Of a stretch of 64,000 nt of DNA, positions 1-64,000 are shown in pieces. This DNA is from Acidimicrobiales bacterium (GTDB lineage: Bacteria > Actinomycetota > Acidimicrobiia > Acidimicrobiales > Aldehydirespiratoraceae). Both the position numbers and the translations under genes were made by a program. The stretch covers positions 186,001 to 250,000 of the forward strand of contig JAVJSI010000007.1 in NCBI GenBank assembly GCA_040219515.1. Direction: 5' to 3'. Every line of letters starts with the position of its first letter. Positions within the stretch are counted from its first letter, which is position 1. The notes below the pieces were generated by a model. It was not told the DNA's origin, searched no databases, and worked only from the letters and a program-made list of their open reading frames with translations.

Positions 1-393
1 CACCGCGGCGTAGGCGAGGTCGGTCTCGAGCGAGGAGGAATGGCGCGAACCGGTGACGTGGTTGCCGGCCAGAGCCGCCACCATCTCGGGCCTGGTTCCG
101 AAGTCCCTGTCGGTCGCGGCGCCGGTGTCGACGAGCGAGATCCCTCGGTCGTCGACGACCACGACCCGGGCATCGGTTCGGCTCTGATAGTCGGCCGCGG
201 GGCGCGGATCGGGTGTGAGCACGTCCTGCAACGCATCCTCGTAGATCGTGGCGAGCACGGTGGCATCGCGTTCGAGGTCGGTCATCAGACCGTCGATCTG
301 CTGGCGTTCGAAGAAGATCCCGAGCGGTATGCCGAGAATTGCGAGGACGAAGGTCGTGATGGCGAGATAGCCGAGTACGAGTCGGCGGGTCAT
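1..393 (-). CDS. Sensor histidine kinase, N-terminal part (cut by window edge)
   Basis: The 131 visible residues start MTRRLVLGYL, with a hydrophobic membrane helix at about residues 7-24. After it comes an extracytoplasmic sensor region with short beta-rich text (RVVVVDDRG at about 72-80). The HAMP, dimerisation and kinase domains would lie outside the window, so the class is inferred from context. Its ATG overlaps the TGA of the upstream response regulator (ATGA), the usual coupling of a two-component pair. It would phosphorylate that regulator in response to an envelope signal. The signal is unknown; the divergent operon of a secreted acidic protein, ApbE and a heme membrane protein is the obvious candidate target. 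Confidence 0.8.
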   Translation of the reverse strand, partial: MTRRLVLGYLAITTFVLAILGIPLGIFFERQQIDGLMTDLERDATVLATIYEDALQDVLTPDPRPAADYQSRTDARVVVVDDRGISLVDTGAATDRDFGTRPEMVAALAGNHVTGSRHSSSLETDLAYAAV

Positions 394-1055
394 CCGTCGG
401 ACTCGTCGTCGACGAGTCGGAAGCCCACGCCCCGCACCGTCTCGATCATCTCGGCGCCGATCTTCTTGCGCAACGACGCGACATGGACGTCGAGGGTCTT
501 CGTCGATCCCCACCAGTTCTCGTCCCACACGTCGTGGATGATCTGGTCTCGGGCGAAGACGGCACCGGGGTCGGTGGCGAGATAGCACAGCAGGTCGTAC
601 TCACGTGGCGTCAGGGCGACCGGGTCGCCGTGCCTTTCGACGCGATGCGACTTCTGGTCGATCAGGAGTGGCCCGAGCACTCGCTCCATCAGCGGGGATT
701 CCGGCGCCGCCGACCGGCGCAGCACGGCGCGGATACGGGCGACCAGCTCACGGAACCCGTACGGCTTGACCAGGAAGTCGTCGGCCCCCGCCTCCAGCAG
801 CGTCACCCGTTCGACCTCGTCACCGCGTGCCGTCACGATGATGATCGGCACCGCCGACCGTTCCCGTAGCTGACGGCAGACGACCCTTCCGTCGAGGTCG
901 GGCAGACCCAGGTCCAGGAGTACGAGGTCGGGCGTCTCGGCCGCCAGGGCCTCCTCGGCCGTGGCGGCGATCTCGACCTCGAATCCCTCGCGGACGAGAC
1001 CCGTGCGCAGCGGACCCGAGATCGACGCGTCGTCCTCGACGACCAGCAGCTTCAT
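390..1055 (-). CDS. OmpR/PhoB-family response regulator
   Basis: This 221-aa protein has an N-terminal receiver domain (about 1-115) with the acidic pocket E7-D8-D9, phosphoacceptor D48 in LLDLGLPD, T75 and K97 in VKPYGF. A C-terminal winged-helix domain (about 125-218) carries LTPREYDLL and the wing VRGVGFRL. I start at ATG 1055 (MKLLVVEDD) because the longer reading adds only nonconserved residues. It is the first gene of a kinase pair and lies head to head with the operon at 1214, which shares the 158-bp intergenic region. That arrangement suggests it controls both directions. A phosphate, metal or envelope-stress role cannot be told from the sequence. Confidence 0.93.
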   Translation of the reverse strand: MKLLVVEDDASISGPLRTGLVREGFEVEIAATAEEALAAETPDLVLLDLGLPDLDGRVVCRQLRERSAVPIIIVTARGDEVERVTLLEAGADDFLVKPYGFRELVARIRAVLRRSAAPESPLMERVLGPLLIDQKSHRVERHGDPVALTPREYDLLCYLATDPGAVFARDQIIHDVWDENWWGSTKTLDVHVASLRKKIGAEMIETVRGVGFRLVDDESDG

Positions 1056-1213
1056 GGCGCCAGCGTGGCACACCCGCACGTCATTGCCCGACCGGAGCCG
1101 GCGGCTTCGAGCGATCTTTGCCGTTTCCTAACCTTTTCGTGGCCAGACGCTGGATCAACCGTTCGTACTGTCGGGACGAAGCCTGAAGAATCCACTCTCT
1201 CGGAGGTTCCCCC
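1056..1213. promoter_or_regulatory. Divergent promoter region between response regulator and acidic-protein operon
   Basis: The gap between the two head-to-head genes holds a relatively AT-rich patch at about 1116-1140 in an otherwise GC-rich sequence, a plausible promoter and regulator-binding zone. A good Shine-Dalgarno sequence (GGAGG) lies about 7 nt before the ATG at 1214. I could not define -35/-10 boxes or an operator with confidence. Confidence 0.4.
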
Positions 1214-1894
1214 ATGGTCAGCCGCACTGCTCTCACCGCAACCGCATCGATTGTCGGGGTGCTCGTTGCCGGCACCGCTGCCGTCGGTGCCAACATCGGC
1301 ATCCTCAACGCTGCCGACTCCAGCGAGGTCGGCCAGCTCTCCGCTGCCGTCGCGCCGACGACCAACGACCCGGTCGGTGTCGACGTGGTCGATGTCTACG
1401 TCGACGACCTCGACGCACTCCTCTCCCCCACCTCTCTGCCGGGCTCGACCGTCGACGGACCGAAGTCCGACGACGATCAGGGCGATGACGAATCCTCGAC
1501 CTACGAGGCATTCACCGTCGACGCCGCCGGCGAGATCGTCGTCGAGAACTACGGCGACCGAATCGAGGTCGAATCGGTCACGCCCACTACGGGCTACACC
1601 TCTACGGTCTCGGAGACCTCGCCCCGAGCGCTCACCGTCACCTTCGACGGTCCCACGGTCCTCGTGTTCCAGGCCGTGCTGAACGTCGACGGAACGATCA
1701 GCGCCTCCGTCGAAGCACCGGTGGTCATCGAAGTGCCCGCGCCCACGTCGGCGCCGACACCGTCCGCGGCTCCGAGCTACGACGACGAGGACGAGGACGA
1801 CGAATACGACGACCACGACGACGACCACGAGGACGACGACCACGAGGACGACGACGACCACGACGAGTACGAGGGCGCCGACGACGATGACTGA
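1214..1894 (+). CDS. Secreted protein with poly-acidic Asp/Glu/His tail
   Basis: I do not recognise the family. The 226-aa product has an N-terminal signal peptide or anchor (hydrophobic 8-33, Ala-rich), a beta-rich middle region (about 96-175, including EIVVENYGDRIEV) and a Pro/Ser hinge. It ends in a 37-residue tail (190-226) made almost only of Asp and Glu, with His at 201, 205, 210 and 216. Such a tail could bind divalent metal ions outside the membrane, but this is inference. It is first in an operon with a membrane protein, ApbE and a heme membrane protein, and its stop overlaps the next start by 8 nt. Divergent control by the adjacent two-component system is likely. Confidence 0.75.
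   Translation: MVSRTALTATASIVGVLVAGTAAVGANIGILNAADSSEVGQLSAAVAPTTNDPVGVDVVDVYVDDLDALLSPTSLPGSTVDGPKSDDDQGDDESSTYEAFTVDAAGEIVVENYGDRIEVESVTPTTGYTSTVSETSPRALTVTFDGPTVLVFQAVLNVDGTISASVEAPVVIEVPAPTSAPTPSAAPSYDDEDEDDEYDDHDDDHEDDDHEDDDDHDEYEGADDDD
1781..1891 (+). repeat. Low-complexity GAC/GAG/CAC codon repeat encoding the acidic tail
   Basis: The segment is built from repeated GACGAC, GAGGAC and CACGAC units encoding Asp, Glu and His. Repeats like this expand and contract by replication slippage, so tail length may vary between strains. Confidence 0.8.
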
Positions 1895-2543
1895 GCCGAA
1901 CGAGATCGACCAGGCGTCGCTCGACCGGGTCGCTCGGCTGCAGCAGCGCCGCCAACCGTCGGCTCCCCGGCCGACCCAGGAGCCGGCCCGGGACCCGGCT
2001 CGGCGCCGTCGGCGCCCACACCCGGCCGCCGGCGGGCGAATCCTCGCCGCCGGCATCGGGGCCACCACGATGTTCGGCATCACCGCCGTGCTCGCAGTGG
2101 AGGCCACCGCCGGGACGGAAGCGCAACCCGACGCCGCCGCTCTACCTGCTGAGGCGACCGGGTTGCCCGTCGAGACCACGACCGTCCCCGGCGCCGGGTC
2201 GGGTGCCGGCGTAGCTCGTGTGTTGCCGGGGACGCTGCCTCCGGGCTTCACCGTCAACGACATCGACCTCGCGTTGATACCCGAAGGCGGCGTACTGACG
2301 GGAGAGCTGTCGGATGGCGGCCGACCAGTGGTCGTCGTCTTCCATTCACGAACCACCCCCACTGCGGCTCCCGCAACCGCTGCCGGGTCGACGGTCACGC
2401 CGGCACCGGCGGCCGCTGCCGCCGTGCCGGCCGCAGCTGCACCGACGCCGCTGACGGCCACGCCGGTGATCACCGAGGTCCGGGTACCCGCAGCGGCACC
2501 CGCTCCCGCCCCCGCACCGGCGGCGACCACCAGTGGCAGCTGA
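1887..2543 (+). CDS. Pro/Ala/Thr-rich single-pass membrane protein of unknown function
   Basis: This 218-aa protein has a basic, charged N-terminus (about 1-48, with an Arg cluster), one membrane helix (about 50-70, RILAAGIGATTMFGITAVLAV) and an exported, low-complexity Pro/Ala/Thr/Val tail. Within the tail is a small less biased patch around 110-150 (GFTVNDIDLAL). I recognise no catalytic motif. The ATG overlaps the stop of the acidic-protein gene (ATGACTGA), and its own stop overlaps the apbE start by 11 nt, so the four genes are translated as a unit. No canonical flavinylation motif (a Ser or Thr followed by GAT) is present, so it is not an obvious ApbE substrate. Confidence 0.75.
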   Translation: MTEPNEIDQASLDRVARLQQRRQPSAPRPTQEPARDPARRRRRPHPAAGGRILAAGIGATTMFGITAVLAVEATAGTEAQPDAAALPAEATGLPVETTTVPGAGSGAGVARVLPGTLPPGFTVNDIDLALIPEGGVLTGELSDGGRPVVVVFHSRTTPTAAPATAAGSTVTPAPAAAAAVPAAAAPTPLTATPVITEVRVPAAAPAPAPAPAATTSGS

Positions 2544-3465
2544 GACTGCGCAGTTCCGGGTGATGGGGTGCGACGCCCGCGTCGTCCTTGTCGACCCTGT
2601 TCCGCACGCGATGGAGGCGGCCATCGTGCGTCTGCACGACCTCGATCGGCGTTGGACGCGGTTCGACCAGGGCAGCGAACTGTCGATGCTCAACCTCGCC
2701 GACGACGCCTGGGTCGACGTCTCCAGCGCGACGATGACGCTGGTGGCCACGATGCAGACCGCCCACGCGCTCACCGACGGGGCGTTCGACCCGACGTTTC
2801 TCTTCGAGATCGTCGAGACCGGCTACGGCCAGAGCAGGGACGAGCCGAGCCGCCGCTCGATCGTGGTCGACCTCCCGTGCCCGGGCCAGTCCGTCGACGA
2901 TGCCGAACTCGATCCCCATCGATCCCGAGTTCGGCTCCCGGCCGGGCTCGCGCTCGATGCCGGCGGCATCGGCAAGGGACTCGCCGCTGATCTGGTGGTT
3001 GCGACCACTCTCGACGGCGGCACCGCCGGCGCGCTCGTCAGCATCGGAGGCGACATGACCGTCGCCGGTCGGCCACCACACCCGGAGGGGTGGACGATCG
3101 ATGTCGAAGACCCGTTCGAGCCGGACGCGGCGCGCACCCGCCTGACCGTCTCCGGGGGCGGACTCGCCACGTCGAGCACGAGAAAACGTCGGTCGATCTC
3201 GGAAGGCGTCTCACGACATCACACGATCGATCCCCGCACCAGACAGAGCGCGGCGACGGACCTGACCGCCGCGACGCTCGTCGCTCCGACCGGCTGGGAG
3301 GCCGAGGCCCATGCGACGGCGCTCCTGCTGGGCGGCAGCGCGAATGTTGCGGCGTACGCAGACCGCAGGGGCCTGTCGGGACTGGCCGTGCGCAACGACA
3401 GGACCGAAGTCCGGTTCGGCGCACTCGTCGCCGGCGACCCCTCGATGGCAGGAGCACGTACGTGA
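2533..3465 (+). CDS. apbE: ApbE-family FAD:protein FMN transferase
   Basis: ApbE proteins transfer FMN from FAD to a Thr or Ser of exported flavoproteins. The 310-aa sequence shows the family landmarks: FRVMGCDA near the start, GGIGKGLAAD (144-153), SIGGD (170-174), HHTIDPRT (229-236) and, near the C-terminus, E258 and T262 where Asp and Thr normally bind Mg2+. The Asp-to-Glu change is unusual but conservative. No Sec signal or lipobox is visible, so it may act at the cytoplasmic face or be exported another way. It starts with GTG, overlaps the gene before it by 11 nt and the next by 4 nt (GTGA). No recognisable FMN-acceptor protein lies in this window. Confidence 0.9.
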   Translation: MAAETAQFRVMGCDARVVLVDPVPHAMEAAIVRLHDLDRRWTRFDQGSELSMLNLADDAWVDVSSATMTLVATMQTAHALTDGAFDPTFLFEIVETGYGQSRDEPSRRSIVVDLPCPGQSVDDAELDPHRSRVRLPAGLALDAGGIGKGLAADLVVATTLDGGTAGALVSIGGDMTVAGRPPHPEGWTIDVEDPFEPDAARTRLTVSGGGLATSSTRKRRSISEGVSRHHTIDPRTRQSAATDLTAATLVAPTGWEAEAHATALLLGGSANVAAYADRRGLSGLAVRNDRTEVRFGALVAGDPSMAGART

Positions 3466-4079
3466 ATCCGCAGTTCTGGTGGTACCTGGCCCGGGCTTCG
3501 GGGGTCGTGGCGTGGCTGATCCTGACGGCATCGGTGCTCTGGGGCATCGTCCTCGCCACGGATCTCTTCTCGGCGACTCGCCGTCCGGCCTGGCTCCTCG
3601 ACCTCCACCGATGGCTGGGTGCTCTGGTTGTCGGCTTCACCGCGATCCACATCGCGGCCCTCGTCGCCGACAGCTACGTCCAGTTCTCGGTCGCCGACAT
3701 CGCCGTCCCACTCGCGTCGGACTACAAGACCGGCGCAGTGGCCTGGGGAGTCCTCGCCATGTGGCTGCTGGTCGCCGTCGAGGTCTCGTCGCTCGTCATG
3801 AAGCGCATCCCCCGCCGGATCTGGCGAGGGATACACAGAGCCAGCGCAGCAACGTTCTGGATGGCGAGCCTGCACGGGACGTACGCCGGCACGGATGCCC
3901 CCAACCGCCTCTACGCGATCACGTCGATCGTCGCTGCGGTGGCGGTCATGCTCGCCCTGCTCTATCGCCTGATCACCGCCGGGGCGAGGAAGCCCGAGCG
4001 CTCATCCCCCCGAAAGGATCACGACGCTCGCGATCCAGAGGGCCAGCAGCACCCCACCTTCGCGGCGGGTGACACGTGA
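3462..4079 (+). CDS. Ferric reductase-like transmembrane heme protein
   Basis: The 205-aa integral membrane protein has about five hydrophobic helices and four histidines placed as in ferric-reductase/MsrQ-type diheme domains: H49 and H63 (14 apart, LHRWLG and AIHIAAL) and H125 and H138 (13 apart, IHRASA and LHGTYAG). It probably passes electrons across the membrane. With ApbE next to it, a flavin-heme electron relay to an exported acceptor is a reasonable inference. The GTG start overlaps the apbE stop. The last 35 residues are charged and polar, and the final 78 bp lie antisense to the end of the convergent exchanger gene. Confidence 0.82.
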   Translation: MNPQFWWYLARASGVVAWLILTASVLWGIVLATDLFSATRRPAWLLDLHRWLGALVVGFTAIHIAALVADSYVQFSVADIAVPLASDYKTGAVAWGVLAMWLLVAVEVSSLVMKRIPRRIWRGIHRASAATFWMASLHGTYAGTDAPNRLYAITSIVAAVAVMLALLYRLITAGARKPERSSPRKDHDARDPEGQQHPTFAAGDT

Positions 4080-4946
4080 GCCGGTGATCATCATCATCCA
4101 GCTGATGACCACGATCACGACCATCATCACCGAACCCCATTCGGCGAGACGGGTGTCGACCACCGGACCCGGACCGACCACGCCGATCACGCCGCCGACG
4201 GCGAGACTGTTGAAGACGTTGGAGCCCAGGAGGTTGCCGACGAGCAGGTCGGTTTCTCGCTGACGAGCGGCTGCCAGGGCGGTGACCAGCTCCGGCGCCG
4301 ACGTCCCCACGGCGACCAGGGTGAACCCGACGAAACCGCCCGACAGGTCCAGCTCGTCGGCAATTCGGGTGGCGCCCTCGACGATGAACCAGGCGGAGAG
4401 CACGACGAAGACGAGGCCGATGACCGTCCGGACGGTCTCGGTGCCGACCGAGTGCTCGTCGTCGCCGAGGAGTTCCTCGACGTCTTCCACGAGCGCATCG
4501 CCGCTGCGGGCCGAGCGCAGAATCCAGACCAGCACGAGCATGAGGAGCAGTGCGAGGAGGCCGCCCTCGAGGCGTGTGAGGTCACCCTGGATGAAGCCGG
4601 CGAAGACGAGCACGCTGGCGACCGACAGCGGCGCTTCCCGCCGGATCGTGCTCGAATCAACGGGAATGACCGTCACGAACGATGCCGCTGCGAGCACGAG
4701 CGAGATGTTGGCGACGTTGGACCCGATGACGTTGCCGACGCCGATGTCGAGATTGTCGTCGAAGGCCGCCAGCCCCGACACAACCATCTCCGGTGCACTC
4801 GTGCCGAAGCCGATCACCACGGCGCCCACCACCACGGGGGCCACCTTGAAGATGACGGAGAGCCGGGCAGCACCCTTGACGAACTGGTCGGAGGCCACCG
4901 TCAGAACGATGAGCCCTCCGAGGGCGAGAGCGAGTCCGAGCAGCAT
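4002..4946 (-). CDS. Calcium/sodium antiporter, YrbG/CaxA type
   Basis: This 314-aa inner-membrane exchanger has the two inverted alpha repeats of the Ca2+:cation antiporter superfamily. Repeat 1 contains GFGTSAPEM followed by GNVIGSNVANISLV. Repeat 2 contains AVGTSAPELV followed by GNLLGSNVFNSL. Length and about ten membrane helices match the family. It is predicted to exchange Ca2+ for Na+ or H+. It starts at ATG 4946, just downstream of the ftsK stop on the same strand, and its 3' end overlaps the convergent heme-protein gene by 78 bp, so each transcript carries antisense to the other. Confidence 0.92.
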   Translation of the reverse strand: MLLGLALALGGLIVLTVASDQFVKGAARLSVIFKVAPVVVGAVVIGFGTSAPEMVVSGLAAFDDNLDIGVGNVIGSNVANISLVLAAASFVTVIPVDSSTIRREAPLSVASVLVFAGFIQGDLTRLEGGLLALLLMLVLVWILRSARSGDALVEDVEELLGDDEHSVGTETVRTVIGLVFVVLSAWFIVEGATRIADELDLSGGFVGFTLVAVGTSAPELVTALAAARQRETDLLVGNLLGSNVFNSLAVGGVIGVVGPGPVVDTRLAEWGSVMMVVIVVISWMMMITGSRVTRREGGVLLALWIASVVILSGG

Positions 4947-4970
4947 CCGACGGCGGAGTCTACGAGCGGA

Positions 4971-7406
4971 TCAGTCCTCGCCACGACGGGCCGCGAGCTC
5001 ATCGGGCGAGATGAGCACATCTCGCGCCTTGGACCCGGTCGAGGGGCCGACGACGCCCTTTTCCTCGAGGAGGTCCATGATGCGACCGGCCCGGGCGAAC
5101 CCGACCCGGAGCTTGCGCTGGAGCATCGAGGTGGACCCCAGTTGGGTCTGGACCACGAGCTCCATCGCCTGCACGAACAGGTCGTCGCCGTCGTCCTCCT
5201 CCTGCGGAGGCGCGTCGGTGATGAGGTCGAGCGACGGCGGCGTGTTGGTGACGCCGCCGGGCAACGACGGGGGCAGCTGCGCTGGTTCGCCGCCGGCGCT
5301 CGCAGCACCTCCTCCACCCTCGCCTTCGAACGCCACGGTCTGATCGTCGGTGAACTCCGGCGCCTGATCGCGCCAGTGTTTGACGATCGCCCGGACCTCT
5401 TCCTCCTCGACCCAGCAGCCCTGCACACGGTGCGGCGACGACGACGACGGGCCGAGCATGAGGAGATCGCCCTTGCCCACGAGCCGCTCGGCACCGGGCT
5501 GATCGAGGATCACCCGAGAGTCGGTGAGGCTCGACACCGCGAACGCGAGACGGGCCGGCACGTTGGCCTTGATCACACCGGTGATGACGTTGACCGACGG
5601 GCGCTGGGTGGCGATCACGAGGTGGATTCCGACGGCACGCGCCATCTGGGCGATGCGAGCGATGGAGTCCTCGACGTCGCGGGCAGCAACCATCATGAGG
5701 TCGGCGAGCTCGTCGACGACCACGAGGATGAACGGCAGGCGACGGTACTTCAGCGGTTCGCCACGCTCGTCGACCTCGCCGAGGCCGACCTCGCCGAGGC
5801 CGACCTCGAGCGTGTCGGCGTCGACCGCGTTGTTGTAGCCGGTGATGTCGCGGAAGCCGACCTTGTGGAGCAGGTCGTAGCGCCGCTCCATCTCGCGTAC
5901 CGCCCACGCCAGTGCGTTGGCGGCCTTGCGGGGATCGGTGACGGGCGCAGTGAGGAGGTGGGGGGCCTTGTCGTATTGGCCCATCTCGACCCGCTTCGGG
6001 TCGACGAGGATGAGGCGCACCTGATCGGGCGTGGACCGCATGAGGATCGACGTGAGCAGCGAGTTGAGGCACGACGACTTGCCCGCACCGGTGGCGCCGG
6101 CGATGAGCACGTGGGGCATCGTGGCCAGATTGATCATCATGTTCTTGCCGTTGATGTCGCGACCGATCGCCACCTCGAGTGGATGCGAGGCCTGTCGGGC
6201 CTCTCTCGACCCGAGGATGTCGCCGACGGTGATGATCTCCCGGCTGGTGTTGGGCACCTCGACGCCGATCGCACGGCGTCCCGGAATCGGGGCGAGAATG
6301 CGCACGTCGGGCGACGCCATGGCGTAGGCGATGTCCTTGCGGAGGCTCTCGAGCTTGCTGACCTTCACACCCTCGCCGAGCTCGAGCACATAGCGGGTGA
6401 CGGTGGGCCCGACCACGGGTTCGAGCAGGGTGGTCTCGACACCGAACTGCGCGAGGGCGGCATGGAGAAGCTGGCCGCGAGCAGCGACCTCGGCCGCGTC
6501 GATCTCCTGCTTGTCGCTTCGCGCCAGCATGGCCAGCGGGGGCAGCGTCCAATCGCCGGGGTCCATCACCGGCAGCGCCTGCTGTTCCTGTTCCTTGACC
6601 GGGTCGACCTTCTTCGCCTTGCGCGGCTTCGTCGACGGGTCGGGCTCCATCTCGAGCGCCGCCTCGGCCTCGGCCGCCTCCAGGGCGAGCGTGGCATCTC
6701 GCACGTCGACCGTGGCGTCGGGATTTCCCATGTCGGGGCTGCTCGGGTCGGGAGTGTTGGGGTCGGCGAACAGGCTGCGGAACCCACGCCGCAGTGCGAT
6801 CCATGCCGGGCCGATGACCCGGGCGAAGCCGCTGCCGAGCTCGCGGGCCGACAAGCCGGTGAGGACCATCACCCCGACCAGCGCCAGCGCGATCAGGATC
6901 AGCACACTGCCGGCGAGCGCGAGAAGGCCGTGAAGCGGTCCCCCGACGGCCATGCCGAGCACCCCGCCGGCCGCACCGATCTCGCCGACCCCATTGTCGA
7001 ACCCGGGCCGACCGCGCGACACGTGGAGCAGTCCGGCGAGGGCCACGAGCGTCAGCGCACCGCCGACCGCCACCCGAGCCATTCGCTCCGCTTCCGAGGT
7101 CTCCAACTCGTCACCGCGGATCAGCACGATCCCGAGGCCGACGAGCCCGAGGGGTGCGACCACCCGCAGCAGGCCGAGGCCGAGGGCCAGCCCGTCGTCG
7201 AGTACGTCGCCGACCACGCCGGCGGCGCCGAGCCACACACTGGCCGCAGCCAGGAGGCCCACGAGGATGGCACCGACGCCCCAGATGTCGGCCTGGTGGG
7301 CCGACAGGACCGTGCCGACCGCGTCACGGGACGCCGACGATCCCTTGGTGGCCCGCGACTTCTTCGCCGGGGCGCGTTTCTTGGGCGAATTCGCTCTCGT
7401 GGCCAC
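4971..7406 (-). CDS. ftsK: DNA translocase FtsK/SpoIIIE
   Basis: FtsK pumps chromosomal DNA through the division septum and helps resolve chromosome dimers. The 811-aa protein has a basic N-terminus, about four membrane helices (roughly 35-190), a linker and the motor domain. The motor has Walker A IAGATGAGKSS, Walker B LVVVDELADLM and the RPSVNVITG loop. A C-terminal winged-helix gamma domain (about 740-800, RKLRVGFARAGRIMDLLE) reads polarity sequences on DNA. The start is GTG. In related Actinobacteria ftsK follows rnj and dapA; here four genes are inserted between rnj and ftsK. A short in-frame duplication lies in the motor domain. Confidence 0.96.
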   Translation of the reverse strand: MATRANSPKKRAPAKKSRATKGSSASRDAVGTVLSAHQADIWGVGAILVGLLAAASVWLGAAGVVGDVLDDGLALGLGLLRVVAPLGLVGLGIVLIRGDELETSEAERMARVAVGGALTLVALAGLLHVSRGRPGFDNGVGEIGAAGGVLGMAVGGPLHGLLALAGSVLILIALALVGVMVLTGLSARELGSGFARVIGPAWIALRRGFRSLFADPNTPDPSSPDMGNPDATVDVRDATLALEAAEAEAALEMEPDPSTKPRKAKKVDPVKEQEQQALPVMDPGDWTLPPLAMLARSDKQEIDAAEVAARGQLLHAALAQFGVETTLLEPVVGPTVTRYVLELGEGVKVSKLESLRKDIAYAMASPDVRILAPIPGRRAIGVEVPNTSREIITVGDILGSREARQASHPLEVAIGRDINGKNMMINLATMPHVLIAGATGAGKSSCLNSLLTSILMRSTPDQVRLILVDPKRVEMGQYDKAPHLLTAPVTDPRKAANALAWAVREMERRYDLLHKVGFRDITGYNNAVDADTLEVGLGEVGLGEVDERGEPLKYRRLPFILVVVDELADLMMVAARDVEDSIARIAQMARAVGIHLVIATQRPSVNVITGVIKANVPARLAFAVSSLTDSRVILDQPGAERLVGKGDLLMLGPSSSSPHRVQGCWVEEEEVRAIVKHWRDQAPEFTDDQTVAFEGEGGGGAASAGGEPAQLPPSLPGGVTNTPPSLDLITDAPPQEEDDGDDLFVQAMELVVQTQLGSTSMLQRKLRVGFARAGRIMDLLEEKGVVGPSTGSKARDVLISPDELAARRGED
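5771..5809 (-). repeat. 15-bp in-frame tandem repeat inside ftsK
   Basis: Two perfect copies of CGACCTCGCCGAGGC (5771-5785 and 5786-5800) are followed by a partial copy. They encode a repeated GLGEV unit in the FtsK motor domain just before VVVDELADL. Being a multiple of three, the duplication keeps the frame. Confidence 0.85.
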
Positions 7407-7567
7407 GATGACACCGACGCTACCAGTGCGGTGTGCCGCCCCTGGGGCACCCCGCCTCGGACGGCCGAGTAGGGGAAACCGGCTCGTCGAGCCTCCATGG
7501 GGTCGTGGAGGTCATGTTGGATCGCCGCACCCGGGTCGAGGTCGTCGCCGACGAGGCGACGTCGACC

Positions 7568-10177
7568 TCAGCCGATCGCGGGGCGGAGGACGATGGCGAG
7601 CTCGTCTCGTCCGCTCACATCGAGCCGCCGGTACACGGACCGAAGGTGGTTGTCGACGGTCCGCCGCGAGACCACCAGCCGATCGGCGATCTCCTGGCTC
7701 GAGAGCCCGAGCGCCGCGAGACCGGCGATCTCGTGTTGGCGGGCGGTGAGCCCGGGCGGTGCGCCGACGAGCGCCGGCGGCACCCGGCCGGTGCATCGAC
7801 TCCACCACGCTTCGGCCCGGGCGGCAGACCGCGTGCTCGCGACGTCGTCGGTCGAGTGGCGGGCCGCCTGCGCGGCCGCCTCGGCGGCGAGCAGCGGGCA
7901 CCCGAGCCCGGCGAGGTCGACCGCCACGGCGTCGAGGTCCTCGGCTGCTCGGGCCGCGAGCGCCTCGGCGTGGGCTGCGAACGAGCGCACCAAGGCGCTC
8001 TCGGTCACCGCTGCGATGGCGTGGAGATCCTCGGCCACGAGGTCGGCGGCCCCGAGACGTACGGATTCGTGAAGGCCGACCACACCCCAGAGCCGATGAC
8101 CTGCTTCCATCGCGAGGCGCCCCGACACCGCCGCGGCTTCGGCGCCGCCGCCAGGGTCGCCCGCCACGACGGCCTCCCACGCCCGTCGGCGATGGGTGGC
8201 GATCTCGGCGACCGGCTGGTCGGTGTTGTCGGATCGCTCGGCGATCGCCGCAAGTGTGGCCGCCATCTCCGGCCGGCCCGCCTGCCATGCCGCCGTCGCG
8301 CCGATGGCGGCGGAGAGCGGACGGAGGCCGAAGGGGTCGACGGCGCGGAAGCTGCGATCGGCATCGAACGCGGCGACCGCCGCCGCATCGAGATCACCGG
8401 TGAGCGGCCCGGAGAAGGCGACACACAAGGCCCACATCCCGAGGGGTTCGCCCCGGGCCGCCGCCGCATCCAGGGCCGCCCGGGCCGCCGAATGAGCGTC
8501 GCCGACCCGGCCCCGACCCACGAGGGCGAGATGCTCGCAGACCGCGACTCGGGCGTGCATGAGCGGTTCGGCACCACGGTCGGACACCGCGTCGCGGAGC
8601 TCTCGGAGCACACCATCGATGCCGCCGAGGTCGAGGTGGAGACAACGGAGGAGCGCCACCACCATCAGCTCCTGTGTCTCCCCATCGGTCAGCGCCCGTT
8701 CGGGACCATGCTCGGGCGCCGGGGCGGTGCCCACGGGGTCCACGAACGCCCGCGCGAGATCTCGCTCACGCGCCAGTCGTCGTCTCGCGTCGGCGTCCGC
8801 CACCACGTCGAGGGCAGCATCGAGCCGACGAAGTGCCGTCTGCGGATCCCGGTTGAGCAGAGTGTCAACCTGCGCCTGCACGATCGAGATCTCGGTGCGC
8901 TGTTCGTCGGTGCGGACGTGGCGCGCCGCCTCGTCGAGCACCTGGAGCGCCTCATCGGCGCGTCGGCCGCGACGCAGAGTCTCGGCGAGGACGACATGGA
9001 CCTCGACGTCGCCGACCTCCTCCTCCATCGCCGAGCGGGCGAGCTGCTCGGCCAGCCAGAGATCGGCCTCGCCCATGGCGGCGCGAGCCATCGGACCCAG
9101 ATCGCCGGCCACCGGCACGCCGGATTCGATCGCCCATCGCGCGTGGCGCAACGTCCACGATGCGCCGGTGGGCGGCGCGACCGCGGCCAGCTTCGCCTGT
9201 AGTCGCCGCCGCGCCGTCGGTCCCATGCGACCGACGATCCATCGCGCGACGAGTGCACGAGTCGGCCGGAGCGCCGCCGCCTCGGCCGGCCCCGACACGT
9301 CGACCAGCTCGGCCCGTTCGAGCTCCTCCCGGGCGGCGTCGTCGAGCACCCCGTCGGCGACCTCGAGCGGAAGGGGGGCGCCGAGGGCGACGAGTTCGAA
9401 GTCCCGGCGAGCGGCCTCGCCCACTCCGGACAGGTGCTCGGCGACGAGCGAACGGAGTCCGGGCGAGTCGGCGGGGCCGCCGACCCAGTGCCACACGGCG
9501 GCTTCCGGATCGATGACATCGCCGCGATCGATCGCGTCGAGCAACAGCTCGAGATCCCGCGGTCGACCACCGGTGTGGTCCCAGAGCGCCTGTCCTGCTT
9601 CGCGCGTCAGAGGCCGGTCGCGAACGGCACCGACGAGTCGATCGTGCGCCTCCCGTGAGAGCGGCGCGACCTCGACGATCTCGGTGTGCGTCGTCGCCAA
9701 TGACCACGCGTCGGGCCCGGGCTGCGGCATGTTGCGGACCGAGACGGCGATTCGCGCCCTTCGATGGTCTCGGAGCCGTTCCAGAAGGGCCACCGAGGCC
9801 ACGTCCAACCACTGCGCTCCGTCGATCACGACCATGAGTTCGGCCCCGTCAGCGGATGCGAGCAGATCACGCTCGATCGCCGCGATCATGCGGAGTCGAT
9901 CGCCGCGTTCGATGTCCACTGCCTCGGACGCGAACGGCGCCACCGCTCCGAACGGCACATCGCGCAGGGCAGGCGATGCGGCCACCGCGTGCACGTGCCA
10001 TCCCCGCATCCGTCCGTGCTCGGCCGCGGAGCCGAGGAGACGGCTCGTCCCGACGCCCGGGCGCCCGACGACCGCAAGCGGTCGGCGGACCGGATCGTCG
10101 AGCGCGGCGCGGATTCGTCCGACCTCCGATTCGCGCCCCGTCAGCGGCCATGCCATCGCCGGCATGGTACCGACCAT
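7568..10177 (-). CDS. Large LuxR-family regulator with AAA/NTPase domain (LAL/MalT-like)
   Basis: This 869-aa protein has an N-terminal STAND-like ATPase region (about 12-250), a long helical tetratricopeptide-like middle, and a C-terminal LuxR helix-turn-helix (about 805-865: LTARQHEIAGLAALGLSSQEIADRL is the core). LAL proteins are usually ATP-dependent activators. Here the P-loop reads GRPGVGTSR (38-46), with Thr where the catalytic Lys should be, whereas the Walker B-like VVIDGAQWLD is kept, so ATP hydrolysis may be lost. In-frame starts at 10177, 10165 and 10156 are possible, none with a clear ribosome site. It lies downstream of three LpqH-like lipoprotein genes on the same strand, its natural candidate targets. 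Confidence 0.85.
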   Translation of the reverse strand: MVGTMPAMAWPLTGRESEVGRIRAALDDPVRRPLAVVGRPGVGTSRLLGSAAEHGRMRGWHVHAVAASPALRDVPFGAVAPFASEAVDIERGDRLRMIAAIERDLLASADGAELMVVIDGAQWLDVASVALLERLRDHRRARIAVSVRNMPQPGPDAWSLATTHTEIVEVAPLSREAHDRLVGAVRDRPLTREAGQALWDHTGGRPRDLELLLDAIDRGDVIDPEAAVWHWVGGPADSPGLRSLVAEHLSGVGEAARRDFELVALGAPLPLEVADGVLDDAAREELERAELVDVSGPAEAAALRPTRALVARWIVGRMGPTARRRLQAKLAAVAPPTGASWTLRHARWAIESGVPVAGDLGPMARAAMGEADLWLAEQLARSAMEEEVGDVEVHVVLAETLRRGRRADEALQVLDEAARHVRTDEQRTEISIVQAQVDTLLNRDPQTALRRLDAALDVVADADARRRLARERDLARAFVDPVGTAPAPEHGPERALTDGETQELMVVALLRCLHLDLGGIDGVLRELRDAVSDRGAEPLMHARVAVCEHLALVGRGRVGDAHSAARAALDAAAARGEPLGMWALCVAFSGPLTGDLDAAAVAAFDADRSFRAVDPFGLRPLSAAIGATAAWQAGRPEMAATLAAIAERSDNTDQPVAEIATHRRRAWEAVVAGDPGGGAEAAAVSGRLAMEAGHRLWGVVGLHESVRLGAADLVAEDLHAIAAVTESALVRSFAAHAEALAARAAEDLDAVAVDLAGLGCPLLAAEAAAQAARHSTDDVASTRSAARAEAWWSRCTGRVPPALVGAPPGLTARQHEIAGLAALGLSSQEIADRLVVSRRTVDNHLRSVYRRLDVSGRDELAIVLRPAIG

Positions 10178-10206
10178 GGCCGAACCGTCTCGACCGACGC
10201 CGCCGC

Positions 10207-10836
10207 TCAGCTACATTCGAAGCCGAACGTGACCGGGACCGGCTGGGGCGCCTCGCCTCCGTCCGCAGTGGCCCGGGAGAACGCGAAGGTGTCGATCGCC
10301 ATGCCGTTGCCGGTGGCGTGGCTGCCGTCCACCGAGAAGTTCGTGATGACCGCGCCCTCCGCGCCCGGGTAGGTCGTGGCAATCTCCGGCCCCGCCTCGA
10401 AGATCCGCCAGTTCATCTCGTCCCGCTCGTCGCGCAGGGTCAGCGAGGGCGCTTCCCAGTCGCCGGTGGTCGAGGTCTCCCAGTCCTCCGGTGGGACATC
10501 GATGCTCACTTCGACCCCCTCGTCGTTGCGGAACGTGCCGCTCACTGCGCCGCCGAGCGCGATGCACACCAGTTCCTCCTCGAAGTTGAACTGCTCCCTG
10601 CCGGCGATCGTCAGCGTGGCACTGCCGGTGCCCGTCGTCGGTTCGGACGAGTCGTCGCCGCCGTCGGCGCCGTCGCCGCCGCCAGTGGAATCGTCGCCGG
10701 CGGGAACGGTCGTGCCGTCATCGCTCGCGGTCGTGGTATCGCCGTCGTCGCCGCACGCCGCGACGGTGAGGGCGAGAACGAGCGCCAACGCCGGCGTGAC
10801 GATACGCAGGAAGCCTGAACGAGGATCGGTGGTCAT
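10207..10836 (-). CDS. LpqH-like lipoprotein A
   Basis: This 209-aa exported lipoprotein has a signal peptide with lipobox VAAC (lipidated C28), a Gly/Asp/Ser/Thr linker to about residue 75, and a C-terminal beta-rich domain of about 130 residues. The domain opens with LTIAGREQF, has one Cys in ELVCIA and ends FGFECS, the plan of mycobacterial LpqH (19-kDa antigen). I start at ATG 10836, which has GGAGA about 6 nt upstream, not at earlier in-frame codons. Lipoprotein B upstream shares the PPxDWE motif and the C-terminal Cys, so they are tandem paralogs. Function is unknown; surface display outside the membrane is expected. Confidence 0.82.
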   Translation of the reverse strand: MTTDPRSGFLRIVTPALALVLALTVAACGDDGDTTTASDDGTTVPAGDDSTGGGDGADGGDDSSEPTTGTGSATLTIAGREQFNFEEELVCIALGGAVSGTFRNDEGVEVSIDVPPEDWETSTTGDWEAPSLTLRDERDEMNWRIFEAGPEIATTYPGAEGAVITNFSVDGSHATGNGMAIDTFAFSRATADGGEAPQPVPVTFGFECS

Positions 10837-10862
10837 TGGTGTCTCCATGGTCGGGGTTCGAT

Positions 10863-10905
10863 TCTCTCGGTATTGCGTCTCTCTGTATTGCGGTTCACGG
10901 TTCAC
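10863..10905 (-). repeat. Microrepeats between lipoproteins A and B
   Basis: Two 15-bp units (10863-10877 and 10878-10892) differ at one base and both end TATTGCG. They are followed by a tandem 7-bp GGTTCAC pair (10892-10905) that covers the stop of lipoprotein B. The role is unknown; they may affect spacing or coupling between the two genes. Confidence 0.6.
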
Positions 10906-11491
10906 AGACGACCTCGAAGGTCATGGGCAGCAATGGGGGCGGCTCGGCACCGTCGCCCTCGGCGTCGACCAACGCCTGGCCATCGATCACGTTGCCCGAG
11001 CCGGTCGCCCACCCGTCGCCCATCTCGTACTCCTCGATGCCGGCGAGCGGTGCATCGGTGTCGGGGTAGCGCTCACCGACGTTCCCCGTCGCCTGATAGG
11101 AACGTCGGCCCTCGCCGCTCCGGTCCGTCAGGACGACCTCGGGCGGACCCCATTCGGAGGCCGTGTCGGTCTCCCAGTCGGGGGGCGGCAAATCGATCTC
11201 GACGCGGATGTCGGGCCCGTCGGTGAACAACGAGGTCATGGCCCGCGGATTGGAGATGCACGTGCTCTCCTCGGGGAGCACGTACTGCTCGTCGCCGATC
11301 GTCACCACCGCGCCGACGTCGGCCGACGGTGCGTCGCTCGGCGTGCTGTCGCCCTGCTCCTCATCGACATCGGCAGCGGCATCGATCGGAGGGTCGACGG
11401 AATCACCGGCCGACGGTTCACCGTCGTCGCCGCACGCGCCGAGGACGAGTGAGAGTCCGAAGAGGGTGATGGCAAGCCGTCGTGGGGTCAT
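10895..11491 (-). CDS. LpqH-like lipoprotein B
   Basis: The 198-aa product begins MTPRRLAITL, with a short signal peptide and lipobox LGAC (C20), then an acidic Ser/Asp linker and the same beta domain as lipoprotein A. Shared features are an opening VVTIGDEQY, a Cys in ESTCIS, an IDLPPPDWET motif (IDVPPEDWET in A) and a terminal EVVCEP. The two cysteines could form a disulfide as in LpqH. It sits between lipoprotein A and the large VWD lipoprotein on the same strand, 20 bp downstream of the latter, so the three are probably one transcript. No enzyme motif is visible. Confidence 0.82.
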   Translation of the reverse strand: MTPRRLAITLFGLSLVLGACGDDGEPSAGDSVDPPIDAAADVDEEQGDSTPSDAPSADVGAVVTIGDEQYVLPEESTCISNPRAMTSLFTDGPDIRVEIDLPPPDWETDTASEWGPPEVVLTDRSGEGRRSYQATGNVGERYPDTDAPLAGIEEYEMGDGWATGSGNVIDGQALVDAEGDGAEPPPLLPMTFEVVCEP

Positions 11492-11511
11492 GGGATCAGG
11501 TCCTTCCGGCG

Positions 11512-14145
11512 TCAGGAGACGCAGTCGACTTCGAGGGTGAACGGGTCGAGCGTCGCTCCGGCCGGGAGCTGCGAGAATGGCGCGAGGCCGATCTCGGGCG
11601 GATCGTTGACGTAGAGCTCTCCCGATGCGCTCAGGCGGGAGCCGTCGAGGGTCATGTCATCCACGGCGTCGGCGAAGTGGGCGACGTTCGTGAGCACCCA
11701 GGCGTGGTCGGTGGTCTGGTCGTCGGCAGTCCGCTGCACCGTGAGAGCGAAGCGGGGCTCGGCCGCCAGGTACTGGACGGTGATCGAGTATCGGGGACCG
11801 TCGGCAAGGTCGATCGAGCCGTCGGCGAACAGGTTCCCGTCGGTGACCTGGCAGTCCCACGACGACGGCACCCCACCGTCACGCTGGTTCGGCGGGTCGT
11901 CGCCGAACACGAGCGTGTCGGTGCCGATCGTGAGCACGGTGTCGCCGGGCGTCGCCGCGGTGACGTCAACCGGATCGTCCTGCGCCGGCGACGCGTCGGT
12001 CGCGGGATCCGCAGGCCCGGCAACGATTTGGACCCGGAACGCGTCGTAGGCATACCCGGGATCCCCGGTGATCGCGACATCGATGACGCAGCCCTCGTAG
12101 AACCGATCGTCGACCACCGACGCGGCCCGGCACGCTTCCTCGGCTTCCGTGCGGGCGTCGAGATCGAGATCGTCGAGCGTGATCGTCGTCGATGGGAATC
12201 CATCGATCAGGAACGACTCGGTCGTCTCGCCCGGGCCGTAGTGCAGGAGCGACTCGTCCTGTGAAATCCGCCAGGAGTCGACGTAGATCGCGTAGAACTC
12301 GTCGCGGTTACTGACGATCGACAAGTCATCGATGATCGAGGGATCGAGCTGTTCGCCGTTGCGCGTCCGGAAGTCGTTGGAGGGATCGCCGTCACCGTTG
12401 CCGAGCTGGCCGACGATTTCGCCTGCACTCGCAGCGGGCTGCACGGTGAGCGTCATACCGTTGACCTCACCCCGGTCGAACACATTGACGAGTTGACCGT
12501 CGGGCCATGCGATCGTCCACCCGTCGAGCTGTCCCCACAGCACCTCGGCATCGCCCACCCGGATTCGCTCGCCGCGTTCAAGTTCGCGCCGTTCGCCGTC
12601 GACGAAGGTCCGGCCGCCCCGGTGCATGGCGATCGACTGACCGCCGGTGCTCAGAGCAAACGCCGTGGCGATCGACGCACCCTGGCTGTTGCCGGCCGGT
12701 TCGGCCCGCATCTGGATCACCTCGCTGTCGTTCTCGAAGACGAGGAATTCGCCCACCGCCTGTTGCGCGTAAACCACGCCGTCGAACGTCAGAAAGCGCA
12801 CGTCGCCGTGGGTTCCACCCCTTGGAGGACGAGCATCCGGATCAGGCGGATCCCCGCAACTCAGGAGGGGTTGCCCCTCGGGCTCCGGTTCGTCTTCGTC
12901 GGTGGGTTCGTCGGGGTCGGGTTGGCCGGGCACCGTGGATCCGACCGAGTCCGCGGGGTCGCCGTCGAGCGGGCGCAGGGTCGGGAAGCGGTCCAGCCGG
13001 ATGCCTGCCGACCTGCCCGCCTCGTTCCTCGCGACGAGCGACGAAGCGACACGAGCGCAGACCTCGAGGGTGAGGAGAGATCGGGCATATGCCCAGGCCT
13101 TCCACTGGTTGTCCGTCACATACGAGTGTCCCTGGCCGGAGATGGCGTACGTGTACCGACTGAGACTCGAGCCGTTGCGCTCCCGGGTGACACGAACCCC
13201 GAAGCCGGATCCGGTCGCATTCCCCTGCCCCGCGGAGTCAGTCGCATCAAATTCCTCGGCGGCGTCGCGCTCCGCGGCCCGGACCGCTTCCACGATCGCA
13301 TCTTCCTCCTGCTGGCCGACCACGAATCCCACCGAGAGGCCGAGCTGGCGCTTGCTCTCTCGCGAGAGGATCGTCGACCCTTCGATCACATCGATCGCCG
13401 AGTCGAGCAGAGGTGCCGGCGGACCGCCGCTCCCGACGACCTCGATCAGCCCGGCGTTCCAGCGATGGGCGAACAGCTCGGTCGGGCCCAATCCCTCTTC
13501 GGCGGCCGGATCACCCGGTATCGTCTGGCCGAACAGAGTGAGCGCTGCCACCTCCGCTCCGGGACGGAGCGCGTCAACGAACGTCAGGTCGATCTCCGAG
13601 CGATCTCCGAATCCGACATGCGTGCGCCGTGCGGAGAAGTCCGCACTCACGATCTCGACGAGCGACGGCTCGGCGACCGCCTCACCTGCGAGCGCCTCGG
13701 CCAGTTCCTCGTCCTCGTCGACACCCAACAACGCGGCGAACTCGGCACGGGTCTCGTCGACCGCCGCAGTCGTCGGCGCGAGAAGACCAAAGTCGACCGA
13801 CATGGTCGGGAGCTCCTTTCCGTCCGCATCGACCATGCGGGCGTCGAGGCCGTCGACTGCGGCGAACGTGAAGCCGCCCGCCAAGTCGACGGGCGATCCC
13901 GCATGGCCCGAGACATGATCGAGAATCGGTTCGAAGATGTCGAGGAGCCCTTCGTCGTCGAGTGTCCACAGACCAAAGTGGAGCGTGAAGTCCTGCACCG
14001 CCTGGGTGCCGAGGACGTCGTCGATCGGCGATCCCTCGCCCGGAACAGGTCCAGAGTCCCCACCGCCGCCGTCGTCGCCACACGCTGACGCGATGAGCGC
14101 GGCACACAACAGAATCGCTGACGCCTTCGCTCCGATGGGTGCCAC
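11512..14145 (-). CDS. Large lipoprotein with von Willebrand D and LpqH-like domains
   Basis: The 877-aa lipoprotein (lipobox ASAC, C22; GTG start after GGGAGAGGC) has a unique N-terminal half (about 40-380), then an acidic Pro/Glu linker (402-430). A VWD-type domain follows (about 441-640), with GDVRFLTFDG, GQLGNGDGDPSNDF and DSWRI. After it comes a Cys pair (C672, C686) in the ACRAASVVDD...EGCVIDVA pattern that often follows VWD in bacteria. The C-terminal domain (about 733-877) resembles lipoproteins A and B: DTVLTIGTDTLVF, Cys765, and an end of FTLEVDCVS. VWD domains mediate calcium-dependent assembly or adhesion, so a surface adhesin role is plausible but inferred. It heads the three-gene lipoprotein cluster. 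Confidence 0.85.
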   Translation of the reverse strand: MAPIGAKASAILLCAALIASACGDDGGGGDSGPVPGEGSPIDDVLGTQAVQDFTLHFGLWTLDDEGLLDIFEPILDHVSGHAGSPVDLAGGFTFAAVDGLDARMVDADGKELPTMSVDFGLLAPTTAAVDETRAEFAALLGVDEDEELAEALAGEAVAEPSLVEIVSADFSARRTHVGFGDRSEIDLTFVDALRPGAEVAALTLFGQTIPGDPAAEEGLGPTELFAHRWNAGLIEVVGSGGPPAPLLDSAIDVIEGSTILSRESKRQLGLSVGFVVGQQEEDAIVEAVRAAERDAAEEFDATDSAGQGNATGSGFGVRVTRERNGSSLSRYTYAISGQGHSYVTDNQWKAWAYARSLLTLEVCARVASSLVARNEAGRSAGIRLDRFPTLRPLDGDPADSVGSTVPGQPDPDEPTDEDEPEPEGQPLLSCGDPPDPDARPPRGGTHGDVRFLTFDGVVYAQQAVGEFLVFENDSEVIQMRAEPAGNSQGASIATAFALSTGGQSIAMHRGGRTFVDGERRELERGERIRVGDAEVLWGQLDGWTIAWPDGQLVNVFDRGEVNGMTLTVQPAASAGEIVGQLGNGDGDPSNDFRTRNGEQLDPSIIDDLSIVSNRDEFYAIYVDSWRISQDESLLHYGPGETTESFLIDGFPSTTITLDDLDLDARTEAEEACRAASVVDDRFYEGCVIDVAITGDPGYAYDAFRVQIVAGPADPATDASPAQDDPVDVTAATPGDTVLTIGTDTLVFGDDPPNQRDGGVPSSWDCQVTDGNLFADGSIDLADGPRYSITVQYLAAEPRFALTVQRTADDQTTDHAWVLTNVAHFADAVDDMTLDGSRLSASGELYVNDPPEIGLAPFSQLPAGATLDPFTLEVDCVS

Positions 14146-14255
14146 GCCTCTCCCGGTTCGCCGTCGAGATCCGCTCGCCTCCTCGCAACCTAGGGGCGCG
14201 GTGCCGTGCCGTCAGTACTCAATCGTCGCGAGATCGCTACTCAGGCGCAGGGCGC

Positions 14256-15917
14256 TCAGCCTTCCCGGACCATCGGCACGATCATGGGCCGGCGGCGGGT
14301 CCGATCGGCCACCGTCTGGCCGGCGGCGCGGCGGGTGATCTGGTTGAGCTTCTCCAGATCCTTCTCGCCGCCCTTCATCGCCTTGCGCAGATCGCGCTCG
14401 ACCGCAGCGGCCACAGCGTCCTCGTGGGCGAGAAGGGCCGGCTTCTCGACCCATCCCCTCGACACCACGTCGGGGCCCGCGATGATCTCGCCGTCGTCGA
14501 GGTCGACGTGGACCACGACCGAGACGAAGCCGTCGTCGCCGAGCACGCGGCGATCGCCGAGAACCGCGTTGCCGAGATCGCCGACCATGCCGTCGACATA
14601 GACACGGTCGGTGCCGATCGATCCGAGATGGTTGATGCCGTCGTCGGTGATCTCGATCTGGTCGCCGTCTTCGCAGAAGACCACACGGTCCTCGGGCATG
14701 CCCATCCGGTACGCCAGGTCGCGATGGGCGACGAGATGGGCGTATTCGCCATGGACCGGCGTGAACCACTCGGGGACGGCCACCGAATGCAGCGTCGCCA
14801 GCTCCGACTGCTTGCCGTGGCCGCTGGTGTGCACGTCGACCTGACCGCTGTGGAGCACCTTGGCCCCGAGGCGGGCGAGGCCGTTGCGGACCGAGGCCAC
14901 CGCGGCCTCGTTGCCGGGGATCGGGTGGGAGCTGAAGACGACGGTGTCGTTGTCGTCGAGCTTCATCCAGCGGCTCTCGCCGATCGCCATCTGGGTGAGC
15001 GCAGCGCGGGGCTCACCCTGCGATCCGGTGCAGACGACGCAGATGCGCTCGGGATCGAGGTCGTCGATGTCTTCTATGTCGCGGATGTGGGCGTCGGGGA
15101 TGCGGAGGATGCCCACGTCTCGCGCCAGCTTCACGTTGCGGCGCATCGACAGCCCGAGGGTGACGAGCACCCGCCCCGTCTCGACTGCAGCGTCGGCGAT
15201 CTGCTGGATGCGGTGGATGTGGCTGGCGAATGAGGCGATGATCACGCGCCGGCCCTCCTGCTCACGCATGACGGCCCGCAGCGCCGCACCGACGTCCTTC
15301 TCCGAGCGGGAGGCGCCGGGCTGATCCGCGTTGGTCGAGTCGGCCAGCAGCAGCCGGATGCCCGGGTCCCAACCCAGCGCGCCGATGCGGGAGAGGTCGG
15401 TACGGCGCCCGTCGACCGGCGTGAGGTCGAGCTTGAAATCGCTCGAGTGAAGGATGACGCCCTGATCGGTGTGGAACGCGGTGATGTTGCCCGACGGGAT
15501 GGAGTGGGTGACCGGGAGGAACTCGCAGTCGAAGGGCCCGACCATGCCCCGGTCGCCGTCCTTGATCTCGCGGAGTTGGGCCTTGTCGAGCAGCCGCACT
15601 TCCTTGAGCTTGTGCTGCACCAGGCCGAGGGTGAAGGCCGAGCCGTAGATGGGGGCCGAGAGATGGGCCATGAGGTACGGCAATGCGCCGATGTGGTCCT
15701 CATGGGCGTGGGTGGCGATGATCGCCTCGACCCGGTCGGCATTTTCGATCAGATAACTGAGATCGGGAAGCACGGCGTCGACGCCGGGCAGGTCGTCGCC
15801 CGCGAACATCTGCCCGCAGTCGAGGACGACGATGCGTCCCTCGGTTTCGATCGCCGCACAGTTGCGGCCGATCTGGCCGAGGCCGCCGAGGAACGTGATC
15901 TTGACGGGTGCGGCCAT
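14256..15917 (-). CDS. rnj: Ribonuclease J
   Basis: RNase J is a metallo-beta-lactamase/beta-CASP nuclease that processes and degrades RNA endonucleolytically and 5'-to-3'. The 553-aa protein has the zinc-binding THAHEDHIG near residue 75, DCGQMFAG, a beta-CASP region with GSQGEPRAAL, and PVHGEYAHL toward the C-terminus. The length is typical. I start at ATG 15917 (MAAPVKITFLGG) because the upstream extension lies within dapA. Only 1 bp separates it from the dapA stop, so the two are co-translated, as in mycobacteria and streptomycetes. Confidence 0.95.
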   Translation of the reverse strand: MAAPVKITFLGGLGQIGRNCAAIETEGRIVVLDCGQMFAGDDLPGVDAVLPDLSYLIENADRVEAIIATHAHEDHIGALPYLMAHLSAPIYGSAFTLGLVQHKLKEVRLLDKAQLREIKDGDRGMVGPFDCEFLPVTHSIPSGNITAFHTDQGVILHSSDFKLDLTPVDGRRTDLSRIGALGWDPGIRLLLADSTNADQPGASRSEKDVGAALRAVMREQEGRRVIIASFASHIHRIQQIADAAVETGRVLVTLGLSMRRNVKLARDVGILRIPDAHIRDIEDIDDLDPERICVVCTGSQGEPRAALTQMAIGESRWMKLDDNDTVVFSSHPIPGNEAAVASVRNGLARLGAKVLHSGQVDVHTSGHGKQSELATLHSVAVPEWFTPVHGEYAHLVAHRDLAYRMGMPEDRVVFCEDGDQIEITDDGINHLGSIGTDRVYVDGMVGDLGNAVLGDRRVLGDDGFVSVVVHVDLDDGEIIAGPDVVSRGWVEKPALLAHEDAVAAAVERDLRKAMKGGEKDLEKLNQITRRAAGQTVADRTRRRPMIVPMVREG

Positions 15918-15918
15918 C

Positions 15919-16809
15919 TCAGGCTCGCCCGAGATCGGCGAGCACGGTCTTCGCGTCGGCTTCGAGGAAGTCGGGTTCGGGGCCCATCGGCATCCGGGTG
16001 GGGCCGCCGGGCAGGCCGAGGACACGGAGCATCGCCTTGGTCGGGATGGGGTTGGGGGCGAGGTCGCCGGTCTCGAATTCATACGACGGGATCAGCCGTC
16101 GGTTGATCTCTGCTGCCTTGTGCACATCGCCCCCGAAGAACGCGTTCATCATGTCGGTCGTTTCGTTGCCGATCCAGTGGGTGGCGACGCCGATCACGCC
16201 GACACCGCCGATCGCCATCAGTGCGAGCGTGAGGCCGTCGTCGCCGCTGTAGACCTCGGTGCCCTCCGGTGCCAGCGCGAGCATGCGGGCCGTCTCCGCC
16301 GGGTTGGCGGCCGCGTCCTTGACGCCGATGATGTTCTCGACGTCGGCGAAGAGATCGACCATCGTCTCGGTGGCGATCTTGCGGCCGGTACGCCCCGGAA
16401 TGTCGTAGAGCAGGATCGGAAGGTCGGTCGCGGCGGCGCAGGCCCGGAAGTGCTCGCTGAGCCCCGCCTGCGACGGGCGGTTGTAGTAGCCGGCCACGTG
16501 GAGGATGCCGTGGGCGCCGGCCGCGGTGGCTCGCTTCGTCAGCTCGACTGCGGCCCTGGTGTCGTTGCTGCCGGCGCCGGCGATCACCGGCTTGTCGGTC
16601 GCTTCCACGACGGCACTGATCAGGGCGATCTGCTCGTCGTGCGTGAGTGTGGGGCTCTCGCCGGTGGTACCGGCGATGACCAGGCCGTCGTTGCCGCCCT
16701 CGGTCGTGAGATGCGCGGCCAGCGCCTGCGCGCCGTCGAGGTCGAGTGACCCGTCGGCCTTGAAAGGGGACACCATGGCGGTGAGGACCCGTCCGAAACG
16801 TGCTTCCAT
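15919..16809 (-). CDS. dapA: 4-hydroxy-tetrahydrodipicolinate synthase
   Basis: DapA condenses pyruvate with aspartate semialdehyde, committing carbon to diaminopimelate and lysine. The 296-aa TIM barrel shows GTTGESPTLTHDE, the catalytic Tyr in YYNRPSQ, YDIPGRTG and the Schiff-base Lys in GVKDAAANP. The start at ATG 16809 (MEARFGRVLTAMVSPF) fits the family; longer readings are not conserved. It follows dapB, SURF1 and a small winged-helix gene on the same strand and precedes rnj by 1 bp. Confidence 0.96.
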   Translation of the reverse strand: MEARFGRVLTAMVSPFKADGSLDLDGAQALAAHLTTEGGNDGLVIAGTTGESPTLTHDEQIALISAVVEATDKPVIAGAGSNDTRAAVELTKRATAAGAHGILHVAGYYNRPSQAGLSEHFRACAAATDLPILLYDIPGRTGRKIATETMVDLFADVENIIGVKDAAANPAETARMLALAPEGTEVYSGDDGLTLALMAIGGVGVIGVATHWIGNETTDMMNAFFGGDVHKAAEINRRLIPSYEFETGDLAPNPIPTKAMLRVLGLPGGPTRMPMGPEPDFLEADAKTVLADLGRA

Positions 16810-16846
16810 TCCCCAAGCGTGCCACGTCCCGGGGCAGATGCGGGCC

Positions 16847-17422
16847 TCAATCCTCCTCGAGACGTACTCGCTCCTGTGTGCGGTCTCTCCCGAGCGTCGC
16901 CAGGAGGTGCTCGTGGAGCTCGAACCAGATCGTGTGCACCGAGTCCACGCTCGGACGGGCGATCCACTCGTCGTCGTCGGCCGCACGCGCCAGAGCGACC
17001 GAGAAACGGTACTCGTAGCCACCGAATCGCGCGAGCCGGGCGGTCAGGGCCCGCAGTACCGGGACCAGTTCATCGACCAGTCCACGGACCTCGGCCAGGG
17101 ACGAACCGCTCGACACCGCGGCGAGAAACGCCCGGTTCTGCGGAAGGAACGCTTCGTAGGCGGTGATCAGGTCGGCTCGACCGGCGCGGTCTGTCTCCGC
17201 CGCCAGGTGGGCGGCGAGTTCAGCGCTACCGGCCGGAGTCAACGACCAGCGCATCTCCTCGCCGCGTCGACGCACTTGGTCGAGCGCCTCGGCCGCGGCA
17301 AGTAGCTCGGCGCCCCGTTCGCCGGCACCGCCCAGAGAGTCGAAGGTCTCGACCACTGCGGCGGTGGGCGCGCGACTGCGCAGCCGCAGGGCCAGCAGCA
17401 CGAGCACCCCGGGCTCGATCAA
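16847..17422 (-). CDS. Winged-helix plus helical-domain protein, paralog of the PPDK-like C-terminus
   Basis: This protein of about 191 aa has no named family that I recognise. Residues 1-75 look like a winged helix ending WSLTPAGSAEL; the rest is helical. Its tail DSVHTIWFELHEHL closely matches DSYHTVWFELHEEL at the end of the PPDK-like protein at 25031-27253, and the preceding helices also align (LARFG and LARYG). So the same domain exists fused to phosphotransfer domains and alone. The proposed TTG start overlaps the SURF1 stop (TTGA); a GTG at 17407 is the alternative. It lies between surf1 and dapA in the lysine operon. Confidence 0.7.
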   Translation of the reverse strand: MIEPGVLVLLALRLRSRAPTAAVVETFDSLGGAGERGAELLAAAEALDQVRRRGEEMRWSLTPAGSAELAAHLAAETDRAGRADLITAYEAFLPQNRAFLAAVSSGSSLAEVRGLVDELVPVLRALTARLARFGGYEYRFSVALARAADDDEWIARPSVDSVHTIWFELHEHLLATLGRDRTQERVRLEED

Positions 17423-18162
17423 TGCTCGGCGGGGGCGCGGGAGCGGGCCCGGAGGATCAGCCCGTAGGCGACGACCGTGCCAACGGCGAAGAAGAACCAC
17501 TGGAACGCGTACGACAGGTGAGGCCCCTCGTCGAGTCCCGGCGGTGGCACCGGAATCGGCAGCTCACCGAGCGGCGGCGCCTGTTCGACGAGCTGGACCC
17601 AGGAGTTCTCCAGATCGAGATCGAGCATCTCCTCGACCGCCCCGATGTCGAGTCGGCTGACCTCGGGAAGGATCGACGTACTGCCACCGCCGATGCGCCC
17701 ACCCTCGACGGAGGAGAGGAATCGTCCCAGCACTTCGATGGTCCCGGTGGGCGTGTCGATCTCCCGGACGTCGTCGCCCGATGCCCAGAGCCGGGGCACC
17801 CAGCCGCGGCTCACGACCACGATCCGACCGTCGGCCAGCCGCATCGGCGTGGCGAGCCAGAGACCGGCCTGACTCTCGAACGTGCGGTTGGCGACGAAGA
17901 AGGATTCGTCCTCGAGGTACTCCCCCGCCACGAGCACCAGCCGCTGGTCGAGCGGCGGATCGTCGGGGGCGAGGGTGGGGTTGCCGAGCAGCGCTTCCAC
18001 CGGGACCGGGTCGGCCTCGATCGCGGCCCGCACCTCGACGTTGCGCACCTTGCGTTCGTCGAGGCGTTGGAGCTGCCAGAACCCGAGGCCGGTCATGGCC
18101 ACGACCATCGACACGACGAAGACGTGGGACAGCACCCACTTCCACGTGAGGAACCGGCGCAC
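17419..18162 (-). CDS. SURF1 family protein
   Basis: SURF1 proteins help insert heme a during cytochrome c oxidase assembly. The 247-aa protein has the expected plan of an N-terminal membrane helix followed by GFWQLQRLDERK, a periplasmic domain, and a C-terminal helix (LSYAFQWFFFAVGTVVAYGLI). The start is GTG, 6 bp after the dapB stop. An oxidase-assembly gene between dapB and dapA is atypical; thyX, often found there in Actinobacteria, is absent. Confidence 0.92.
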   Translation of the reverse strand: MRRFLTWKWVLSHVFVVSMVVAMTGLGFWQLQRLDERKVRNVEVRAAIEADPVPVEALLGNPTLAPDDPPLDQRLVLVAGEYLEDESFFVANRTFESQAGLWLATPMRLADGRIVVVSRGWVPRLWASGDDVREIDTPTGTIEVLGRFLSSVEGGRIGGGSTSILPEVSRLDIGAVEEMLDLDLENSWVQLVEQAPPLGELPIPVPPPGLDEGPHLSYAFQWFFFAVGTVVAYGLILRARSRAPAEH

Positions 18163-18168
18163 GGCGGA

Positions 18169-18897
18169 TCAGAGCCCGAGATAGGTGTCGAGGCCGACGG
18201 TCACCCCGGGGAAGTCGCCGATGCGCTTGCAGGCGAGCACGACGCCGGGCATGAACGACGTGCGGTCGACGGTGTCGTGACGGATCGCCAGCGTCTGACC
18301 CGTGGTGCCGAGCAGCACCTCCTGGTTCGCGACGACGCCGCGCATGCGCACCGCGTGGACGCGGATGCCGGCCGGGCCCGCGCCACCGCGCGCACCCTCG
18401 TAGACCTCCGACGTGGTGGGGTCAGGGGCCCACTCGCTCGATGCCGCGGCCATGCGCTCGGCCGTGTGGGTCGCCGTTCCCGACGGTGCGTCCACCTTGT
18501 TGTCGTGGTGGTACTCGATGATCTCGGCAGTGTCGAAGAACGGCGCTGCGATCTCGGCGAAGCGGGTCATCAGCACCGCGCCGATCGCGAAGTTCGGTGC
18601 CAGCAGGCAGTTGCTGGTGGTGAACGCGGCGCGCAGCGTTTCATGGTCGGCGTCGTCGAAGCCGGAGGTGCCGACCACCGCGTGGATGCCGTGCTCGGCG
18701 AGATACGGAAGGGTGCGTCTCGCCGCGTCGATCACCGTGAAGTCGACGACGACGTCACACCTGCCCTCGATCAGGTCGGCGAGATCGTCGCCATCGTCGA
18801 TCGCAGCGACGAGTTCGAGGTCGGGGTCGGCCTCGACGGCCCGACAGACCTCCTGACCCATCCGGCCCGCCGCTCCAACCACTCCGACGCGTGTCAT
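18169..18897 (-). CDS. dapB: 4-hydroxy-tetrahydrodipicolinate reductase
   Basis: DapB reduces the DapA product with NAD(P)H. The 242-aa protein starts MTRVGVVGAAGRMGQEV, a Rossmann dinucleotide motif. It also has the catalytic-site motif EYHHDNKVDAPSGTA and PNFAIGAVLM. Length and motifs fit actinobacterial DapB. It lies between the M16 peptidase and SURF1, in the conserved pnp-M16-dapB order. Confidence 0.96.
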   Translation of the reverse strand: MTRVGVVGAAGRMGQEVCRAVEADPDLELVAAIDDGDDLADLIEGRCDVVVDFTVIDAARRTLPYLAEHGIHAVVGTSGFDDADHETLRAAFTTSNCLLAPNFAIGAVLMTRFAEIAAPFFDTAEIIEYHHDNKVDAPSGTATHTAERMAAASSEWAPDPTTSEVYEGARGGAGPAGIRVHAVRMRGVVANQEVLLGTTGQTLAIRHDTVDRTSFMPGVVLACKRIGDFPGVTVGLDTYLGL

Positions 18898-18944
18898 GTC
18901 CGCAGGCTACGCGTCCGCCGACACCTCGCGTTGCAGCGTGATCG

Positions 18945-20174
18945 TCAGCGCGGTTCGACGACGGACCGGACCTGGGTGCCGGAGAGCACCTTGGCGAGCA
19001 CCCGGTGCACATCGTCGGCGGTCACCGCGCGGACCTTCTCGAGATACTCGGGCACGGTCACCACACGATCACGGACCAACAGATTGGTGGCGAGCTGGGC
19101 CATGCGGCTACCTGCGTCCTCGAGCGCGAGCACCGTGCCGCCCTCGAAACCGCCACGGGCGATGTCCATCTCCCGCTCGCCGGGACCATTCGCCATGAGG
19201 TCGTCGAGTTCGAGTTCGACGACCTCGCAGAACTCGTCCCGGCGACGAGGCGAGACGCCGCCGTAGACCGAGAACGTGCCGCTGTCGACATAGCTGCCCA
19301 TCGAGGAGAACACCGAGTAGGACATGCCCCGCTTCTCGCGGACTTCCTGGAAGAGGCGACTCGACCAGCCGCCCCCGATCAGCTGGTTGGCGACGGCGAG
19401 CGCGAAACGGTCGTCGTCGAACTGGTCGAGCCCACGCCAGCCCATGGCGACGTGGGCCTGTTCGATGTTGCGGCGGACGTGCCGTGACGGTTCGACCGAA
19501 CCGCTCGGCGCCTCGCGGGCCGGCACCTCTCCCGCCTCGACTGCCTGGAGGCCCTGGTCGACCCGAGCGCAGATGTCCTCGTGGTCGACATTGCCGACGA
19601 CGGCGATCACGAGGTTGGCCCGGCGATACCAGCGGTCGTGGAAGGCCCGGACATCATCGGCCCGCATGCCGCCCACTGACTCGGCCGAGCCGAGCACCTC
19701 CCAGCCCAACGAATGGTCGGGGAAGAGGCCGACGGCCAGGTTCTGGTGCACGACATCGTCGGGCGTGTCGGCGCTCCAGGCGAGTTCCTCGAGGATCACC
19801 TGACGCTCGGCGTCGACATCGGCGTCGGTGAAACCCGGGTCGGCCAGCACCTCGAGCAGCGTGCCGAGGCCGAAGTCGAGATCCTTGGCCGGCACCCGGG
19901 CGTGGAAGGCCGTGTACTCCTTCGAGGTGAAGGCGTTCAGATCGCCGCCGACGGCGTCGATGCCTTCGGCGATGTCGCGGGCGCTGGTCCGCGAGCTGCC
20001 CTTGAAGAGCAGGTGTTCGAGAAAGTGCGAGGCGCCGGCGAGCGCCGGCGCCTCGTCACGATTTCCGACCCCCACCCAGGCGCCGACCGCAACGGAGCGA
20101 GCCGTCGGGTCGTGCTGGGTGACCACGCGCAGCCCACCGGACAGGCGGGCGACGCGGGTGTCGTAGGGGGTCAA
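18945..20174 (-). CDS. M16 family zinc metallopeptidase (PepR-type)
   Basis: The 409-aa protein carries the inverted zinc motif HFLEH (50-54) and the helical LEELAWSADTPDD region supplying the third ligand. It matches the single-chain processing peptidase-like enzymes encoded after pnp in Actinobacteria. Substrates are unknown. The best-supported start is a TTG 27 bp after the pnp stop; no strong ribosome site is visible, so the exact start is uncertain. The missing R/Y motif of the C-terminal half was not checked. Confidence 0.9.
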   Translation of the reverse strand: MTPYDTRVARLSGGLRVVTQHDPTARSVAVGAWVGVGNRDEAPALAGASHFLEHLLFKGSSRTSARDIAEGIDAVGGDLNAFTSKEYTAFHARVPAKDLDFGLGTLLEVLADPGFTDADVDAERQVILEELAWSADTPDDVVHQNLAVGLFPDHSLGWEVLGSAESVGGMRADDVRAFHDRWYRRANLVIAVVGNVDHEDICARVDQGLQAVEAGEVPAREAPSGSVEPSRHVRRNIEQAHVAMGWRGLDQFDDDRFALAVANQLIGGGWSSRLFQEVREKRGMSYSVFSSMGSYVDSGTFSVYGGVSPRRRDEFCEVVELELDDLMANGPGEREMDIARGGFEGGTVLALEDAGSRMAQLATNLLVRDRVVTVPEYLEKVRAVTADDVHRVLAKVLSGTQVRSVVEPR

Positions 20175-20201
20175 GGGGTACAGGGGGTCAACGCTGGTTG
20201 C

Positions 20202-22664
20202 TCAGCGACGTCCGCGGCCACCGCGACCGCGACCACGGCCGCCGCCACCACCGCTGGAACGGCGGGGAGCGTCCGGACCGAGATCGCCGTACTCACCGGC
20301 GAGTTCCTCGTCGAAGGCAGCTTCGAACGACACGGTTTCGGTGTCGCCGTCGGATGCCGGGCTGTCGTCGTCGCTGTCGCCGTCGCGGTCACGACCACGA
20401 TCGCGGCCGCCGTCTCGGCCACCGCTGTCACGGCCACCACTGTCACGATCGCCGCGGGACTCGCGGGGCGCACGGTCCGACTTCTTGTCGGAGTCGGGGG
20501 CACCTTCGGGCTTGAGGCTGATCTTGCCGTTGGGGTCGACGTCCTCGACGGTGACGGCGATCTCCTGACCGAGCTCGAGCACGTCCTCGACCTTGTCGAT
20601 GCGCTTGCCGCCACCGATCTTCGAGATGTGGAGCAGGCCGTCGCGGCCGGGGAGGATGTTGACGAACGCACCGAACTTGGTGATGTTCACCACACGGCCC
20701 TGGTAGGTCGCGCCGACTTCGGCGGTGGGCGGATCGAGGATCAACTGGATCTGGCGCTCGGCCTCGTCGACCTTGGCGCTGTCGACCGACGCGATGGAAA
20801 CGATGCCGACCATGCCGTCGTCGTCGACGGAGATGTCGGCGCCGGTCTCGGCCTGGATCGAGTTGATGACCTTGCCCTTGGGGCCGATGACCTCACCGAT
20901 CTTCTCGATCGGGATCTCGAAGGCACGGATCTTCGGCGCGGTGTCACGCACGTCCTCGCGGGGCTCGGCGATGGCCTCGGCCATGATGTCGAGGATGTCG
21001 AGACGGGCTTCCTTGGCCTGCTGGAGCGCCCCGGCGAGCACGTTGGCGGGGATACCACTGATCTTCGTGTCGAGCTGGAGCGCCGTGACGAAGTCGGTGG
21101 TGCCGGCGACCTTGAAGTCCATGTCGCCGAAGGCATCTTCGGCGCCGAGGATGTCGGTGAGAGTGACGTATTCGCCTTCGGCATGGACGAGGCCCATGGC
21201 GATACCGGCGACGGGGGCCTTGATCGGCACACCGGCGTCCATCAGCGAGAGGGTGGAGCCGCAGACCGACGCCATCGAGCTCGAGCCGTTGGAGGCCATG
21301 ACCTCGGAAACGGTGCGGACGGTGTAGGGCCAGTCCTCGAACGAGGGGACCACCGGGAACACCGCACGCTCGGCGAGGGCGCCGTGGCCGATCTCACGAC
21401 GCTTGGGGCCGCGCATGAAGCCGGTCTCACCCGTCGAGAAGGGCGGGAAGTTGTAGTGGTGGAAGTAGCGCTTCTTGTCGATCGGCGAGAGGTCGTCGAT
21501 CATCATGTCGCTGCGGCCCATGCCGAGCGTCGTGAAGTTGAGAACCTGGGTCTCGCCACGCTGGAAGAGGCCGGAACCGTGCGCCGTCGGGATGACCCCG
21601 ACCTCGCTGGTGACCTTGCGCAGTTCGTTGGTCTTGCGACCGTCGATGCGGATGCCTTCCTCGACGATGCGCTTGCGCACGACCGCCTTGGTGACCGAGC
21701 GGATCGCGTTCTTGATCTGCTTGACTGCGTCGGACGTGTCGGCGAACTGGCCCTCGAGCTCGGCGACGACGGCGGCGCTGAGCTCGCCCTCGGCATCCTG
21801 GCGCTGGGTCTTGTCGGCGATCTTCTGGGTCTCGGCGATGCGATCCTTCGCGGCCGACTCGACGGCGGCGAAGATCTCGTCGGAGTAGTCGGTGACGGTG
21901 GGGGGATCCATCTTGGTGATGGGGCCCGCGGCGTCGATCGCCTGCTGCTGCAGCTCGATCATCTCGCGGATCCAGGTCTTGCAGGCCTCGAGGCCACCGG
22001 CGAGGACGTCTTCGTCGACCTTCGGGGTGCCGTTCTCGTAGAGGTTCCACGAGTTTCCGGTGCCACCGGCCTCGACCATCATCACGGCGACGTCGTCGCC
22101 GTCGAGACGCCCGGCCACGACCATCTCGAAGGCCGATTCCTCGGACTCTTCATAGGTCGGGAAGGGGACCCACTCGCCGTCGGGCGACCAGCTCATGCGC
22201 ACCGCGCCGAGGGGACCGTCGAACGGGATCGGCGACAGGCACAGGGCCAGCGACGCGGCGTTGAGCGCCAGCACGTCATAGGGGTTCTCCTGGTCGGCGC
22301 CGAGCACGGTGCCCACGACGTGGACCTCGTTGCGGTAGCCGTCGGGGAACGCCGGACGCAGCGGGCGGTCGATGAGGCGACAGGTGAGGATCGCCTGCTC
22401 GCCGGCGCGGGCCTCACGACGGAAGAACGAGCCGGGGATCTTGCCCGCGGCGTACATGCGCTCTTCGATGTCGACGGTCAGCGGGAAGAAGTCGGCGCCG
22501 TCGCGGGCCGACTTGGCGCCGGTTGCGGTGACGAGGACGACAGTGTTGCCGATGCTCGCCGTGACGGAACCACCGGCGAGAGGGGCGAACTTGCCGATCT
22601 CGAAGGTGGCGTCTTTGCCTTCACCACGCGTGAACGCGCGGGAGACGGTTTGTGTTTCAGTCAT
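20202..22664 (-). CDS. pnp: Polynucleotide phosphorylase
   Basis: PNPase degrades RNA 3'-to-5' by phosphorolysis. The 820-aa protein has two RNase PH domains, a helical linker, a KH domain (IGEVIGPKGKVINSI) and an S1 domain (YQGRVVNITKFGAFVNI). A low-complexity Asp/Arg/Gly tail rich in RG and RD repeats ends in GRGRGGRGRR. The RG-rich tail suggests extra RNA or protein contacts. A strong ribosome site (AGGAG) precedes the ATG at 22664. It follows rpsO by 197 bp, with a hairpin in the leader that may mediate autocontrol. Confidence 0.97.
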   Translation of the reverse strand: MTETQTVSRAFTRGEGKDATFEIGKFAPLAGGSVTASIGNTVVLVTATGAKSARDGADFFPLTVDIEERMYAAGKIPGSFFRREARAGEQAILTCRLIDRPLRPAFPDGYRNEVHVVGTVLGADQENPYDVLALNAASLALCLSPIPFDGPLGAVRMSWSPDGEWVPFPTYEESEESAFEMVVAGRLDGDDVAVMMVEAGGTGNSWNLYENGTPKVDEDVLAGGLEACKTWIREMIELQQQAIDAAGPITKMDPPTVTDYSDEIFAAVESAAKDRIAETQKIADKTQRQDAEGELSAAVVAELEGQFADTSDAVKQIKNAIRSVTKAVVRKRIVEEGIRIDGRKTNELRKVTSEVGVIPTAHGSGLFQRGETQVLNFTTLGMGRSDMMIDDLSPIDKKRYFHHYNFPPFSTGETGFMRGPKRREIGHGALAERAVFPVVPSFEDWPYTVRTVSEVMASNGSSSMASVCGSTLSLMDAGVPIKAPVAGIAMGLVHAEGEYVTLTDILGAEDAFGDMDFKVAGTTDFVTALQLDTKISGIPANVLAGALQQAKEARLDILDIMAEAIAEPREDVRDTAPKIRAFEIPIEKIGEVIGPKGKVINSIQAETGADISVDDDGMVGIVSIASVDSAKVDEAERQIQLILDPPTAEVGATYQGRVVNITKFGAFVNILPGRDGLLHISKIGGGKRIDKVEDVLELGQEIAVTVEDVDPNGKISLKPEGAPDSDKKSDRAPRESRGDRDSGGRDSGGRDGGRDRGRDRDGDSDDDSPASDGDTETVSFEAAFDEELAGEYGDLGPDAPRRSSGGGGGRGRGRGGRGRR

Positions 22665-22827
22665 TTTTTCTTACTCCTGAGAACACGACTGCCAGTTCCC
22701 AGTCGAATGAAACCCGAGTGGACCGGGGCTCATTCGACTAGCACCAACAGGTCGTGTGCTCGTCTTTGCTGGACGTTCCAGCTACTGGGTTTCGTCGGGT
22801 TCGCACACGTCGGTGCGCAAACCGAAA

Positions 22828-22852
22828 GGAGCGGCCCCGAAAGGACCGCTCC
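22828..22852 (-). promoter_or_regulatory. Hairpin between rpsO and pnp (processing site or terminator)
   Basis: On the minus strand the sequence forms a 10-bp stem (GGAGCGGTCC with GGGCCGCTCC, one G-T pair) around a TTTCG loop, starting about 10 nt after the rpsO stop. No U-run follows, so a weak terminator or an RNase III processing site in the pnp leader is more likely than a strong terminator. In E. coli the pnp leader hairpin serves autoregulation. Confidence 0.65.
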
Positions 22853-22861
22853 CCCATCTTG

Positions 22862-23143
22862 TCAGCGACGCAGCCCGAGGTGGGCGATCACTGCTCGGTA
22901 TCGTTCGACGTCGTTGTCCATGATGTAATCGAGGAGACGACGGCGCTTGCCCACCAGCATCTGGAGGCCTCGCCGACTGTGATGGTCCTTCTTGTGGGCC
23001 TTCATGTGTTCGGTGAGGTGCGAGATGCGCTCCGAGAGCAACGCGATCTGGATCTCGGGAGATCCCGTGTCGTTCTCGGCGAGGTCGAATGCCTTCGCCA
23101 TGTTGGCGATGGTCTCGTTCTTGGGGGGCAGGTTGACAGCCAT
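22862..23143 (-). CDS. rpsO: 30S ribosomal protein S15
   Basis: This 93-aa protein binds 16S rRNA early in small-subunit assembly. The sequence shows the S15 pattern: [33 protein letters not shown] and the tail [11 protein letters not shown] start at ATG 23143 ([11 protein letters not shown]) because the upstream in-frame stretch is not conserved. It heads the rpsO-pnp pair found in most bacteria. Confidence 0.97.
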
Positions 23144-23283
23144 GGGCGTTCTGTTCTTTCTGGGTTTCGTACCCGGCCACGGCCCCGCAGTGCGCAGACC
23201 GTCGCAGCCGATCTGCTTCGATCGGACCCCACGACGATACCGGCCGGTCGTACACACCGCACCGCGGGCACGGCGAGACGGGC

Positions 23284-24996
23284 CTACGCGAGCAGGTTGT
23301 CGAACTCGCCGGGGTCGGTGATCTGATCGTAGAGCTCCATCTCGGTGACATCGGCCGCCGTCAGGATGTCGATGTCCAGCTCCTGGCCGGGCGCGAAGTG
23401 CATCGTCCACCGCCAGGAACCCTGCGCCGCGTCGGTGTAGATCGCGCTGACCGAGTTGTGGACGTGCGACAGCGCGACCGGCGACGGTCGGACGTCGCCC
23501 CGCAGGCTCTGGCCGCTGCGGGGCACATCCGTCGTCATTCCCGCGAAGTCGAGAATCGTGGGCATGAAGTTCGTGGAACCGATCGGGTCGGTGATGGTCT
23601 CGGGCGTGAGGTCGATGCCGGGAAGGCCGCGGATCATGAACGGCGTACGCGTGGCCTGGCTCCGCAGCGTCAGCTTTCGGTACGCGAAGTTCTCGCCCTG
23701 GTGATAGCCGTTGTCGCTCACCAGCATCACCACCGTCGAGTCGGCGTGCGGAGAGGACGCGAGAGCATCGAGCAGGCGCCCGACCATCGCGTCGGTGTGC
23801 GACATCGAGGCGAGATAGGCCTGCAGGAGTTCACGACGATCGAATTGGTCCTCGACGACCTGGAACCAACCGGCCTGCCAGAAGTCGGTGTACTGCTCCA
23901 ACTGCGCAGTGGCGACCGGGCCCAGGTCGGACCAGTCGTCCTCCGGCGTCTCGGGCAGGACGATGTCCGCGAGCGGGTGGAGGTCCAGGTACTGCTGCGG
24001 TACCCGCCACGGGAGGTGAGGCAGGCGGAAACCCGGCAGCATCAGGAACGGCTTGCCGACGGGGTGATCAGCCAACGCCGCGATCATCTCGTTGGTGAGG
24101 TCCTCGTCGGGATTCCGGTCGTCGAGCAGCGGTCCGTGATCGAAACCCACTGCGTTGCCGGGGGCCGAGGTCGGCCACGTATTGCGGTAGTAGCGGGTCC
24201 AGCGCGACGGAAACTGCTCGCCGTGGAACACCTTTCCCCCACCATACGTGTCGACGTTCTGGCGTTCCGCCAGCGCGATCAACGATTCGTCGGCCCACGT
24301 GGCCGAGAACGCGTCGTACTGGGCGTGCTCGAGATCCGATGCCGTTTGCTCGTGTGCATCGACCCCGAAGCCCCACATCAGCGTGCTCCGCGACGGCGGA
24401 CAGATCGGGACCGTCACGTGGTGGTTGACGAACGCCCGCGACTCGGCGGCCAGCGCGTCCAGGTTCGGCGTGTGGACGGGCATCGGTGCACCGCCCATGA
24501 ACGTCGGGTAGTCGTTGAGATCGTCGATCATGATCGCGAGGACGTTGAGGGCCTCTCGATCGGGCACGGCCTCCGCCGCCGGCAGTTGACCCCGTTGGAG
24601 GACGTCGCCGAATCCGGTAGTGCCCACGCCGGTCATGCCCACGCCGCCGAGCGCCATGACCGCCAGCATCTCCCGACGGGACACGCTCATGTCCTCGATC
24701 GCCCGATCGGCGTCGTCGGCCTGACCAGCCCCGCGTCTGCGCAGTGCGTAGAGCCCGCCCAACAACACGGCTGCCCCCGCGGCCACACCGCCGCCGATCA
24801 CCCCCGGGTGAAGTCCGCGATCGAGCGCGTCCTCGATCTCGTCGACCGTGGCCTCGTCCTCCCTGTGGGTCGCCAGTACCGCGTCCATCGCGGCCTGCGC
24901 TCCCTGCACGCGGGCGTCGCTCGACTCGACGGACGAGATGAGACCTGCCATGACCGGGAGTGTCACCCGGTAGGCCGCGTTGGGAGCGTCGATCAC
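23284..24996 (-). CDS. Sulfatase with membrane anchor or Tat signal
   Basis: The 570-aa protein has the sulfatase metal site IMIDDLND, the active-site signature CPPSR (Cys199 would become formylglycine) and [13 protein letters not shown]. It resembles iduronate/choline-type sulfatases. The N-terminus is odd, with a membrane helix at about 64-84 and then a twin-arginine-like [13 protein letters not shown] at about 106-118. Starting at ATG 24690 instead of GTG 24996 would give a 468-aa protein with a classic Tat signal. Activation needs a formylglycine-generating enzyme, not seen in this window. It lies upstream of rpsO on the same strand, with no clear terminator between. Confidence 0.88.
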
Positions 24997-25030
24997 CGAC
25001 CGGAGAGTACCAGCCGGCGGCGGCTCGGGA

Positions 25031-27253
25031 TCAGGCTCGGCCGGCGGCCGCCTCGTCGGCCCGGTTGCGACCCGAGAGGCGGATCAATTCCTCGTGGAGT
25101 TCGAACCAGACGGTGTGATAGCTGTCCCGGAGCGGATGCGCGAACATCGCGAGGTCACCCGCTTCGAGGGCAGCGAGGGCCCGGGCGAGTCGATCGCCAT
25201 AGCGGGCGAGACGCGGTTCGAGGGCGGCGACCTCGGCGAGGAGCGGCATGATCTCGTGGTGGATCTCCGTTCGCAGACGCCCGATCACGGCGCGGTCGTA
25301 GGCGGCGTCGGTGTGATCATTGGGCACGGGCCCGCCACGCGCGTCACGGAGCTGCCAGGCGGTCACGACCTGCTTGCACGCGTCATTCAATGGGCGGAAG
25401 CGCTCGAGCAGGGGGTTCATCGCCGATGCCAGCCGCGCGCCGTCGGCGGCGAACCGAGCATCGACACGAGCCATCGCCTCGGGGAGCAGGCGGACGCGCC
25501 CCTGCGTCAGCTGCCGGGCTTCGCCGGTCTCCACCAACTCGGCGAGCACGGCGGCCACATCGCCGGTGGCGGCGCCGAGCGCGCCGGCCACCGCCGGGGC
25601 GTCCCCCATCCCCTTGATTCCCAGCACGCGTTCGACATCGATCCGGTCGACGGCCTCGAGGTCGGGACCTCGTCCCCAGCCGCGAATGACCGCCGCCTCG
25701 GGCACCTCGACACCGGTGGCGGTACCGCTGTCGAGACTTTGCTGGGCGCCGAGCCTCACCGTCCCGGCGGCGCCGTCGATGGTGACGACGGTGCCGTTCG
25801 GGATGAGGCGCGCACCGATCGTGATGCCGTCGGCCCCGACGTCGATCGCCTGCACTCCGACGACCGCCGGCACGCCCCACCCACGGGCTACGACCGCGGC
25901 ATGACTCACGATGCCTCCGAGCGACGTCACGATCCCCTTGGCCGCCGCCAGCCCGGCGATGTCCGACGGCGAGGTGTCGCGCCGGAACAGAATGATCGCG
26001 TCGCCGTTCGCCCCAGCCGCAACCGCCTCCTCGACATCGGTGCAGATCGCGCCGGAGGCCCGGCCCGGCGCGGCAGCGAGACCGCGAGCCAGCACCTCGG
26101 TCGACTCGCCTGCGGCGGTCGCGATCGTCGGTGGGGCCTCCATCACCGCGGCGACCCGCTCGAGCGCGGTCAGCCGGTCGAGCGGAAAGGCCGGGTCGTC
26201 GACCATGTCGATGGCGAGACGGAGTTCGGCCTCGGGGCTCCGCATGCCGCGCCGCACCTGGAGCAACCAGAGCGTGCCGTCCTCGACGGTGAACTCTACA
26301 TCGACCAGATCGGCGAGATCCCGTTCGAGTCGACCGACCATCACGTCGAGCTGTGCACCGAGCTCCGGCCAGCGATCGGCCAGCGCGCTGATGGGCTCGG
26401 TTGCGTGGGTGCCGGCGACCACCTCCTCACCCTGGGCGCCGACGAGGAAGTCGCCCACGATTCCCGGAGCGCCGGTCGAAGGATCACGCGAGAACACCAC
26501 ACCGCTGCCGGACCGATCGCCGAGGTTGCCGAAGCACATCACCTGCACCGTGACGGCGGTGCCCAGCCCTGCATCGATGTCCTCGACCTCGCGGTACACC
26601 CGAGCCCTGTCGGAATCCCAGGACGCGAAGGCTGCACCGATCGCGGCGCGAATCTGCGCCACTGGATCCTCGGGGATCTCGTGGCCCGCATCGGCCAGCG
26701 CCCCCCATAGCGAGCGGCTCGCCGCCGCCAGCGCATCCGGATCGAGCGACCGCCCGTCGTCGACGCCGAAGTGTTCGCGACACAGTTCGGCGAGTAGCCC
26801 GCGCGACGCGCCGAGCACGTCGGTCGCGTACGACTGGATGAACCGTCGGGCGGTGTCCCAACCGAAGCGGGCGTCGCCGGTGGCCCGTGACAACGCGGCG
26901 GCGACCGTGTCGTTCATGCCCACGTTGAGCACCGTGGCGAGCATTCCGGGCATCGAGACTGCGGCGCCCGATCGAACGCTCACCAGGAGTGGCCGGTCGG
27001 CGTCGCCGAACCGTCGATCGAGGGTCGCCTCGAGACCTTCGAGGCCCCTTGCGATGACCGCGTCGATCGCATCGGTCCATCCGTCGGTGAGCACCTCCTT
27101 GCCGAAAGCGGTCGTCAGCGTGAACCCGGGCGGCACGGGCAGTCCCAAGGCGGTCATGTGGGCCAGGGCCGCGCCCTTGCCGCCGAGGAGGGCCACCTGC
27201 GCCACGTCGTCGAGTGAGGCAGCCTCGGCAAGGCTGTAGATCCGTTCGCTCAT
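25031..27253 (-). CDS. PPDK-like phosphotransfer protein lacking the PEP-binding barrel
   Basis: Pyruvate phosphate dikinase normally has about 880 residues. This 740-aa protein keeps the ATP-grasp region (about 1-335: GGKGAAL, SVRSGAAVSMPGM, LQVRRG) and the swivelling His domain (about 390-505) with GGIVSHAAVVARGWGVPA, catalytic His451. The C-terminal PEP/pyruvate TIM barrel is absent. In its place is a winged-helix-like segment (about 540-600) and a helical domain ending DSYHTVWFELHEEL. The Thr two residues before His, phosphorylated by the PPDK regulatory protein in plants and bacteria, is Val here. It may phosphorylate or sense something other than pyruvate. A stand-alone copy of its C-terminal domain lies at 16847. 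Confidence 0.85.
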   Translation of the reverse strand: MSERIYSLAEAASLDDVAQVALLGGKGAALAHMTALGLPVPPGFTLTTAFGKEVLTDGWTDAIDAVIARGLEGLEATLDRRFGDADRPLLVSVRSGAAVSMPGMLATVLNVGMNDTVAAALSRATGDARFGWDTARRFIQSYATDVLGASRGLLAELCREHFGVDDGRSLDPDALAAASRSLWGALADAGHEIPEDPVAQIRAAIGAAFASWDSDRARVYREVEDIDAGLGTAVTVQVMCFGNLGDRSGSGVVFSRDPSTGAPGIVGDFLVGAQGEEVVAGTHATEPISALADRWPELGAQLDVMVGRLERDLADLVDVEFTVEDGTLWLLQVRRGMRSPEAELRLAIDMVDDPAFPLDRLTALERVAAVMEAPPTIATAAGESTEVLARGLAAAPGRASGAICTDVEEAVAAGANGDAIILFRRDTSPSDIAGLAAAKGIVTSLGGIVSHAAVVARGWGVPAVVGVQAIDVGADGITIGARLIPNGTVVTIDGAAGTVRLGAQQSLDSGTATGVEVPEAAVIRGWGRGPDLEAVDRIDVERVLGIKGMGDAPAVAGALGAATGDVAAVLAELVETGEARQLTQGRVRLLPEAMARVDARFAADGARLASAMNPLLERFRPLNDACKQVVTAWQLRDARGGPVPNDHTDAAYDRAVIGRLRTEIHHEIMPLLAEVAALEPRLARYGDRLARALAALEAGDLAMFAHPLRDSYHTVWFELHEELIRLSGRNRADEAAAGRA

Positions 27254-27257
27254 CGTC

Positions 27258-27758
27258 CTAGTTCAACGTCCAGCCGCCCGTGTCGTCGAGCAACCGCACC
27301 ACGAAGTCGATGGGGTCGGCGTCCCGCCGGGCGACGCAGGCCAGTTCGGTGCCGGCCTCGGCGATCACCACTGCTCGGTCACACGCCACTGTGGGTGGCT
27401 CGATCCCGAGATCCGTGGCGAGCCGCGCCGCGAGTTGGTCGGCAGCCTCGGCCACGACGAACAGGGTCTCGCGAACCGTGGCAGTTGTCGCGGCCTGACC
27501 CTCGATCGCCTCGTCGACCGCCACGTCGACCGTGACGGACGCGCCATCGAGCATCGCCGTGCAGGCGACGGCCTGCGCGACCACCTCGACGTCGAGTCCC
27601 GGGCAGTCGACGTCGGTCACCAGGGCAGGGTCGTCGGGCCAGACCGCCGCCGGCAACGAGGCCTCGAGCGAGCCCGCTTCGAGCGTCGGCGGGGCGGGCT
27701 CGGCGCAGGACGCAAACGTCACCACGGCGAACACGACGGCGATCAGGCGGCGAGCCAC
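27258..27758 (-). CDS. DUF4333-type lipoprotein
   Basis: This 166-aa lipoprotein has lipobox FASC (GTG start, MARRLIAVVF) and two cysteine-bearing repeats. The first runs from VDCPGLDVEV to VACTAML, and the second from VACDRAVVI to ELACVAR. This C-to-C pairing with a downstream beta strand is the pattern of DUF4333 proteins in Actinobacteria, whose role is unknown. The start overlaps the end of yhhN by 16 nt, and only 4 bp separate its stop from the PPDK-like gene, suggesting one operon. Confidence 0.8.
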   Translation of the reverse strand: MARRLIAVVFAVVTFASCAEPAPPTLEAGSLEASLPAAVWPDDPALVTDVDCPGLDVEVVAQAVACTAMLDGASVTVDVAVDEAIEGQAATTATVRETLFVVAEAADQLAARLATDLGIEPPTVACDRAVVIAEAGTELACVARRDADPIDFVVRLLDDTGGWTLN

Positions 27759-28387
27759 AGCACCAGCCCGACCTGGCCCAGGTGGTAGGTGACGTGCACC
27801 AATACCCGGCCGCCGGGCGCCGGCCCGACGAAGCGTCCCCACCCCAGAAGTGCATCGGAGACGACGAACAGCGCACCGCCGATGCCGGTGACCAGCACCG
27901 CCGTCCCGGCGGCGACGACACCCATGGAGCTCACCACCACGATGTACGCGACGACCGCGATCGTGATGAAGGCGCCGTGGGGTCGCACGGCGCCGAGAAG
28001 CCGGGGGACCACACCGAAACCGAGCGCCACGATCATCAACGCGGCGACGAGGCCCGGGCCGATCGTGAAGTCGGGCGCGAGGGCCAGGATGTAGAGCACA
28101 TGCGCCAGCAGGAACGCCGCCAGCCCCGCCTCGAAGCGCGCGTCGGGGGTCATCAGGACGACGTCGCCGACCAGTGAGGCGCCCAGCGCCGCGATGATGA
28201 TGCCTCGTTCGACGTTGCTGGCACCGCCGGGGTCGATCTCGATCGCCAGCGCGACACCGATCAGGCAGATGATGACCGCCGGCTTGGCCAGGAACTCGAC
28301 GCCGAGCCGGTCGGTCGCCACCGACCACCAGTCGATCATGGCCGCGACGGCGGCGATCGCGAGCACGAACGCCACCGTGGTCGTCAC
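27743..28387 (-). CDS. YhhN/TMEM86 family membrane protein (lysoplasmalogenase-like)
   Basis: The 214-aa protein is almost entirely hydrophobic, with about eight membrane helices, and carries the family features FLAKPAVIICL, GDVVLM and VVSDALLGWGRF. Eukaryotic TMEM86B hydrolyses the vinyl-ether bond of lysoplasmalogens; the bacterial role is less sure. The GTG at 28387 (MTTTVAFVLAI) is the more likely start, 7 bp after the reductase stop. The gene belongs to a tight same-strand run from ferredoxin to the PPDK-like protein. Confidence 0.87.
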   Translation of the reverse strand: MTTTVAFVLAIAAVAAMIDWWSVATDRLGVEFLAKPAVIICLIGVALAIEIDPGGASNVERGIIIAALGASLVGDVVLMTPDARFEAGLAAFLLAHVLYILALAPDFTIGPGLVAALMIVALGFGVVPRLLGAVRPHGAFITIAVVAYIVVVSSMGVVAAGTAVLVTGIGGALFVVSDALLGWGRFVGPAPGGRVLVHVTYHLGQVGLVLWLAA

Positions 28388-28394
28388 GGCAGGC

Positions 28395-29603
28395 TCAGAG
28401 GTCGGCGGCGAGGGCGTCGGCGAACGACACACCGTCCTGGATCAGCGTCTTGTACTGCATGACGTGGCGGGGGCGGTTGAACCCGAGCACGCCGACGAGC
28501 CGGCCGGCCCGACCGTAGAGGGCGGCGAAACGGCGCTCCTCGACGCTGCCGGTGACGATCTGTATCTCGTCGTCGGGCCGTATACGGCCGGCGAGCTGGA
28601 TCTTGCGGTCGTACTGGTCGGACCAGAACCACGGGACCGGGGTGAACGGCTCGGCATCTTCGTCCGACTGGAGCAGTCGCCGAGCGGCGTGACCGCCCTG
28701 TTCGACCGCGTTGTCCCAGTGCTCGACCCGCATGATCTCGTCGAAGCGGGCGTTGGGCCAGCGGGCCACGTCGCCCGCGGCGGTGACACCAGGGGCCGCG
28801 AGGCAGGTGGCATCGCACACGACGCCGTTGTCGAGCTCGAGGCCCGATCCCTCGAGCCATTCGGTGTTCGGGATGACGCCGATCCCCACCACGACCACCT
28901 CGGCCTCGATGACCGAGCCGTCGGAGAGTCGGACGCGTTCGACATTGCCGTCGGGGCCGGCCTCGACCGCGTCCACGCCGACACCCAGGCGGAGATCGAC
29001 GCCCTGGTCGCGGTGCACATCGGCGCAGACGGCGCCCATCTCGTCGCCGAGCACGCGGCCGAGCGGTTGCGGCAGCGCTTCGACCAATGACACCTCGAGG
29101 CCGCGGGCGCGAGCGGTGGCCGCCACCTCGGCGCCGATGAACCCGGCGCCCACGACCACGACCCGCGACGGGCCGGCATCGAAGGCGGCGCGCAGGGCCA
29201 GCGAGTCGTCGAGACTTCGGAGGACGAACACGCCGTCGATCCCCTCGGTGCCCGGCAGCGTGCGGCAGCGAGCACCGGTGGCGATGAGCAGGCCGTCGAC
29301 CTCGAGGTCGTCATCGTCGGAGAGACCGAGACGCCGAGTCGCGAGATCGAACCCGGTCGCCCGAACCCCGAGGCGGAAGTCGAGGTCGAACTCGTCGAGC
29401 TTCTCGGGTTTGGTCAGCGCGAGCCGGTCGGTCTCCCACTCCCCGGCCAGGAACTGCTTCGACAACGGTGGACGATCGTAGGGCGCGTGCGGCTCGTCGC
29501 CGATCAGCGTGATCGGTCCGTCGAAATCCTGTCGGCGAAGCGACTCCGCGGCACGCAAGCCGGCCAGCGACGCGCCGACGATCGTGATGGAGCGACGGTT
29601 CAC
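28395..29603 (-). CDS. FAD-dependent ferredoxin reductase
   Basis: This 402-aa enzyme has an N-terminal FAD site (TIVGASLAGLRAAESL), a second Rossmann motif for NAD(P)H (VVVGAGFIGAEVAATA), the GDVARW FAD-contact motif and a reductase dimerisation-type C-terminus. It is of the rubredoxin/putidaredoxin reductase type that feeds electrons to a ferredoxin. The GTG start overlaps the stop of the ferredoxin gene (GTGA), so the two are made together. No cytochrome P450 or oxygenase partner is encoded in the window. Confidence 0.93.
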   Translation of the reverse strand: MNRRSITIVGASLAGLRAAESLRRQDFDGPITLIGDEPHAPYDRPPLSKQFLAGEWETDRLALTKPEKLDEFDLDFRLGVRATGFDLATRRLGLSDDDDLEVDGLLIATGARCRTLPGTEGIDGVFVLRSLDDSLALRAAFDAGPSRVVVVGAGFIGAEVAATARARGLEVSLVEALPQPLGRVLGDEMGAVCADVHRDQGVDLRLGVGVDAVEAGPDGNVERVRLSDGSVIEAEVVVVGIGVIPNTEWLEGSGLELDNGVVCDATCLAAPGVTAAGDVARWPNARFDEIMRVEHWDNAVEQGGHAARRLLQSDEDAEPFTPVPWFWSDQYDRKIQLAGRIRPDDEIQIVTGSVEERRFAALYGRAGRLVGVLGFNRPRHVMQYKTLIQDGVSFADALAADL

Positions 29604-29791
29604 TCCGCGATGGAGATGGCCTGCTTCGGGCAGCGCTGGACGCACTCCTCGAGGGCCTCGCGCCGATCCTCGCCGGGCTCTTCGTTGAGCACGTAGAGGA
29701 AGTCGTCATCGCGGACCTCGAAGAGATCGGGCGCGATCTGCATGCAGATGGCGTTGCTCTCGCAGAGGTCATAGTCGACAACGATCTTCAT
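29600..29791 (-). CDS. Small P450-type ferredoxin
   Basis: The 63-aa protein has Cys10 and Cys16 in CESNAIC, then a C-terminal CVQRCPKQAI. This is the CX5C...CP spacing of single-cluster ferredoxins that serve bacterial P450s, in which the residue between the first two cysteines (here Asn13) varies and a [3Fe-4S] or [4Fe-4S] cluster forms. I start at ATG 29791 because AGG lies 8 nt upstream; ATG 29797 is possible. It is coupled to the reductase gene that follows. Confidence 0.92.
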   Translation of the reverse strand: MKIVVDYDLCESNAICMQIAPDLFEVRDDDFLYVLNEEPGEDRREALEECVQRCPKQAISIAE

Positions 29792-29887
29792 GTGCATCAC
29801 CTTTCGTGCCAACGGCATCGGCTCGTGAACCCATCATGCCCCACCCGCCCACGCGGTGCGAACCTCTGCTCCCGACTTCCCCGTGCG

Positions 29888-30841
29888 CTACCTCAGTGAC
29901 GGGGAGTAGTCCGCACCGGTGAGTTCGACCGACACATCCCAGAGCCGGGCGGCATCGGCGGCATTGCGGGCCCGGGCGGTTCGCCCGACCTTCTTCGGCT
30001 GCCCCTTCATCTCCCCGAGCCCATCGGGGCCGTAGTAGTCGTTGCCCTCCACCCCCGGGGCCACCGCCGCGTGGAGCTGTGGCAACGCCCCCGCAGACGC
30101 CGGTTGCGATAAGAGCGGCTCGGCGATCGGGCGAGTGGCCTGCATCAGGAAGTTGAAAACTCCCCGCCCCGTGCTCTTCTCGGCCAGCTCCGTGCGCGAG
30201 CCGCCGGGGTGCGCAGCGACCGCGATCGTGGGTGCGCCGGCCTCGGTCAGCCGTCGTTGCAGTTCACTGGTGAACAGGAGGTTGGCGAGCTTGCTCTGGA
30301 AGTAGGCGGCCCAGGGACGGTACTTCCTCACGGCCATGAGGTCGTCGAAGTTCATCTTCCCCATGCGATGGCCGTTGCTGCTCACGTTGACGACCCTGGT
30401 CCCGTCGCCGGTGCCGATGAGTGCGGGCAGAAGAAGCGCAGTGAGCGCGAAGTGGCCGAGGTGGTTGACCCCGAACTGCGCCTCGAAGCCCTGCGCCGTC
30501 GTCGCGTGGGGCGTCGCCATGATGCCGGCGTTGTTGACGAGGACGTCCAGCCGCTCGTGCGTGGCGAGGAACTGCGCGGCGGAACCGGCGATCGAGTCGA
30601 GGTCGGCCATGTCGGTCAGCAGGACCTCGACGGAGCCCGACGGCGAACACTCGTCGATTTCCGTCGCGGCTGCCTCGGCCCGACCCGGATCACGACATGC
30701 CATGACCACGTGGGCGCCGTGCTCGGCCAGCGCTCGGGCCGTCTCGAAGCCGAGCCCGCTGTTGGCCCCGGTGACGAGCACGATCCTGCCGGCCTGATCG
30801 GGGATGTCGGCTTCGGTCCACGCGTCCATGTCCGCCATCAT
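29888..30841 (-). CDS. Short-chain dehydrogenase/reductase, retinol dehydrogenase-like
   Basis: This 317-aa oxidoreductase has the cofactor motif VTGANSGLGFETA, VNNAGIM, the catalytic Ser region VNVSSNGH and the active-site AYFQSKLA (YxxxK). The length and long C-terminal part match retinol-dehydrogenase-like SDRs that act on hydrophobic alcohols or ketones. The ATG at 30841 has GGAA 7 nt upstream. It lies only 43 bp from the divergent phosphotransferase gene and upstream of the ferredoxin pair. Confidence 0.92.
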   Translation of the reverse strand: MMADMDAWTEADIPDQAGRIVLVTGANSGLGFETARALAEHGAHVVMACRDPGRAEAAATEIDECSPSGSVEVLLTDMADLDSIAGSAAQFLATHERLDVLVNNAGIMATPHATTAQGFEAQFGVNHLGHFALTALLLPALIGTGDGTRVVNVSSNGHRMGKMNFDDLMAVRKYRPWAAYFQSKLANLLFTSELQRRLTEAGAPTIAVAAHPGGSRTELAEKSTGRGVFNFLMQATRPIAEPLLSQPASAGALPQLHAAVAPGVEGNDYYGPDGLGEMKGQPKKVGRTARARNAADAARLWDVSVELTGADYSPSLR

Positions 30842-30884
30842 GGCCAATTTCCGACGATGATTCCGGCTGTCCTAGGTTGTCGCC

Positions 30885-32033
30885 GTGAGCGAACCATCCG
30901 AATCAACTGACGACGTCAGCAGCGCCCCGAAGTTCCACACCGACCGAAGCCACTACATTGCGGCCTTCGAGCGCTGGTTCGCCGCGCGCTATCCGGCGAG
31001 AGGGGACCTCACGGTCACCGACATCGACATCCCGGTGTCGACGGGGTTCTCCAACGAGACCGTCTTTCTCAATCTCTCGTGGACCGAGGGCGGCGAGTCC
31101 CATGAGCGGCGCCACGTCGCTCGGATCGAGCCCACCTCCGGTGCGCTCTTCCCCGCGCAGACCGACCAGTGCGCGGTGTCGGTCGAGGTGCAGCACCGAG
31201 CCATGGAGACGGTGGGCGCGAACTGCGATGCGCCGGTGCCGGAACTCCTCGGCTACGAGGCCGATCCATCGTTCATCGGTCAACCCTTCTTCGTGATGGG
31301 GTTCACCGAAGGCCGGATTCCCGCCGACACTCCGCGCTACTCGGAGGAGGGATTCCTCGTCGACGAGGCGACACCGGAAGAACGCCACCGGATGGTCGAG
31401 TCCGGCCTCACCGCCATGGGCCAGATCCACAACATCGACTGGCGCACGGCCGACCTCGACTGGCTCGACACCAGTGGCACCGGCGAGCCGTCCACGAGAG
31501 TACAGCTCGATCTCTACCGGAACTCGACGCTGGCACAACTCGACGGCCGCGAGCATCCGGTGCTCGATGCGGCGTTCGACTGGCTCTACGCCAACGATCC
31601 CCATGACGACCGCATCGGTCTCGCGTGGGGCGACTCACGTCTCGGCAACGTGATCTGGCAGGACTACCAGCCGGCGGCCGTCGTCGACTGGGAGGCCTGC
31701 GCGCTCTCCCCCACCGAAGCCGATGTCGGCTGGTGGCTGATGTTCGACCGGATGTCCTTCGACGAGCCGGGGGTCGCCCGCATGGAAGGCTTTCCGACCC
31801 GCGAGGAGATGATCGAGATCTACGAGCGGGTGTCGGGCCGCGAGGTTCGCAACCCGCACTACTGGGAGGTGTTCGCGGTGATGCGGTTCTGCGCGATCTT
31901 CGTCCCGCTCGCCGACCGCATGGTGGCGGGCGGACTCGTGCCGGCCGAGATCAACATGCCCGTCGCCAACATGGTCACCCAGTCGCTGGCCACGCTGCTC
32001 GACATCGAGAACCCCACGCCGAGCCCGTTCTGA
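30885..32033 (+). CDS. Phosphotransferase family protein (APH/ACAD10-like kinase fold)
   Basis: The 382-aa protein has a kinase-like fold. An N-lobe with ETVFLNLSW and HVARIEP is followed by the catalytic loop LAWGDSRLGNVIW (His replaced by Trp in HGD) and the metal site VVDWEACALS. Such proteins often sit beside acyl-CoA and sterol-degradation genes, where they may phosphorylate hydroxyacyl substrates. Aminoglycoside resistance is unlikely from context. The start is GTG. The gene is isolated on the plus strand between two minus-strand runs. Confidence 0.87.
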   Translation: MSEPSESTDDVSSAPKFHTDRSHYIAAFERWFAARYPARGDLTVTDIDIPVSTGFSNETVFLNLSWTEGGESHERRHVARIEPTSGALFPAQTDQCAVSVEVQHRAMETVGANCDAPVPELLGYEADPSFIGQPFFVMGFTEGRIPADTPRYSEEGFLVDEATPEERHRMVESGLTAMGQIHNIDWRTADLDWLDTSGTGEPSTRVQLDLYRNSTLAQLDGREHPVLDAAFDWLYANDPHDDRIGLAWGDSRLGNVIWQDYQPAAVVDWEACALSPTEADVGWWLMFDRMSFDEPGVARMEGFPTREEMIEIYERVSGREVRNPHYWEVFAVMRFCAIFVPLADRMVAGGLVPAEINMPVANMVTQSLATLLDIENPTPSPF

Positions 32034-32053
32034 CATCGGCGAGCGGGTGACCC

Positions 32054-32896
32054 TCAGCTGGACGCAGCCATGACCTCGGCGTAGCGGTCGAGCAACGGGA
32101 TCAACACGTCGGCACCCGCCGGGGGCAGGCCGAAGACGAAGCGGTCGACGCCGGCGTCCTCGTGACGCTTCACCTCGTCGGCGTCAGGCGGCGCGGCGTA
32201 GAGCGTCAACTCGATCTCGTCGACCTCACGATCGTTCTTCGCGCATTCCTCGGCGAGCACGTCGAGTTCGTCGAGCATCGAGCCACGACCGTGGATCGGC
32301 ATCCAACCGTCGCCGTAGCGGGCGGCGCGGCGAGGACCCCACGGCGAGGCACCGCCGACATGGATCGGCGGATGCGGGCTCTGGACCGGTTTGGGCTTCG
32401 ACCAGATCGGGTCGAAGTCGACCATGTCGCCGTGGTACTCGGCCGGATCGTCAGCCCAGATGGCCTTCATGGCCTCGATGCGTTCACGCATCAGCTTCCA
32501 GCGGGACGAGAACTCCCCACCGTGGTTCTCCATCTCCTCGGCGTTCCAACCGCCGCCGACGCCGAGGATGAAGCGCCCGCCCGAGACGTGGTCGATCGAC
32601 GCCACCTGTTTGGCCAGCGTGATCGGGTGGTGCTGTGGCACCAGCGTGATGCCGGTGGCGAGCTTCAGCGTGCTGGTGGATGCGGCCGCCGCGGTGAGCG
32701 CGACGAAGGGGTCGAGCGTCTCGAAGTACATCTGTGGCAACTCGGGGCCACCCGGCCACGGGCTCCTCCGACTCGCGGGGATGTGCGTGTGTTCGGCGAC
32801 CCACAAGGACTCGAATCCGCGATCCTCGAGCGCGGCACCGAGCGCTCCCATGGGCATGGCGTCGGCGGTCGGGAAGATCGTGGCCCCGAAACGCAT
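32054..32896 (-). CDS. LLM-class (luciferase-like) F420-dependent oxidoreductase
   Basis: The 280-aa TIM-barrel protein begins MRFGATIFPT and carries ESLWVAEHTHIP, a region typical of F420-dependent LLM enzymes such as those of mycobacteria, and KLATGITLVPQHHP. The cofactor (F420 or FMN) is inferred. ATG 32896 overlaps the smc stop by 1 nt (TGATG), so it is translated after smc. The substrate is unknown. Confidence 0.88.
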   Translation of the reverse strand: MRFGATIFPTADAMPMGALGAALEDRGFESLWVAEHTHIPASRRSPWPGGPELPQMYFETLDPFVALTAAAASTSTLKLATGITLVPQHHPITLAKQVASIDHVSGGRFILGVGGGWNAEEMENHGGEFSSRWKLMRERIEAMKAIWADDPAEYHGDMVDFDPIWSKPKPVQSPHPPIHVGGASPWGPRRAARYGDGWMPIHGRGSMLDELDVLAEECAKNDREVDEIELTLYAAPPDADEVKRHEDAGVDRFVFGLPPAGADVLIPLLDRYAEVMAASS

Positions 32897-35800
32897 CAGG
32901 CCACGTCGGCGGTGACGCTCGCCACCTTCTCGCTCACGACCCGGCTCGATCCGCCCGGCTTCATCGAGACGCCGTAGAGACAATCGGCCGCCTCCATGGT
33001 GCGCTTCTGGTGACTGACCAGCAGGAGCTGAGCGTCAGCCCGGAACTCTTCGACCAACGAAAGGAACCGATGGAGATTGACGTCGTCGAGCGCGGCCTCG
33101 ACCTCGTCCATCACGTAGAACGGCGACGGGCGGCTGCGGAAGACGGCGAAGAGGAACGCGAGGGCGGTGAGCGTGCGCTCCCCGCCGCTGAGCAACGACA
33201 GCTTGCGAACGTTCTTGCCCGATGGGCGGGCACTGATCTCGATCCCGGTGTTGAGCAGGTCCTCCGGCGTCGTGAGCGCCAACGAACCCTGACCACCCGG
33301 GAAGAGGGTCTCGAACAGCTGCTGGAAGTTCACCGCCACGTCGGCGAACGCCGAGGCGAACACCGTGACGATCTCCTCGTCGATCGAGGCGATCACCTTC
33401 GAGAGCTCGCGGCGGGTGCCGCGGATGTCGTCGAGTTGACCCTGGAGGAACGAGTGGCGCTCCTGGAGCGACTGGTACTCCTCCAGCGCCAGCGGATTGA
33501 CCGGCCCCATGATCTCGAGCTCGGACTCCAGCTGCGACAGCCGACGAGCGGGCTCCATCCCTTCGTCGAGCGGAGGGCACTCGGCCGACACCGCCACGTC
33601 GGGCGCGATGTCGTGCTCGGCCCGGAGCCGTTCGACCGCCCCCTGGAGGCGGGTGCGCAGCTCGGCCTCCTCGACCTCGGCGCGCGCCGACTGGACCCGC
33701 AGGCTCTCGAGTTGCTTGTCGGCTTCGGCACGAGCGCGGCGCAGGCCGTCGAGCTCACGGGTGACCTGCTGTGCCGCCTCGGACTGTCGCCGACGGCGCT
33801 CGCGGACGTCGCCGAGTCGGTGATCCACCACCGACGTGCGGGTACCCACTGCGGCGGCGAGCGCCTCGAGCACGGCGGCCTTGCGATCGAGCATCTCTCG
33901 CTGCTCGCCGGCCGCCGCTCGCTCGGCCGCGTCACGCTCGAGGCGGGTGTCGATCTCGGAGAGGCGACCGGTGAGGAACGTCTTGCGCTCGTCGAGCCCC
34001 GCTGCCCGCACCTCGATGTCGGTGCGCAACGACCCCACCTCGGCCGCGCGCGTTTCGATGTCGGAACGGGCAGCCGCAAGGCGACGCCCCTTCTCGATCG
34101 ACTCGTTCTCGGCCGCCTCCAGCACCGGCAACGACGTCTCGAGCTCGTTGATCCGCACCGCTTCCTTCTCGAGGCGGCTCGCGAGCTCATCGACCCGACT
34201 CTGAAGGCCGTCGGCTTCGGTGACGATGTCGCGTCGGTCGGCCTCGATGCGCTGCAGCGCATCGGTGGCGGCCGTGAGGCCCGAGTCGATCTCGTCGAGC
34301 CGGGCCGCGAGCTGCGTCGCGGTGTCGACGCGGGCGGCGAGCGCAGCCCGGCCGTCGGCAACCGCCGTCTCGGCTGCTGCGCAGACCTCGCGGGTCGTTG
34401 CGACACGCTCCTCGGCCTCGGCGAGGGCAGCACCCGTGGCACCCGAACCGTTGGCACCGATGCGCCAACCGTCGGGGCCGAACCGGTCGCCGGCCTGGGT
34501 GACGACCGTACGGGCCGGGTCGGTGATCGCCGAGTCGGCCGCTGCTCGCCAGTCACCGTCGATCACGACGATGTGACCGATGAGCGCGTCGAGCAGGGCG
34601 TCGACCCCCGGTTGGGTGCCACGGACACGAGCGCGGATGGAGTCCCCTCCAGAGTCACTCCTGCGCGCCGCGCCGCCGAGCGCGAGCACCGCACCTGTGG
34701 CATCACCTTCACTGAGCCGATCGAGGGACCGACGAGCCGTGTCGGGATCGCGGACGATCACCGCACCCAACGCCTCGCCCACCGCCGACTCGAAGGCCGT
34801 TTCCCACCCGGGATCGACGGCGACGAGGTCGAGGAGCGTGCCCAGCACACCGTCGACGCCGGCGAGCCGCGCCGCGCCGGCTTGGGCGCGGGCCTCGTCG
34901 AGGGCCAGCGTGAGCGCCTCGGCCCGGGCCGTCCATCGGTGGTGATCGGCGTCGGCGTCAGCCTGCGCGACCAGGAGTGCAGCCACGGCGTCCTCGGCGC
35001 CCAGGCGGGCCGCTTCGGCCGCTTCCATCGCCGACACCAGCGGTTCTTCCTCGTCGTGCAGCGCCCCCAGCTCGTTCCGCCGTTGGGCCGCCTGGTGGTC
35101 GAGGACCGTGCGTCGCTCGCCGAGCTCGGAGAGCCGGGCCTGTAGACGGAGGACCTCGCTGCTGCCCCGCTCGGTCGACGCCGTGAGGGCGCCGAGCTCG
35201 CCTCGGATCTCGGCCGCCTGGCCGCTCGGCACGGGCACACCGTCGCCCCACTCCTCCTGGAAATCGTGACGATCGGCAGCCAACTCGCGCTCGGTGGCCT
35301 CCAACCGCTCGACATCGGGCGCCAGCGCGGCCAACTCGGCGTCGACCCGCGCGAGATCGTCGCGCGAGCGTGCCGCTTCGGCCTCGAGATTCGCGATCAC
35401 GCCGCGGTCGGTGAAGGCCGCCCGCTCGCGATCGACCCCACGACGGCGTTCGGCCAACACGGCGGACAGACCACGGGCGCGCTCTCGCATGGACTCCAGC
35501 CGAACGAGGGCGTCGCCCAGATCGTCGCCACCGTGGTCGGCGAGGCGCTGCTCGTTGGCCGACACCTCGGCGCTCAGGCGCTCGAGCTCGGTCTTGGTGG
35601 TGGCGGCCCGCTCACTCCGGCTGCTGCGGACCTCCCCGACGGTCTGGAGCTTGATGCGCAGATCGGCGATCTCCCGGCCGGCCAGGTGCACACGCAGCGC
35701 CGTGAGTTCGTTGATGAGGTGGCCGTGACGGCGAGCGGCCTCAGCCTGCTTCTCGAGCGGACGCAGGTTACGGCGCACTTCGCGCATCAGGTCCTTGACC

Positions 35801-36369
35801 CTGGTGAGGTCGGCATCGGAGGCCGTGAGGCGGCGCTCGGCGCGGTCCTTGCGCTTGCGGAACTTCAGGACCCCGGCGGCCTCCTCGATGATCGCTCGGC
35901 GGTCTTCGGGGCGGGCGTTGAGCACTGCGTCGATCTGGCCTTGCGACACGATGACGTGCTGCTGGCGACCCACGCCGCCGTCGCTCAGGAGTTCGGTGAC
36001 GTCGAGCAACCGGCACGGCACGCCGTTGATCGCGTATTCGGAGTCACCCGAGCGGAACAGGGTGCGGGTGATCTTCACCTCGTTGAACTCGACGGGAAGG
36101 GTGCCCGAGTGGTTGTCGATCGTGAGCGCGACCTCGGCTCGGCCCAGTGCGGCCTTGCCGGTGGTGCCCGCGAAGATCACGTCGTCCATCTTCCCCGAGC
36201 GCACGGCCGTGGGGGCCTGGGCACCGAGCACCCACGCGATGGCGTCGACCACGTTCGACTTGCCCGACCCGTTGGGCCCGACCACGACGGTGACGCCGGG
36301 CTCGAGGTCGATCGATGCGGTGTCGGCGAACGACTTGAAGCCCTTGAGCGTGAGGTTCTTGAGATGCAT
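32896..36369 (-). CDS. smc: Chromosome segregation protein SMC
   Basis: SMC forms the bacterial condensin with ScpA and ScpB. The 1157-aa protein has Walker A GPNGSGKSN at about 32-40 in the N-terminal head. Two long coiled coils flank a hinge (about 500-660). The C-terminal head has LSGGERTLTA and Walker B PFYVMDEVEAALDD. I start at ATG 36369 (MHLKNLTLKGFKSF), as in the family. It lies in the mutM-rnc neighbourhood as in other Actinobacteria. scpA and scpB are not in this window. Confidence 0.97.
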   Translation of the reverse strand: MHLKNLTLKGFKSFADTASIDLEPGVTVVVGPNGSGKSNVVDAIAWVLGAQAPTAVRSGKMDDVIFAGTTGKAALGRAEVALTIDNHSGTLPVEFNEVKITRTLFRSGDSEYAINGVPCRLLDVTELLSDGGVGRQQHVIVSQGQIDAVLNARPEDRRAIIEEAAGVLKFRKRKDRAERRLTASDADLTRVKDLMREVRRNLRPLEKQAEAARRHGHLINELTALRVHLAGREIADLRIKLQTVGEVRSSRSERAATTKTELERLSAEVSANEQRLADHGGDDLGDALVRLESMRERARGLSAVLAERRRGVDRERAAFTDRGVIANLEAEAARSRDDLARVDAELAALAPDVERLEATERELAADRHDFQEEWGDGVPVPSGQAAEIRGELGALTASTERGSSEVLRLQARLSELGERRTVLDHQAAQRRNELGALHDEEEPLVSAMEAAEAARLGAEDAVAALLVAQADADADHHRWTARAEALTLALDEARAQAGAARLAGVDGVLGTLLDLVAVDPGWETAFESAVGEALGAVIVRDPDTARRSLDRLSEGDATGAVLALGGAARRSDSGGDSIRARVRGTQPGVDALLDALIGHIVVIDGDWRAAADSAITDPARTVVTQAGDRFGPDGWRIGANGSGATGAALAEAEERVATTREVCAAAETAVADGRAALAARVDTATQLAARLDEIDSGLTAATDALQRIEADRRDIVTEADGLQSRVDELASRLEKEAVRINELETSLPVLEAAENESIEKGRRLAAARSDIETRAAEVGSLRTDIEVRAAGLDERKTFLTGRLSEIDTRLERDAAERAAAGEQREMLDRKAAVLEALAAAVGTRTSVVDHRLGDVRERRRRQSEAAQQVTRELDGLRRARAEADKQLESLRVQSARAEVEEAELRTRLQGAVERLRAEHDIAPDVAVSAECPPLDEGMEPARRLSQLESELEIMGPVNPLALEEYQSLQERHSFLQGQLDDIRGTRRELSKVIASIDEEIVTVFASAFADVAVNFQQLFETLFPGGQGSLALTTPEDLLNTGIEISARPSGKNVRKLSLLSGGERTLTALAFLFAVFRSRPSPFYVMDEVEAALDDVNLHRFLSLVEEFRADAQLLLVSHQKRTMEAADCLYGVSMKPGGSSRVVSEKVASVTADVA

Positions 36370-36449
36370 CGAGTTCGACGGTAGCAACCCGAATTACATC
36401 TGTGTAGTCCCCGGCCTGTGGAAAGGTTGTGGATCTCGTCGCGTCAGGG

Positions 36450-36485
36450 CGAACTGCAACGGGGGTCTGACCCCGAATGCAACGG
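36450..36485. repeat. REP-like palindrome GGGGTC-T-GACCCC flanked by direct repeats
   Basis: A perfect 13-bp palindrome (36462-36474) sits between near-identical direct repeats CGAACTGCAACGG (36450-36462) and CGAATGCAACGG (36474-36485). It lies in the 121-bp gap between smc and mutM. Such GGGGTC palindromes recur in many bacterial genomes near REP-associated tyrosine transposases (from recollection, not searched). No transposase is in the window. Confidence 0.6.
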
Positions 36486-36490
36486 TTTCC

Positions 36491-37324
36491 TCAGACCTGG
36501 GTGGTGCAGTAGTAGGTCCAGGAGCCGCCGAACTTGACCCGTTCGATGGGGAGACGGCTGCGACCGCTGAGGTCGCCGTGCTTGCCCCACACCTCGAGGT
36601 GGTCGGCGTATTCACCGGGTTCACCGAAGGGGTCGATGAACGGGCGGGCCTCGACCGACGTGCCGCGGTACTTGATGGCGTCGTGGAGCGTGCCCACCAG
36701 CGCACGATGCAGCCGACGGATCTCCTGGCTCGAGAGGGAGTCACTCAGACGGTCGTGGCGCAAGCCGGCGTGGAAAAGGATCTCGTCGGCATAGATGTCG
36801 CCGATGCCGACGACGAACGAGGTGTCGGTGAGCAAGGTCTTGAGCTTGGTCTTGTGACTCAGCAACGTGCGTCCGAACGTGGTCCACGACACGGGCTCCT
36901 CGACGGGATCGAGGCCGTACCCGTCGAGTTCGGGAAGCTCGTCGGCCAGCGCATCGGTGTCGACGACGAACGCCTGCGAAGTGCCGTCGGCATCGAGCAG
37001 GCGGAGCTGCCCGTGCTGGGTGAACGTGATGATGATCTCGGTGTCGGAGTCGACATCGTCCTTGTTCGCGTTGCGACGCAGAGAACCCGTGGATCCCAGG
37101 TCGACGACGAGGGTGGACTCCCCGTCGAAAACGATGGTGATGTAGAGCCCACGACGCTCGACGCCGGTGATCTTCATGCCCTCGAGCTGCGAGGTGAACG
37201 CCTTGCGGTTCTTGTAGCGACCGAGCGTCTTCATGCTCATCGCCTCGACCTCTTTCACCTTCTTCCCGACCAGGTCGCGGTCGAGATCACGACGAACGGT
37301 CTCGACTTCGGGTAGCTCAAACAT
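36491..37324 (-). CDS. Formamidopyrimidine-DNA glycosylase family protein, catalytically divergent
   Basis: This 277-aa MutM/Fpg-family protein sits at the mutM position but differs at key sites. It begins MFELPEVE, with Phe where the catalytic N-terminal Pro must be. RRGLY replaces RRxKY (Leu for the conserved Lys), DLGSTGSL replaces HLGMSGSL, and GIGDIYADE replaces GIGNIYADE. The C-terminal zinc finger keeps only one Cys (C273 in YYCTT), so no four-Cys zinc site forms. The fold (GSLRRN, YADE, helix-two-turn-helix) is intact. It is therefore unlikely to be a classical glycosylase/lyase and may bind or recognise lesions. Its start overlaps the rnc stop by 8 nt. Confidence 0.82.
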   Translation of the reverse strand: MFELPEVETVRRDLDRDLVGKKVKEVEAMSMKTLGRYKNRKAFTSQLEGMKITGVERRGLYITIVFDGESTLVVDLGSTGSLRRNANKDDVDSDTEIIITFTQHGQLRLLDADGTSQAFVVDTDALADELPELDGYGLDPVEEPVSWTTFGRTLLSHKTKLKTLLTDTSFVVGIGDIYADEILFHAGLRHDRLSDSLSSQEIRRLHRALVGTLHDAIKYRGTSVEARPFIDPFGEPGEYADHLEVWGKHGDLSGRSRLPIERVKFGGSWTYYCTTQV

Positions 37325-38006
37325 CGGATGCTCCATCCTCAGGCGAGCGGGCGTCCCATGCGGCACGGGCCGCCCGTTGCTCTGCCTCTTTTTTGGACGA
37401 ACCGTTGCCGGTTCCTCGTACTTCGCCACCGATCGTCACGGTTGCCTCGAACCGCTTGAGGTGGTCGGGCCCGCTCTCGGAGATCGTGTAGATCGGCGGT
37501 CGATGACCGTCGACCGCGGCGATCTCCTGCAGGCGAGTCTTGTAGTCGCGGGCGCCGGGGCGCGATGCCGCGTCGGAGATGCGGGCGTCGAGCTGACCGA
37601 GCACCAGCCTGCGGGCCGGCTCGATGCCCCCGTCGACATAGACCGCGCCGATGACGGCCTCGACGGCATCGGCCAGAATCGAGGACTTCTCGGCCCCGCC
37701 CGACGATGCCTCGCCCTTGCCGAGCCGCAGGTGCTCGCCGAGGCCGAGGGCGACGCCGACATCGGCGAGCGTCGCCGCGCTCACCACCGTCGCCCGAGCC
37801 TTGGCCAGCTGGCCCTCGGGCTCGTCGGGGAACCGTTCGTAGAGCGCACCGGTGACGACCAGACCGAGCACGGCGTCGCCGAGGAACTCGAGTCGTTCGT
37901 TGCTGGGCTCGTCGAGGTGTTCAGAACACCACGACCGGTGCGACAACGCAACCTCGAGCAGCGCAGGGTCGTCGAAGCGGTACCCCAGACGCTCTTCGAG
38001 CGACAC
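37317..38006 (-). CDS. rnc: Ribonuclease III
   Basis: RNase III cuts double-stranded RNA and processes rRNA precursors. The 229-aa protein has the signature NERLEFLGDAVLGL, a second acidic site LADAVEAVIGAVY, and a C-terminal dsRNA-binding domain with GNGSSKKEAEQRAA. The GTG at 38006 is the likely start. It lies between acpP and the mutM-like gene, overlapping the latter by 8 nt. Confidence 0.97.
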   Translation of the reverse strand: MSLEERLGYRFDDPALLEVALSHRSWCSEHLDEPSNERLEFLGDAVLGLVVTGALYERFPDEPEGQLAKARATVVSAATLADVGVALGLGEHLRLGKGEASSGGAEKSSILADAVEAVIGAVYVDGGIEPARRLVLGQLDARISDAASRPGARDYKTRLQEIAAVDGHRPPIYTISESGPDHLKRFEATVTIGGEVRGTGNGSSKKEAEQRAARAAWDARSPEDGASDV

Positions 38007-38031
38007 AGCTGTGGTCGGCGAGGTCAGGACC

Positions 38032-38322
38032 TCAACCCAACTTGGCGAGGACGTAGTCGACTGCGTCGCGTACCGTCCGGAGATCCTCGAGATCCTCGTC
38101 GTCGATGCGAAAACCGGAGGCCCGCTCGGCGAGTTCTTCCTCGAGGCCCTCGACGAGTTCGATCAGCGCGAGCGAGTCGGCGTCGAGGTCGTCGGCGAAG
38201 GCATCGCCCTCGTTGATGCTCGACGGCTCGATCTCGAGGATGTCGGCCAGTTGGTCCTTGACGATCGTGAGAATCTCGTCTCGACCGATCGGACCCTGTT
38301 CGACGTGTGTTTCTGCGGGCAC
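38032..38322 (-). CDS. acpP: Acyl carrier protein
   Basis: The 96-aa protein carries growing acyl chains on 4'-phosphopantetheine attached to Ser50 of the DSL motif (DLDADSLALIELV). It is acidic and helical. A longer in-frame reading exists, but the GTG at 38322 has GGAGAG 7 nt upstream and gives a normal length with a short N-terminal extension. It lies between plsX and rnc, 25 bp before the rnc start. Confidence 0.94.
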   Translation of the reverse strand: MPAETHVEQGPIGRDEILTIVKDQLADILEIEPSSINEGDAFADDLDADSLALIELVEGLEEELAERASGFRIDDEDLEDLRTVRDAVDYVLAKLG

Positions 38323-38419
38323 TTCAACTCTCCATGGGTGCGGGGAACCGCATCGCACACTAGCGGGACCGTTTGCTTGTGCGCTTGTGAAGACTGAATC
38401 CGGCCTCTCGTCGCCGATT

Positions 38420-39406
38420 TCACGCCTGGGCAGCGGCGGTGAGATGCGCAACCATGTCGACCTCGACCATCTCCGAAGCCACGCGAATGGCGTTCACCAT
38501 CGCCGTGGCCGAACTCGATCCGTGCGAGATGACACACACGCCGTTGACCCCCAGCAGCAAGGCACCACCGACCGAGTCGGGGTGCAGCTCCGACACCATC
38601 TGGTCGAGCGGCCCGGCCAGGGCCGCACCCGCGGCCCGTGACTCGTCGTCGGTGTCGATGGCGACCAACAGCCGACCGACCAATGCCGTCATCGCCCCTT
38701 CGAGCGTCTTGAGGGTGACATTGCCCGTGAATCCGTCGGTGACGATCACGTCGACCTCGGACGTCATCACGTCGCGGCCCTCGACGTTGCCGATCCACTC
38801 GGCACCGGCGGTGGCGGCCCAGGCGGGGTCGGAGAGAAGCTCGAAGCACTCCTTGACGAAGGGGCTGCCCTTTCCGGCTTCCTCACCGATCGACAGCAGG
38901 CCGACACGCGGCGTGTCGATGGCGAAGCGGTCGCGGGCGTAGACCGCGCCCATCCGGGCGAACTCGACGAGCCACTCGGGCTTGCACTCGGCGTTGGCGC
39001 CCGCATCGAGCAGGGTGGTCGGGGTGCTGCCCGGGACCGGGATGGGCGTGGCGATCGCCGGCCGGTTGGTGCCCTTGATCCGGCCCATGCGCAGCAGCGC
39101 CGATGCCATCGTGGCACCGGTGTTGCCGGCGGAGACCATGGCCGACGCCTGCCCGTCCCGCACCGCCTCGGCGGCACGCACGAGTGAGGAATCCTTCATC
39201 CTGCGGACGCTGGAGCCGGGCTCGGCGTCCATCGCGATGACCTCGCTGGCCTCGATGACCTCGAGGCCGCCGGTGTCGCCGAGGTCGGCGGAGCGGCCGA
39301 CGAGAACGACGGGGACACCCAATTCCTCGGCCGCGCGGCGCGCGCCGGTGACGATCTCGGCTGGGGCGTGGTCGCCGCCCATTGCGTCGACCGCGATGGG
39401 CAGCAT
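38420..39406 (-). CDS. plsX: Phosphate acyltransferase PlsX
   Basis: PlsX makes acyl-phosphate from acyl-ACP for phospholipid synthesis. The 328-aa protein starts MLPIAVDAMGGDHAPAEIV, the family signature, and contains DGFTGNVTLKTLEG and LGVNGVCVISHGSS. The start at ATG 39406 sits 4 bp after the rpmF stop, so the two are coupled. acpP follows by 97 bp. Confidence 0.96.
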   Translation of the reverse strand: MLPIAVDAMGGDHAPAEIVTGARRAAEELGVPVVLVGRSADLGDTGGLEVIEASEVIAMDAEPGSSVRRMKDSSLVRAAEAVRDGQASAMVSAGNTGATMASALLRMGRIKGTNRPAIATPIPVPGSTPTTLLDAGANAECKPEWLVEFARMGAVYARDRFAIDTPRVGLLSIGEEAGKGSPFVKECFELLSDPAWAATAGAEWIGNVEGRDVMTSEVDVIVTDGFTGNVTLKTLEGAMTALVGRLLVAIDTDDESRAAGAALAGPLDQMVSELHPDSVGGALLLGVNGVCVISHGSSSATAMVNAIRVASEMVEVDMVAHLTAAAQA

Positions 39407-39410
39407 CGAC

Positions 39411-39590
39411 TCAGTCGACCTGGATGGCCTGACGGCCGGCGTACCAACCACAGTTGCCACAGGCCCGGTGGGGGCGCTTGGTGGAACCGCAGTGGGGGCA
39501 GGCGCTACGGGCCGTGGTCCCAACGCGCCAGGCCGATGCCTTGCGGCTCCGGCTCTTCGACTTCGACATCTTCTTCTTCGGGACAGCCAT
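39411..39590 (-). CDS. rpmF: 50S ribosomal protein L32
   Basis: This 59-aa protein begins MAVPKKKMSKSKSRSRK and has a zinc ribbon with CPHC and CGNC, so it is the zinc-containing form of L32. It would be missed by a 60-residue length cutoff. AGGAA lies 5 nt before the ATG. It lies between the DUF177 gene and plsX, the order seen in many bacteria. Confidence 0.95.
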   Translation of the reverse strand: MAVPKKKMSKSKSRSRKASAWRVGTTARSACPHCGSTKRPHRACGNCGWYAGRQAIQVD

Positions 39591-39608
39591 TGCGTTCCTG
39601 CTCTAGTC

Positions 39609-39635
39609 AGATCGAACACGTAAAGATCGAACACG
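39609..39635 (-). promoter_or_regulatory. Direct 12-bp repeat upstream of rpmF
   Basis: Two perfect copies of AGATCGAACACG (39609-39620 and 39624-39635) are spaced 15 bp apart, 19 bp before the rpmF start. They could be an operator or a leader element for rpmF-plsX. No matching regulator is known to me. Confidence 0.45.
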
Positions 39636-39711
39636 GAATGTTACCGATGCACCGGAACGACCACACCCCGCGGACCCCGACGATTCCGAGACGAGCGATC
39701 GATCCGGTCGG

Positions 39712-40254
39712 CTACGGGGCCTGATCCTCGTCGAAAGTGAGGTCGTCGAGCGCCGCCCAGCGAGGGTCGGGCGGCGGCTCGTCGGCGAGATCGACATCGG
39801 GGGCCACCTCGGCCGGGAAACGGGCTGGGTCGGGGCCTGCACAGTCCTCACGACACAGCGGGGCCAACGGCAGCGACAGCAGCGCCGCCTCCCGGACGAC
39901 GGGACCGAGATCGATTCGTTCGTCCTCGATCGGCCAGGTCTCGCCGTCGGTCGGCTCGCGTTCGAAGATCTCGAGTACCTCTGCCACGAATGGTTGGACC
40001 ATCGGTTCGAGACAGCGACGACAGGGGCCGGTCCATTTCCCTCCGACGGTTCCCGCCGCCGACACTCCCTCGGTGACCGCCTCGACCACCAGGTCGATCG
40101 CGAGCCGACCATCGACCACCGAGAACTCGCCGGCGGCCGTGTCGGGCAGTTCGGTCACCGCCGAGAACTCCCGTCGGGCCCCGGTCCGGCGACGAATCTC
40201 GAGCGTGTCGACCAGGAGCTGGCTGGGAGGGGTGATCGGCCCGGCGTCGGCCAC
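39712..40254 (-). CDS. DUF177/YceD family protein
   Basis: The 180-aa protein has the YceD pattern of an N-terminal beta region, then WTGPCRRCLEPMVQPF and a C-terminal CREDCAGP with paired cysteines. The family is encoded next to rpmF in most bacteria; in plants it links to 23S rRNA processing. The GTG start overlaps the stop of the upstream coiled-coil gene by 1 nt (TAGTG). A gap of 121 bp, containing the direct repeat, separates it from rpmF. Confidence 0.9.
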   Translation of the reverse strand: MADAGPITPPSQLLVDTLEIRRRTGARREFSAVTELPDTAAGEFSVVDGRLAIDLVVEAVTEGVSAAGTVGGKWTGPCRRCLEPMVQPFVAEVLEIFEREPTDGETWPIEDERIDLGPVVREAALLSLPLAPLCREDCAGPDPARFPAEVAPDVDLADEPPPDPRWAALDDLTFDEDQAP

Positions 40255-40817
40255 TAGACGTCCTGGTCGAAGACCAGCTCGTCGGGCAGGGGCGGTTCCG
40301 TCTCGGCCGGTTCGGGTCGTTCCTCGGCCGCGCCCTGCAGACGGGCCCGACCACTGGCGACGGTCCGCATCGTGCGTTCGAGCACGACCTCCATCCCGCC
40401 CAGCTTCTGATCGCACCAGTCCTCGGTCTCGAGACGAAGCGTCTTCGCCCGCGCTTCGGCGTCGGCAACCACCCGACGGGCCCGGTCCTCGGCCGCTTTC
40501 ACCAGCTCGGTGCGCTGCACCATCTGCTCCGCCCGCGTACGGGCCCGAGCGATGATGTCGTCGCCCTCGCGTTGCACGCGAGCGAGAAAGTCGTCGCGTT
40601 CCTTGAGCAGCCAGCGGGCGGAGCGAAGCTCGTCGGGCAAGCCCTGGACGGCCGCGGTCAACACGGTGAGAACCTCTTCCTTGTTGATCATCGAGGAGGA
40701 GGAGAGCGGCATCGGCCGCGCCTCTTCCACGAGCTCGATCGCCCGCCGGAGCAACGACTCGGCCTGGGGCGCGCGATAGGCCGGCGCCTCCTCGCGCCCC
40801 TCCGGAGAATCGGTCAC
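40254..40817 (-). CDS. Coiled-coil DivIVA/SepIVA-like septation protein
   Basis: This 187-aa, mainly helical protein has long Arg/Glu/Ala coiled coils (about 55-160, including AEDRARRVVADAEARA) and a charged, Pro-rich C-terminal tail. Sequence and location fit the mycobacterial SepIVA (Rv2927c) type, encoded next to DUF177 and rnc, which localises to the pole and septum. That name is inferred mainly from synteny; an ATP synthase b-subunit-like fold looks similar. The GTG start overlaps the coaD stop (GTGA). Confidence 0.68.
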   Translation of the reverse strand: MTDSPEGREEAPAYRAPQAESLLRRAIELVEEARPMPLSSSSMINKEEVLTVLTAAVQGLPDELRSARWLLKERDDFLARVQREGDDIIARARTRAEQMVQRTELVKAAEDRARRVVADAEARAKTLRLETEDWCDQKLGGMEVVLERTMRTVASGRARLQGAAEERPEPAETEPPLPDELVFDQDV

Positions 40818-41287
40818 CCGTACTGCTCCTTCAGCTTGATCGCCACGGCCTCGGGCACCATTCCCGAGATGTCGCCGCCGTACTTCGCGAAATCGCGGAT
40901 GAACTTCGACGCGAGGAACGAGCTCCTCGATGCCGACGGGATGAACAACGTGTGGATGCCCGAGGCCGCGTTGTTCATCTGGGCCATCTGGAGCTCGTTC
41001 TCGAAGTCGGAGACGGCGCGCAGGCCCTTCACGATGAAGTCCGCCTGGGACTCGCGGGCGAGGTCGACGACGAGGCCGCTGAACATCTTGACGCGCACGT
41101 TGGGGAGGTGCGCCGTGGACACCCTGATCATCTCTTCGCGGTCGTCGAGCTCGAAAACCCCGTCCTTCCCGGTGTTCACCATGGCCGCCACGATCACCTC
41201 GTCGAACAGCGAGCACGCGGTCTCGATGATCTCGATGTGCCCGTTGTGAACGGGATCGAACGAGCCGGGATACAGAACGCGAGTCAC
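40814..41287 (-). CDS. coaD: Phosphopantetheine adenylyltransferase
   Basis: CoaD adenylates 4'-phosphopantetheine in coenzyme A synthesis. The 157-aa protein has the nucleotidyltransferase signature GSFDPVHNGHIEII and a C-terminal SSFLASKFIRDFAKYGGD. GTG 41287 (MTRVLYPGSFD) is the start; longer readings are not conserved. Overlap with the septation gene indicates one operon. Confidence 0.96.
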   Translation of the reverse strand: MTRVLYPGSFDPVHNGHIEIIETACSLFDEVIVAAMVNTGKDGVFELDDREEMIRVSTAHLPNVRVKMFSGLVVDLARESQADFIVKGLRAVSDFENELQMAQMNNAASGIHTLFIPSASRSSFLASKFIRDFAKYGGDISGMVPEAVAIKLKEQYG

Positions 41288-41313
41288 GTGGGAAGTCTCC
41301 ACTCCTAGTGGCG

Positions 41314-41847
41314 TCAGGGTGAACCCGCGGAAGCGAGCGTCACCACGGTACTCCCGTAGCGGCGGGCTCGGTGGGTCTCCCACCCGGTGGGAAGGTCGAT
41401 CTCCCGGTCGGACTCGATGACGACCATCGCCTCGGGCAGGCGCTCGGCGACCGTGGCCAACAGCTCGTCCCAGGCATCGAAGGCGTAGGGAGGATCGAGC
41501 AGCACGAGATCGATGTCGCCCTGTTGGCGGAGCACCGACGGCCCGTCGCCGGCCACCACCGTGGCCGCGTCCAGGAAGCCCAGGGTGTCCAGATTGGTCC
41601 GGAGCGCGTCGAGCGCCCGCCGATCGTTCTCGACGAACGTGCAGTGCGCGGCCCCACGAGAGAGCGCCTCGAGGCCGAGTGCACCCGACCCGGCGAAGAC
41701 GTCGATGACCCGAACATCGTCGAGGACGCCCAGCGAGTAGAGCGAGTTGAACATCGCCTCGCGCACGCGGTCAGCCGTGGGACGCGTGCCGTCGCCGTCG
41801 GGAACGAGGATTCGGCGACCTCGGGCGGATCCGGCTACGACGCGCAT
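41314..41847 (-). CDS. rsmD: 16S rRNA (guanine(966)-N(2))-methyltransferase
   Basis: The 177-aa methyltransferase begins MRVVAGSARGRRI and has IDVFAGSGALGLEALSRGA (SAM site) and the catalytic LDPPYAFD. It modifies 16S rRNA. The start at ATG 41847 removes a nonconserved extension. It is 26 bp upstream of coaD on the same strand, the usual order. Confidence 0.95.
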   Translation of the reverse strand: MRVVAGSARGRRILVPDGDGTRPTADRVREAMFNSLYSLGVLDDVRVIDVFAGSGALGLEALSRGAAHCTFVENDRRALDALRTNLDTLGFLDAATVVAGDGPSVLRQQGDIDLVLLDPPYAFDAWDELLATVAERLPEAMVVIESDREIDLPTGWETHRARRYGSTVVTLASAGSP

Positions 41848-41883
41848 TCCGCCAGTCTGGCGGGTCCGCGGTACCGTCCCCAC

Positions 41884-42063
41884 ATGGGCGTCCCCGAATC
41901 GATCACCTGTGTGGACTGCGGCGGGCAGTGCGGCCGTATCACCTACGAACCCGACGAGGGATTCGAACCGGGCGACATCGTCGCCTATCGCTGCCGGGAC
42001 TGCCTCGATCGTTGGGACGTCGAGATCACCGCCGACGACATCGAGCAGGAACGACCGACATGA
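41884..42063 (+). CDS. Small zinc-ribbon protein
   Basis: This 59-aa protein has two CxxC pairs (CVDC near 9-12 and CRDC near 37-40) with an acidic body, a rubredoxin-like zinc ribbon. I do not recognise a named family. It would be missed by a 60-residue cutoff. Its stop overlaps the ATG of the methyltransferase gene by 3 nt (ATGA), and it diverges from rsmD across only 36 bp. A nucleic-acid or protein-binding adaptor role is possible. Confidence 0.7.
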   Translation: MGVPESITCVDCGGQCGRITYEPDEGFEPGDIVAYRCRDCLDRWDVEITADDIEQERPT

Positions 42064-42845
42064 CCACACAGGAACTGATCGAGATCGACGGCCACACGTT
42101 CGACCTCCGTCCGATCGAAGGACGACGCGGTATCGAGGGGGCGTTCACGCTGAAGAAGCCCCGCTGGACGCTCGATCGCTACCTCGGCCTCGCGGAGGAG
42201 TTCCAGGGCGCGAACGTCGTCGAACTCGGGCTCTGGGACGGCGGGTCCACAGCGTTTCTCGCTTCGGCATTCCAGCCCCGGTCGCTCGTCGGTTTCGAAC
42301 TGCACGAACGACCGCTCACGACGCTCGAGCGGTTCCTCGATGGCCATCCCCTCCGAGACTCGGTGCACGTCCACCTGGGAGTGGATCAAGCCGACGCGCC
42401 GGCCCTTCGCCGCTCGATCGACGCCGAGGTCGACGGTCCGCTCGACGTGGTCGTCGACGACGCCTCGCACCTTCTCGGTCCCACCGCTGCGTCCTTCGAC
42501 TGTCTCTTTCCGCTGCTTCGCCCCCACGGGGTCTACGTCATCGAGGACTGGTCCTGGGATCACCAACTCGCCTTCGGAATCCGCCAGAGCCTCGCCTCCG
42601 GCGAACTGGGAGCCGACGAGCTCCTCGAGACGAACAAGGGTGTCATCCCGGCATCCCCGCTGAGCCGCCTGATCATCGACATCATGCTGGCCACCGCGAA
42701 TCCCGACGGCATCGTGGAGGAGATCCGGGTGGAGCGAGGCTTCGCAGTCGTGCGTCGCGGGGCGACCGAACTCGACCCCGACGGCTTCTCGCTCCGTGAC
42801 CTCATCGGCGAGATAGGCCGTGAGGTCTCGCCTCGCCCCGACTGA
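42060..42845 (+). CDS. Class I SAM-dependent methyltransferase (TylF/CmcI-like)
   Basis: The 261-aa protein shows VVELGLWDGGST as SAM motif I, VVVDDASHLLGP and VYVIEDWSWDHQ, similar to macrocin/cephalosporin-type O-methyltransferases. The substrate is unknown. The ATG overlaps the zinc-ribbon stop. It is the last plus-strand gene of a two-gene unit that lies between rsmD and recG, both on the other strand. Confidence 0.83.
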   Translation: MTTQELIEIDGHTFDLRPIEGRRGIEGAFTLKKPRWTLDRYLGLAEEFQGANVVELGLWDGGSTAFLASAFQPRSLVGFELHERPLTTLERFLDGHPLRDSVHVHLGVDQADAPALRRSIDAEVDGPLDVVVDDASHLLGPTAASFDCLFPLLRPHGVYVIEDWSWDHQLAFGIRQSLASGELGADELLETNKGVIPASPLSRLIIDIMLATANPDGIVEEIRVERGFAVVRRGATELDPDGFSLRDLIGEIGREVSPRPD

Positions 42846-42860
42846 CCCGCCGGCGAGCGG

Positions 42861-44999
42861 TCAGCCCTTCATCAGGAACTCGGCCTCGTCGTCGCCGAGC
42901 AGCAACGCGATCTCGTCGTCGAGTTCGGGGTGCTCGGCCAACTCGGGGTCGATGTCGATGATCTGCGTCGCGACCTCGCGCGCCACGCCCACCCACTCGC
43001 GGTCGGTGACGAGTGATGCGAGGCGCAGGTCGTTCCGCCCCTTCTGACGCTCGCCCATGATCGTGCCCTCACCGCGGAGTCGGAGGTCGACCTCGGCGAG
43101 CAGGAAGCCGTTGGTCGACTCGACGAGCGCCTCCAGACGGGCCTCGCCGTCGCTCGTGGTCGGATCGCCGACGAGGAAACACCGGCTCGCGTCACGACCG
43201 CGACCGACGCGACCCCGGAGCTGGTGCAGCTGGGCGATTCCGAATCGATCGGCGTCGAGCACCACCATCGCGGTGGCGTTGGGAACGTCGACGCCCACCT
43301 CGATCACGGTCGTCGCAACGAGCACGTCGATCTCCCCCTCCCGGAACCGCTCCATGACCGCGCCCTTCTCGGCCGAGGGCATCTGGCCGTGGAGCAGCGC
43401 AACCCGCAGATCGTGGAGTTCGCCGCCGGTGAGCGACTCGTAGGTCTCGGTGGCGCTGCTGACATCGAGCGCCTCCGACTCGCCGATCAAGGGGCAGACG
43501 ACGTAGGCCTGCCGACCGGCGGCCACCTCGTCACGTACGGCATCCCACACCGCCGCCACATCGTCGTCGGTGCGAGCCCACGACGTGACGATGGGAGTAC
43601 GGCCCGGTGGGAGTTCATCGAGCTCACTGACGTCGAGATCGCCGTAGACCGTCATCGCCGCAGTACGGGGAATCGGTGTGGCCGTCATCACGAGCACATC
43701 GGGCGCCGCGTTCGCATCACCCTTGTCGCGCAACGCAGCGCGCTGCTCGACCCCGAAACGGTGTTGCTCGTCGATCACGACCACCCCGAGGGATGCGTAC
43801 TCGACCTTGTCCTGGATGAGCGCATGGGTGCCGATGACCAGGTCGACCTTGCCGGTGACGAGGTCGGCGAGGATCTTCCGCCGGTCGCCCGCCCCGACCC
43901 GATTGGTGAGCAGCTCGATCCGCAGCGGTCGGTCGCCCATCAGCGTGGTGGGGTCGGGCACCATCAGGTCGCGGAGCAGGGAACTCACGCCCAGGTGATG
44001 TTGCTCGGCGAGCACCTCGGTCGGTGCCATGAGCGCGCCCTGGTGGCCTCCCTGGATCGCGGCGAGCAGTGCGGTCACCGCCACGACCGTCTTGCCCGAT
44101 CCCACGTCGCCCTGCAGCAACCGGTGCATCGGCCGAGCGAGCGCCAGATCGGCCCCGATCTCGGCGATCGCCCGCTCCTGCGCAGCCGTGAGCGGGAACG
44201 GCAACCGCTCGTGGAAGCGCTCGACGAGCTCACCCGTCAGCGAGTGCGACAGGCCCGCGGTCTCACGCTCGATCCGCCGCTTGCGCCGGACCAGCTCGAG
44301 CTGGACCCGAAGGAGCTCGTCGAAAACCAGTCGTCGTCGCGCCTCGTCCTTCTCGGTCATCGATTCGGGATGGTGGATGCCGTTGAGCGCGGCGTCACGG
44401 GTGACGAAATCGAAGCGTTCGAGGACGGTGTTGGGCAGGGGGTCTGCGAACCCCCGCACCTCGGCCCGCTTCAACGCCTCCTCGATGAACGTCTGGAGGT
44501 CACGGGTGAGCAGGCCCGACTTCTCGGACTGTGGGTAGACGGGAATGATGCGACCGGTCTGATCGCCGACCAGGTCGACGATCGGGCCGGTCATCTGTCG
44601 ATTGCCGCGAAAGAAATCGCACTTGCCGTGGACCATGAGTGTCATGCCCGGTTGGAGCTGCTTCTCCCGCCAGCGCTGGTTGAAGAACGTCAGTGTGAGC
44701 TGGTGGCCGCCGTCGCCGATGACCACCTCGGTCAGAGTCCTCCGGCCCCGCAGCTGACGGGTCGAGCTGGTGCGGACCTCACCGAAGACAGTGGCCTCGT
44801 CGCCCTTCCGGAGGTCGGCGATCTTCGCCTCCCGGGTGCGGTCGAGATGGCGCCGCGGATAGTGCTGGAGCAGGTCGAGCACCGTGTGGATGTCGGCCGC
44901 TGCGAGCGACTTCTCCTTCTTCTCGCCCACGCCGCGGAGACGACTCACCGGCATGGCGGCCAGGTCCCGCAGCGTCAGCGGCGGGTCGCCGGCGGGCAC
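42861..44999 (-). CDS. recG: ATP-dependent DNA helicase RecG
   Basis: RecG reverses stalled forks and processes Holliday junctions. The 712-aa protein has an N-terminal wedge/OB region, Walker A LQGDVGSGKTVVAV, VVIDEQHRFGVEQR (motif II), MTATPIPRTAAM (motif III) and the RecG-specific C-terminal LRGRVGRGRDAS motif. The start is GTG, 6 bp after the DAK-family gene. Confidence 0.96.
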   Translation of the reverse strand: MPAGDPPLTLRDLAAMPVSRLRGVGEKKEKSLAAADIHTVLDLLQHYPRRHLDRTREAKIADLRKGDEATVFGEVRTSSTRQLRGRRTLTEVVIGDGGHQLTLTFFNQRWREKQLQPGMTLMVHGKCDFFRGNRQMTGPIVDLVGDQTGRIIPVYPQSEKSGLLTRDLQTFIEEALKRAEVRGFADPLPNTVLERFDFVTRDAALNGIHHPESMTEKDEARRRLVFDELLRVQLELVRRKRRIERETAGLSHSLTGELVERFHERLPFPLTAAQERAIAEIGADLALARPMHRLLQGDVGSGKTVVAVTALLAAIQGGHQGALMAPTEVLAEQHHLGVSSLLRDLMVPDPTTLMGDRPLRIELLTNRVGAGDRRKILADLVTGKVDLVIGTHALIQDKVEYASLGVVVIDEQHRFGVEQRAALRDKGDANAAPDVLVMTATPIPRTAAMTVYGDLDVSELDELPPGRTPIVTSWARTDDDVAAVWDAVRDEVAAGRQAYVVCPLIGESEALDVSSATETYESLTGGELHDLRVALLHGQMPSAEKGAVMERFREGEIDVLVATTVIEVGVDVPNATAMVVLDADRFGIAQLHQLRGRVGRGRDASRCFLVGDPTTSDGEARLEALVESTNGFLLAEVDLRLRGEGTIMGERQKGRNDLRLASLVTDREWVGVAREVATQIIDIDPELAEHPELDDEIALLLGDDEAEFLMKG

Positions 45000-45005
45000 C
45001 GGCGG

Positions 45006-46643
45006 CTACTCCAACCCGAAGTAGTACGGGTACAGGGGCTGACCACCGTCGTGCACCTCGACCTCGACCTCGGGGTGGTGCTCGGCGACCCACGCCTCGA
45101 TCGCCGCGGTCGCATCGTGATCGGCGTCGTCGCCCGCGATCATCGTGAGCAGCTCGTGGTCGTCGTCCAGGATGTGGGCCAGCAACGACGTGGCTGCGTC
45201 GACCATCGTGGCCTCGACCGCCCGGATGCCGTCACGGCAGATGCCGAGCCAATCGCCGGTGACGATCGGGCCGACCTCGGAGGTCGACTCCCGCACCGCC
45301 TGTGTCACCTCGCCGGCCACGACCGACGCGGCCGCCGCCGTCATGTTCGACGCGTTGGTGGCCGCACTCTCCTGCGGGTCGTAGGACATCAGGCACGCCA
45401 GAGCCTCGGCCACACCCTTGGTCGGAACGACGCGCACCGTGCGGCTGGTCTGGGCGTCGACCTGCTCGGCGACCGGGATGATGTTCTTGTTGTTGGGGAG
45501 GATGACGACCTCGGGGGCCGGCACCGACTCGACCGCGGCGACGAGCTCGGCGGTGGAGGGGTTCATCGACTGTCCACCGGCGACGACGGCGTGCACGCCC
45601 ATCGACCGCAGGATGGCCACCACGCCCTGGCCCACGCCGACGGCGACGACGGCGGTGGGAACCGGGTCGGCGGCGACCTCGGGCTCGCCCATCTCGGCCC
45701 GAACCCACTCGCGCTCCTCGAGTTCCTCGAGCAGATCGGTGACGCGGATCTCGTGGGGTCGGCCGACCGCGATGCCGCATTCGATGGCTGCGCCGATGTC
45801 GTCGCAGTGGATGTGGCAGTTGAAGATGCCGTCCCCTCCCACCACCACGATCGAGTCGCCCACCTCGGCCCATGCCGACTTGAAGCCGTCGATCGACGTG
45901 TCGGGCGCGTCGAGCAGGAACATCACCTCGTAGCGCAGGTCGGCGATCGAGGGTTCGTGATCGTCGTCCGCCGGCCGGCCCGGCTCGGCCAGGGGAGCCA
46001 CCGCGCTGGGCTCGGGCACGGGGCGATCGGCGATGACGTGGAGGGCCGCGTCGAGGAACAGGAGCAGACCCGAACCACCGGCGTCGACCACGCCCGCGTC
46101 GGCGAGCACCCGGAGCAGCGTCGGTGTGCGTTCGAGCGATGCGCCACCCTCCGCCCTCGCGGCGTCGAGCACGTCGACGAGCGGGGCACCGGTGTCCGCC
46201 ACTACTGCTGCGGCGGCGGCCGATTCGCGCACGACGGTGAGAATCGTGCCCTCCACCGGATTGCCGACGGCGCCGTAGGCCCCTTCGGCTGCAGCGGTCC
46301 AGGCTGCGGCGAACGTCGCGCCGTCGATGGCCTCGGCGCTGCCGACCACCCCGGCGAAACCGCGCAGGATCTGCGACATGATCACACCGCTGTTCCCCCG
46401 AGCACCCATGAGCGATCCGTGCGACACCGCAGTGCAGACCGCAGCGACGTCGGCATCCTCGGGTAGCTCGTCGAGCTCCTCGACCACCGATACCAGGGTC
46501 AGCGACATGTTCGTGCCGGTGTCGCCGTCGGGCACCGGGTAGACGTTGAGATTGTTGATCGACTCGCGGTGCGCCTGAAGTGCGTCGCGAAACGTCACCA
46601 CGAGGGCGCGGAGCGAGCGGGCGTCGAGGGTCTCATTCGGCAC
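45006..46643 (-). CDS. DAK/DegV-associated kinase, FakA-like
   Basis: This 545-aa protein begins with a DhaL-type nucleotide domain: NNLNVYPVPDGDTGTNM (the DxDxxT Mg-ADP site) and GARGNSGVIMSQ. A middle region and a C-terminal domain with YPYYFGLE follow, as in fatty acid kinase subunit A. FakA with FakB phosphorylates exogenous fatty acids for PlsX/PlsY, and the plsX-acpP genes nearby fit that. No fakB is in the window. The GTG start is at 46643. Confidence 0.88.
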   Translation of the reverse strand: MPNETLDARSLRALVVTFRDALQAHRESINNLNVYPVPDGDTGTNMSLTLVSVVEELDELPEDADVAAVCTAVSHGSLMGARGNSGVIMSQILRGFAGVVGSAEAIDGATFAAAWTAAAEGAYGAVGNPVEGTILTVVRESAAAAAVVADTGAPLVDVLDAARAEGGASLERTPTLLRVLADAGVVDAGGSGLLLFLDAALHVIADRPVPEPSAVAPLAEPGRPADDDHEPSIADLRYEVMFLLDAPDTSIDGFKSAWAEVGDSIVVVGGDGIFNCHIHCDDIGAAIECGIAVGRPHEIRVTDLLEELEEREWVRAEMGEPEVAADPVPTAVVAVGVGQGVVAILRSMGVHAVVAGGQSMNPSTAELVAAVESVPAPEVVILPNNKNIIPVAEQVDAQTSRTVRVVPTKGVAEALACLMSYDPQESAATNASNMTAAAASVVAGEVTQAVRESTSEVGPIVTGDWLGICRDGIRAVEATMVDAATSLLAHILDDDHELLTMIAGDDADHDATAAIEAWVAEHHPEVEVEVHDGGQPLYPYYFGLE

Positions 46644-46706
46644 GACAGCGGATCGTACCGGCCCGACGTCGCCCGTGTGACGTCCCCGCGGTTACCATTC
46701 CCAGCC

Positions 46707-46928
46707 ATGCAGGGTGTGATCAAGAGCTACGACCCAGGAACCGGCGACGGTGTCCTGATCAACGAAGCCGACCTCAACGACGTCGACCTCGCCGAGAACG
46801 CCCTCGAGGGCTCGGTCTTTCGCATGCTGCGCCAGGGCCAGCGGGTGAAGTTCGAACTCGACACCGACGGCCGGGCCACGCAGCTCCGCCTCGGTTCCGA
46901 GATCGACATGTCGACTCCCGACCTCTAG
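46707..46928 (+). CDS. Divergent cold-shock-like (CSD fold) protein
   Basis: The 73-aa protein starts MQGVIKSYDPGTGDGVLI, like a cold-shock domain, and continues with short beta strands (GQRVKFEL). However, RNA-binding aromatics such as the FGFI motif are not seen, so it may be an OB-fold relative without the usual RNA-binding face. Its TAG stop shares a CTAG with the stop of the convergent sulfotransferase gene. Confidence 0.78.
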   Translation: MQGVIKSYDPGTGDGVLINEADLNDVDLAENALEGSVFRMLRQGQRVKFELDTDGRATQLRLGSEIDMSTPDL

Positions 46929-47833
46929 CCCGACGGATCGAAGTACCCGAGGTCGACGACGAGATCCATCGCCCCGGTGCGTTCGAAGACCGTCCTCCAA
47001 CGCGCATCCGTCGCGTGGACCCATGGCGTGGGCTCACGAACGACCTCCTGACACCAACGAACCGTGTCGGGGTCGGGTGAGCCACCCAGCGCCTCGAATA
47101 GCCGGGTGAGCACCCCGGCCGGATCCGCGCAGAAATCCTCGTGGCGCATCATCAGCGACCGTTCCCCGAACCCCTCGGGCCCATCGACCATCATCGTTCT
47201 CACGGCATCCGCCCACACCAGCACGATCCGCTCCACATCCGACAGCGGAGCATCGAACTCGAGCCGGTCTCGGGCGATGAGCGCTTCACTCAGGCGGCGC
47301 ACCGACCACGGGTCGCGCGTCGATGCAACCGTGAAGACGGCATCGGCCGAGGGGTAACGATGAGAGGTTCGGCCACCGCGTCCGAGAATGTGGGAGCGGA
47401 CGACTTCACGCGGGTCGCGCACCGGCCACGCGAGCACCGACTCCGGTGCCAACCGGGCCAGCGTGTGCACCTTCGAGCCCATGCGCACGAACTTGGTCAC
47501 CTTCGGGCCCGGCGCACCCAACACCCGTTTCACGTACTCCTCGACGAACCCGGGCATGTCCTCGCGGCACTCCACCTCGGGGCGCGCCGGGCCGCCGTGG
47601 TTGAGAAGGGATTCGTCGACGGCACCGGGGGCCGCGGCGAGACCGGCGCGAACACCTCGCACTGCCGCGAAGAGATCGATCTGGTGAAGACCGCTGCCGC
47701 CACCGAGCGCGGCGCTCGACGGCACGTCGTTCAAGGGCTCGTAGTAGGTCTCGAAGCGCGGGTCGCGGACGAAGACGTCGAAGAGGACCGTCGTACCCGA
47801 CCGCCGCATTCCCTGGATGATCAGGTCGCGCAC
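46925..47833 (-). CDS. Sulfotransferase family protein
   Basis: This 302-aa protein begins with a phosphosulfate-binding loop MRRSGTTVLFDVF after an initial strand (DLIIQG), and has VTKFVRMGSK and VRDPREVVRSHIL, the 3'-phosphate region of PAPS sulfotransferases. The acceptor is unknown, possibly a cell-surface glycan, since a glycosyltransferase precedes it. The GTG start overlaps the glycosyltransferase end by 13 nt. Confidence 0.85.
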   Translation of the reverse strand: MRDLIIQGMRRSGTTVLFDVFVRDPRFETYYEPLNDVPSSAALGGGSGLHQIDLFAAVRGVRAGLAAAPGAVDESLLNHGGPARPEVECREDMPGFVEEYVKRVLGAPGPKVTKFVRMGSKVHTLARLAPESVLAWPVRDPREVVRSHILGRGGRTSHRYPSADAVFTVASTRDPWSVRRLSEALIARDRLEFDAPLSDVERIVLVWADAVRTMMVDGPEGFGERSLMMRHEDFCADPAGVLTRLFEALGGSPDPDTVRWCQEVVREPTPWVHATDARWRTVFERTGAMDLVVDLGYFDPSG

Positions 47834-48951
47834 AGGCGATCGACCGCGTTCCCGAATCGGTCCCAACGTTCGGCATGGCGCTCGAGATGGTCTTCCGGCA
47901 GCGGCCGGCCGCGGCGCTCGCCGACCAGCGCGAAGAGCCGGGCCAGCGATTCGACATCGGGCTCGTGCACGTCGATGCCGCATGGTCGCTTTCCGATGAC
48001 CCGGGAATCGGCCAGGAAGCAGTGATCACGATCGGCCGCGAAGTCGATGTAGGGCTCCATCCGGTTGAGCATGAGATCGAGCCCGAGCGCCTCCGCCTCG
48101 AAGAGATGCAGCCCGAGTCCCTCCCAGCGACTGACACCGACGATGACGTCGTGATGGCTGAGTAGATCGAGAAAGTCGGCTTCGTCCTCGTCGCCCACGA
48201 CCACATCGATCCGGGGGTCGCCCGGGCCGAGGTCCGCGATCGGCTCCGGATGCCGGTCGTAGCGCTGCGCCAGCTGACGAGAGTCGTCGGCGATCACGAG
48301 GTCACCTGTTCGCAACGGCCGTTGGGCCTTGACCGTCAGGCGAGCGTCGTCGGGCGCGCCGCGAACGAAGGCCTCGACCACCGGTCCGACCGACTTTCTG
48401 GCCCTGAGGTAGCCACCGGGGTAGACGAACCGCACACCACCGGCGATGTCCCTCGGTCTCGCCGCGGCGGCCAGCGACGGCAGCGCGCAGTAGGGGACGT
48501 CGCGCACGTCGGCGACACCGAGCGTGCGGTACCACTTCGCCGTGGGTCGATTCAGCGCGAAGTACCGATCGACGACCGGGGCAACCGCCGCCTGCTCCTT
48601 CGGGCCGAACGCCTCCCACATGAAGGTCCCGATGACCGCGACGCCGGCCGATCGAAGCGCGGCGAGACCGACCGTATCCAGGTTCTGGAAGACGATGGCG
48701 CAGTCGATTCCGGTGGTCGTTGCCCACTCGACATACTCGGCGGGCGGGATGGTGTGATTGCTCGCATGGGTCACGCGATCCTGGGCCCACACCGAGTCGG
48801 ACGCGATGAACGACGGTCGTTCGAAAGTCGATTCCGTCGGTCGGGCGAGCACGTGCGTCTCGTGGCCGCGCTCGTCGAGTGCCTGCCGGATCGTTCGCAT
48901 CACCGTTGCCTGGCCGCGATTGAACCAAAGGGAGACGAGACCGATCCGCAT
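47821..48951 (-). CDS. Glycosyltransferase, GT-B fold (GT4-like)
   Basis: This 376-aa protein has an N-terminal IGLVSLWFNRGQATVMRTI and a C-terminal nucleotide-sugar motif in SRWEGLGLHLFEAEALGLDL, an E-x7-E type typical of GT4 enzymes. Donor and acceptor are unknown. It is followed by a sulfotransferase, so the pair may make and sulfate a glycan. The ATG at 48951 has GGGAGACGAG-type sequence upstream. Confidence 0.83.
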   Translation of the reverse strand: MRIGLVSLWFNRGQATVMRTIRQALDERGHETHVLARPTESTFERPSFIASDSVWAQDRVTHASNHTIPPAEYVEWATTTGIDCAIVFQNLDTVGLAALRSAGVAVIGTFMWEAFGPKEQAAVAPVVDRYFALNRPTAKWYRTLGVADVRDVPYCALPSLAAAARPRDIAGGVRFVYPGGYLRARKSVGPVVEAFVRGAPDDARLTVKAQRPLRTGDLVIADDSRQLAQRYDRHPEPIADLGPGDPRIDVVVGDEDEADFLDLLSHHDVIVGVSRWEGLGLHLFEAEALGLDLMLNRMEPYIDFAADRDHCFLADSRVIGKRPCGIDVHEPDVESLARLFALVGERRGRPLPEDHLERHAERWDRFGNAVDRLCAT

Positions 48952-48996
48952 CGACCGTCGACCCTACCGTTGCGCCACTGCGCCGAGCCTCAGCTC

Positions 48997-50661
48997 CTAC
49001 ATCGCGGCGGCGATGCCGAGATCGGCGTAGCCCTGCTTTTCGTAGTTCGCGCGGAACATGTCACGGAGTTTGGTCGCGGCGTCGTCGTAGGCCTCGGGGT
49101 CGTCCCAGGTGTCGCGGGGGTTGAGGATGTCATCGTCGACACCGGCGCACGTCGTGGGCATCTTGACGCCCAGGATCGGCTGCACCTCGAGTTCGACATC
49201 GTCGAACTCGCCCTCGAGCGCCGCGTTGAGCAGGGCCCGGGTGGCCTTGAGCGACATGCGCTCGCCCTTGCCGTAGGGCCCACCGCTCCAGCCGGTGTTG
49301 AGCAGGATGCAGCGGGTCTCGTTCTCGGCCATCCGCTTGGCCAACAGTTCGGCGTAGACCGACGCCTTCTGCGACATGAAGGCGGCGCCGAAGCACGACG
49401 AGAACGACGGCTCGGGCTCGGTGACGCCGACCTCGGTGCCGGCCAGCTTCGAGGTGAAGCCCATGACGAAGTGGTACATGGTCTCCTCCTTGTCGAGGAT
49501 CGACACCGGGGGCAGCACGCCGAACGCGTCGGCGGTGAGCAGCACGATGGTCTCGGGATGCGGGCCCGAGGCGCCCTCTCGCACGTTGGGGTTGGTGGTC
49601 AGCGGGTAGGCGAACCGGGTGTTCTCGGTGATCGACCCGTCGGTGAGGTCGAACTCCTGTGGGTCGGTGTCCTCGATCGCCTTGCCGGGCAGCGCCGGCA
49701 CGTTCTCGATCATCGTCCCCTTCATCGACATCGCCGCCGCGATCACGGGCTCGTTGGACTTGTCGAGGTCGATGAGCTTGGCGTAGCAGCCGTCTTCGAA
49801 GTTCGAGATGCCCTTGTCGGTCCAGACGTGCTCGTCATCGCCGATCAGCTCACGGTCGGGATCGGCCGACAGCGTGGTCTTGCCGGTGCCCGACAGGCCG
49901 AACAGGATCGCCGTGTCGCCGCGCTTGCCGACGTTGGCCGAGCAGTGCATCGACAGCTGCCCCTTGGCCGGCAGGACGTAGTTCATGATCGTGAACATCG
50001 TCTTCTTGTTCACGCCGCAATAGTCGGCGGCGCCGAGCACGAGGCCGACACGACGCTCGATGTCGATGATCACGGCACGACCGCTGCGGGTGCCGTCACG
50101 CTCGGGGTCGCAGGTGAACGAAGGGACGTTGATGAGCGTCCAGCCGGCCTCGCCGCGGTCGGCGTCGTCGCGCACGTTCTTGGGGAACATGATGTTGCAG
50201 AAATAGGCGTGGGTGGCGTACTCGCCGACGAAGCGGTAGGGCTCGGAGAAGGTGGTGTCCCAGCCACAGAACACGTCGGTGACGTAGAGCTGCTGGTCGC
50301 GACCATTGAGGTGATCGATCACCCGGGGAAGCAACTCGTCGAACTGGACGGGATCGAACTTGGCGAACCCGTTCTTCCACCACACCGAGTCCGTGACGCT
50401 GTCGCGGTTGACGCAGAACGTGTCCTGCACCGGACGGCCGGTGCACTCGGGGTCGGAGAAGTAGACGAGCGGGCCATTGTCGCCCAGCGCGGTCGGGAAC
50501 GCCTTCTGGGCATCACTCGGACCGCCGAGCTCCACACGACCGCGATCGTTGGCGATCGCCTCCCGGAAGAGCTCGTCCTGGCTGAGGCCGTAACGCAGTT
50601 CGGGGCCTTTGAGGCCAAAGGCGTGCTCGAGTTGGGCTGCGGCGTCAGCGGCGCTGCTCAT
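48997..50661 (-). CDS. pckA: Phosphoenolpyruvate carboxykinase (ATP)
   Basis: PckA converts oxaloacetate and ATP to PEP, the entry to gluconeogenesis. The 554-aa protein has the ATP-type kinase loop GLSGTGKTTLSADP and NFEDGCYAKLIDL, plus the substrate motif RFVGEYATHAYF. GTP-type enzymes lack this layout. GGAGAG lies 6 nt before the ATG at 50661. An inverted repeat lies just upstream. Confidence 0.95.
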   Translation of the reverse strand: MSSAADAAAQLEHAFGLKGPELRYGLSQDELFREAIANDRGRVELGGPSDAQKAFPTALGDNGPLVYFSDPECTGRPVQDTFCVNRDSVTDSVWWKNGFAKFDPVQFDELLPRVIDHLNGRDQQLYVTDVFCGWDTTFSEPYRFVGEYATHAYFCNIMFPKNVRDDADRGEAGWTLINVPSFTCDPERDGTRSGRAVIIDIERRVGLVLGAADYCGVNKKTMFTIMNYVLPAKGQLSMHCSANVGKRGDTAILFGLSGTGKTTLSADPDRELIGDDEHVWTDKGISNFEDGCYAKLIDLDKSNEPVIAAAMSMKGTMIENVPALPGKAIEDTDPQEFDLTDGSITENTRFAYPLTTNPNVREGASGPHPETIVLLTADAFGVLPPVSILDKEETMYHFVMGFTSKLAGTEVGVTEPEPSFSSCFGAAFMSQKASVYAELLAKRMAENETRCILLNTGWSGGPYGKGERMSLKATRALLNAALEGEFDDVELEVQPILGVKMPTTCAGVDDDILNPRDTWDDPEAYDDAATKLRDMFRANYEKQGYADLGIAAAM

Positions 50662-50690
50662 GGGTTCTCTCCAAGGGAAGTATTATTCGT

Positions 50691-50709
50691 CGTGGGACGA
50701 TCCCCCACG
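50691..50709 (-). promoter_or_regulatory. Inverted repeat upstream of pckA
   Basis: CGTGGG-N7-CCCACG (50691-50709) lies 30 bp before the pckA start, directly upstream of an AT-rich TAATAC-like box on the minus strand. It could be an operator overlapping the promoter or a leader hairpin. Confidence 0.5.
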
Positions 50710-50788
50710 TTACCGAGATCGACGCAGCGTGGCCGACTCGGGCCGGCGTTTTGCGGCACGCCGACGCCGGAACGCGTAACGTCGGGCC

Positions 50789-51025
50789 ATGAGCGTCTCC
50801 GCCTACATCCTGATCCAGGCCGACGTCGGAACCGCCGTCGACGTCGCCACCGCGACCGCCGCGCTCGACTTCGTGGTGTCCGCCGAGGTGGCGATGGGCC
50901 CCTACGACGTCATCGCGCGAGCCCAGGCCGCCACGATGGACGAGTTGGGCAAGATCGTGGTCCACGCCGTCCAGGCCATCTCCGGCGTCGAACGCACGCT
51001 GTTGTGCCCGATCGTCAATGTCTGA
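50789..51025 (+). CDS. Lrp/AsnC ligand-binding (RAM) domain protein
   Basis: The 78-aa protein is a lone RAM domain (AYILIQADVG start, GPYDVIARAQ middle, VERTLLCPIVNV end), lacking the DNA-binding helix-turn-helix of full Lrp. Such proteins bind amino acids or oligomerise with regulators. Its stop lies within the tandem palindrome downstream. It diverges from pckA. Confidence 0.85.
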   Translation: MSVSAYILIQADVGTAVDVATATAALDFVVSAEVAMGPYDVIARAQAATMDELGKIVVHAVQAISGVERTLLCPIVNV

Positions 51026-51055
51026 GTAGACACTGTCTGAGTAGACAATGTCTGA
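51019..51055. repeat. Tandem 15-bp palindromic repeat between convergent genes
   Basis: Two copies of TGTCTGAGTAGACA, each a TGTCT/AGACA inverted repeat, occupy 51019-51032 and 51034-51047. A half copy follows at 51049-51055. The array covers the lrp-like stop and touches the convergent gene's stop. It could act as a bidirectional terminator or a binding site. Confidence 0.7.
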
Positions 51056-51406
51056 TCACAGCAGGGCGGCGCGAATGCCGAGGCCCATGATCCACAGGCT
51101 GCCGAGCCCGTACAGCAGGTACGGCCGATCCTTCATCTCGTTGCGGTAGGCGTAGATGATGCCGACGCTGGCGAACGCGGAGAAGCCGTACAGCTGATGC
51201 CGGTCGCCCTCGATGTCCTCGTTGACCTGGAGGACGACGCCGATGATCACCTGGGCGAGCACGATCACCTGGGCGAGCACGATCGCGATCCAGCCCGCTC
51301 GATGGCGCAGCTTGGGCCAGACATGCGCGCCGAGCGCCCAGAGACCCACGGCACCGTTCGCCAGGATGAACATCCAGCTGAACGCGCCGTGCAGGTCGCG
51401 GATCAC
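51056..51406 (-). CDS. Small membrane protein, unknown function
   Basis: The 116-aa protein has about four hydrophobic helices and histidines at 7, 28 and 36. I recognise no family; a heme-binding cytochrome-like role is possible but unproven. It contains an exact duplication of VLAQVI in its second helix. The GTG start overlaps the stop of the upstream monooxygenase-like gene (GTGA), so the two are coupled. Confidence 0.7.
   Translation of the reverse strand: MIRDLHGAFSWMFILANGAVGLWALGAHVWPKLRHRAGWIAIVLAQVIVLAQVIIGVVLQVNEDIEGDRHQLYGFSAFASVGIIYAYRNEMKDRPYLLYGLGSLWIMGLGIRAALL
51245..51280 (-). repeat. 18-bp in-frame tandem duplication in the small membrane protein
   Basis: GATCACCTGGGCGAGCAC occurs twice exactly (51245-51262, 51263-51280), doubling a six-residue VLAQVI unit in a membrane helix. 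It lengthens the helix by about one and a half turns. Confidence 0.85.
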
Positions 51407-51732
51407 TCGCTCTCGCGACCCAGTTCGACCTCGTAGCTCCACAGCTCGGCGCTGATCGGCAACGGAGCGGGCGCGTCCTCGCCTGCGGACAGCGCCTCGC
51501 GGTGTCCGTCACGGAACTGGTCCGAGCGGGTCCAGGCGTGAAACGAGTCCTCGTCGCGCCAACGGGTGACGACGAGCCAGGTCTCACGGTCGTCGGTCGG
51601 GCGCAGCAGTTCGAAGCCCTCGAACCCGTCCATGCCGTCGACGGCACCGGCGCGCGCGGCGAAGCGACGGGCCACCTCGTCGCCGAGGTCGCCGGGCACG
51701 GTGATGGCGTTGATTTTGATGATCTGGGACAT
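51403..51732 (-). CDS. Antibiotic biosynthesis monooxygenase (ABM) domain protein
   Basis: This 109-aa ferredoxin-like-fold protein begins MSQIIKINAITVPGDLGDEV and has a WLVVTRWRDEDSFHAW core, like the small heme-degrading or quinol-type monooxygenases. Members related to MhuD or HmoA degrade heme; that exact activity cannot be shown here. It is coupled to the membrane protein gene downstream. Confidence 0.83.
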   Translation of the reverse strand: MSQIIKINAITVPGDLGDEVARRFAARAGAVDGMDGFEGFELLRPTDDRETWLVVTRWRDEDSFHAWTRSDQFRDGHREALSAGEDAPAPLPISAELWSYEVELGRESE

Positions 51733-51759
51733 GTCCCGAGTCTCGCCTGAAATCGGTGG

Positions 51760-52569
51760 TCAGGGAGAAGTCGCGAACAGATCGTCCCCGAAGGGCTCAC
51801 CGACGCGTGCAGCGCCGCGCTCCACGAACCACTCTGCGCCGAACGCCGCCGCGAACGCATCGTCGGGCATCGTCATGAAGAACGAGTCCTCGGTGATCTG
51901 CGATCGATGAGCGGACATCGACTGTCGTTTGGTGCCCAGCGCGGTACTCACGTCGATCCGATGGCTGATCTCGGATGCCGGGGTACCCATCTCGGTGGTG
52001 CGCATCTCCTCGCGCTGGGCTGCGATCTCGTCGTCGTCCTCGGCGCCGGCGAACGCGAACTCGGCCAGCGCCCGCATGTGGTCGCGGTTCATCGTGGCCT
52101 CGAAGACCCGGGGTGTGCCGGCCAACTCGGCGGCCCGATGGCCCACGCGATGCACCTGGATGTGATCGGGATGGCCGTAGCCACCGTGGGAGTCGTAGAC
52201 GGTGAGCACGTCGGCTCTCTCGTCTCGCAGGATCTCCGCGAGACGGGTCGCCGCCACCTCGACATCGGCCTGCCAGAAGCATGCCGGGTCGTCGTTGGTC
52301 GACTCGTTCTCCATCCCGCTGTCGCCGTAGCCGAGCCACTCGACACGAGCGACGCCGAGTATTGCACCCGAGACGTTCAGCTCCTCGAGACGCACCTCGG
52401 CCAGCGTCGAGCCCGCGGGCACCGAACCCGAGGCCGGCTCGCCCACCGCGCCGTCGGTCGCGCAGACGAGCACGACCCGATGGCCGGCCTCGGCGGCCAG
52501 CGCCATGGTGCCGCCGGTCGAGATCGACTCGTCGTCGGGGTGGGCGTGGAAGAAGACGGCGGTGCCCAT
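51760..52569 (-). CDS. PIG-L family deacetylase (MshB/Mca-like)
   Basis: The 269-aa hydrolase has the zinc motif HAHPDDES at the start and HPDH at about 140. Related actinobacterial enzymes remove an N-acetyl group in mycothiol synthesis (MshB) or cleave mycothiol conjugates (Mca). Which of these it is cannot be told. ATG 52569 (MGTAVFFHAHPDDES) is the start; the longer reading adds nonconserved residues. It is 1 bp after the racemase stop. Confidence 0.9.
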   Translation of the reverse strand: MGTAVFFHAHPDDESISTGGTMALAAEAGHRVVLVCATDGAVGEPASGSVPAGSTLAEVRLEELNVSGAILGVARVEWLGYGDSGMENESTNDDPACFWQADVEVAATRLAEILRDERADVLTVYDSHGGYGHPDHIQVHRVGHRAAELAGTPRVFEATMNRDHMRALAEFAFAGAEDDDEIAAQREEMRTTEMGTPASEISHRIDVSTALGTKRQSMSAHRSQITEDSFFMTMPDDAFAAAFGAEWFVERGAARVGEPFGDDLFATSP

Positions 52570-52570
52570 C

Positions 52571-53713
52571 TCAGGCGATGGCACCGGTGTCGCGCAGTCC
52601 GGCGATGTCCGCCGCGGTGAAGCCGAACCGCTCGAGGACCTCATCGGTGTGCTGTCCGGCGTGGGGCGGCGGACGTTCGATCGTCGCCTCGGTTCGGCTG
52701 AATCGGGGCGCCGGCGACGGCTGCGTGACGCCGGCGATCTCGGTGAATGTGTTGCGGGCGACGTTGTGCGGATGCTTCGGCGCCTCCTCCATCGAGAGCA
52801 CCGGGGCGAAACAGACATCGGAGCCCTCGATCAACTCACACCACTCGTCGCGGGTCCTGGTCTTGAAGATGGCCGACAGCTCCTCTTTGAAGCCGGGCCA
52901 TTCGGACCGGCTCATCTGGGCGTCCCACTTCGGGTCGTCGAGGCCGAGCTTCTCGCGGAGCTCGGCATAGAACTGGGGCTCGATCGAGCCGATCGACACG
53001 TACCTGCCGTCGCTGCACTCGTAGACGTCGTAGTAGTGGGCGCCGGTGTCGAGCATGTTCGTGCCGCGTTCGTCGTTCCAGATGCCCATGGCCCGGAACC
53101 CGTGGAAGAACGTCATGAGCGAGGCAGCACCGTCGACCATCGCCGCGTCGACCACCTGGCCCTTCCCCGAACCACGCGCTTCGAGGATCGCGCACACGAG
53201 ACCGAAGGCGAGGTACATGCCACCGCCGCCGAAATCGCCGACCAGGTTGAGGGGCGGGACCGGGGCTTCACCGGCGCGGCCGATCGGCTCGAGCGCGCCG
53301 GCCAGAGAGATGTAGTTGATGTCGTGGCCCGCGGTCGGCGCGTAGGGTCCGTCCTGCCCCCAGCCGGTCATGCGTCCGTAGACCAGCGCGGGGTTGCGGG
53401 CGAGGCAGATCTCGGGTCCGATGCCGAGCCGCTCGGCCACGCCGGGGCGGAAGCCTTCGATGAGCCCGTCGGCCTGCTCGACGAGGCGAAGCAGGGTCTC
53501 GACGCCGTCGGGCGACTTGAGATCGACACCGATCGAGCGCCGACCTCGGTTCATCACATCGCCGGGCGGCACGGCAGGGTCGCCACCGCGCACCGAACCG
53601 GCCCGGTCGACCCGGATCACTTCGGCACCCATGTCGGCGAGCATCATGGCGCAGAACGGGCCCGGCCCGATCCCCGCGATCTCGACGATCGTCACTCCTG
53701 CCAGTGGCCCCAT
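52571..53713 (-). CDS. Alpha-methylacyl-CoA racemase (CaiB/BaiF family)
   Basis: This 380-aa enzyme matches alpha-methylacyl-CoA racemases, which epimerise 2-methyl branched acyl-CoA thioesters. It shows [19 protein letters not shown], the catalytic His in [11 protein letters not shown], the Asp in [10 protein letters not shown] and [14 protein letters not shown]. This activity fits branched-chain lipid or sterol side-chain oxidation. It is directly upstream of the PIG-L gene. Confidence 0.92.
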
Positions 53714-53749
53714 TCTCGCTCCTTCGTCTCGGCGGGTTGACTGCGGACC

Positions 53750-54577
53750 CTAACCAAACGTGCGGGCGGTGAGGGCGGTCACCGCCTCGATGATCGGCGG
53801 CCACGCCTGATACACGAAGTCGTGGGACATCCCCTCGATGACGAGCAGTTCGGCATCGGGAATCAGTTCGGCGGTGCGCTCCCCACCCGACGGGTGGATC
53901 AGGGTGTCGTTCTCGCCGTGGACCACCAATGCGGGCATCGACAGGCCGGCGAGGCCGGCCGAGCGATCACCGCTGCGCACGACTGCGGCGAACTGGCGCC
54001 CGGTTCCGTCCGGCAGCCAGGCACGCTCGTAACACGAGGCGAAGTAGGCGCGCATCTGCTCGACGTCGAACCACTCGGGGTTGGACCAGATCAGGCGCGC
54101 CTCGAGGTCCTGTTCGATCTGGGCCTCGATCGTTGCGGCGGGCTCCCGGGTGAGGGCCGCCAGCGCGGCACTGCTCGGCGTGCCGACATCGGCTTCGCCG
54201 GTGGTCGACATGATGGACACGAGGGCTCGCACCCGACCGGGGTGACCGATGGCCGTGGCCTGAGCGATCATCCCACCGAGCGACACGCCGAGGACGACGG
54301 CATCGTCCACGCCGGCCGCATCGAGCACTGCGATCACGTCATCGGCCATGTCGGCCAAGGTGTAGGCATGCTCGTCGTCGGTCGTCGACGAGAGGCCGGC
54401 GTCGCGATTGTCCATGCGAATGACATGGAACCCTCGTCCCACGAACGACTCGCAGAACTCCTCGGAGAACAGCAGCAGCTGGTTGCCCAGGCCGGGCAGG
54501 CAGATGAGGGTCGGATCCTCGGGCGACCCGAAGGTCTCGTACTCGAGCGTGATGTGGTCGTTGTGCGCTCTCGGCAT
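53750..54577 (-). CDS. Alpha/beta hydrolase
   Basis: The 275-aa protein has the nucleophile elbow GVSLGGMIAQ (Ser), an oxyanion strand ICLPGLGNQLLLF, DNRDAGLSS, an acid site in HGENDTLIHP and the catalytic His in GMSHDFVY. It is likely an esterase or lactonase of unknown substrate. ATG 54577 (MPRAHNDHITLEY) is the start. It is followed by the racemase gene on the same strand, 36 bp away. Confidence 0.9.
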   Translation of the reverse strand: MPRAHNDHITLEYETFGSPEDPTLICLPGLGNQLLLFSEEFCESFVGRGFHVIRMDNRDAGLSSTTDDEHAYTLADMADDVIAVLDAAGVDDAVVLGVSLGGMIAQATAIGHPGRVRALVSIMSTTGEADVGTPSSAALAALTREPAATIEAQIEQDLEARLIWSNPEWFDVEQMRAYFASCYERAWLPDGTGRQFAAVVRSGDRSAGLAGLSMPALVVHGENDTLIHPSGGERTAELIPDAELLVIEGMSHDFVYQAWPPIIEAVTALTARTFG

Positions 54578-54594
54578 CCCGAAAGCATGCCCGA

Positions 54595-55434
54595 TCAGAT
54601 CGCGACGAGCGCGAGTGCACCCAGGGCGAGCCCCACGCCCACCAACTGCGATCGTGACACCCGCTCTCGCAGGAACACCCACGCAAGCAGGACGGTGCTG
54701 ATCGGATAGAGCGATCCGAACACCGAGGCGATGGCGATCTCGTCCCGCCGCAGTGCGACCAGCAGCAACGCGTTGGCGATCATCTCGGTGACACCGGTGA
54801 TGACCGCGAGCCGCGCGGCCAGGGGCACCTCCGGCACCACTCTCCCGGTCACCCTCCACGCCACCACGCCGACGATGGGAATGGACACGACCCGGGCAAT
54901 CACGAGCGGCCACATGCCCGCCTCGTCGTGGGTCTCCGCCAGGGCGATGAAGAAGACCGCGAATCCGAGGCCGGCGGTGAGGGCCAGCACGATCGCGAGT
55001 CTCGGCGTCGCCCCGGCCCGCTGCCTGCTGCTCCCGCGGGTGACGAGGACGATTGCCAACACGGCGACCACCAGACCCACCGCGGTCGGCGCGGCGAGGT
55101 CGTCACCGCGGGCGAAGCCGACGATCGCGGGAACACTCGCGCCGACCACCGCGGTCATCGGCGCGATCACGCTCATCACCCCCAGGGACAGTGCCCGATA
55201 GAAGCAGACGAACGAGAACGTCCCCGAAAGGCCGGCCACCACGCCGCCGACGACGTCGGCACACCCGATCTCTTCGGCCCCGACCGCCAGTGCGAACACC
55301 AACGCGATGACACCGCCGGAGATCTGCGCGACCGCCGTGACCCGAAAGGTCGAGTCGTGACGAGTCGCCAGTCCCCCACCGAAGTCCGACCCGCCGATGA
55401 TCAGCGCGGACGCAAGCGCGAGGAAGGCGGTCAT
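54595..55434 (-). CDS. EamA/DMT family transporter
   Basis: The 279-aa protein has about ten membrane helices arranged as two EamA repeats. The first includes SDFGGGLATRH and the second GVTEMIANALLLVA with FLRERVSRSQLVGVGLALG. Metabolite efflux or uptake is expected; the substrate is unknown. Confidence 0.88.
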   Translation of the reverse strand: MTAFLALASALIIGGSDFGGGLATRHDSTFRVTAVAQISGGVIALVFALAVGAEEIGCADVVGGVVAGLSGTFSFVCFYRALSLGVMSVIAPMTAVVGASVPAIVGFARGDDLAAPTAVGLVVAVLAIVLVTRGSSRQRAGATPRLAIVLALTAGLGFAVFFIALAETHDEAGMWPLVIARVVSIPIVGVVAWRVTGRVVPEVPLAARLAVITGVTEMIANALLLVALRRDEIAIASVFGSLYPISTVLLAWVFLRERVSRSQLVGVGLALGALALVAI

Positions 55435-55525
55435 CCGGCGAGGCTAGATCCTTGTTTCCCCGCTGCTTCAGTGAGCCCGGACAGCACAGATCGCCGCGTT
55501 CGCCGAATCGAGGAAGCTCTTGTGT

Positions 55526-57730
55526 CTAGGCGCGTACTTGTTCGTCGGGAGGGGGCATGTTCTCCGGCAGGCCGGCGGCGCCGTCCGAGGCATCGGCTCC
55601 GTCGGTCGGGGCCGGACGCTCCTCAGGGGTGAGTGCGACGATGAGAGAGCTGGTCGCGTTGTCGATCACGTACTGCACGGTCGGTCCCAGGAAGAGCTCG
55701 TTGGCGTTGATGCGCGTCGTGCCGGAGATCACGATGAGGTCGGTGTCGAGCTCTTCGGCCGACGCGAGGATCTGCTCACCGGGAACGGACGCCTGCTCGA
55801 CGATGGTCGTTGCGTTCGCTCCGGCGGTGGCGGCGAGCCCGGACGCGTCGTTGAGGATGTTGCGGGCCCGGTTCGAGTGGACGCCTCGGCCTCCGAGGAT
55901 CGTCTCGAGCCGCCCCGCCGGATCGGACGACACGTGGAGCTGATAGACGTGGGTGCCGATCTGACCGCTCAGGTAGGACGAGATCTCCTGCGCGGCGCGA
56001 GAGGACCGTGATCCGTTGACGGGCACGAGCGCCCGGGCGAAGGCCCACGGCAGTCGGCCCCCGGCGTGTCGGGGCGCCCGCACCACGACCACGGGAATGG
56101 GCGCCTTTCGCAGGATCTCGTCGATCAGCGGGGTGACCATTGCTCCCTCGACGTGGTTTGCACCGATCACGATGGCGTCGTATCCGAGCTTCGACTCGTC
56201 GACGATTGCCCGGGCGACCTCAGAACCCGGCACAGCCGTGTGCTCAGAAGTGCGCCCGTCGAGCACGTTCGTGTGAGCGGTGAGATCCACCTGGACGTCG
56301 TCACCCACGGTGAAGAGCGTGGCCGCGGCACCGCTGGGCCAGGCCAGTCCTGTCACCTGGGCGGCGAGCAACGACGGCAGTCCGCCCCGGGTCGGTATCA
56401 GGACCCGACCTGCGGTGACGACCGTGTTGGCGGCGAGTTGTGTCTCGAGATCGAGCCGGCGGCGTTCCTCCGGGGTCCCGTCCCAATTGCGCAGCACCCG
56501 CCGAAGGAGCGGCGGCGCGAGCATCGACGTCATCATGGCCATCAGGACGATCACGGTGTACGAGCGGTCGTTGAGCACGCCCAACGAGAGACCGATGGTG
56601 GCGATCACGATCTCGAGTGCGCCGCGGGCGTTGAGCCCGATACCGAGCGCCGCGCCCTCGCGAGTCGGCAGGTTCGAGAGCCGAGCACCGATGAGCGAAC
56701 CGACGAACTTCGACAGCGACGCGGCCAGGAGGACGATCCCGGCCCAGAGCAGTGTCTCGCCGTCGGAGAGCAGGCCGAGATCGACCCGCAGACCGGCCGT
56801 GGCGAAGAAGATCGGGGCGAAGATGGCCGAGGTCATGATCTCGAGTGGGCGAATGAGCCGGTGGTTCGAATAGCGCGAGCGGGCGAGAATCACCCCGGCG
56901 ACGAATGCGCCGAGGACCGCTTCCACATGCAACCACTGGGTGATCACCCCGAAAGAGAGCGCAGTGATCAGCACGACACTCATCCCGGCGAGGGCATCGT
57001 CGCCATTGGCCCGCACCCGACGGAGTGAGGTGTCGACGAGGCGCTGGCCGACCGTGAACGCGAACACGAAGAAGGCGAGCAGGCCGATGACGGTGAACGC
57101 GAGCTTGTCGAGCTGCACGCCGCCGGCCTGGGCGAGCCCGGCGATGAAACCGAGGAGTATCCATCCGACGACGTCGTTGGCCATACCCGCGGCCAGCGTG
57201 AGCTGGCCGAAGTTCCGTCGCATGAACCCCATCTCGGTGAGGATCTTGGCGATCACCGGCAGCGATGAGATGGACAGTGCTGCGGCGATGAACAGGGCGA
57301 AGATGTAGCGCTCGGTGTCGTCACCGACGAACACGCTCGGGATGAACCAACCCACCGCGACACCCGCCACTGCCGGGACCAGCAGGGACCCGGTCGAGAC
57401 GAGGGTCGCGGCTCTGCCGAGGCGGGCGATCAGGCCGAGATCCGTTTCGAATCCCGTGGCGACCAGGAGGAGGAGGACCCCGAGCCAGCCGACCGTGAAC
57501 AACATCCCGGTCTGGACATCGTCGGCGGGAAAGAGCCAGTCGGTGATGTCGGGGGCAACCCGACCGAGCAGGGACGGTCCGAGGACGAGACCCGCCGCCA
57601 GCTCCCCGACGACGGAGGGCTGACCCAACCGCTGCATGATCAGACCGAAGACTCGAGCCGTGACGAGGATGACGAGCAACCCGACCCAGAAAACCAGTAG
57701 CTGATGCTCGGTCGGGGGATTGAGCGTCAT
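55526..57730 (-). CDS. CPA2-type cation:proton antiporter fused to universal stress domains
   Basis: The 734-aa protein has an N-terminal antiporter of about 12 helices (about 10-410, including FGLIMQRLGQPSVVGELAAG and LGIGLNARGALEIVI). Two cytoplasmic universal-stress-like nucleotide-binding domains follow (about 430-720), with VIGANHVEGAM and ISGTTRINANELFLGP. Fusion of USP to Kef/NhaA-type transporters is known and may gate transport by ATP or other nucleotides. The ATG at 57730 has AAGGAA 9 nt upstream. It diverges from the thiamine operon. Confidence 0.9.
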   Translation of the reverse strand: MTLNPPTEHQLLVFWVGLLVILVTARVFGLIMQRLGQPSVVGELAAGLVLGPSLLGRVAPDITDWLFPADDVQTGMLFTVGWLGVLLLLVATGFETDLGLIARLGRAATLVSTGSLLVPAVAGVAVGWFIPSVFVGDDTERYIFALFIAAALSISSLPVIAKILTEMGFMRRNFGQLTLAAGMANDVVGWILLGFIAGLAQAGGVQLDKLAFTVIGLLAFFVFAFTVGQRLVDTSLRRVRANGDDALAGMSVVLITALSFGVITQWLHVEAVLGAFVAGVILARSRYSNHRLIRPLEIMTSAIFAPIFFATAGLRVDLGLLSDGETLLWAGIVLLAASLSKFVGSLIGARLSNLPTREGAALGIGLNARGALEIVIATIGLSLGVLNDRSYTVIVLMAMMTSMLAPPLLRRVLRNWDGTPEERRRLDLETQLAANTVVTAGRVLIPTRGGLPSLLAAQVTGLAWPSGAAATLFTVGDDVQVDLTAHTNVLDGRTSEHTAVPGSEVARAIVDESKLGYDAIVIGANHVEGAMVTPLIDEILRKAPIPVVVVRAPRHAGGRLPWAFARALVPVNGSRSSRAAQEISSYLSGQIGTHVYQLHVSSDPAGRLETILGGRGVHSNRARNILNDASGLAATAGANATTIVEQASVPGEQILASAEELDTDLIVISGTTRINANELFLGPTVQYVIDNATSSLIVALTPEERPAPTDGADASDGAAGLPENMPPPDEQVRA

Positions 57731-57879
57731 GCTTCGGCGTTCCTTCGAGGCGGTCCCTGCATCCGGCCACGCTAGCAATGAGCGCCCCCCTTCCGTGAGA
57801 GCGCGACATGTGCATTCTCGGCGATGTCTTCTCGACGAGTGGCCGACCCGCGTGTCTAGACTGCCGTCACAATCGAATC

Positions 57880-57966
57880 GGGGAGCTCGGGTCAGCCGGG
57901 CTGAGAGGTCGACCATGTGCGTCGGCGACCCGCCTGAACCTGATCTGGGTAATGCCAGCGGAGGAA
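57880..57966 (+). ncRNA. TPP riboswitch
   Basis: The leader contains the conserved THI-box blocks GGGGAGC, CTGAGAGG and CCTGATCTGGGTAATGCC, and ends in AGCGGAGGAA, in the usual order. Its last bases form the ribosome site 2 nt before the thiB start, so thiamine pyrophosphate binding would block translation directly. It represses thiamine uptake when TPP is plentiful. Confidence 0.95.
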
Positions 57967-57968
57967 CC

Positions 57969-59012
57969 ATGACTCGACCCCGACTGATTTTCGTCCTGTT
58001 GCTCGCCGTGGCGCTGTTCGTCGCCGCGTGCGGTGACGACACCGATACCGCCCCGACCGACGGGGAGCCCGTCACGATCACGCTCATCACCCACGACTCG
58101 TTCCAGGTCTCGCCGGGCGTCCTCGAGACCTTCACCGAGCAGAGCCGCGTCACCGTCGAACTGCTGAGTTCGGGTGACACGGGCCAGATGCTCGCGGAGT
58201 CGATCCTGACCGCCGGCAACCCGCTCGGTGACGTCATGTTCGGGGTGGACAACACCTTCCTGCAACGAGCGCTCGACGCCGACATCTTCGAGCCGTACGA
58301 GTCGCCCAATCTCGACACCGTCCCCGACGAGTTCGAACTCGACGCGCAACATCGGGTGACGCCGATCGACTTCGGCGACGTCTGCGTCAACTACTGGACG
58401 GAGGCGCTCCCTGGTGATGCTCCGACCACTCTCGAGGACCTCACCGACCCGAGCCTGGCGGGCGAACTCGTGGTGGAGAACCCCGAGACGTCCTCCCCGG
58501 GACTCGCCTTCTTGTTGGCAACCATCGCCGGCACCGACGACTGGGAGGCGTACTGGAGCGACCTGCGCGACAACGGGATCAGCGTGACCTCCGGGTGGGA
58601 CGAGGCGTACAACTCTCAGTTCGTGGCCGGGGGCGGCGACCGCTCGATGGTCGTCTCGTATGCGTCGAGTCCGGCCGCCGAGGTCATCTACGCCGACGAG
58701 GACCTCGACACCGCGCCGACCGGCGTGCTGCTCGACTCGTGCTTCCGGCAGATCGAATTCGCCGGGGTGCTCGCCGGTGGCGACCAGCCCGAAGCGTCAC
58801 AGCTCCTGATCGACTTCCTCCTGACCCCCACCTTCCAGAACGACGTTCCGCTGAACATGTTCGTCTTCCCCGTCGCCGACACCGCGACGCTGCCCCCGGC
58901 GTTCGCCGAACATGCGCAACTGGCTCCGAACCCCCTCACCCTCGAGCCCGCCGAGATCGAAGCGAATCGGGACGACTGGACACAGCGATGGGTCGAGATC
59001 GTTCTCGGCTGA
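57969..59012 (+). CDS. thiB: Thiamine ABC transporter substrate-binding lipoprotein
   Basis: This 347-aa lipoprotein (lipobox VAAC, C21) matches thiamine-binding TbpA/ThiB: ITLITHDSFQVSPGVLETF after the linker, VMFGVDNTFLQRALDADIF, PIDFGDVCVNYW and AFLLATIAG. It captures thiamine outside the membrane. The ATG follows the TPP riboswitch ribosome site. Its end overlaps the thiP start by 25 nt. Confidence 0.95.
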   Translation: MTRPRLIFVLLLAVALFVAACGDDTDTAPTDGEPVTITLITHDSFQVSPGVLETFTEQSRVTVELLSSGDTGQMLAESILTAGNPLGDVMFGVDNTFLQRALDADIFEPYESPNLDTVPDEFELDAQHRVTPIDFGDVCVNYWTEALPGDAPTTLEDLTDPSLAGELVVENPETSSPGLAFLLATIAGTDDWEAYWSDLRDNGISVTSGWDEAYNSQFVAGGGDRSMVVSYASSPAAEVIYADEDLDTAPTGVLLDSCFRQIEFAGVLAGGDQPEASQLLIDFLLTPTFQNDVPLNMFVFPVADTATLPPAFAEHAQLAPNPLTLEPAEIEANRDDWTQRWVEIVLG

Positions 59013-60598
59013 TCGCCGGCGCGGCGATCGTCCCCGCCGTCTTCATCGGGGTGTTCTTCTTCTATCCCGTCACGACGGTGGTGTGGCGCGGACTCGGTGG
59101 CGAGGGTCTCGATGCGCTCACCGGGCTCAACGAGTCGGGCCGGATCCGATCGGCCGTGTGGTTCACGGTGTGGCAAGCGGCCGCGTCGACCCTGTTGACC
59201 CTCGTCGTCGCTCTCCCCGGTGCCGCGGCGATGGCCCGCGCTGCGCCGCGCACCCAACGTCGGCTACGGGCGCTGGTGACGATCCCGTTCGTGCTGCCGA
59301 CCGTGGTCGTGGCCGGTGCGTTCACCGAGCTCTTCACGACGTTCGGTCTCGACGACGGTCCCGTTCGGCTGCGCCACACCGTGTGGGCGATATTGCTCGC
59401 TCATGTCTTCTTCAACTACGCGGTGGTCGTCCGCACCGTCGGATCGTTCTGGGCCGGGCTCGATCATCGACCGGAGGAACAGGCACGCGTTCTCGGCGCC
59501 GGTCGGGTCCGGACGTTCGTCGAGGTCACCCTTCCCCGCCTCCGGCCGGCGCTGGCCGGGGCGGCGGCGATCGTGTACCTCTTCTGCTTCACCTCGTTCG
59601 GTGTCATCCTCGTGCTGGGCGGACCCCGGCAGGCCACGGTCGAGACCGAGATCTACCGCTTCGCCGTGACCCGGTCGGATCTCACCACCGCGGCGGCGCT
59701 CGCCGTCGTCCAGCTGGTGGCAGTGCTCGGCCTGGTCGCGATGACCACTGCACTCGAGCGGCGGCGACCCGCGACGAGCACCGTGTCCAACCGACCGACG
59801 GCGCGGATCAGCCGAATCGGACGGGTCGCGAACCTCGCAGTCGCCACCGCGTTGCTCGGGCTTCCGATCGGCGTGCTGGTCGAGCGCTCGTTCGCCATCG
59901 GCGACGGCTACGGCCTGAGCCACTATCGGGACCTGTCGACCCGGGTCCCGCAGCTTCCGGCCTCTGGGCTCACCGCGTTGCGAAACTCGTTGGTCTTCGG
60001 TGTGACGGCCACCCTGGTCGCCGTCGTGGTCGGGTCCCTGACGGCCCTCGTCGTGGTCCACGGACGCCGATCGCTGCGCCACGTGTTCGATCTCGGCCTC
60101 ACCCTCCCCCTCGGCACCTCCGCCGTCACCATCGGCTTCGGTGTGATCCTCGCCCTGGACGAGCCGCCGCTCGACCTCCGCACGTCATGGTGGATCGTCC
60201 CGGTTGCCCACAGCCTCGTCGGCATCCCGTTCGTCGTGCGGACCATGGTGCCCGTGCTCCGCCGGATCGACCCGACGCTGCGCGAGGCTGCCGCGCTCCT
60301 CGGCGCATCGCCCGCCCGCGTTCGCCGCGAGATCGACCTGCCGATCGCGAGTCGCGGCATGGTCGTCGGTGCCGGATTCGCGTTCGCGGTGTCGATCGGC
60401 GAGTTCGGTGCCACATCCTTCATCCCGAGACGACCCGAGACGCTCACCGCTCCCCTTGCCCTCTTCCGACTTCTCTCGACGCCGGGCGACCGCCTCCGAG
60501 GCCAGGCCATGGCGTTGGCGGTGATCGTGATGATCGTCGTCGGTCTGTCCGTCCTGCTCATCGAGTCGGTGCGGGGCGGCTCGGAGGGCACGTTCTGA
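58988..60598 (+). CDS. thiP: Thiamine ABC transporter permease
   Basis: The 536-aa permease is a fused double-length protein of about 12 helices. It has two EAA-type cytoplasmic loops, EEQARVLGAGRVRTFVEVTLP and REAALLGASPARVRREIDLP. The pattern matches ThiP. It overlaps thiB by 25 nt and thiQ by 1 nt, so the three genes are one coupled unit. Confidence 0.94.
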   Translation: MGRDRSRLIAGAAIVPAVFIGVFFFYPVTTVVWRGLGGEGLDALTGLNESGRIRSAVWFTVWQAAASTLLTLVVALPGAAAMARAAPRTQRRLRALVTIPFVLPTVVVAGAFTELFTTFGLDDGPVRLRHTVWAILLAHVFFNYAVVVRTVGSFWAGLDHRPEEQARVLGAGRVRTFVEVTLPRLRPALAGAAAIVYLFCFTSFGVILVLGGPRQATVETEIYRFAVTRSDLTTAAALAVVQLVAVLGLVAMTTALERRRPATSTVSNRPTARISRIGRVANLAVATALLGLPIGVLVERSFAIGDGYGLSHYRDLSTRVPQLPASGLTALRNSLVFGVTATLVAVVVGSLTALVVVHGRRSLRHVFDLGLTLPLGTSAVTIGFGVILALDEPPLDLRTSWWIVPVAHSLVGIPFVVRTMVPVLRRIDPTLREAAALLGASPARVRREIDLPIASRGMVVGAGFAFAVSIGEFGATSFIPRRPETLTAPLALFRLLSTPGDRLRGQAMALAVIVMIVVGLSVLLIESVRGGSEGTF

Positions 60599-61542
60599 TG
60601 TGGCAGCTCGATTCGGTCACCGTCGAGTTCGACGGGACGGTCGCGGTCGACGAGGTGTCGCTGCGGATAGACGACGGCGAAATCCTCGTCGTCCTCGGCC
60701 CGAGCGGCTGCGGCAAGTCGACGATGCTGCGGACCGTGGCCGGACTCCAGGCCCCGACCCGCGGGCGGGTGCGCATCGACGGCGACGACGCCACCGACCG
60801 GCCTCCGCATCGACGCGGGATCGGCATGATGTTCCAACAACCCACACTCTTCCCGCACAGGGACGTGGGTCACAACATCGGGTTCGGGCTTCGCATGAGC
60901 GCGATTCCTCCCGCCGAGCGAACCCGTCGTATCGCCGAGATGCTCGACCTCGTGGGCCTGCCCGGCTTCGAGCGCCGAGACGTCTCGACCCTCTCGGGTG
61001 GTGAGGCCCAGCGGGTCGCGCTCGCCCGCTCGCTGGCGCCGCGCCCGACCCTGCTGCTCCTCGACGAGCCACTGGGTGCACTCGACCGCGTCCTGCGGGA
61101 GCGATTGATCACCGAACTGCCCGAGCTTCTACGGAGCACCGGCACCGCGGCGATGTACGTCACCCACGATCACGACGAGGCCTTCGCGATCGCAGACCGG
61201 ATCGCGGTCATGACCGCCGGCGCGATTCTCCGGACTGCACCACCCGAGGAACTCTTCGCCGATCCCGGCACCGAGATCGTGGCCCGCTTCCTCGGCCACA
61301 CGAACATCGTCGGCGAGCCGCACCAGCGACGGGTGATCCGTCCCGACGCGGCGACGGTCGATCCGACGGGGACACTCGCCGCCACCGTGCTCCACGATCG
61401 CTTCCGCGGTGACCACCACGAGGTTTCGTTCGCCACCGCCAGCGGTCCGCTCACGTTTCGGCTCTCCGAGCCTCTCCGCGTGGGAACCGAGATCCGATTG
61501 CGCATCGATCCGGCCCGCGTCTCGCCCGTCGACCCCGCCTGA
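60598..61542 (+). CDS. thiQ: Thiamine ABC transporter ATP-binding protein
   Basis: The 314-aa ATPase has Walker A GPSGCGKST (34-42), signature LSGGEAQRV and Walker B LLLLDEPLGALD, with a C-terminal extension of about 100 residues containing an OB/TOBE-like region. The start overlaps thiP at TGATG. ThiQ is often shorter, so the tail is a lineage feature. It drives thiamine uptake with ThiB and ThiP. Confidence 0.93.
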   Translation: MWQLDSVTVEFDGTVAVDEVSLRIDDGEILVVLGPSGCGKSTMLRTVAGLQAPTRGRVRIDGDDATDRPPHRRGIGMMFQQPTLFPHRDVGHNIGFGLRMSAIPPAERTRRIAEMLDLVGLPGFERRDVSTLSGGEAQRVALARSLAPRPTLLLLDEPLGALDRVLRERLITELPELLRSTGTAAMYVTHDHDEAFAIADRIAVMTAGAILRTAPPEELFADPGTEIVARFLGHTNIVGEPHQRRVIRPDAATVDPTGTLAATVLHDRFRGDHHEVSFATASGPLTFRLSEPLRVGTEIRLRIDPARVSPVDPA

Positions 61543-61545
61543 TCC

Positions 61546-61971
61546 TCAGCGCTCGAGACGCATCGGAACGTGGGCGATTCCGTCCTCGAGGTACTCGGGG
61601 CCGGTCGCGACGAATCCACGCGTCGTGTACCAGCCTTCGAGATGGGCCTGCGCATCGAGCACCCAGGGACCGACCGTCGTGGCGAGCACGTGGTCGAGGA
61701 GGGCGCCGGCCATCCCCGCACCACGGACGTCGGCTCGGGTCACGATCCGACCCAATCGGCGTGCCTCGCCGTCGTCGAGGACACGCAGGTAGGAACACGG
61801 CCCGACGGTGTCGGCGGTCCAGACATGCCGGGTCGTGGGCTCGACGTCGCGACCGTCGAGTTCCGGGTAGGGGCAGGCCTGCTCGACCACGAACACGTCG
61901 ACACGCAGCTTGACGAGATCGTGGAACTCCGCAGCGGCGAGCGACGCGAACGTCTTGTCGATGACCTCCAT
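61546..61971 (-). CDS. GNAT family acetyltransferase (ElaA-like)
   Basis: The 141-aa protein begins MEVIDKTFASLAAAEFHDLVKLR, and acetyl-CoA binding fits RLGRIVTRADVRGAGMAGALLDHVL. The QACPYPELDGRDVE region matches ElaA-type GNATs. The substrate is unknown. It is convergent with thiQ, separated by 3 bp. Confidence 0.88.
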   Translation of the reverse strand: MEVIDKTFASLAAAEFHDLVKLRVDVFVVEQACPYPELDGRDVEPTTRHVWTADTVGPCSYLRVLDDGEARRLGRIVTRADVRGAGMAGALLDHVLATTVGPWVLDAQAHLEGWYTTRGFVATGPEYLEDGIAHVPMRLER

Positions 61972-61978
61972 CACCGGC

Positions 61979-62608
61979 TCACATGCGATCGAGGAGCTCA
62001 CGCTTCTTCTGGTCGAACTCCGCCTCGGTGATCGCACCCTGACGCCGGAGCTGGTCGAGCTTGTCGATCTGCTCGGGGATCGACTCAGGCGACGCACCCC
62101 CGGACGCGGCCTGACCCATGCGCTGGTACTTGCGCGCCTCGAGACCCTCGACCTGACGGTAGATCTCGTTCTGCACCAGGTTGGGCCTGCGGATGTCCGT
62201 GAACGTCTGGCGGCCTCCCTCACCCGCCGATTCGATCCCCAGGTCCCCGGCGCGGATCAACCGTTCGAACACCGACTGGTTGAAGAACACGGTGTTGATG
62301 CGGTCGAGCGGAATCTCCTTGCCCTGCTTCGATATCACGCCGGCCCGCGAGATGACCCGCTCGTTCGTGACCACGAAGTTGGTGGTCGTCCAGTTGAGGT
62401 ACCGCAGCCCGAACCAGCCCAGCGACCCTAGGACCCAGATGCCGATGGGCGTCTTCAACCAGTCGGACCAGTCCCCGATGAGTGCTCCGACGCCGAAGAG
62501 AACGGCGACGACAAGGAGGGCGCCGGCGGGGGCCAGGTACCACCAGTGCGGACGGAGGTCGAGGACGAGATCCTCGTCCTCGGTGAGGAGATGACGCGGG
62601 AAGGGCAT
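61979..62608 (-). CDS. PH-domain (bPH2) membrane protein with SHOCT motif
   Basis: The 209-aa protein has an acidic start (LLTEDEDLVLDLRPHWW), two membrane helices (about 25-70), a bPH2 domain (VTNERVISRAGVISKQGKEIPLDRIN) and a C-terminal SHOCT helix (IDKLDQLRRQGAITEAEFD). The role is unknown. It lies 7 bp upstream of the GNAT gene. Confidence 0.9.
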   Translation of the reverse strand: MPFPRHLLTEDEDLVLDLRPHWWYLAPAGALLVVAVLFGVGALIGDWSDWLKTPIGIWVLGSLGWFGLRYLNWTTTNFVVTNERVISRAGVISKQGKEIPLDRINTVFFNQSVFERLIRAGDLGIESAGEGGRQTFTDIRRPNLVQNEIYRQVEGLEARKYQRMGQAASGGASPESIPEQIDKLDQLRRQGAITEAEFDQKKRELLDRM

Positions 62609-62621
62609 GACGGGATCGTAG

Positions 62622-62966
62622 CTATCCCCATCCCCAGGCGTGGAGGGACGCGTCGTCGATCCCGAAGTGGTGAGCGATCTCGTGCACCACGGTGACCGCG
62701 ATCTCCTCGACGAGGTCGGCCTCGTCGACGCACATCTCGCACAGCGCGAGGCGGTAGAGCGAGATCACGTCGGGCATCACGAGTCCGCCGTAGTCGTTGC
62801 GCTCCGTCAACGGAATCCCCTCGTACAAGCCGAGCAGGTCCTCGGTCGGGTGACGGTCCTCGGCGACGATCGCGACGTTCTCCATCAACCGCCCGAGCTC
62901 CTCGGGGAGGGCGTCGAGTGCGTCCCCGACGAGCTGTTCGAATCGACGGGTACTCACGGGCTCCAC
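62622..62966 (-). CDS. Zincin-like metallopeptidase family protein
   Basis: The 114-aa protein contains HEIAHHFGIDD, an HExxH zinc site followed by an Asp ligand, like the small actinobacterial zincin family (DUF1025). It starts at GTG 62966, with GTG 62957 as the alternative. It lies 13 bp upstream of the PH-domain gene and 38 bp from the divergent helicase. Confidence 0.88.
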   Translation of the reverse strand: MEPVSTRRFEQLVGDALDALPEELGRLMENVAIVAEDRHPTEDLLGLYEGIPLTERNDYGGLVMPDVISLYRLALCEMCVDEADLVEEIAVTVVHEIAHHFGIDDASLHAWGWG

Positions 62967-63004
62967 CCGGCAGACACTACCGATCGAGTCGCTAGGGTCG
63001 GCCC

Positions 63005-64000
63005 GTGCACGACGCCGACGCGCTCCTCGCTGGTCTCACCGACGAGCAGCGCGACGCGGTCCTGACTGCGGCCAACCCCTTGTGTATCATCGCCGGCGCC
63101 GGATCAGGGAAGACCCGGGTGCTGACGCGACGTATCGCCTGGCACGCCGGCGACGGGGGGATCGATCCCCGCCGGGTGCTCGCCCTCACCTTCACCCGCC
63201 GGGCCGCAGCCGAGCTCCGCGGCCGGACCCGCCGACTCGGACTACGCGAGGAGGTCGCCGCGGGCACGTTCCACGCTGCCGCCCTCGCCATACTGCGGCG
63301 CTTCTGGGACCACACGGGTCGGAGCCATCCGACGCTGCTCGAGCGCCGCATGACCCTCCTCGCCAAGGCTCACCCCCGAATCGATCGCGCCACCGTTGCC
63401 GATCTCGATGCCGAGATCGGCTGGGCCCGGGCCCGGCTCATCACCCCGGAGTCCTATGGGGAGGCGGCCGCGGCCGCCCGGCGTCGTCCACCTCGCAGTG
63501 CCGAGTTCGTCGCCCGCGCCTATGCCGGCTACCAGGACCAGAAACGCAAGCAGCGCCTGATCGACTTCGATGACGTGTTGGCACTGTGTCACGCGACGAT
63601 GCATCGCGAAACCGCGTTCGCCGACGCGCAACGCTGGCGGCACCGCCATCTGTTCGTCGACGAGTTCCAGGACGTGAACCCGCTCCAGTTCGCGGTTCTT
63701 CAGTCCCTTCGCGGGCCCGAGTCCACCCTCGTCGTCGTGGGCGATCCCGACCAGGCGATCTACGGATGGAACGGGGCCGAGCCCGACTTCCTCAACGACA
63801 TCGGCCAGCACCTTCCCGGCGTCGCTGTGGTCCATCTGCGCACGAATTTCCGATCGACACCAGAGGTGCTCGCGGCGGCGGGTCGGGTTCTCGGGAAGGA
63901 ACCCCAGCCGGCCGCGAGGTTCCGCGGCGACCCACCGACACTCACGGCGGTGGGTCCCGACGGGGAGCCGGCCGCGGTCGCGCTGGCCGTCCGCGCTCGA
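63005..64000 (+). CDS. UvrD/PcrA-family DNA helicase, N-terminal part (cut by window edge)
   Basis: The 332 visible residues contain LTDEQRDAVLTA, Walker A IIAGAGSGKT, LTFTRRAAAEL (motif Ia), HLFVDEFQDVN (motif II) and GDPDQAIYGWNGA (motif III), as in superfamily 1A helicases. The GTG at 63005 has AGGG about 8 nt upstream. The rest lies beyond the window, so UvrD2-like C-terminal domains cannot be judged. It unwinds DNA in repair. Confidence 0.93.
   Translation, partial: MHDADALLAGLTDEQRDAVLTAANPLCIIAGAGSGKTRVLTRRIAWHAGDGGIDPRRVLALTFTRRAAAELRGRTRRLGLREEVAAGTFHAAALAILRRFWDHTGRSHPTLLERRMTLLAKAHPRIDRATVADLDAEIGWARARLITPESYGEAAAAARRRPPRSAEFVARAYAGYQDQKRKQRLIDFDDVLALCHATMHRETAFADAQRWRHRHLFVDEFQDVNPLQFAVLQSLRGPESTLVVVGDPDQAIYGWNGAEPDFLNDIGQHLPGVAVVHLRTNFRSTPEVLAAAGRVLGKEPQPAARFRGDPPTLTAVGPDGEPAAVALAVRAR

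What the first reader, a model, noticed from the sequence alone, without database searches (positions are those of the whole stretch)
10207..14145. Cluster of three lipoproteins sharing an LpqH-like domain, one with a von Willebrand D domain
Lipoproteins A and B and the C-terminus of the 877-aa protein share a beta-rich domain with a first Cys after about 25-35 residues and a terminal Cys next to an aromatic strand (FGFECS, MTFEVVCEP, FTLEVDCVS), as in mycobacterial LpqH. The large one also has a VWD-type domain with GDVRFLTFDG and GNGDGDPSNDF. A VWD plus LpqH combination is new to me and suggests a surface adhesion or assembly unit. It interrupts the conserved rnj-ftsK neighbourhood.
Basis: partly seen in the sequence, partly recalled or inferred. 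Interest (0 to 1): 0.78.

Follow-up and report, generated by a model that had tools for sequence, protein, structure and literature searches.

The report
LpqH-fold lipoproteins with von Willebrand D
An actinobacterium carries a small gene island for three predicted surface lipoproteins that appear to share the fold of a well-known tuberculosis lipoprotein antigen, one of them fused to a module known from blood-clotting and mucus proteins, which gives a new lead on what that fold may be for.

Summary
Three adjacent minus-strand genes encode predicted lipoproteins: an 877-aa protein (BIG) and the small LipB and LipA. BIG has a true VWD domain (PF00094 above cut-off; mucin/VWF/FCGBP fold matches). 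The LpqH resemblance fails as sequence membership: no PF05481 match in the three. It is supported as a fold: AlphaFold2 models of LipA's domain and of BIG, from different alignments, both rank the three LpqH entries highest for the domain (Z 9.3-10.2 and 8.6-9.8; next rows 7.5 and 6.7). The two-cysteine pattern is shared, and weak profile-profile scores beat 200 of 200 shuffles. LipA and LipB are clear homologues; BIG's C-terminus is linked to them only by profile and fold. A LuxR-type ATPase regulator completes a four-gene island between rnj and ftsK, present there in two genus relatives, absent there in two others. In island-borne BIGs the LpqH-like domain is the best-conserved domain (62-74% identity; 28-37% to copies elsewhere). 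Most likely a regulated cell-surface assembly or adhesion complex in which LpqH-like domains make the contacts. Anatomy is well supported; function is inferred. New variant of known kinds.

The parts
11512..14145 (-). BIG, 877-aa multidomain lipoprotein gene (GTG start)
   Evidence: ORF; seven further full-length relatives; dN/dS below 1
14080..14145 (-). BIG signal peptide and lipobox, Cys22 probably lipidated (inferred)
   Evidence: IASAC; Cys in 7 of 7 rows of A4
13321..14010 (-). BIG N-terminal domain, about aa 46-275, no Pfam name
   Evidence: No Pfam match; HMM built here also matches two VWD proteins of another family of the order (L087 E 8.6e-11, L086 E 6.5e-6)
12355..12810 (-). BIG VWD domain, aa 446-597
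   Evidence: PF00094 E 9.7e-8, 32.9 bits against cut-off 22.9; mucin/VWF/FCGBP folds, Z up to 12.8
12370..12405 (-). Acidic loop of VWD (GNGDGDPSND), possible calcium site
   Evidence: D587 and D591 invariant in 7 of 7; calcium role recalled from animal VWD domains
12031..12354 (-). BIG region after VWD, aa 598-705, with Cys672/Cys686, resembling the C-terminal part of RGM
   Evidence: RGM_C aa 665-702 E 0.002, 17.7 bits, below its cut-off 27; both Cys in 7 of 7
11515..11946 (-). BIG C-terminal LpqH-fold domain, aa 734-877, Cys765/Cys875
   Evidence: Fold matches 4xin Z 9.8, 4zjm Z 9.3, 7fds Z 8.6 over model residues 731-877; pLDDT 43-77 by block
10895..11491 (-). LipB, 198-aa lipoprotein
   Evidence: Homologous to LipA E 9e-24; orthologue in G003
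10898..11314 (-). LpqH-fold domain of LipB
   Evidence: By homology to LipA only (alignment A1); not modelled itself
10207..10905 (-). LipA, 232-aa lipoprotein (true start probably further in)
   Evidence: ORF; relatives at the same place in G003 and G004
10210..10626 (-). LpqH-fold domain of LipA
   Evidence: AF2 best model pLDDT 89.3, other four 38-66; ranks 1-3 are the three LpqH entries
7568..10177 (-). LuxR-type regulator with AAA_16 ATPase domain, fourth gene of the island
   Evidence: PF00196 E 5.4e-12, PF13191 E 1.4e-9, both above cut-off; same place in G003 and G004
14256..16082 (-). rnj (ribonuclease J), upstream flank
   Evidence: PF22505, PF17770
4971..7406 (-). ftsK, downstream flank
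   Evidence: PF01580, PF17854, PF09397

Best explanation
A regulated surface-lipoprotein island. BIG is anchored in the cytoplasmic membrane by lipid on Cys22. An acidic, proline-rich linker between its N-terminal part and its VWD module (possibly calcium-bound) lets VWD and the terminal LpqH-fold domain stand out through the wall. LipB and LipA are short lipoproteins carrying the same LpqH fold on low-complexity tethers. They most likely work with BIG as one envelope complex, with the LpqH-fold domains as the contact or ligand-binding part and the VWD module as the adhesive, outward-facing part. The neighbouring LuxR-type ATPase regulator, probably in the same operon, would set when it is made. 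Shown here (by computation): genes, domains, predicted folds of two of the three LpqH-like domains, synteny, rates. Inferred: lipidation, co-transcription, complex formation, calcium, adhesion, regulation.
For: VWD by HMM and fold. LpqH fold in LipA's domain (Z 10.2, 9.9, 9.3; next row 7.5) and, from a separate model, in BIG's C-terminus (Z 9.8, 9.3, 8.6; next rows for that region 6.7 and 6.5). The 23 PF05481 domains that I extracted (of 24 matches; the one left out was partial and below the cut-off) each have exactly two Cys, at residue 19-25 and at or near the end; the same pattern is invariant in BIG C-termini (8 of 8) and in LipA/B relatives (6 of 6). Close spacing: BIG-LipB 20 bases, LipB-LipA overlapping if LipA's GTG is used, LipA-LuxR 29 bases. 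BIG, lipoprotein(s) and LuxR lie together between rnj and ftsK in 3 of 3 genus genomes with the island, and none of them is there in 2 of 2 without it. In the three island BIGs the LpqH-like domain is the best-conserved domain in 3 of 3 pairs (0.62, 0.62, 0.74), against 0.28-0.36 to the two non-island copies in that alignment and 0.35-0.37 to three more (window copy only). BIG evolves far faster than its neighbours: 46% aa identity to G003, LipB 54%, LipA 68%, against 93% rnj, 86% ftsK, 79% LuxR, as exposed surface proteins often do.
Against: No experiment. Only 3 of 8 full-length BIG loci have an established LipA-type partner beside them. Four have none in the flank held (G003 paralogue, Ww174, Ww197, Ww195; some flanks are short), and in G005 the neighbouring small lipoprotein could not be shown to be related. 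A LipA relative occurs in G014, which gave no BIG match at all. So the parts do not need each other everywhere. The VWD has no Cys and no GDPH site, features that animal VWD proteins use to polymerise or cleave (recalled). The LpqH fold rests on predicted models with thin alignments: one good model of five for LipA, pLDDT 43-77 for BIG's C-terminus. Adhesion is carried over from animal VWD and from what is reported for mycobacterial LpqH; shared fold is not shared function.
Confidence: 0.45

Rival explanations
1. Ligand-capture lipoproteins: the LpqH-fold domains bind a small ligand (heme, lipid or similar) and pass it between LipA, LipB and BIG, in the way the HtaA/ChtA conserved regions handle heme; VWD only holds the receptor away from the membrane.
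For: After LpqH, the next fold matches of both models include HtaA CR domains (Z 7.5, 6.5); that these bind heme is recalled.
Against: Z under 8 may be only a common arrangement (tool note); avidin-type barrels score up to 6.8. None of the island's proteins has a transporter or heme family match. Heme-ligand residues were not examined.
Confidence: 0.2
2. Envelope-state sensor: BIG and the lipoproteins are sensed (directly or through a missing partner) by the LuxR-type ATPase, so the island is a signalling unit, not an adhesion unit.
For: The regulator is next to the lipoproteins in 3 of 3 islands, and a BIG copy in G005 also lies near a regulator of another type, BTAD.
Against: The regulator's Pfam matches show no membrane part, and no link between surface proteins and a cytoplasmic regulator was looked for beyond that; the BTAD gene is on the opposite strand and may be chance.
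Confidence: 0.2
3. No common function: fast-evolving lipoproteins with widespread beta folds that happen to sit in an insertion spot between rnj and ftsK.
For: The spot also holds a DUF222-HNH gene in G003 and, by similarity, G004, and a possible other ORF in G002. Half or more of the BIG copies elsewhere lack a proven partner.
Against: Same order and domain conservation in the window and in two relatives whose RNase J is 91% and 89% identical to the window's.
Confidence: 0.15

Closest known systems
LpqH / 19-kDa lipoprotein (PF05481), PDB 4zjm, 7fds, 4xin
   Same: Lipoprotein with a low-complexity tether and one C-terminal beta domain; same fold by structural alignment of the models; two Cys, one early in the domain and one at its end
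   Different: No PF05481 match in any of the three proteins; sequence identity 14-18% over the aligned residues; here one copy is fused to VWD and the others are next to it
von Willebrand factor type D domain (PF00094): mucins, VWF, FCGBP, RGM
   Same: Above the Pfam cut-off; fold Z up to 12.8; start motif G-D-x-x-x-x-T-x-D-G and acidic loop kept; RGM_C-like segment follows (below cut-off)
   Different: GDPH is GDVR, GDVH or GDIR; no Cys within aa 446-597 in 7 of 7; predicted lipoprotein of a bacterium
Other VWD proteins of the same order (e.g. L087, L085)
   Same: VWD plus following segment; L086 and L087 also share the N-terminal domain
   Different: C-terminal partner is a PQQ/BamB propeller (L087) or laminin-G domains (L085)
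HtaA/ChtA conserved region (Corynebacterium; heme binding recalled)
   Same: Next-best or near next-best fold for both LpqH-like domains
   Different: Lower Z (7.5, 6.5); no heme family match in the island

Membership tests
PF00094 VWD | HMM score above curated cut-off | tested here: met
   32.9 bits against 22.9
PF00094 VWD | VWD fold | tested here: met
   MUC5AC 9gvj Z 12.8, FCGBP 8qci Z 12.5 and others; model confidence in this region is low, pLDDT 24-66 by block
PF00094 VWD | GDPH autocleavage motif (recalled, found in some members only, so not required) | tested here: not met
   GDVR, GDVH or GDIR in 7 of 7
PF05481 LpqH | HMM score above curated cut-off | tested here: not met
   No match at E 1 for BIG, LipA, LipB; best of the whole genome 11.9 bits against 23, at another place
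PF05481 LpqH | LpqH fold | tested here: met
   Predicted models: LipA domain, ranks 1-3 are the three LpqH entries; BIG C-terminus, the same three are best in that region. Foldseek alone gave nothing at E <= 0.001 for LipA. LipB by homology only
PF05481 LpqH | Two cysteines, early and terminal | tested here: met
   23 of the 23 PF05481 domains extracted, of 24 matches; 8 of 8 in A6, 6 of 6 in A7
PF05481 LpqH | Profile-profile similarity | tested here: inconclusive
   hhalign E 0.016 over 26 columns (LipA/B family) and 1.6e-4 over 38 columns (BIG C-termini); 0 of 200 shuffles as high, but probabilities only 3% and 50%
PF05481 LpqH | N-terminal acylated Cys | not testable with these tools
   Lipobox read by eye; acylation needs mass spectrometry
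LuxR-type large ATPase regulators (LAL) | N-terminal ATPase plus C-terminal LuxR HTH | tested here: met
   PF13191 aa 12-141 and PF00196 aa 810-863, both above cut-off

The most novel reading that the evidence does not exclude
The LpqH fold is an older and wider actinobacterial surface module whose job is protein-protein assembly: LipA and LipB bind to the LpqH-like head of BIG (or to each other) and build a calcium-stabilised surface structure displayed through VWD, and mycobacterial LpqH is a stripped-down descendant of such systems.
Probability: 0.15. Interest if true: 0.78.

Novelty: new variant of a known kind. Interest (0 to 1): 0.55.

Why it matters
LpqH is a much-studied antigen and is thought to act as an adhesin (PMC5341126, passages), but (recalled) its normal role for the bacterium is unsettled. 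Here its fold seems to occur outside the reach of its HMM, in relatives of the class Acidimicrobiia, fused to a domain with adhesive and assembly roles in animals and next to a regulator. That gives a harmless system in which the role of the fold can be tested, and suggests that PF05481 misses distant relatives.

Tried and rejected
PF05481 as a sequence-level family for these proteins: rejected. In 296 genomes sampled from the phylum it matched 6 (5 over the cut-off), all of one family, f79.

Foldseek alone on the LipA model gave nothing at E <= 0.001 (the 50 rows shown did not include LpqH); the second-look aligner brought LpqH to the top. Four of the five LipA models had low confidence (38 to 66). 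I used only four sequences for it, leaving out the relatives in L012 and L064, because the tool takes proteins of the window and of loci from certain searches only.

G005's small 164-aa lipoprotein beside a BIG copy looked LpqH-like by eye, but profile tests were not clear: against BIG C-termini, LipA/B family and LpqH, 18, 3 and 2 of 200 shuffles reached the real score, and the reversed LpqH control scored higher (17.6) than the real one (15.9). I do not count it as a family member.

Domain recombination in BIG: separate trees placed the window's VWD with low support (46 and 37). The N-domain tree separates G000+G003 from G004 and the rest with support 85, so island copies do not group in every domain. 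Unresolved rather than rejected.

Co-occurrence of LipA-type proteins and VWD in the order: 3 genomes hold both, with 7 and 13 positives of 397, the window's own included, Fisher p 0.0009. Two of the three are one genus, and I assumed that the two samples of 397 are the same genomes, so I give it little weight.

Promoter and terminator scan: one promoter-like site (shuffle mean 0.3) and two terminator-like sites (mean 1.7), no evidence either way. My first N-domain profile had taken in nearly a full-length sequence and was discarded; one search is the corrected one.

Literature: ten searches showed no title or abstract start on VWD with LpqH. One search listed two papers that hold both words (PMC11925935, PMC7284617); I saw only the listing and did not open them. 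Only open-licence papers were searched. One paper (PMC12419801, passages) describes VWD in secreted proteins of myxobacteria and other lineages.
Full report
What is there. On the minus strand, between rnj (14256-16082) and ftsK (4971-7406), lie four genes in one direction: BIG (11512-14145), LipB (10895-11491), LipA (10207-10905) and a LuxR-type ATPase regulator (7568-10177). Spacing is tight: 20 bases, an overlap if LipA's GTG is used, then 29 bases. The first three have signal peptides with a lipobox-like cysteine, read by eye.

VWD. Pfam VWD matches BIG aa 446-597 at 9.7e-8, above its cut-off, and it is the only VWD match in the genome at E <= 1. A profile of five BIG-type proteins matches FCGBP at 2e-19 in the solved-structure sequences. 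The model of BIG is weak overall (mean pLDDT 51.6; 24-66 by block in VWD), but its VWD region aligns to MUC5AC, FCGBP, VWF and MUC2 at Z 12-13. The acidic loop with D587 and D591 is invariant in 7 of 7; the GDPH site is not kept in any of them. The segment after it resembles the C-terminal part of RGM below the cut-off, with two cysteines kept in 7 of 7.

LpqH. No PF05481 match was found in the three proteins. LipA's domain, modelled from four sequences, reached pLDDT 89.3 in the best of five models; the other four were 38-66. Foldseek gave no significant match. In the second look at its 1000 best chains, the top three structural neighbours are the three LpqH entries that a sequence search finds in the PDB: 4zjm Z 10.2, 4xin 9.9, 7fds 9.3; the next is HtaA at 7.5. 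BIG was modelled separately from an alignment of seven BIG-type proteins; its C-terminus has pLDDT 43-77 by block. It again gives 4xin 9.8, 4zjm 9.3, 7fds 8.6, then 6.7 for that region. Two models from different alignments agreeing on the same three entries is the strongest point. Support from sequence: both cysteines are placed as in the 23 PF05481 domains extracted, of 24 matches. hhalign scores between LipA/B family, BIG C-termini and LpqH were each above all 200 shuffles, but probabilities are low (3%, 10%, 50%) and the two alignments to LpqH cover only 26 and 38 columns. With 11 LipA-type sequences the picture is the same (0 of 200 shuffles; probabilities 8% to LpqH over 30 columns, 23% to BIG C-termini over 120 columns).

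Relatives. In 100 genomes searched with BIG, 6 matched, the window's own included; G003, G004 and G005 have BIG-type matches over most of the length, while G055 and G020 match in the VWD part only. In all, eight full-length BIG-type proteins were compared, the window's included. In 397 genomes of the order, own included, LipA-type lipoproteins occur in 7, VWD in 13. BIG's C-terminal domain was strong in 2 (G000, G654), with four further genomes at E 0.005-0.009 that did not look like relatives when read. At most 10 candidates per genome were scored, so these counts are lower bounds. The N-terminal domain of BIG is also in two VWD proteins of another family of the order. So the C-terminal partner looks exchangeable: a PQQ/BamB propeller there (L087), an LpqH fold here.

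The island. G003 has the same gene order with both lipoproteins, G004 has one; G002 and G006 have rnj and ftsK without these genes between them. G003 and G004 also have a DUF222-HNH gene next to ftsK (Pfam run on the G003 copy only). BIG is the fastest-changing of the six genes compared (46% identity to G003; LipB 54%, LipA 68%, LuxR 79%, ftsK 86%, rnj 93%). Yet its LpqH-like domain is the best kept of its domains in all three island pairs (0.62, 0.62, 0.74), while against the two non-island copies in that alignment it is 0.28-0.36. A tree of that domain separates the three island copies from the other five with support 100; the trees of the other domains do not group the island copies with good support. 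This suggests that in the island the LpqH-like domain has a partner, and LipA/LipB are the obvious candidates. That is inference.

How it may work. BIG, LipA and LipB sit on the membrane by lipid and reach through the wall on linkers. LpqH-fold domains make the contacts, VWD faces out, and the regulator controls the set. Mycobacterial LpqH is described as thought to act as an adhesin for lectin receptors (PMC5341126, passages), and animal VWD domains as involved in adhesion (PMC12419801, passages); both are analogies only. Against it: only 3 of 8 BIG loci have an established LipA-type neighbour. Rivals are ligand capture as in HtaA, a sensor unit, or unrelated passengers.

Verdict. The proteins are not PF05481 members, but the fold link is good for two predicted domains. 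The combination of VWD with an LpqH fold did not appear in the listings of the searches made; two papers that hold both words were not opened.

Noticed in passing
L013:3765-5231, L012:2346-4484: A DUF222-HNH gene lies between the LuxR regulator and ftsK in G003 and, by similarity, G004, not in the window; the rnj-ftsK gap looks like an insertion spot (G002 has a possible other ORF there, L026:2863-3621).
   Followed up: partly
L087:4018-7227, L086:1411-4989, L085:2997-6635: Other VWD proteins of the same order combine VWD with a PQQ/BamB propeller (L087) or laminin-G domains (L085), and L086 and L087 share BIG's unnamed N-terminal domain.
   Followed up: partly
window 12031-12354; L017:7890-9680; L085:2997-6635: Below-cut-off matches to RGM_C (and MUC4 C8-3 in L017) follow these bacterial VWD domains, so the VWD plus C8-like pairing may be shared by bacteria and animals.
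   Followed up: no
L014:7592-8086 and 8135-10456: A BIG copy in G005 is followed by a small two-Cys lipoprotein and, on the other strand, a BTAD-type regulator; LpqH likeness of the small one not established.
   Followed up: partly
L099:1000-1725: About half of a BIG-type C-terminal domain (E 8.5e-16 in the local search) on the same contig as the full BIG copy of G654, about 10 kb away.
   Followed up: no
L101, L102, L103, L104, L105: LipA-type lipoproteins in other families of the order share a PPEDWET-like stretch (varied) and a glycine-rich stretch such as SGTATFID before the terminal Cys; they look like an unnamed family.
   Followed up: partly
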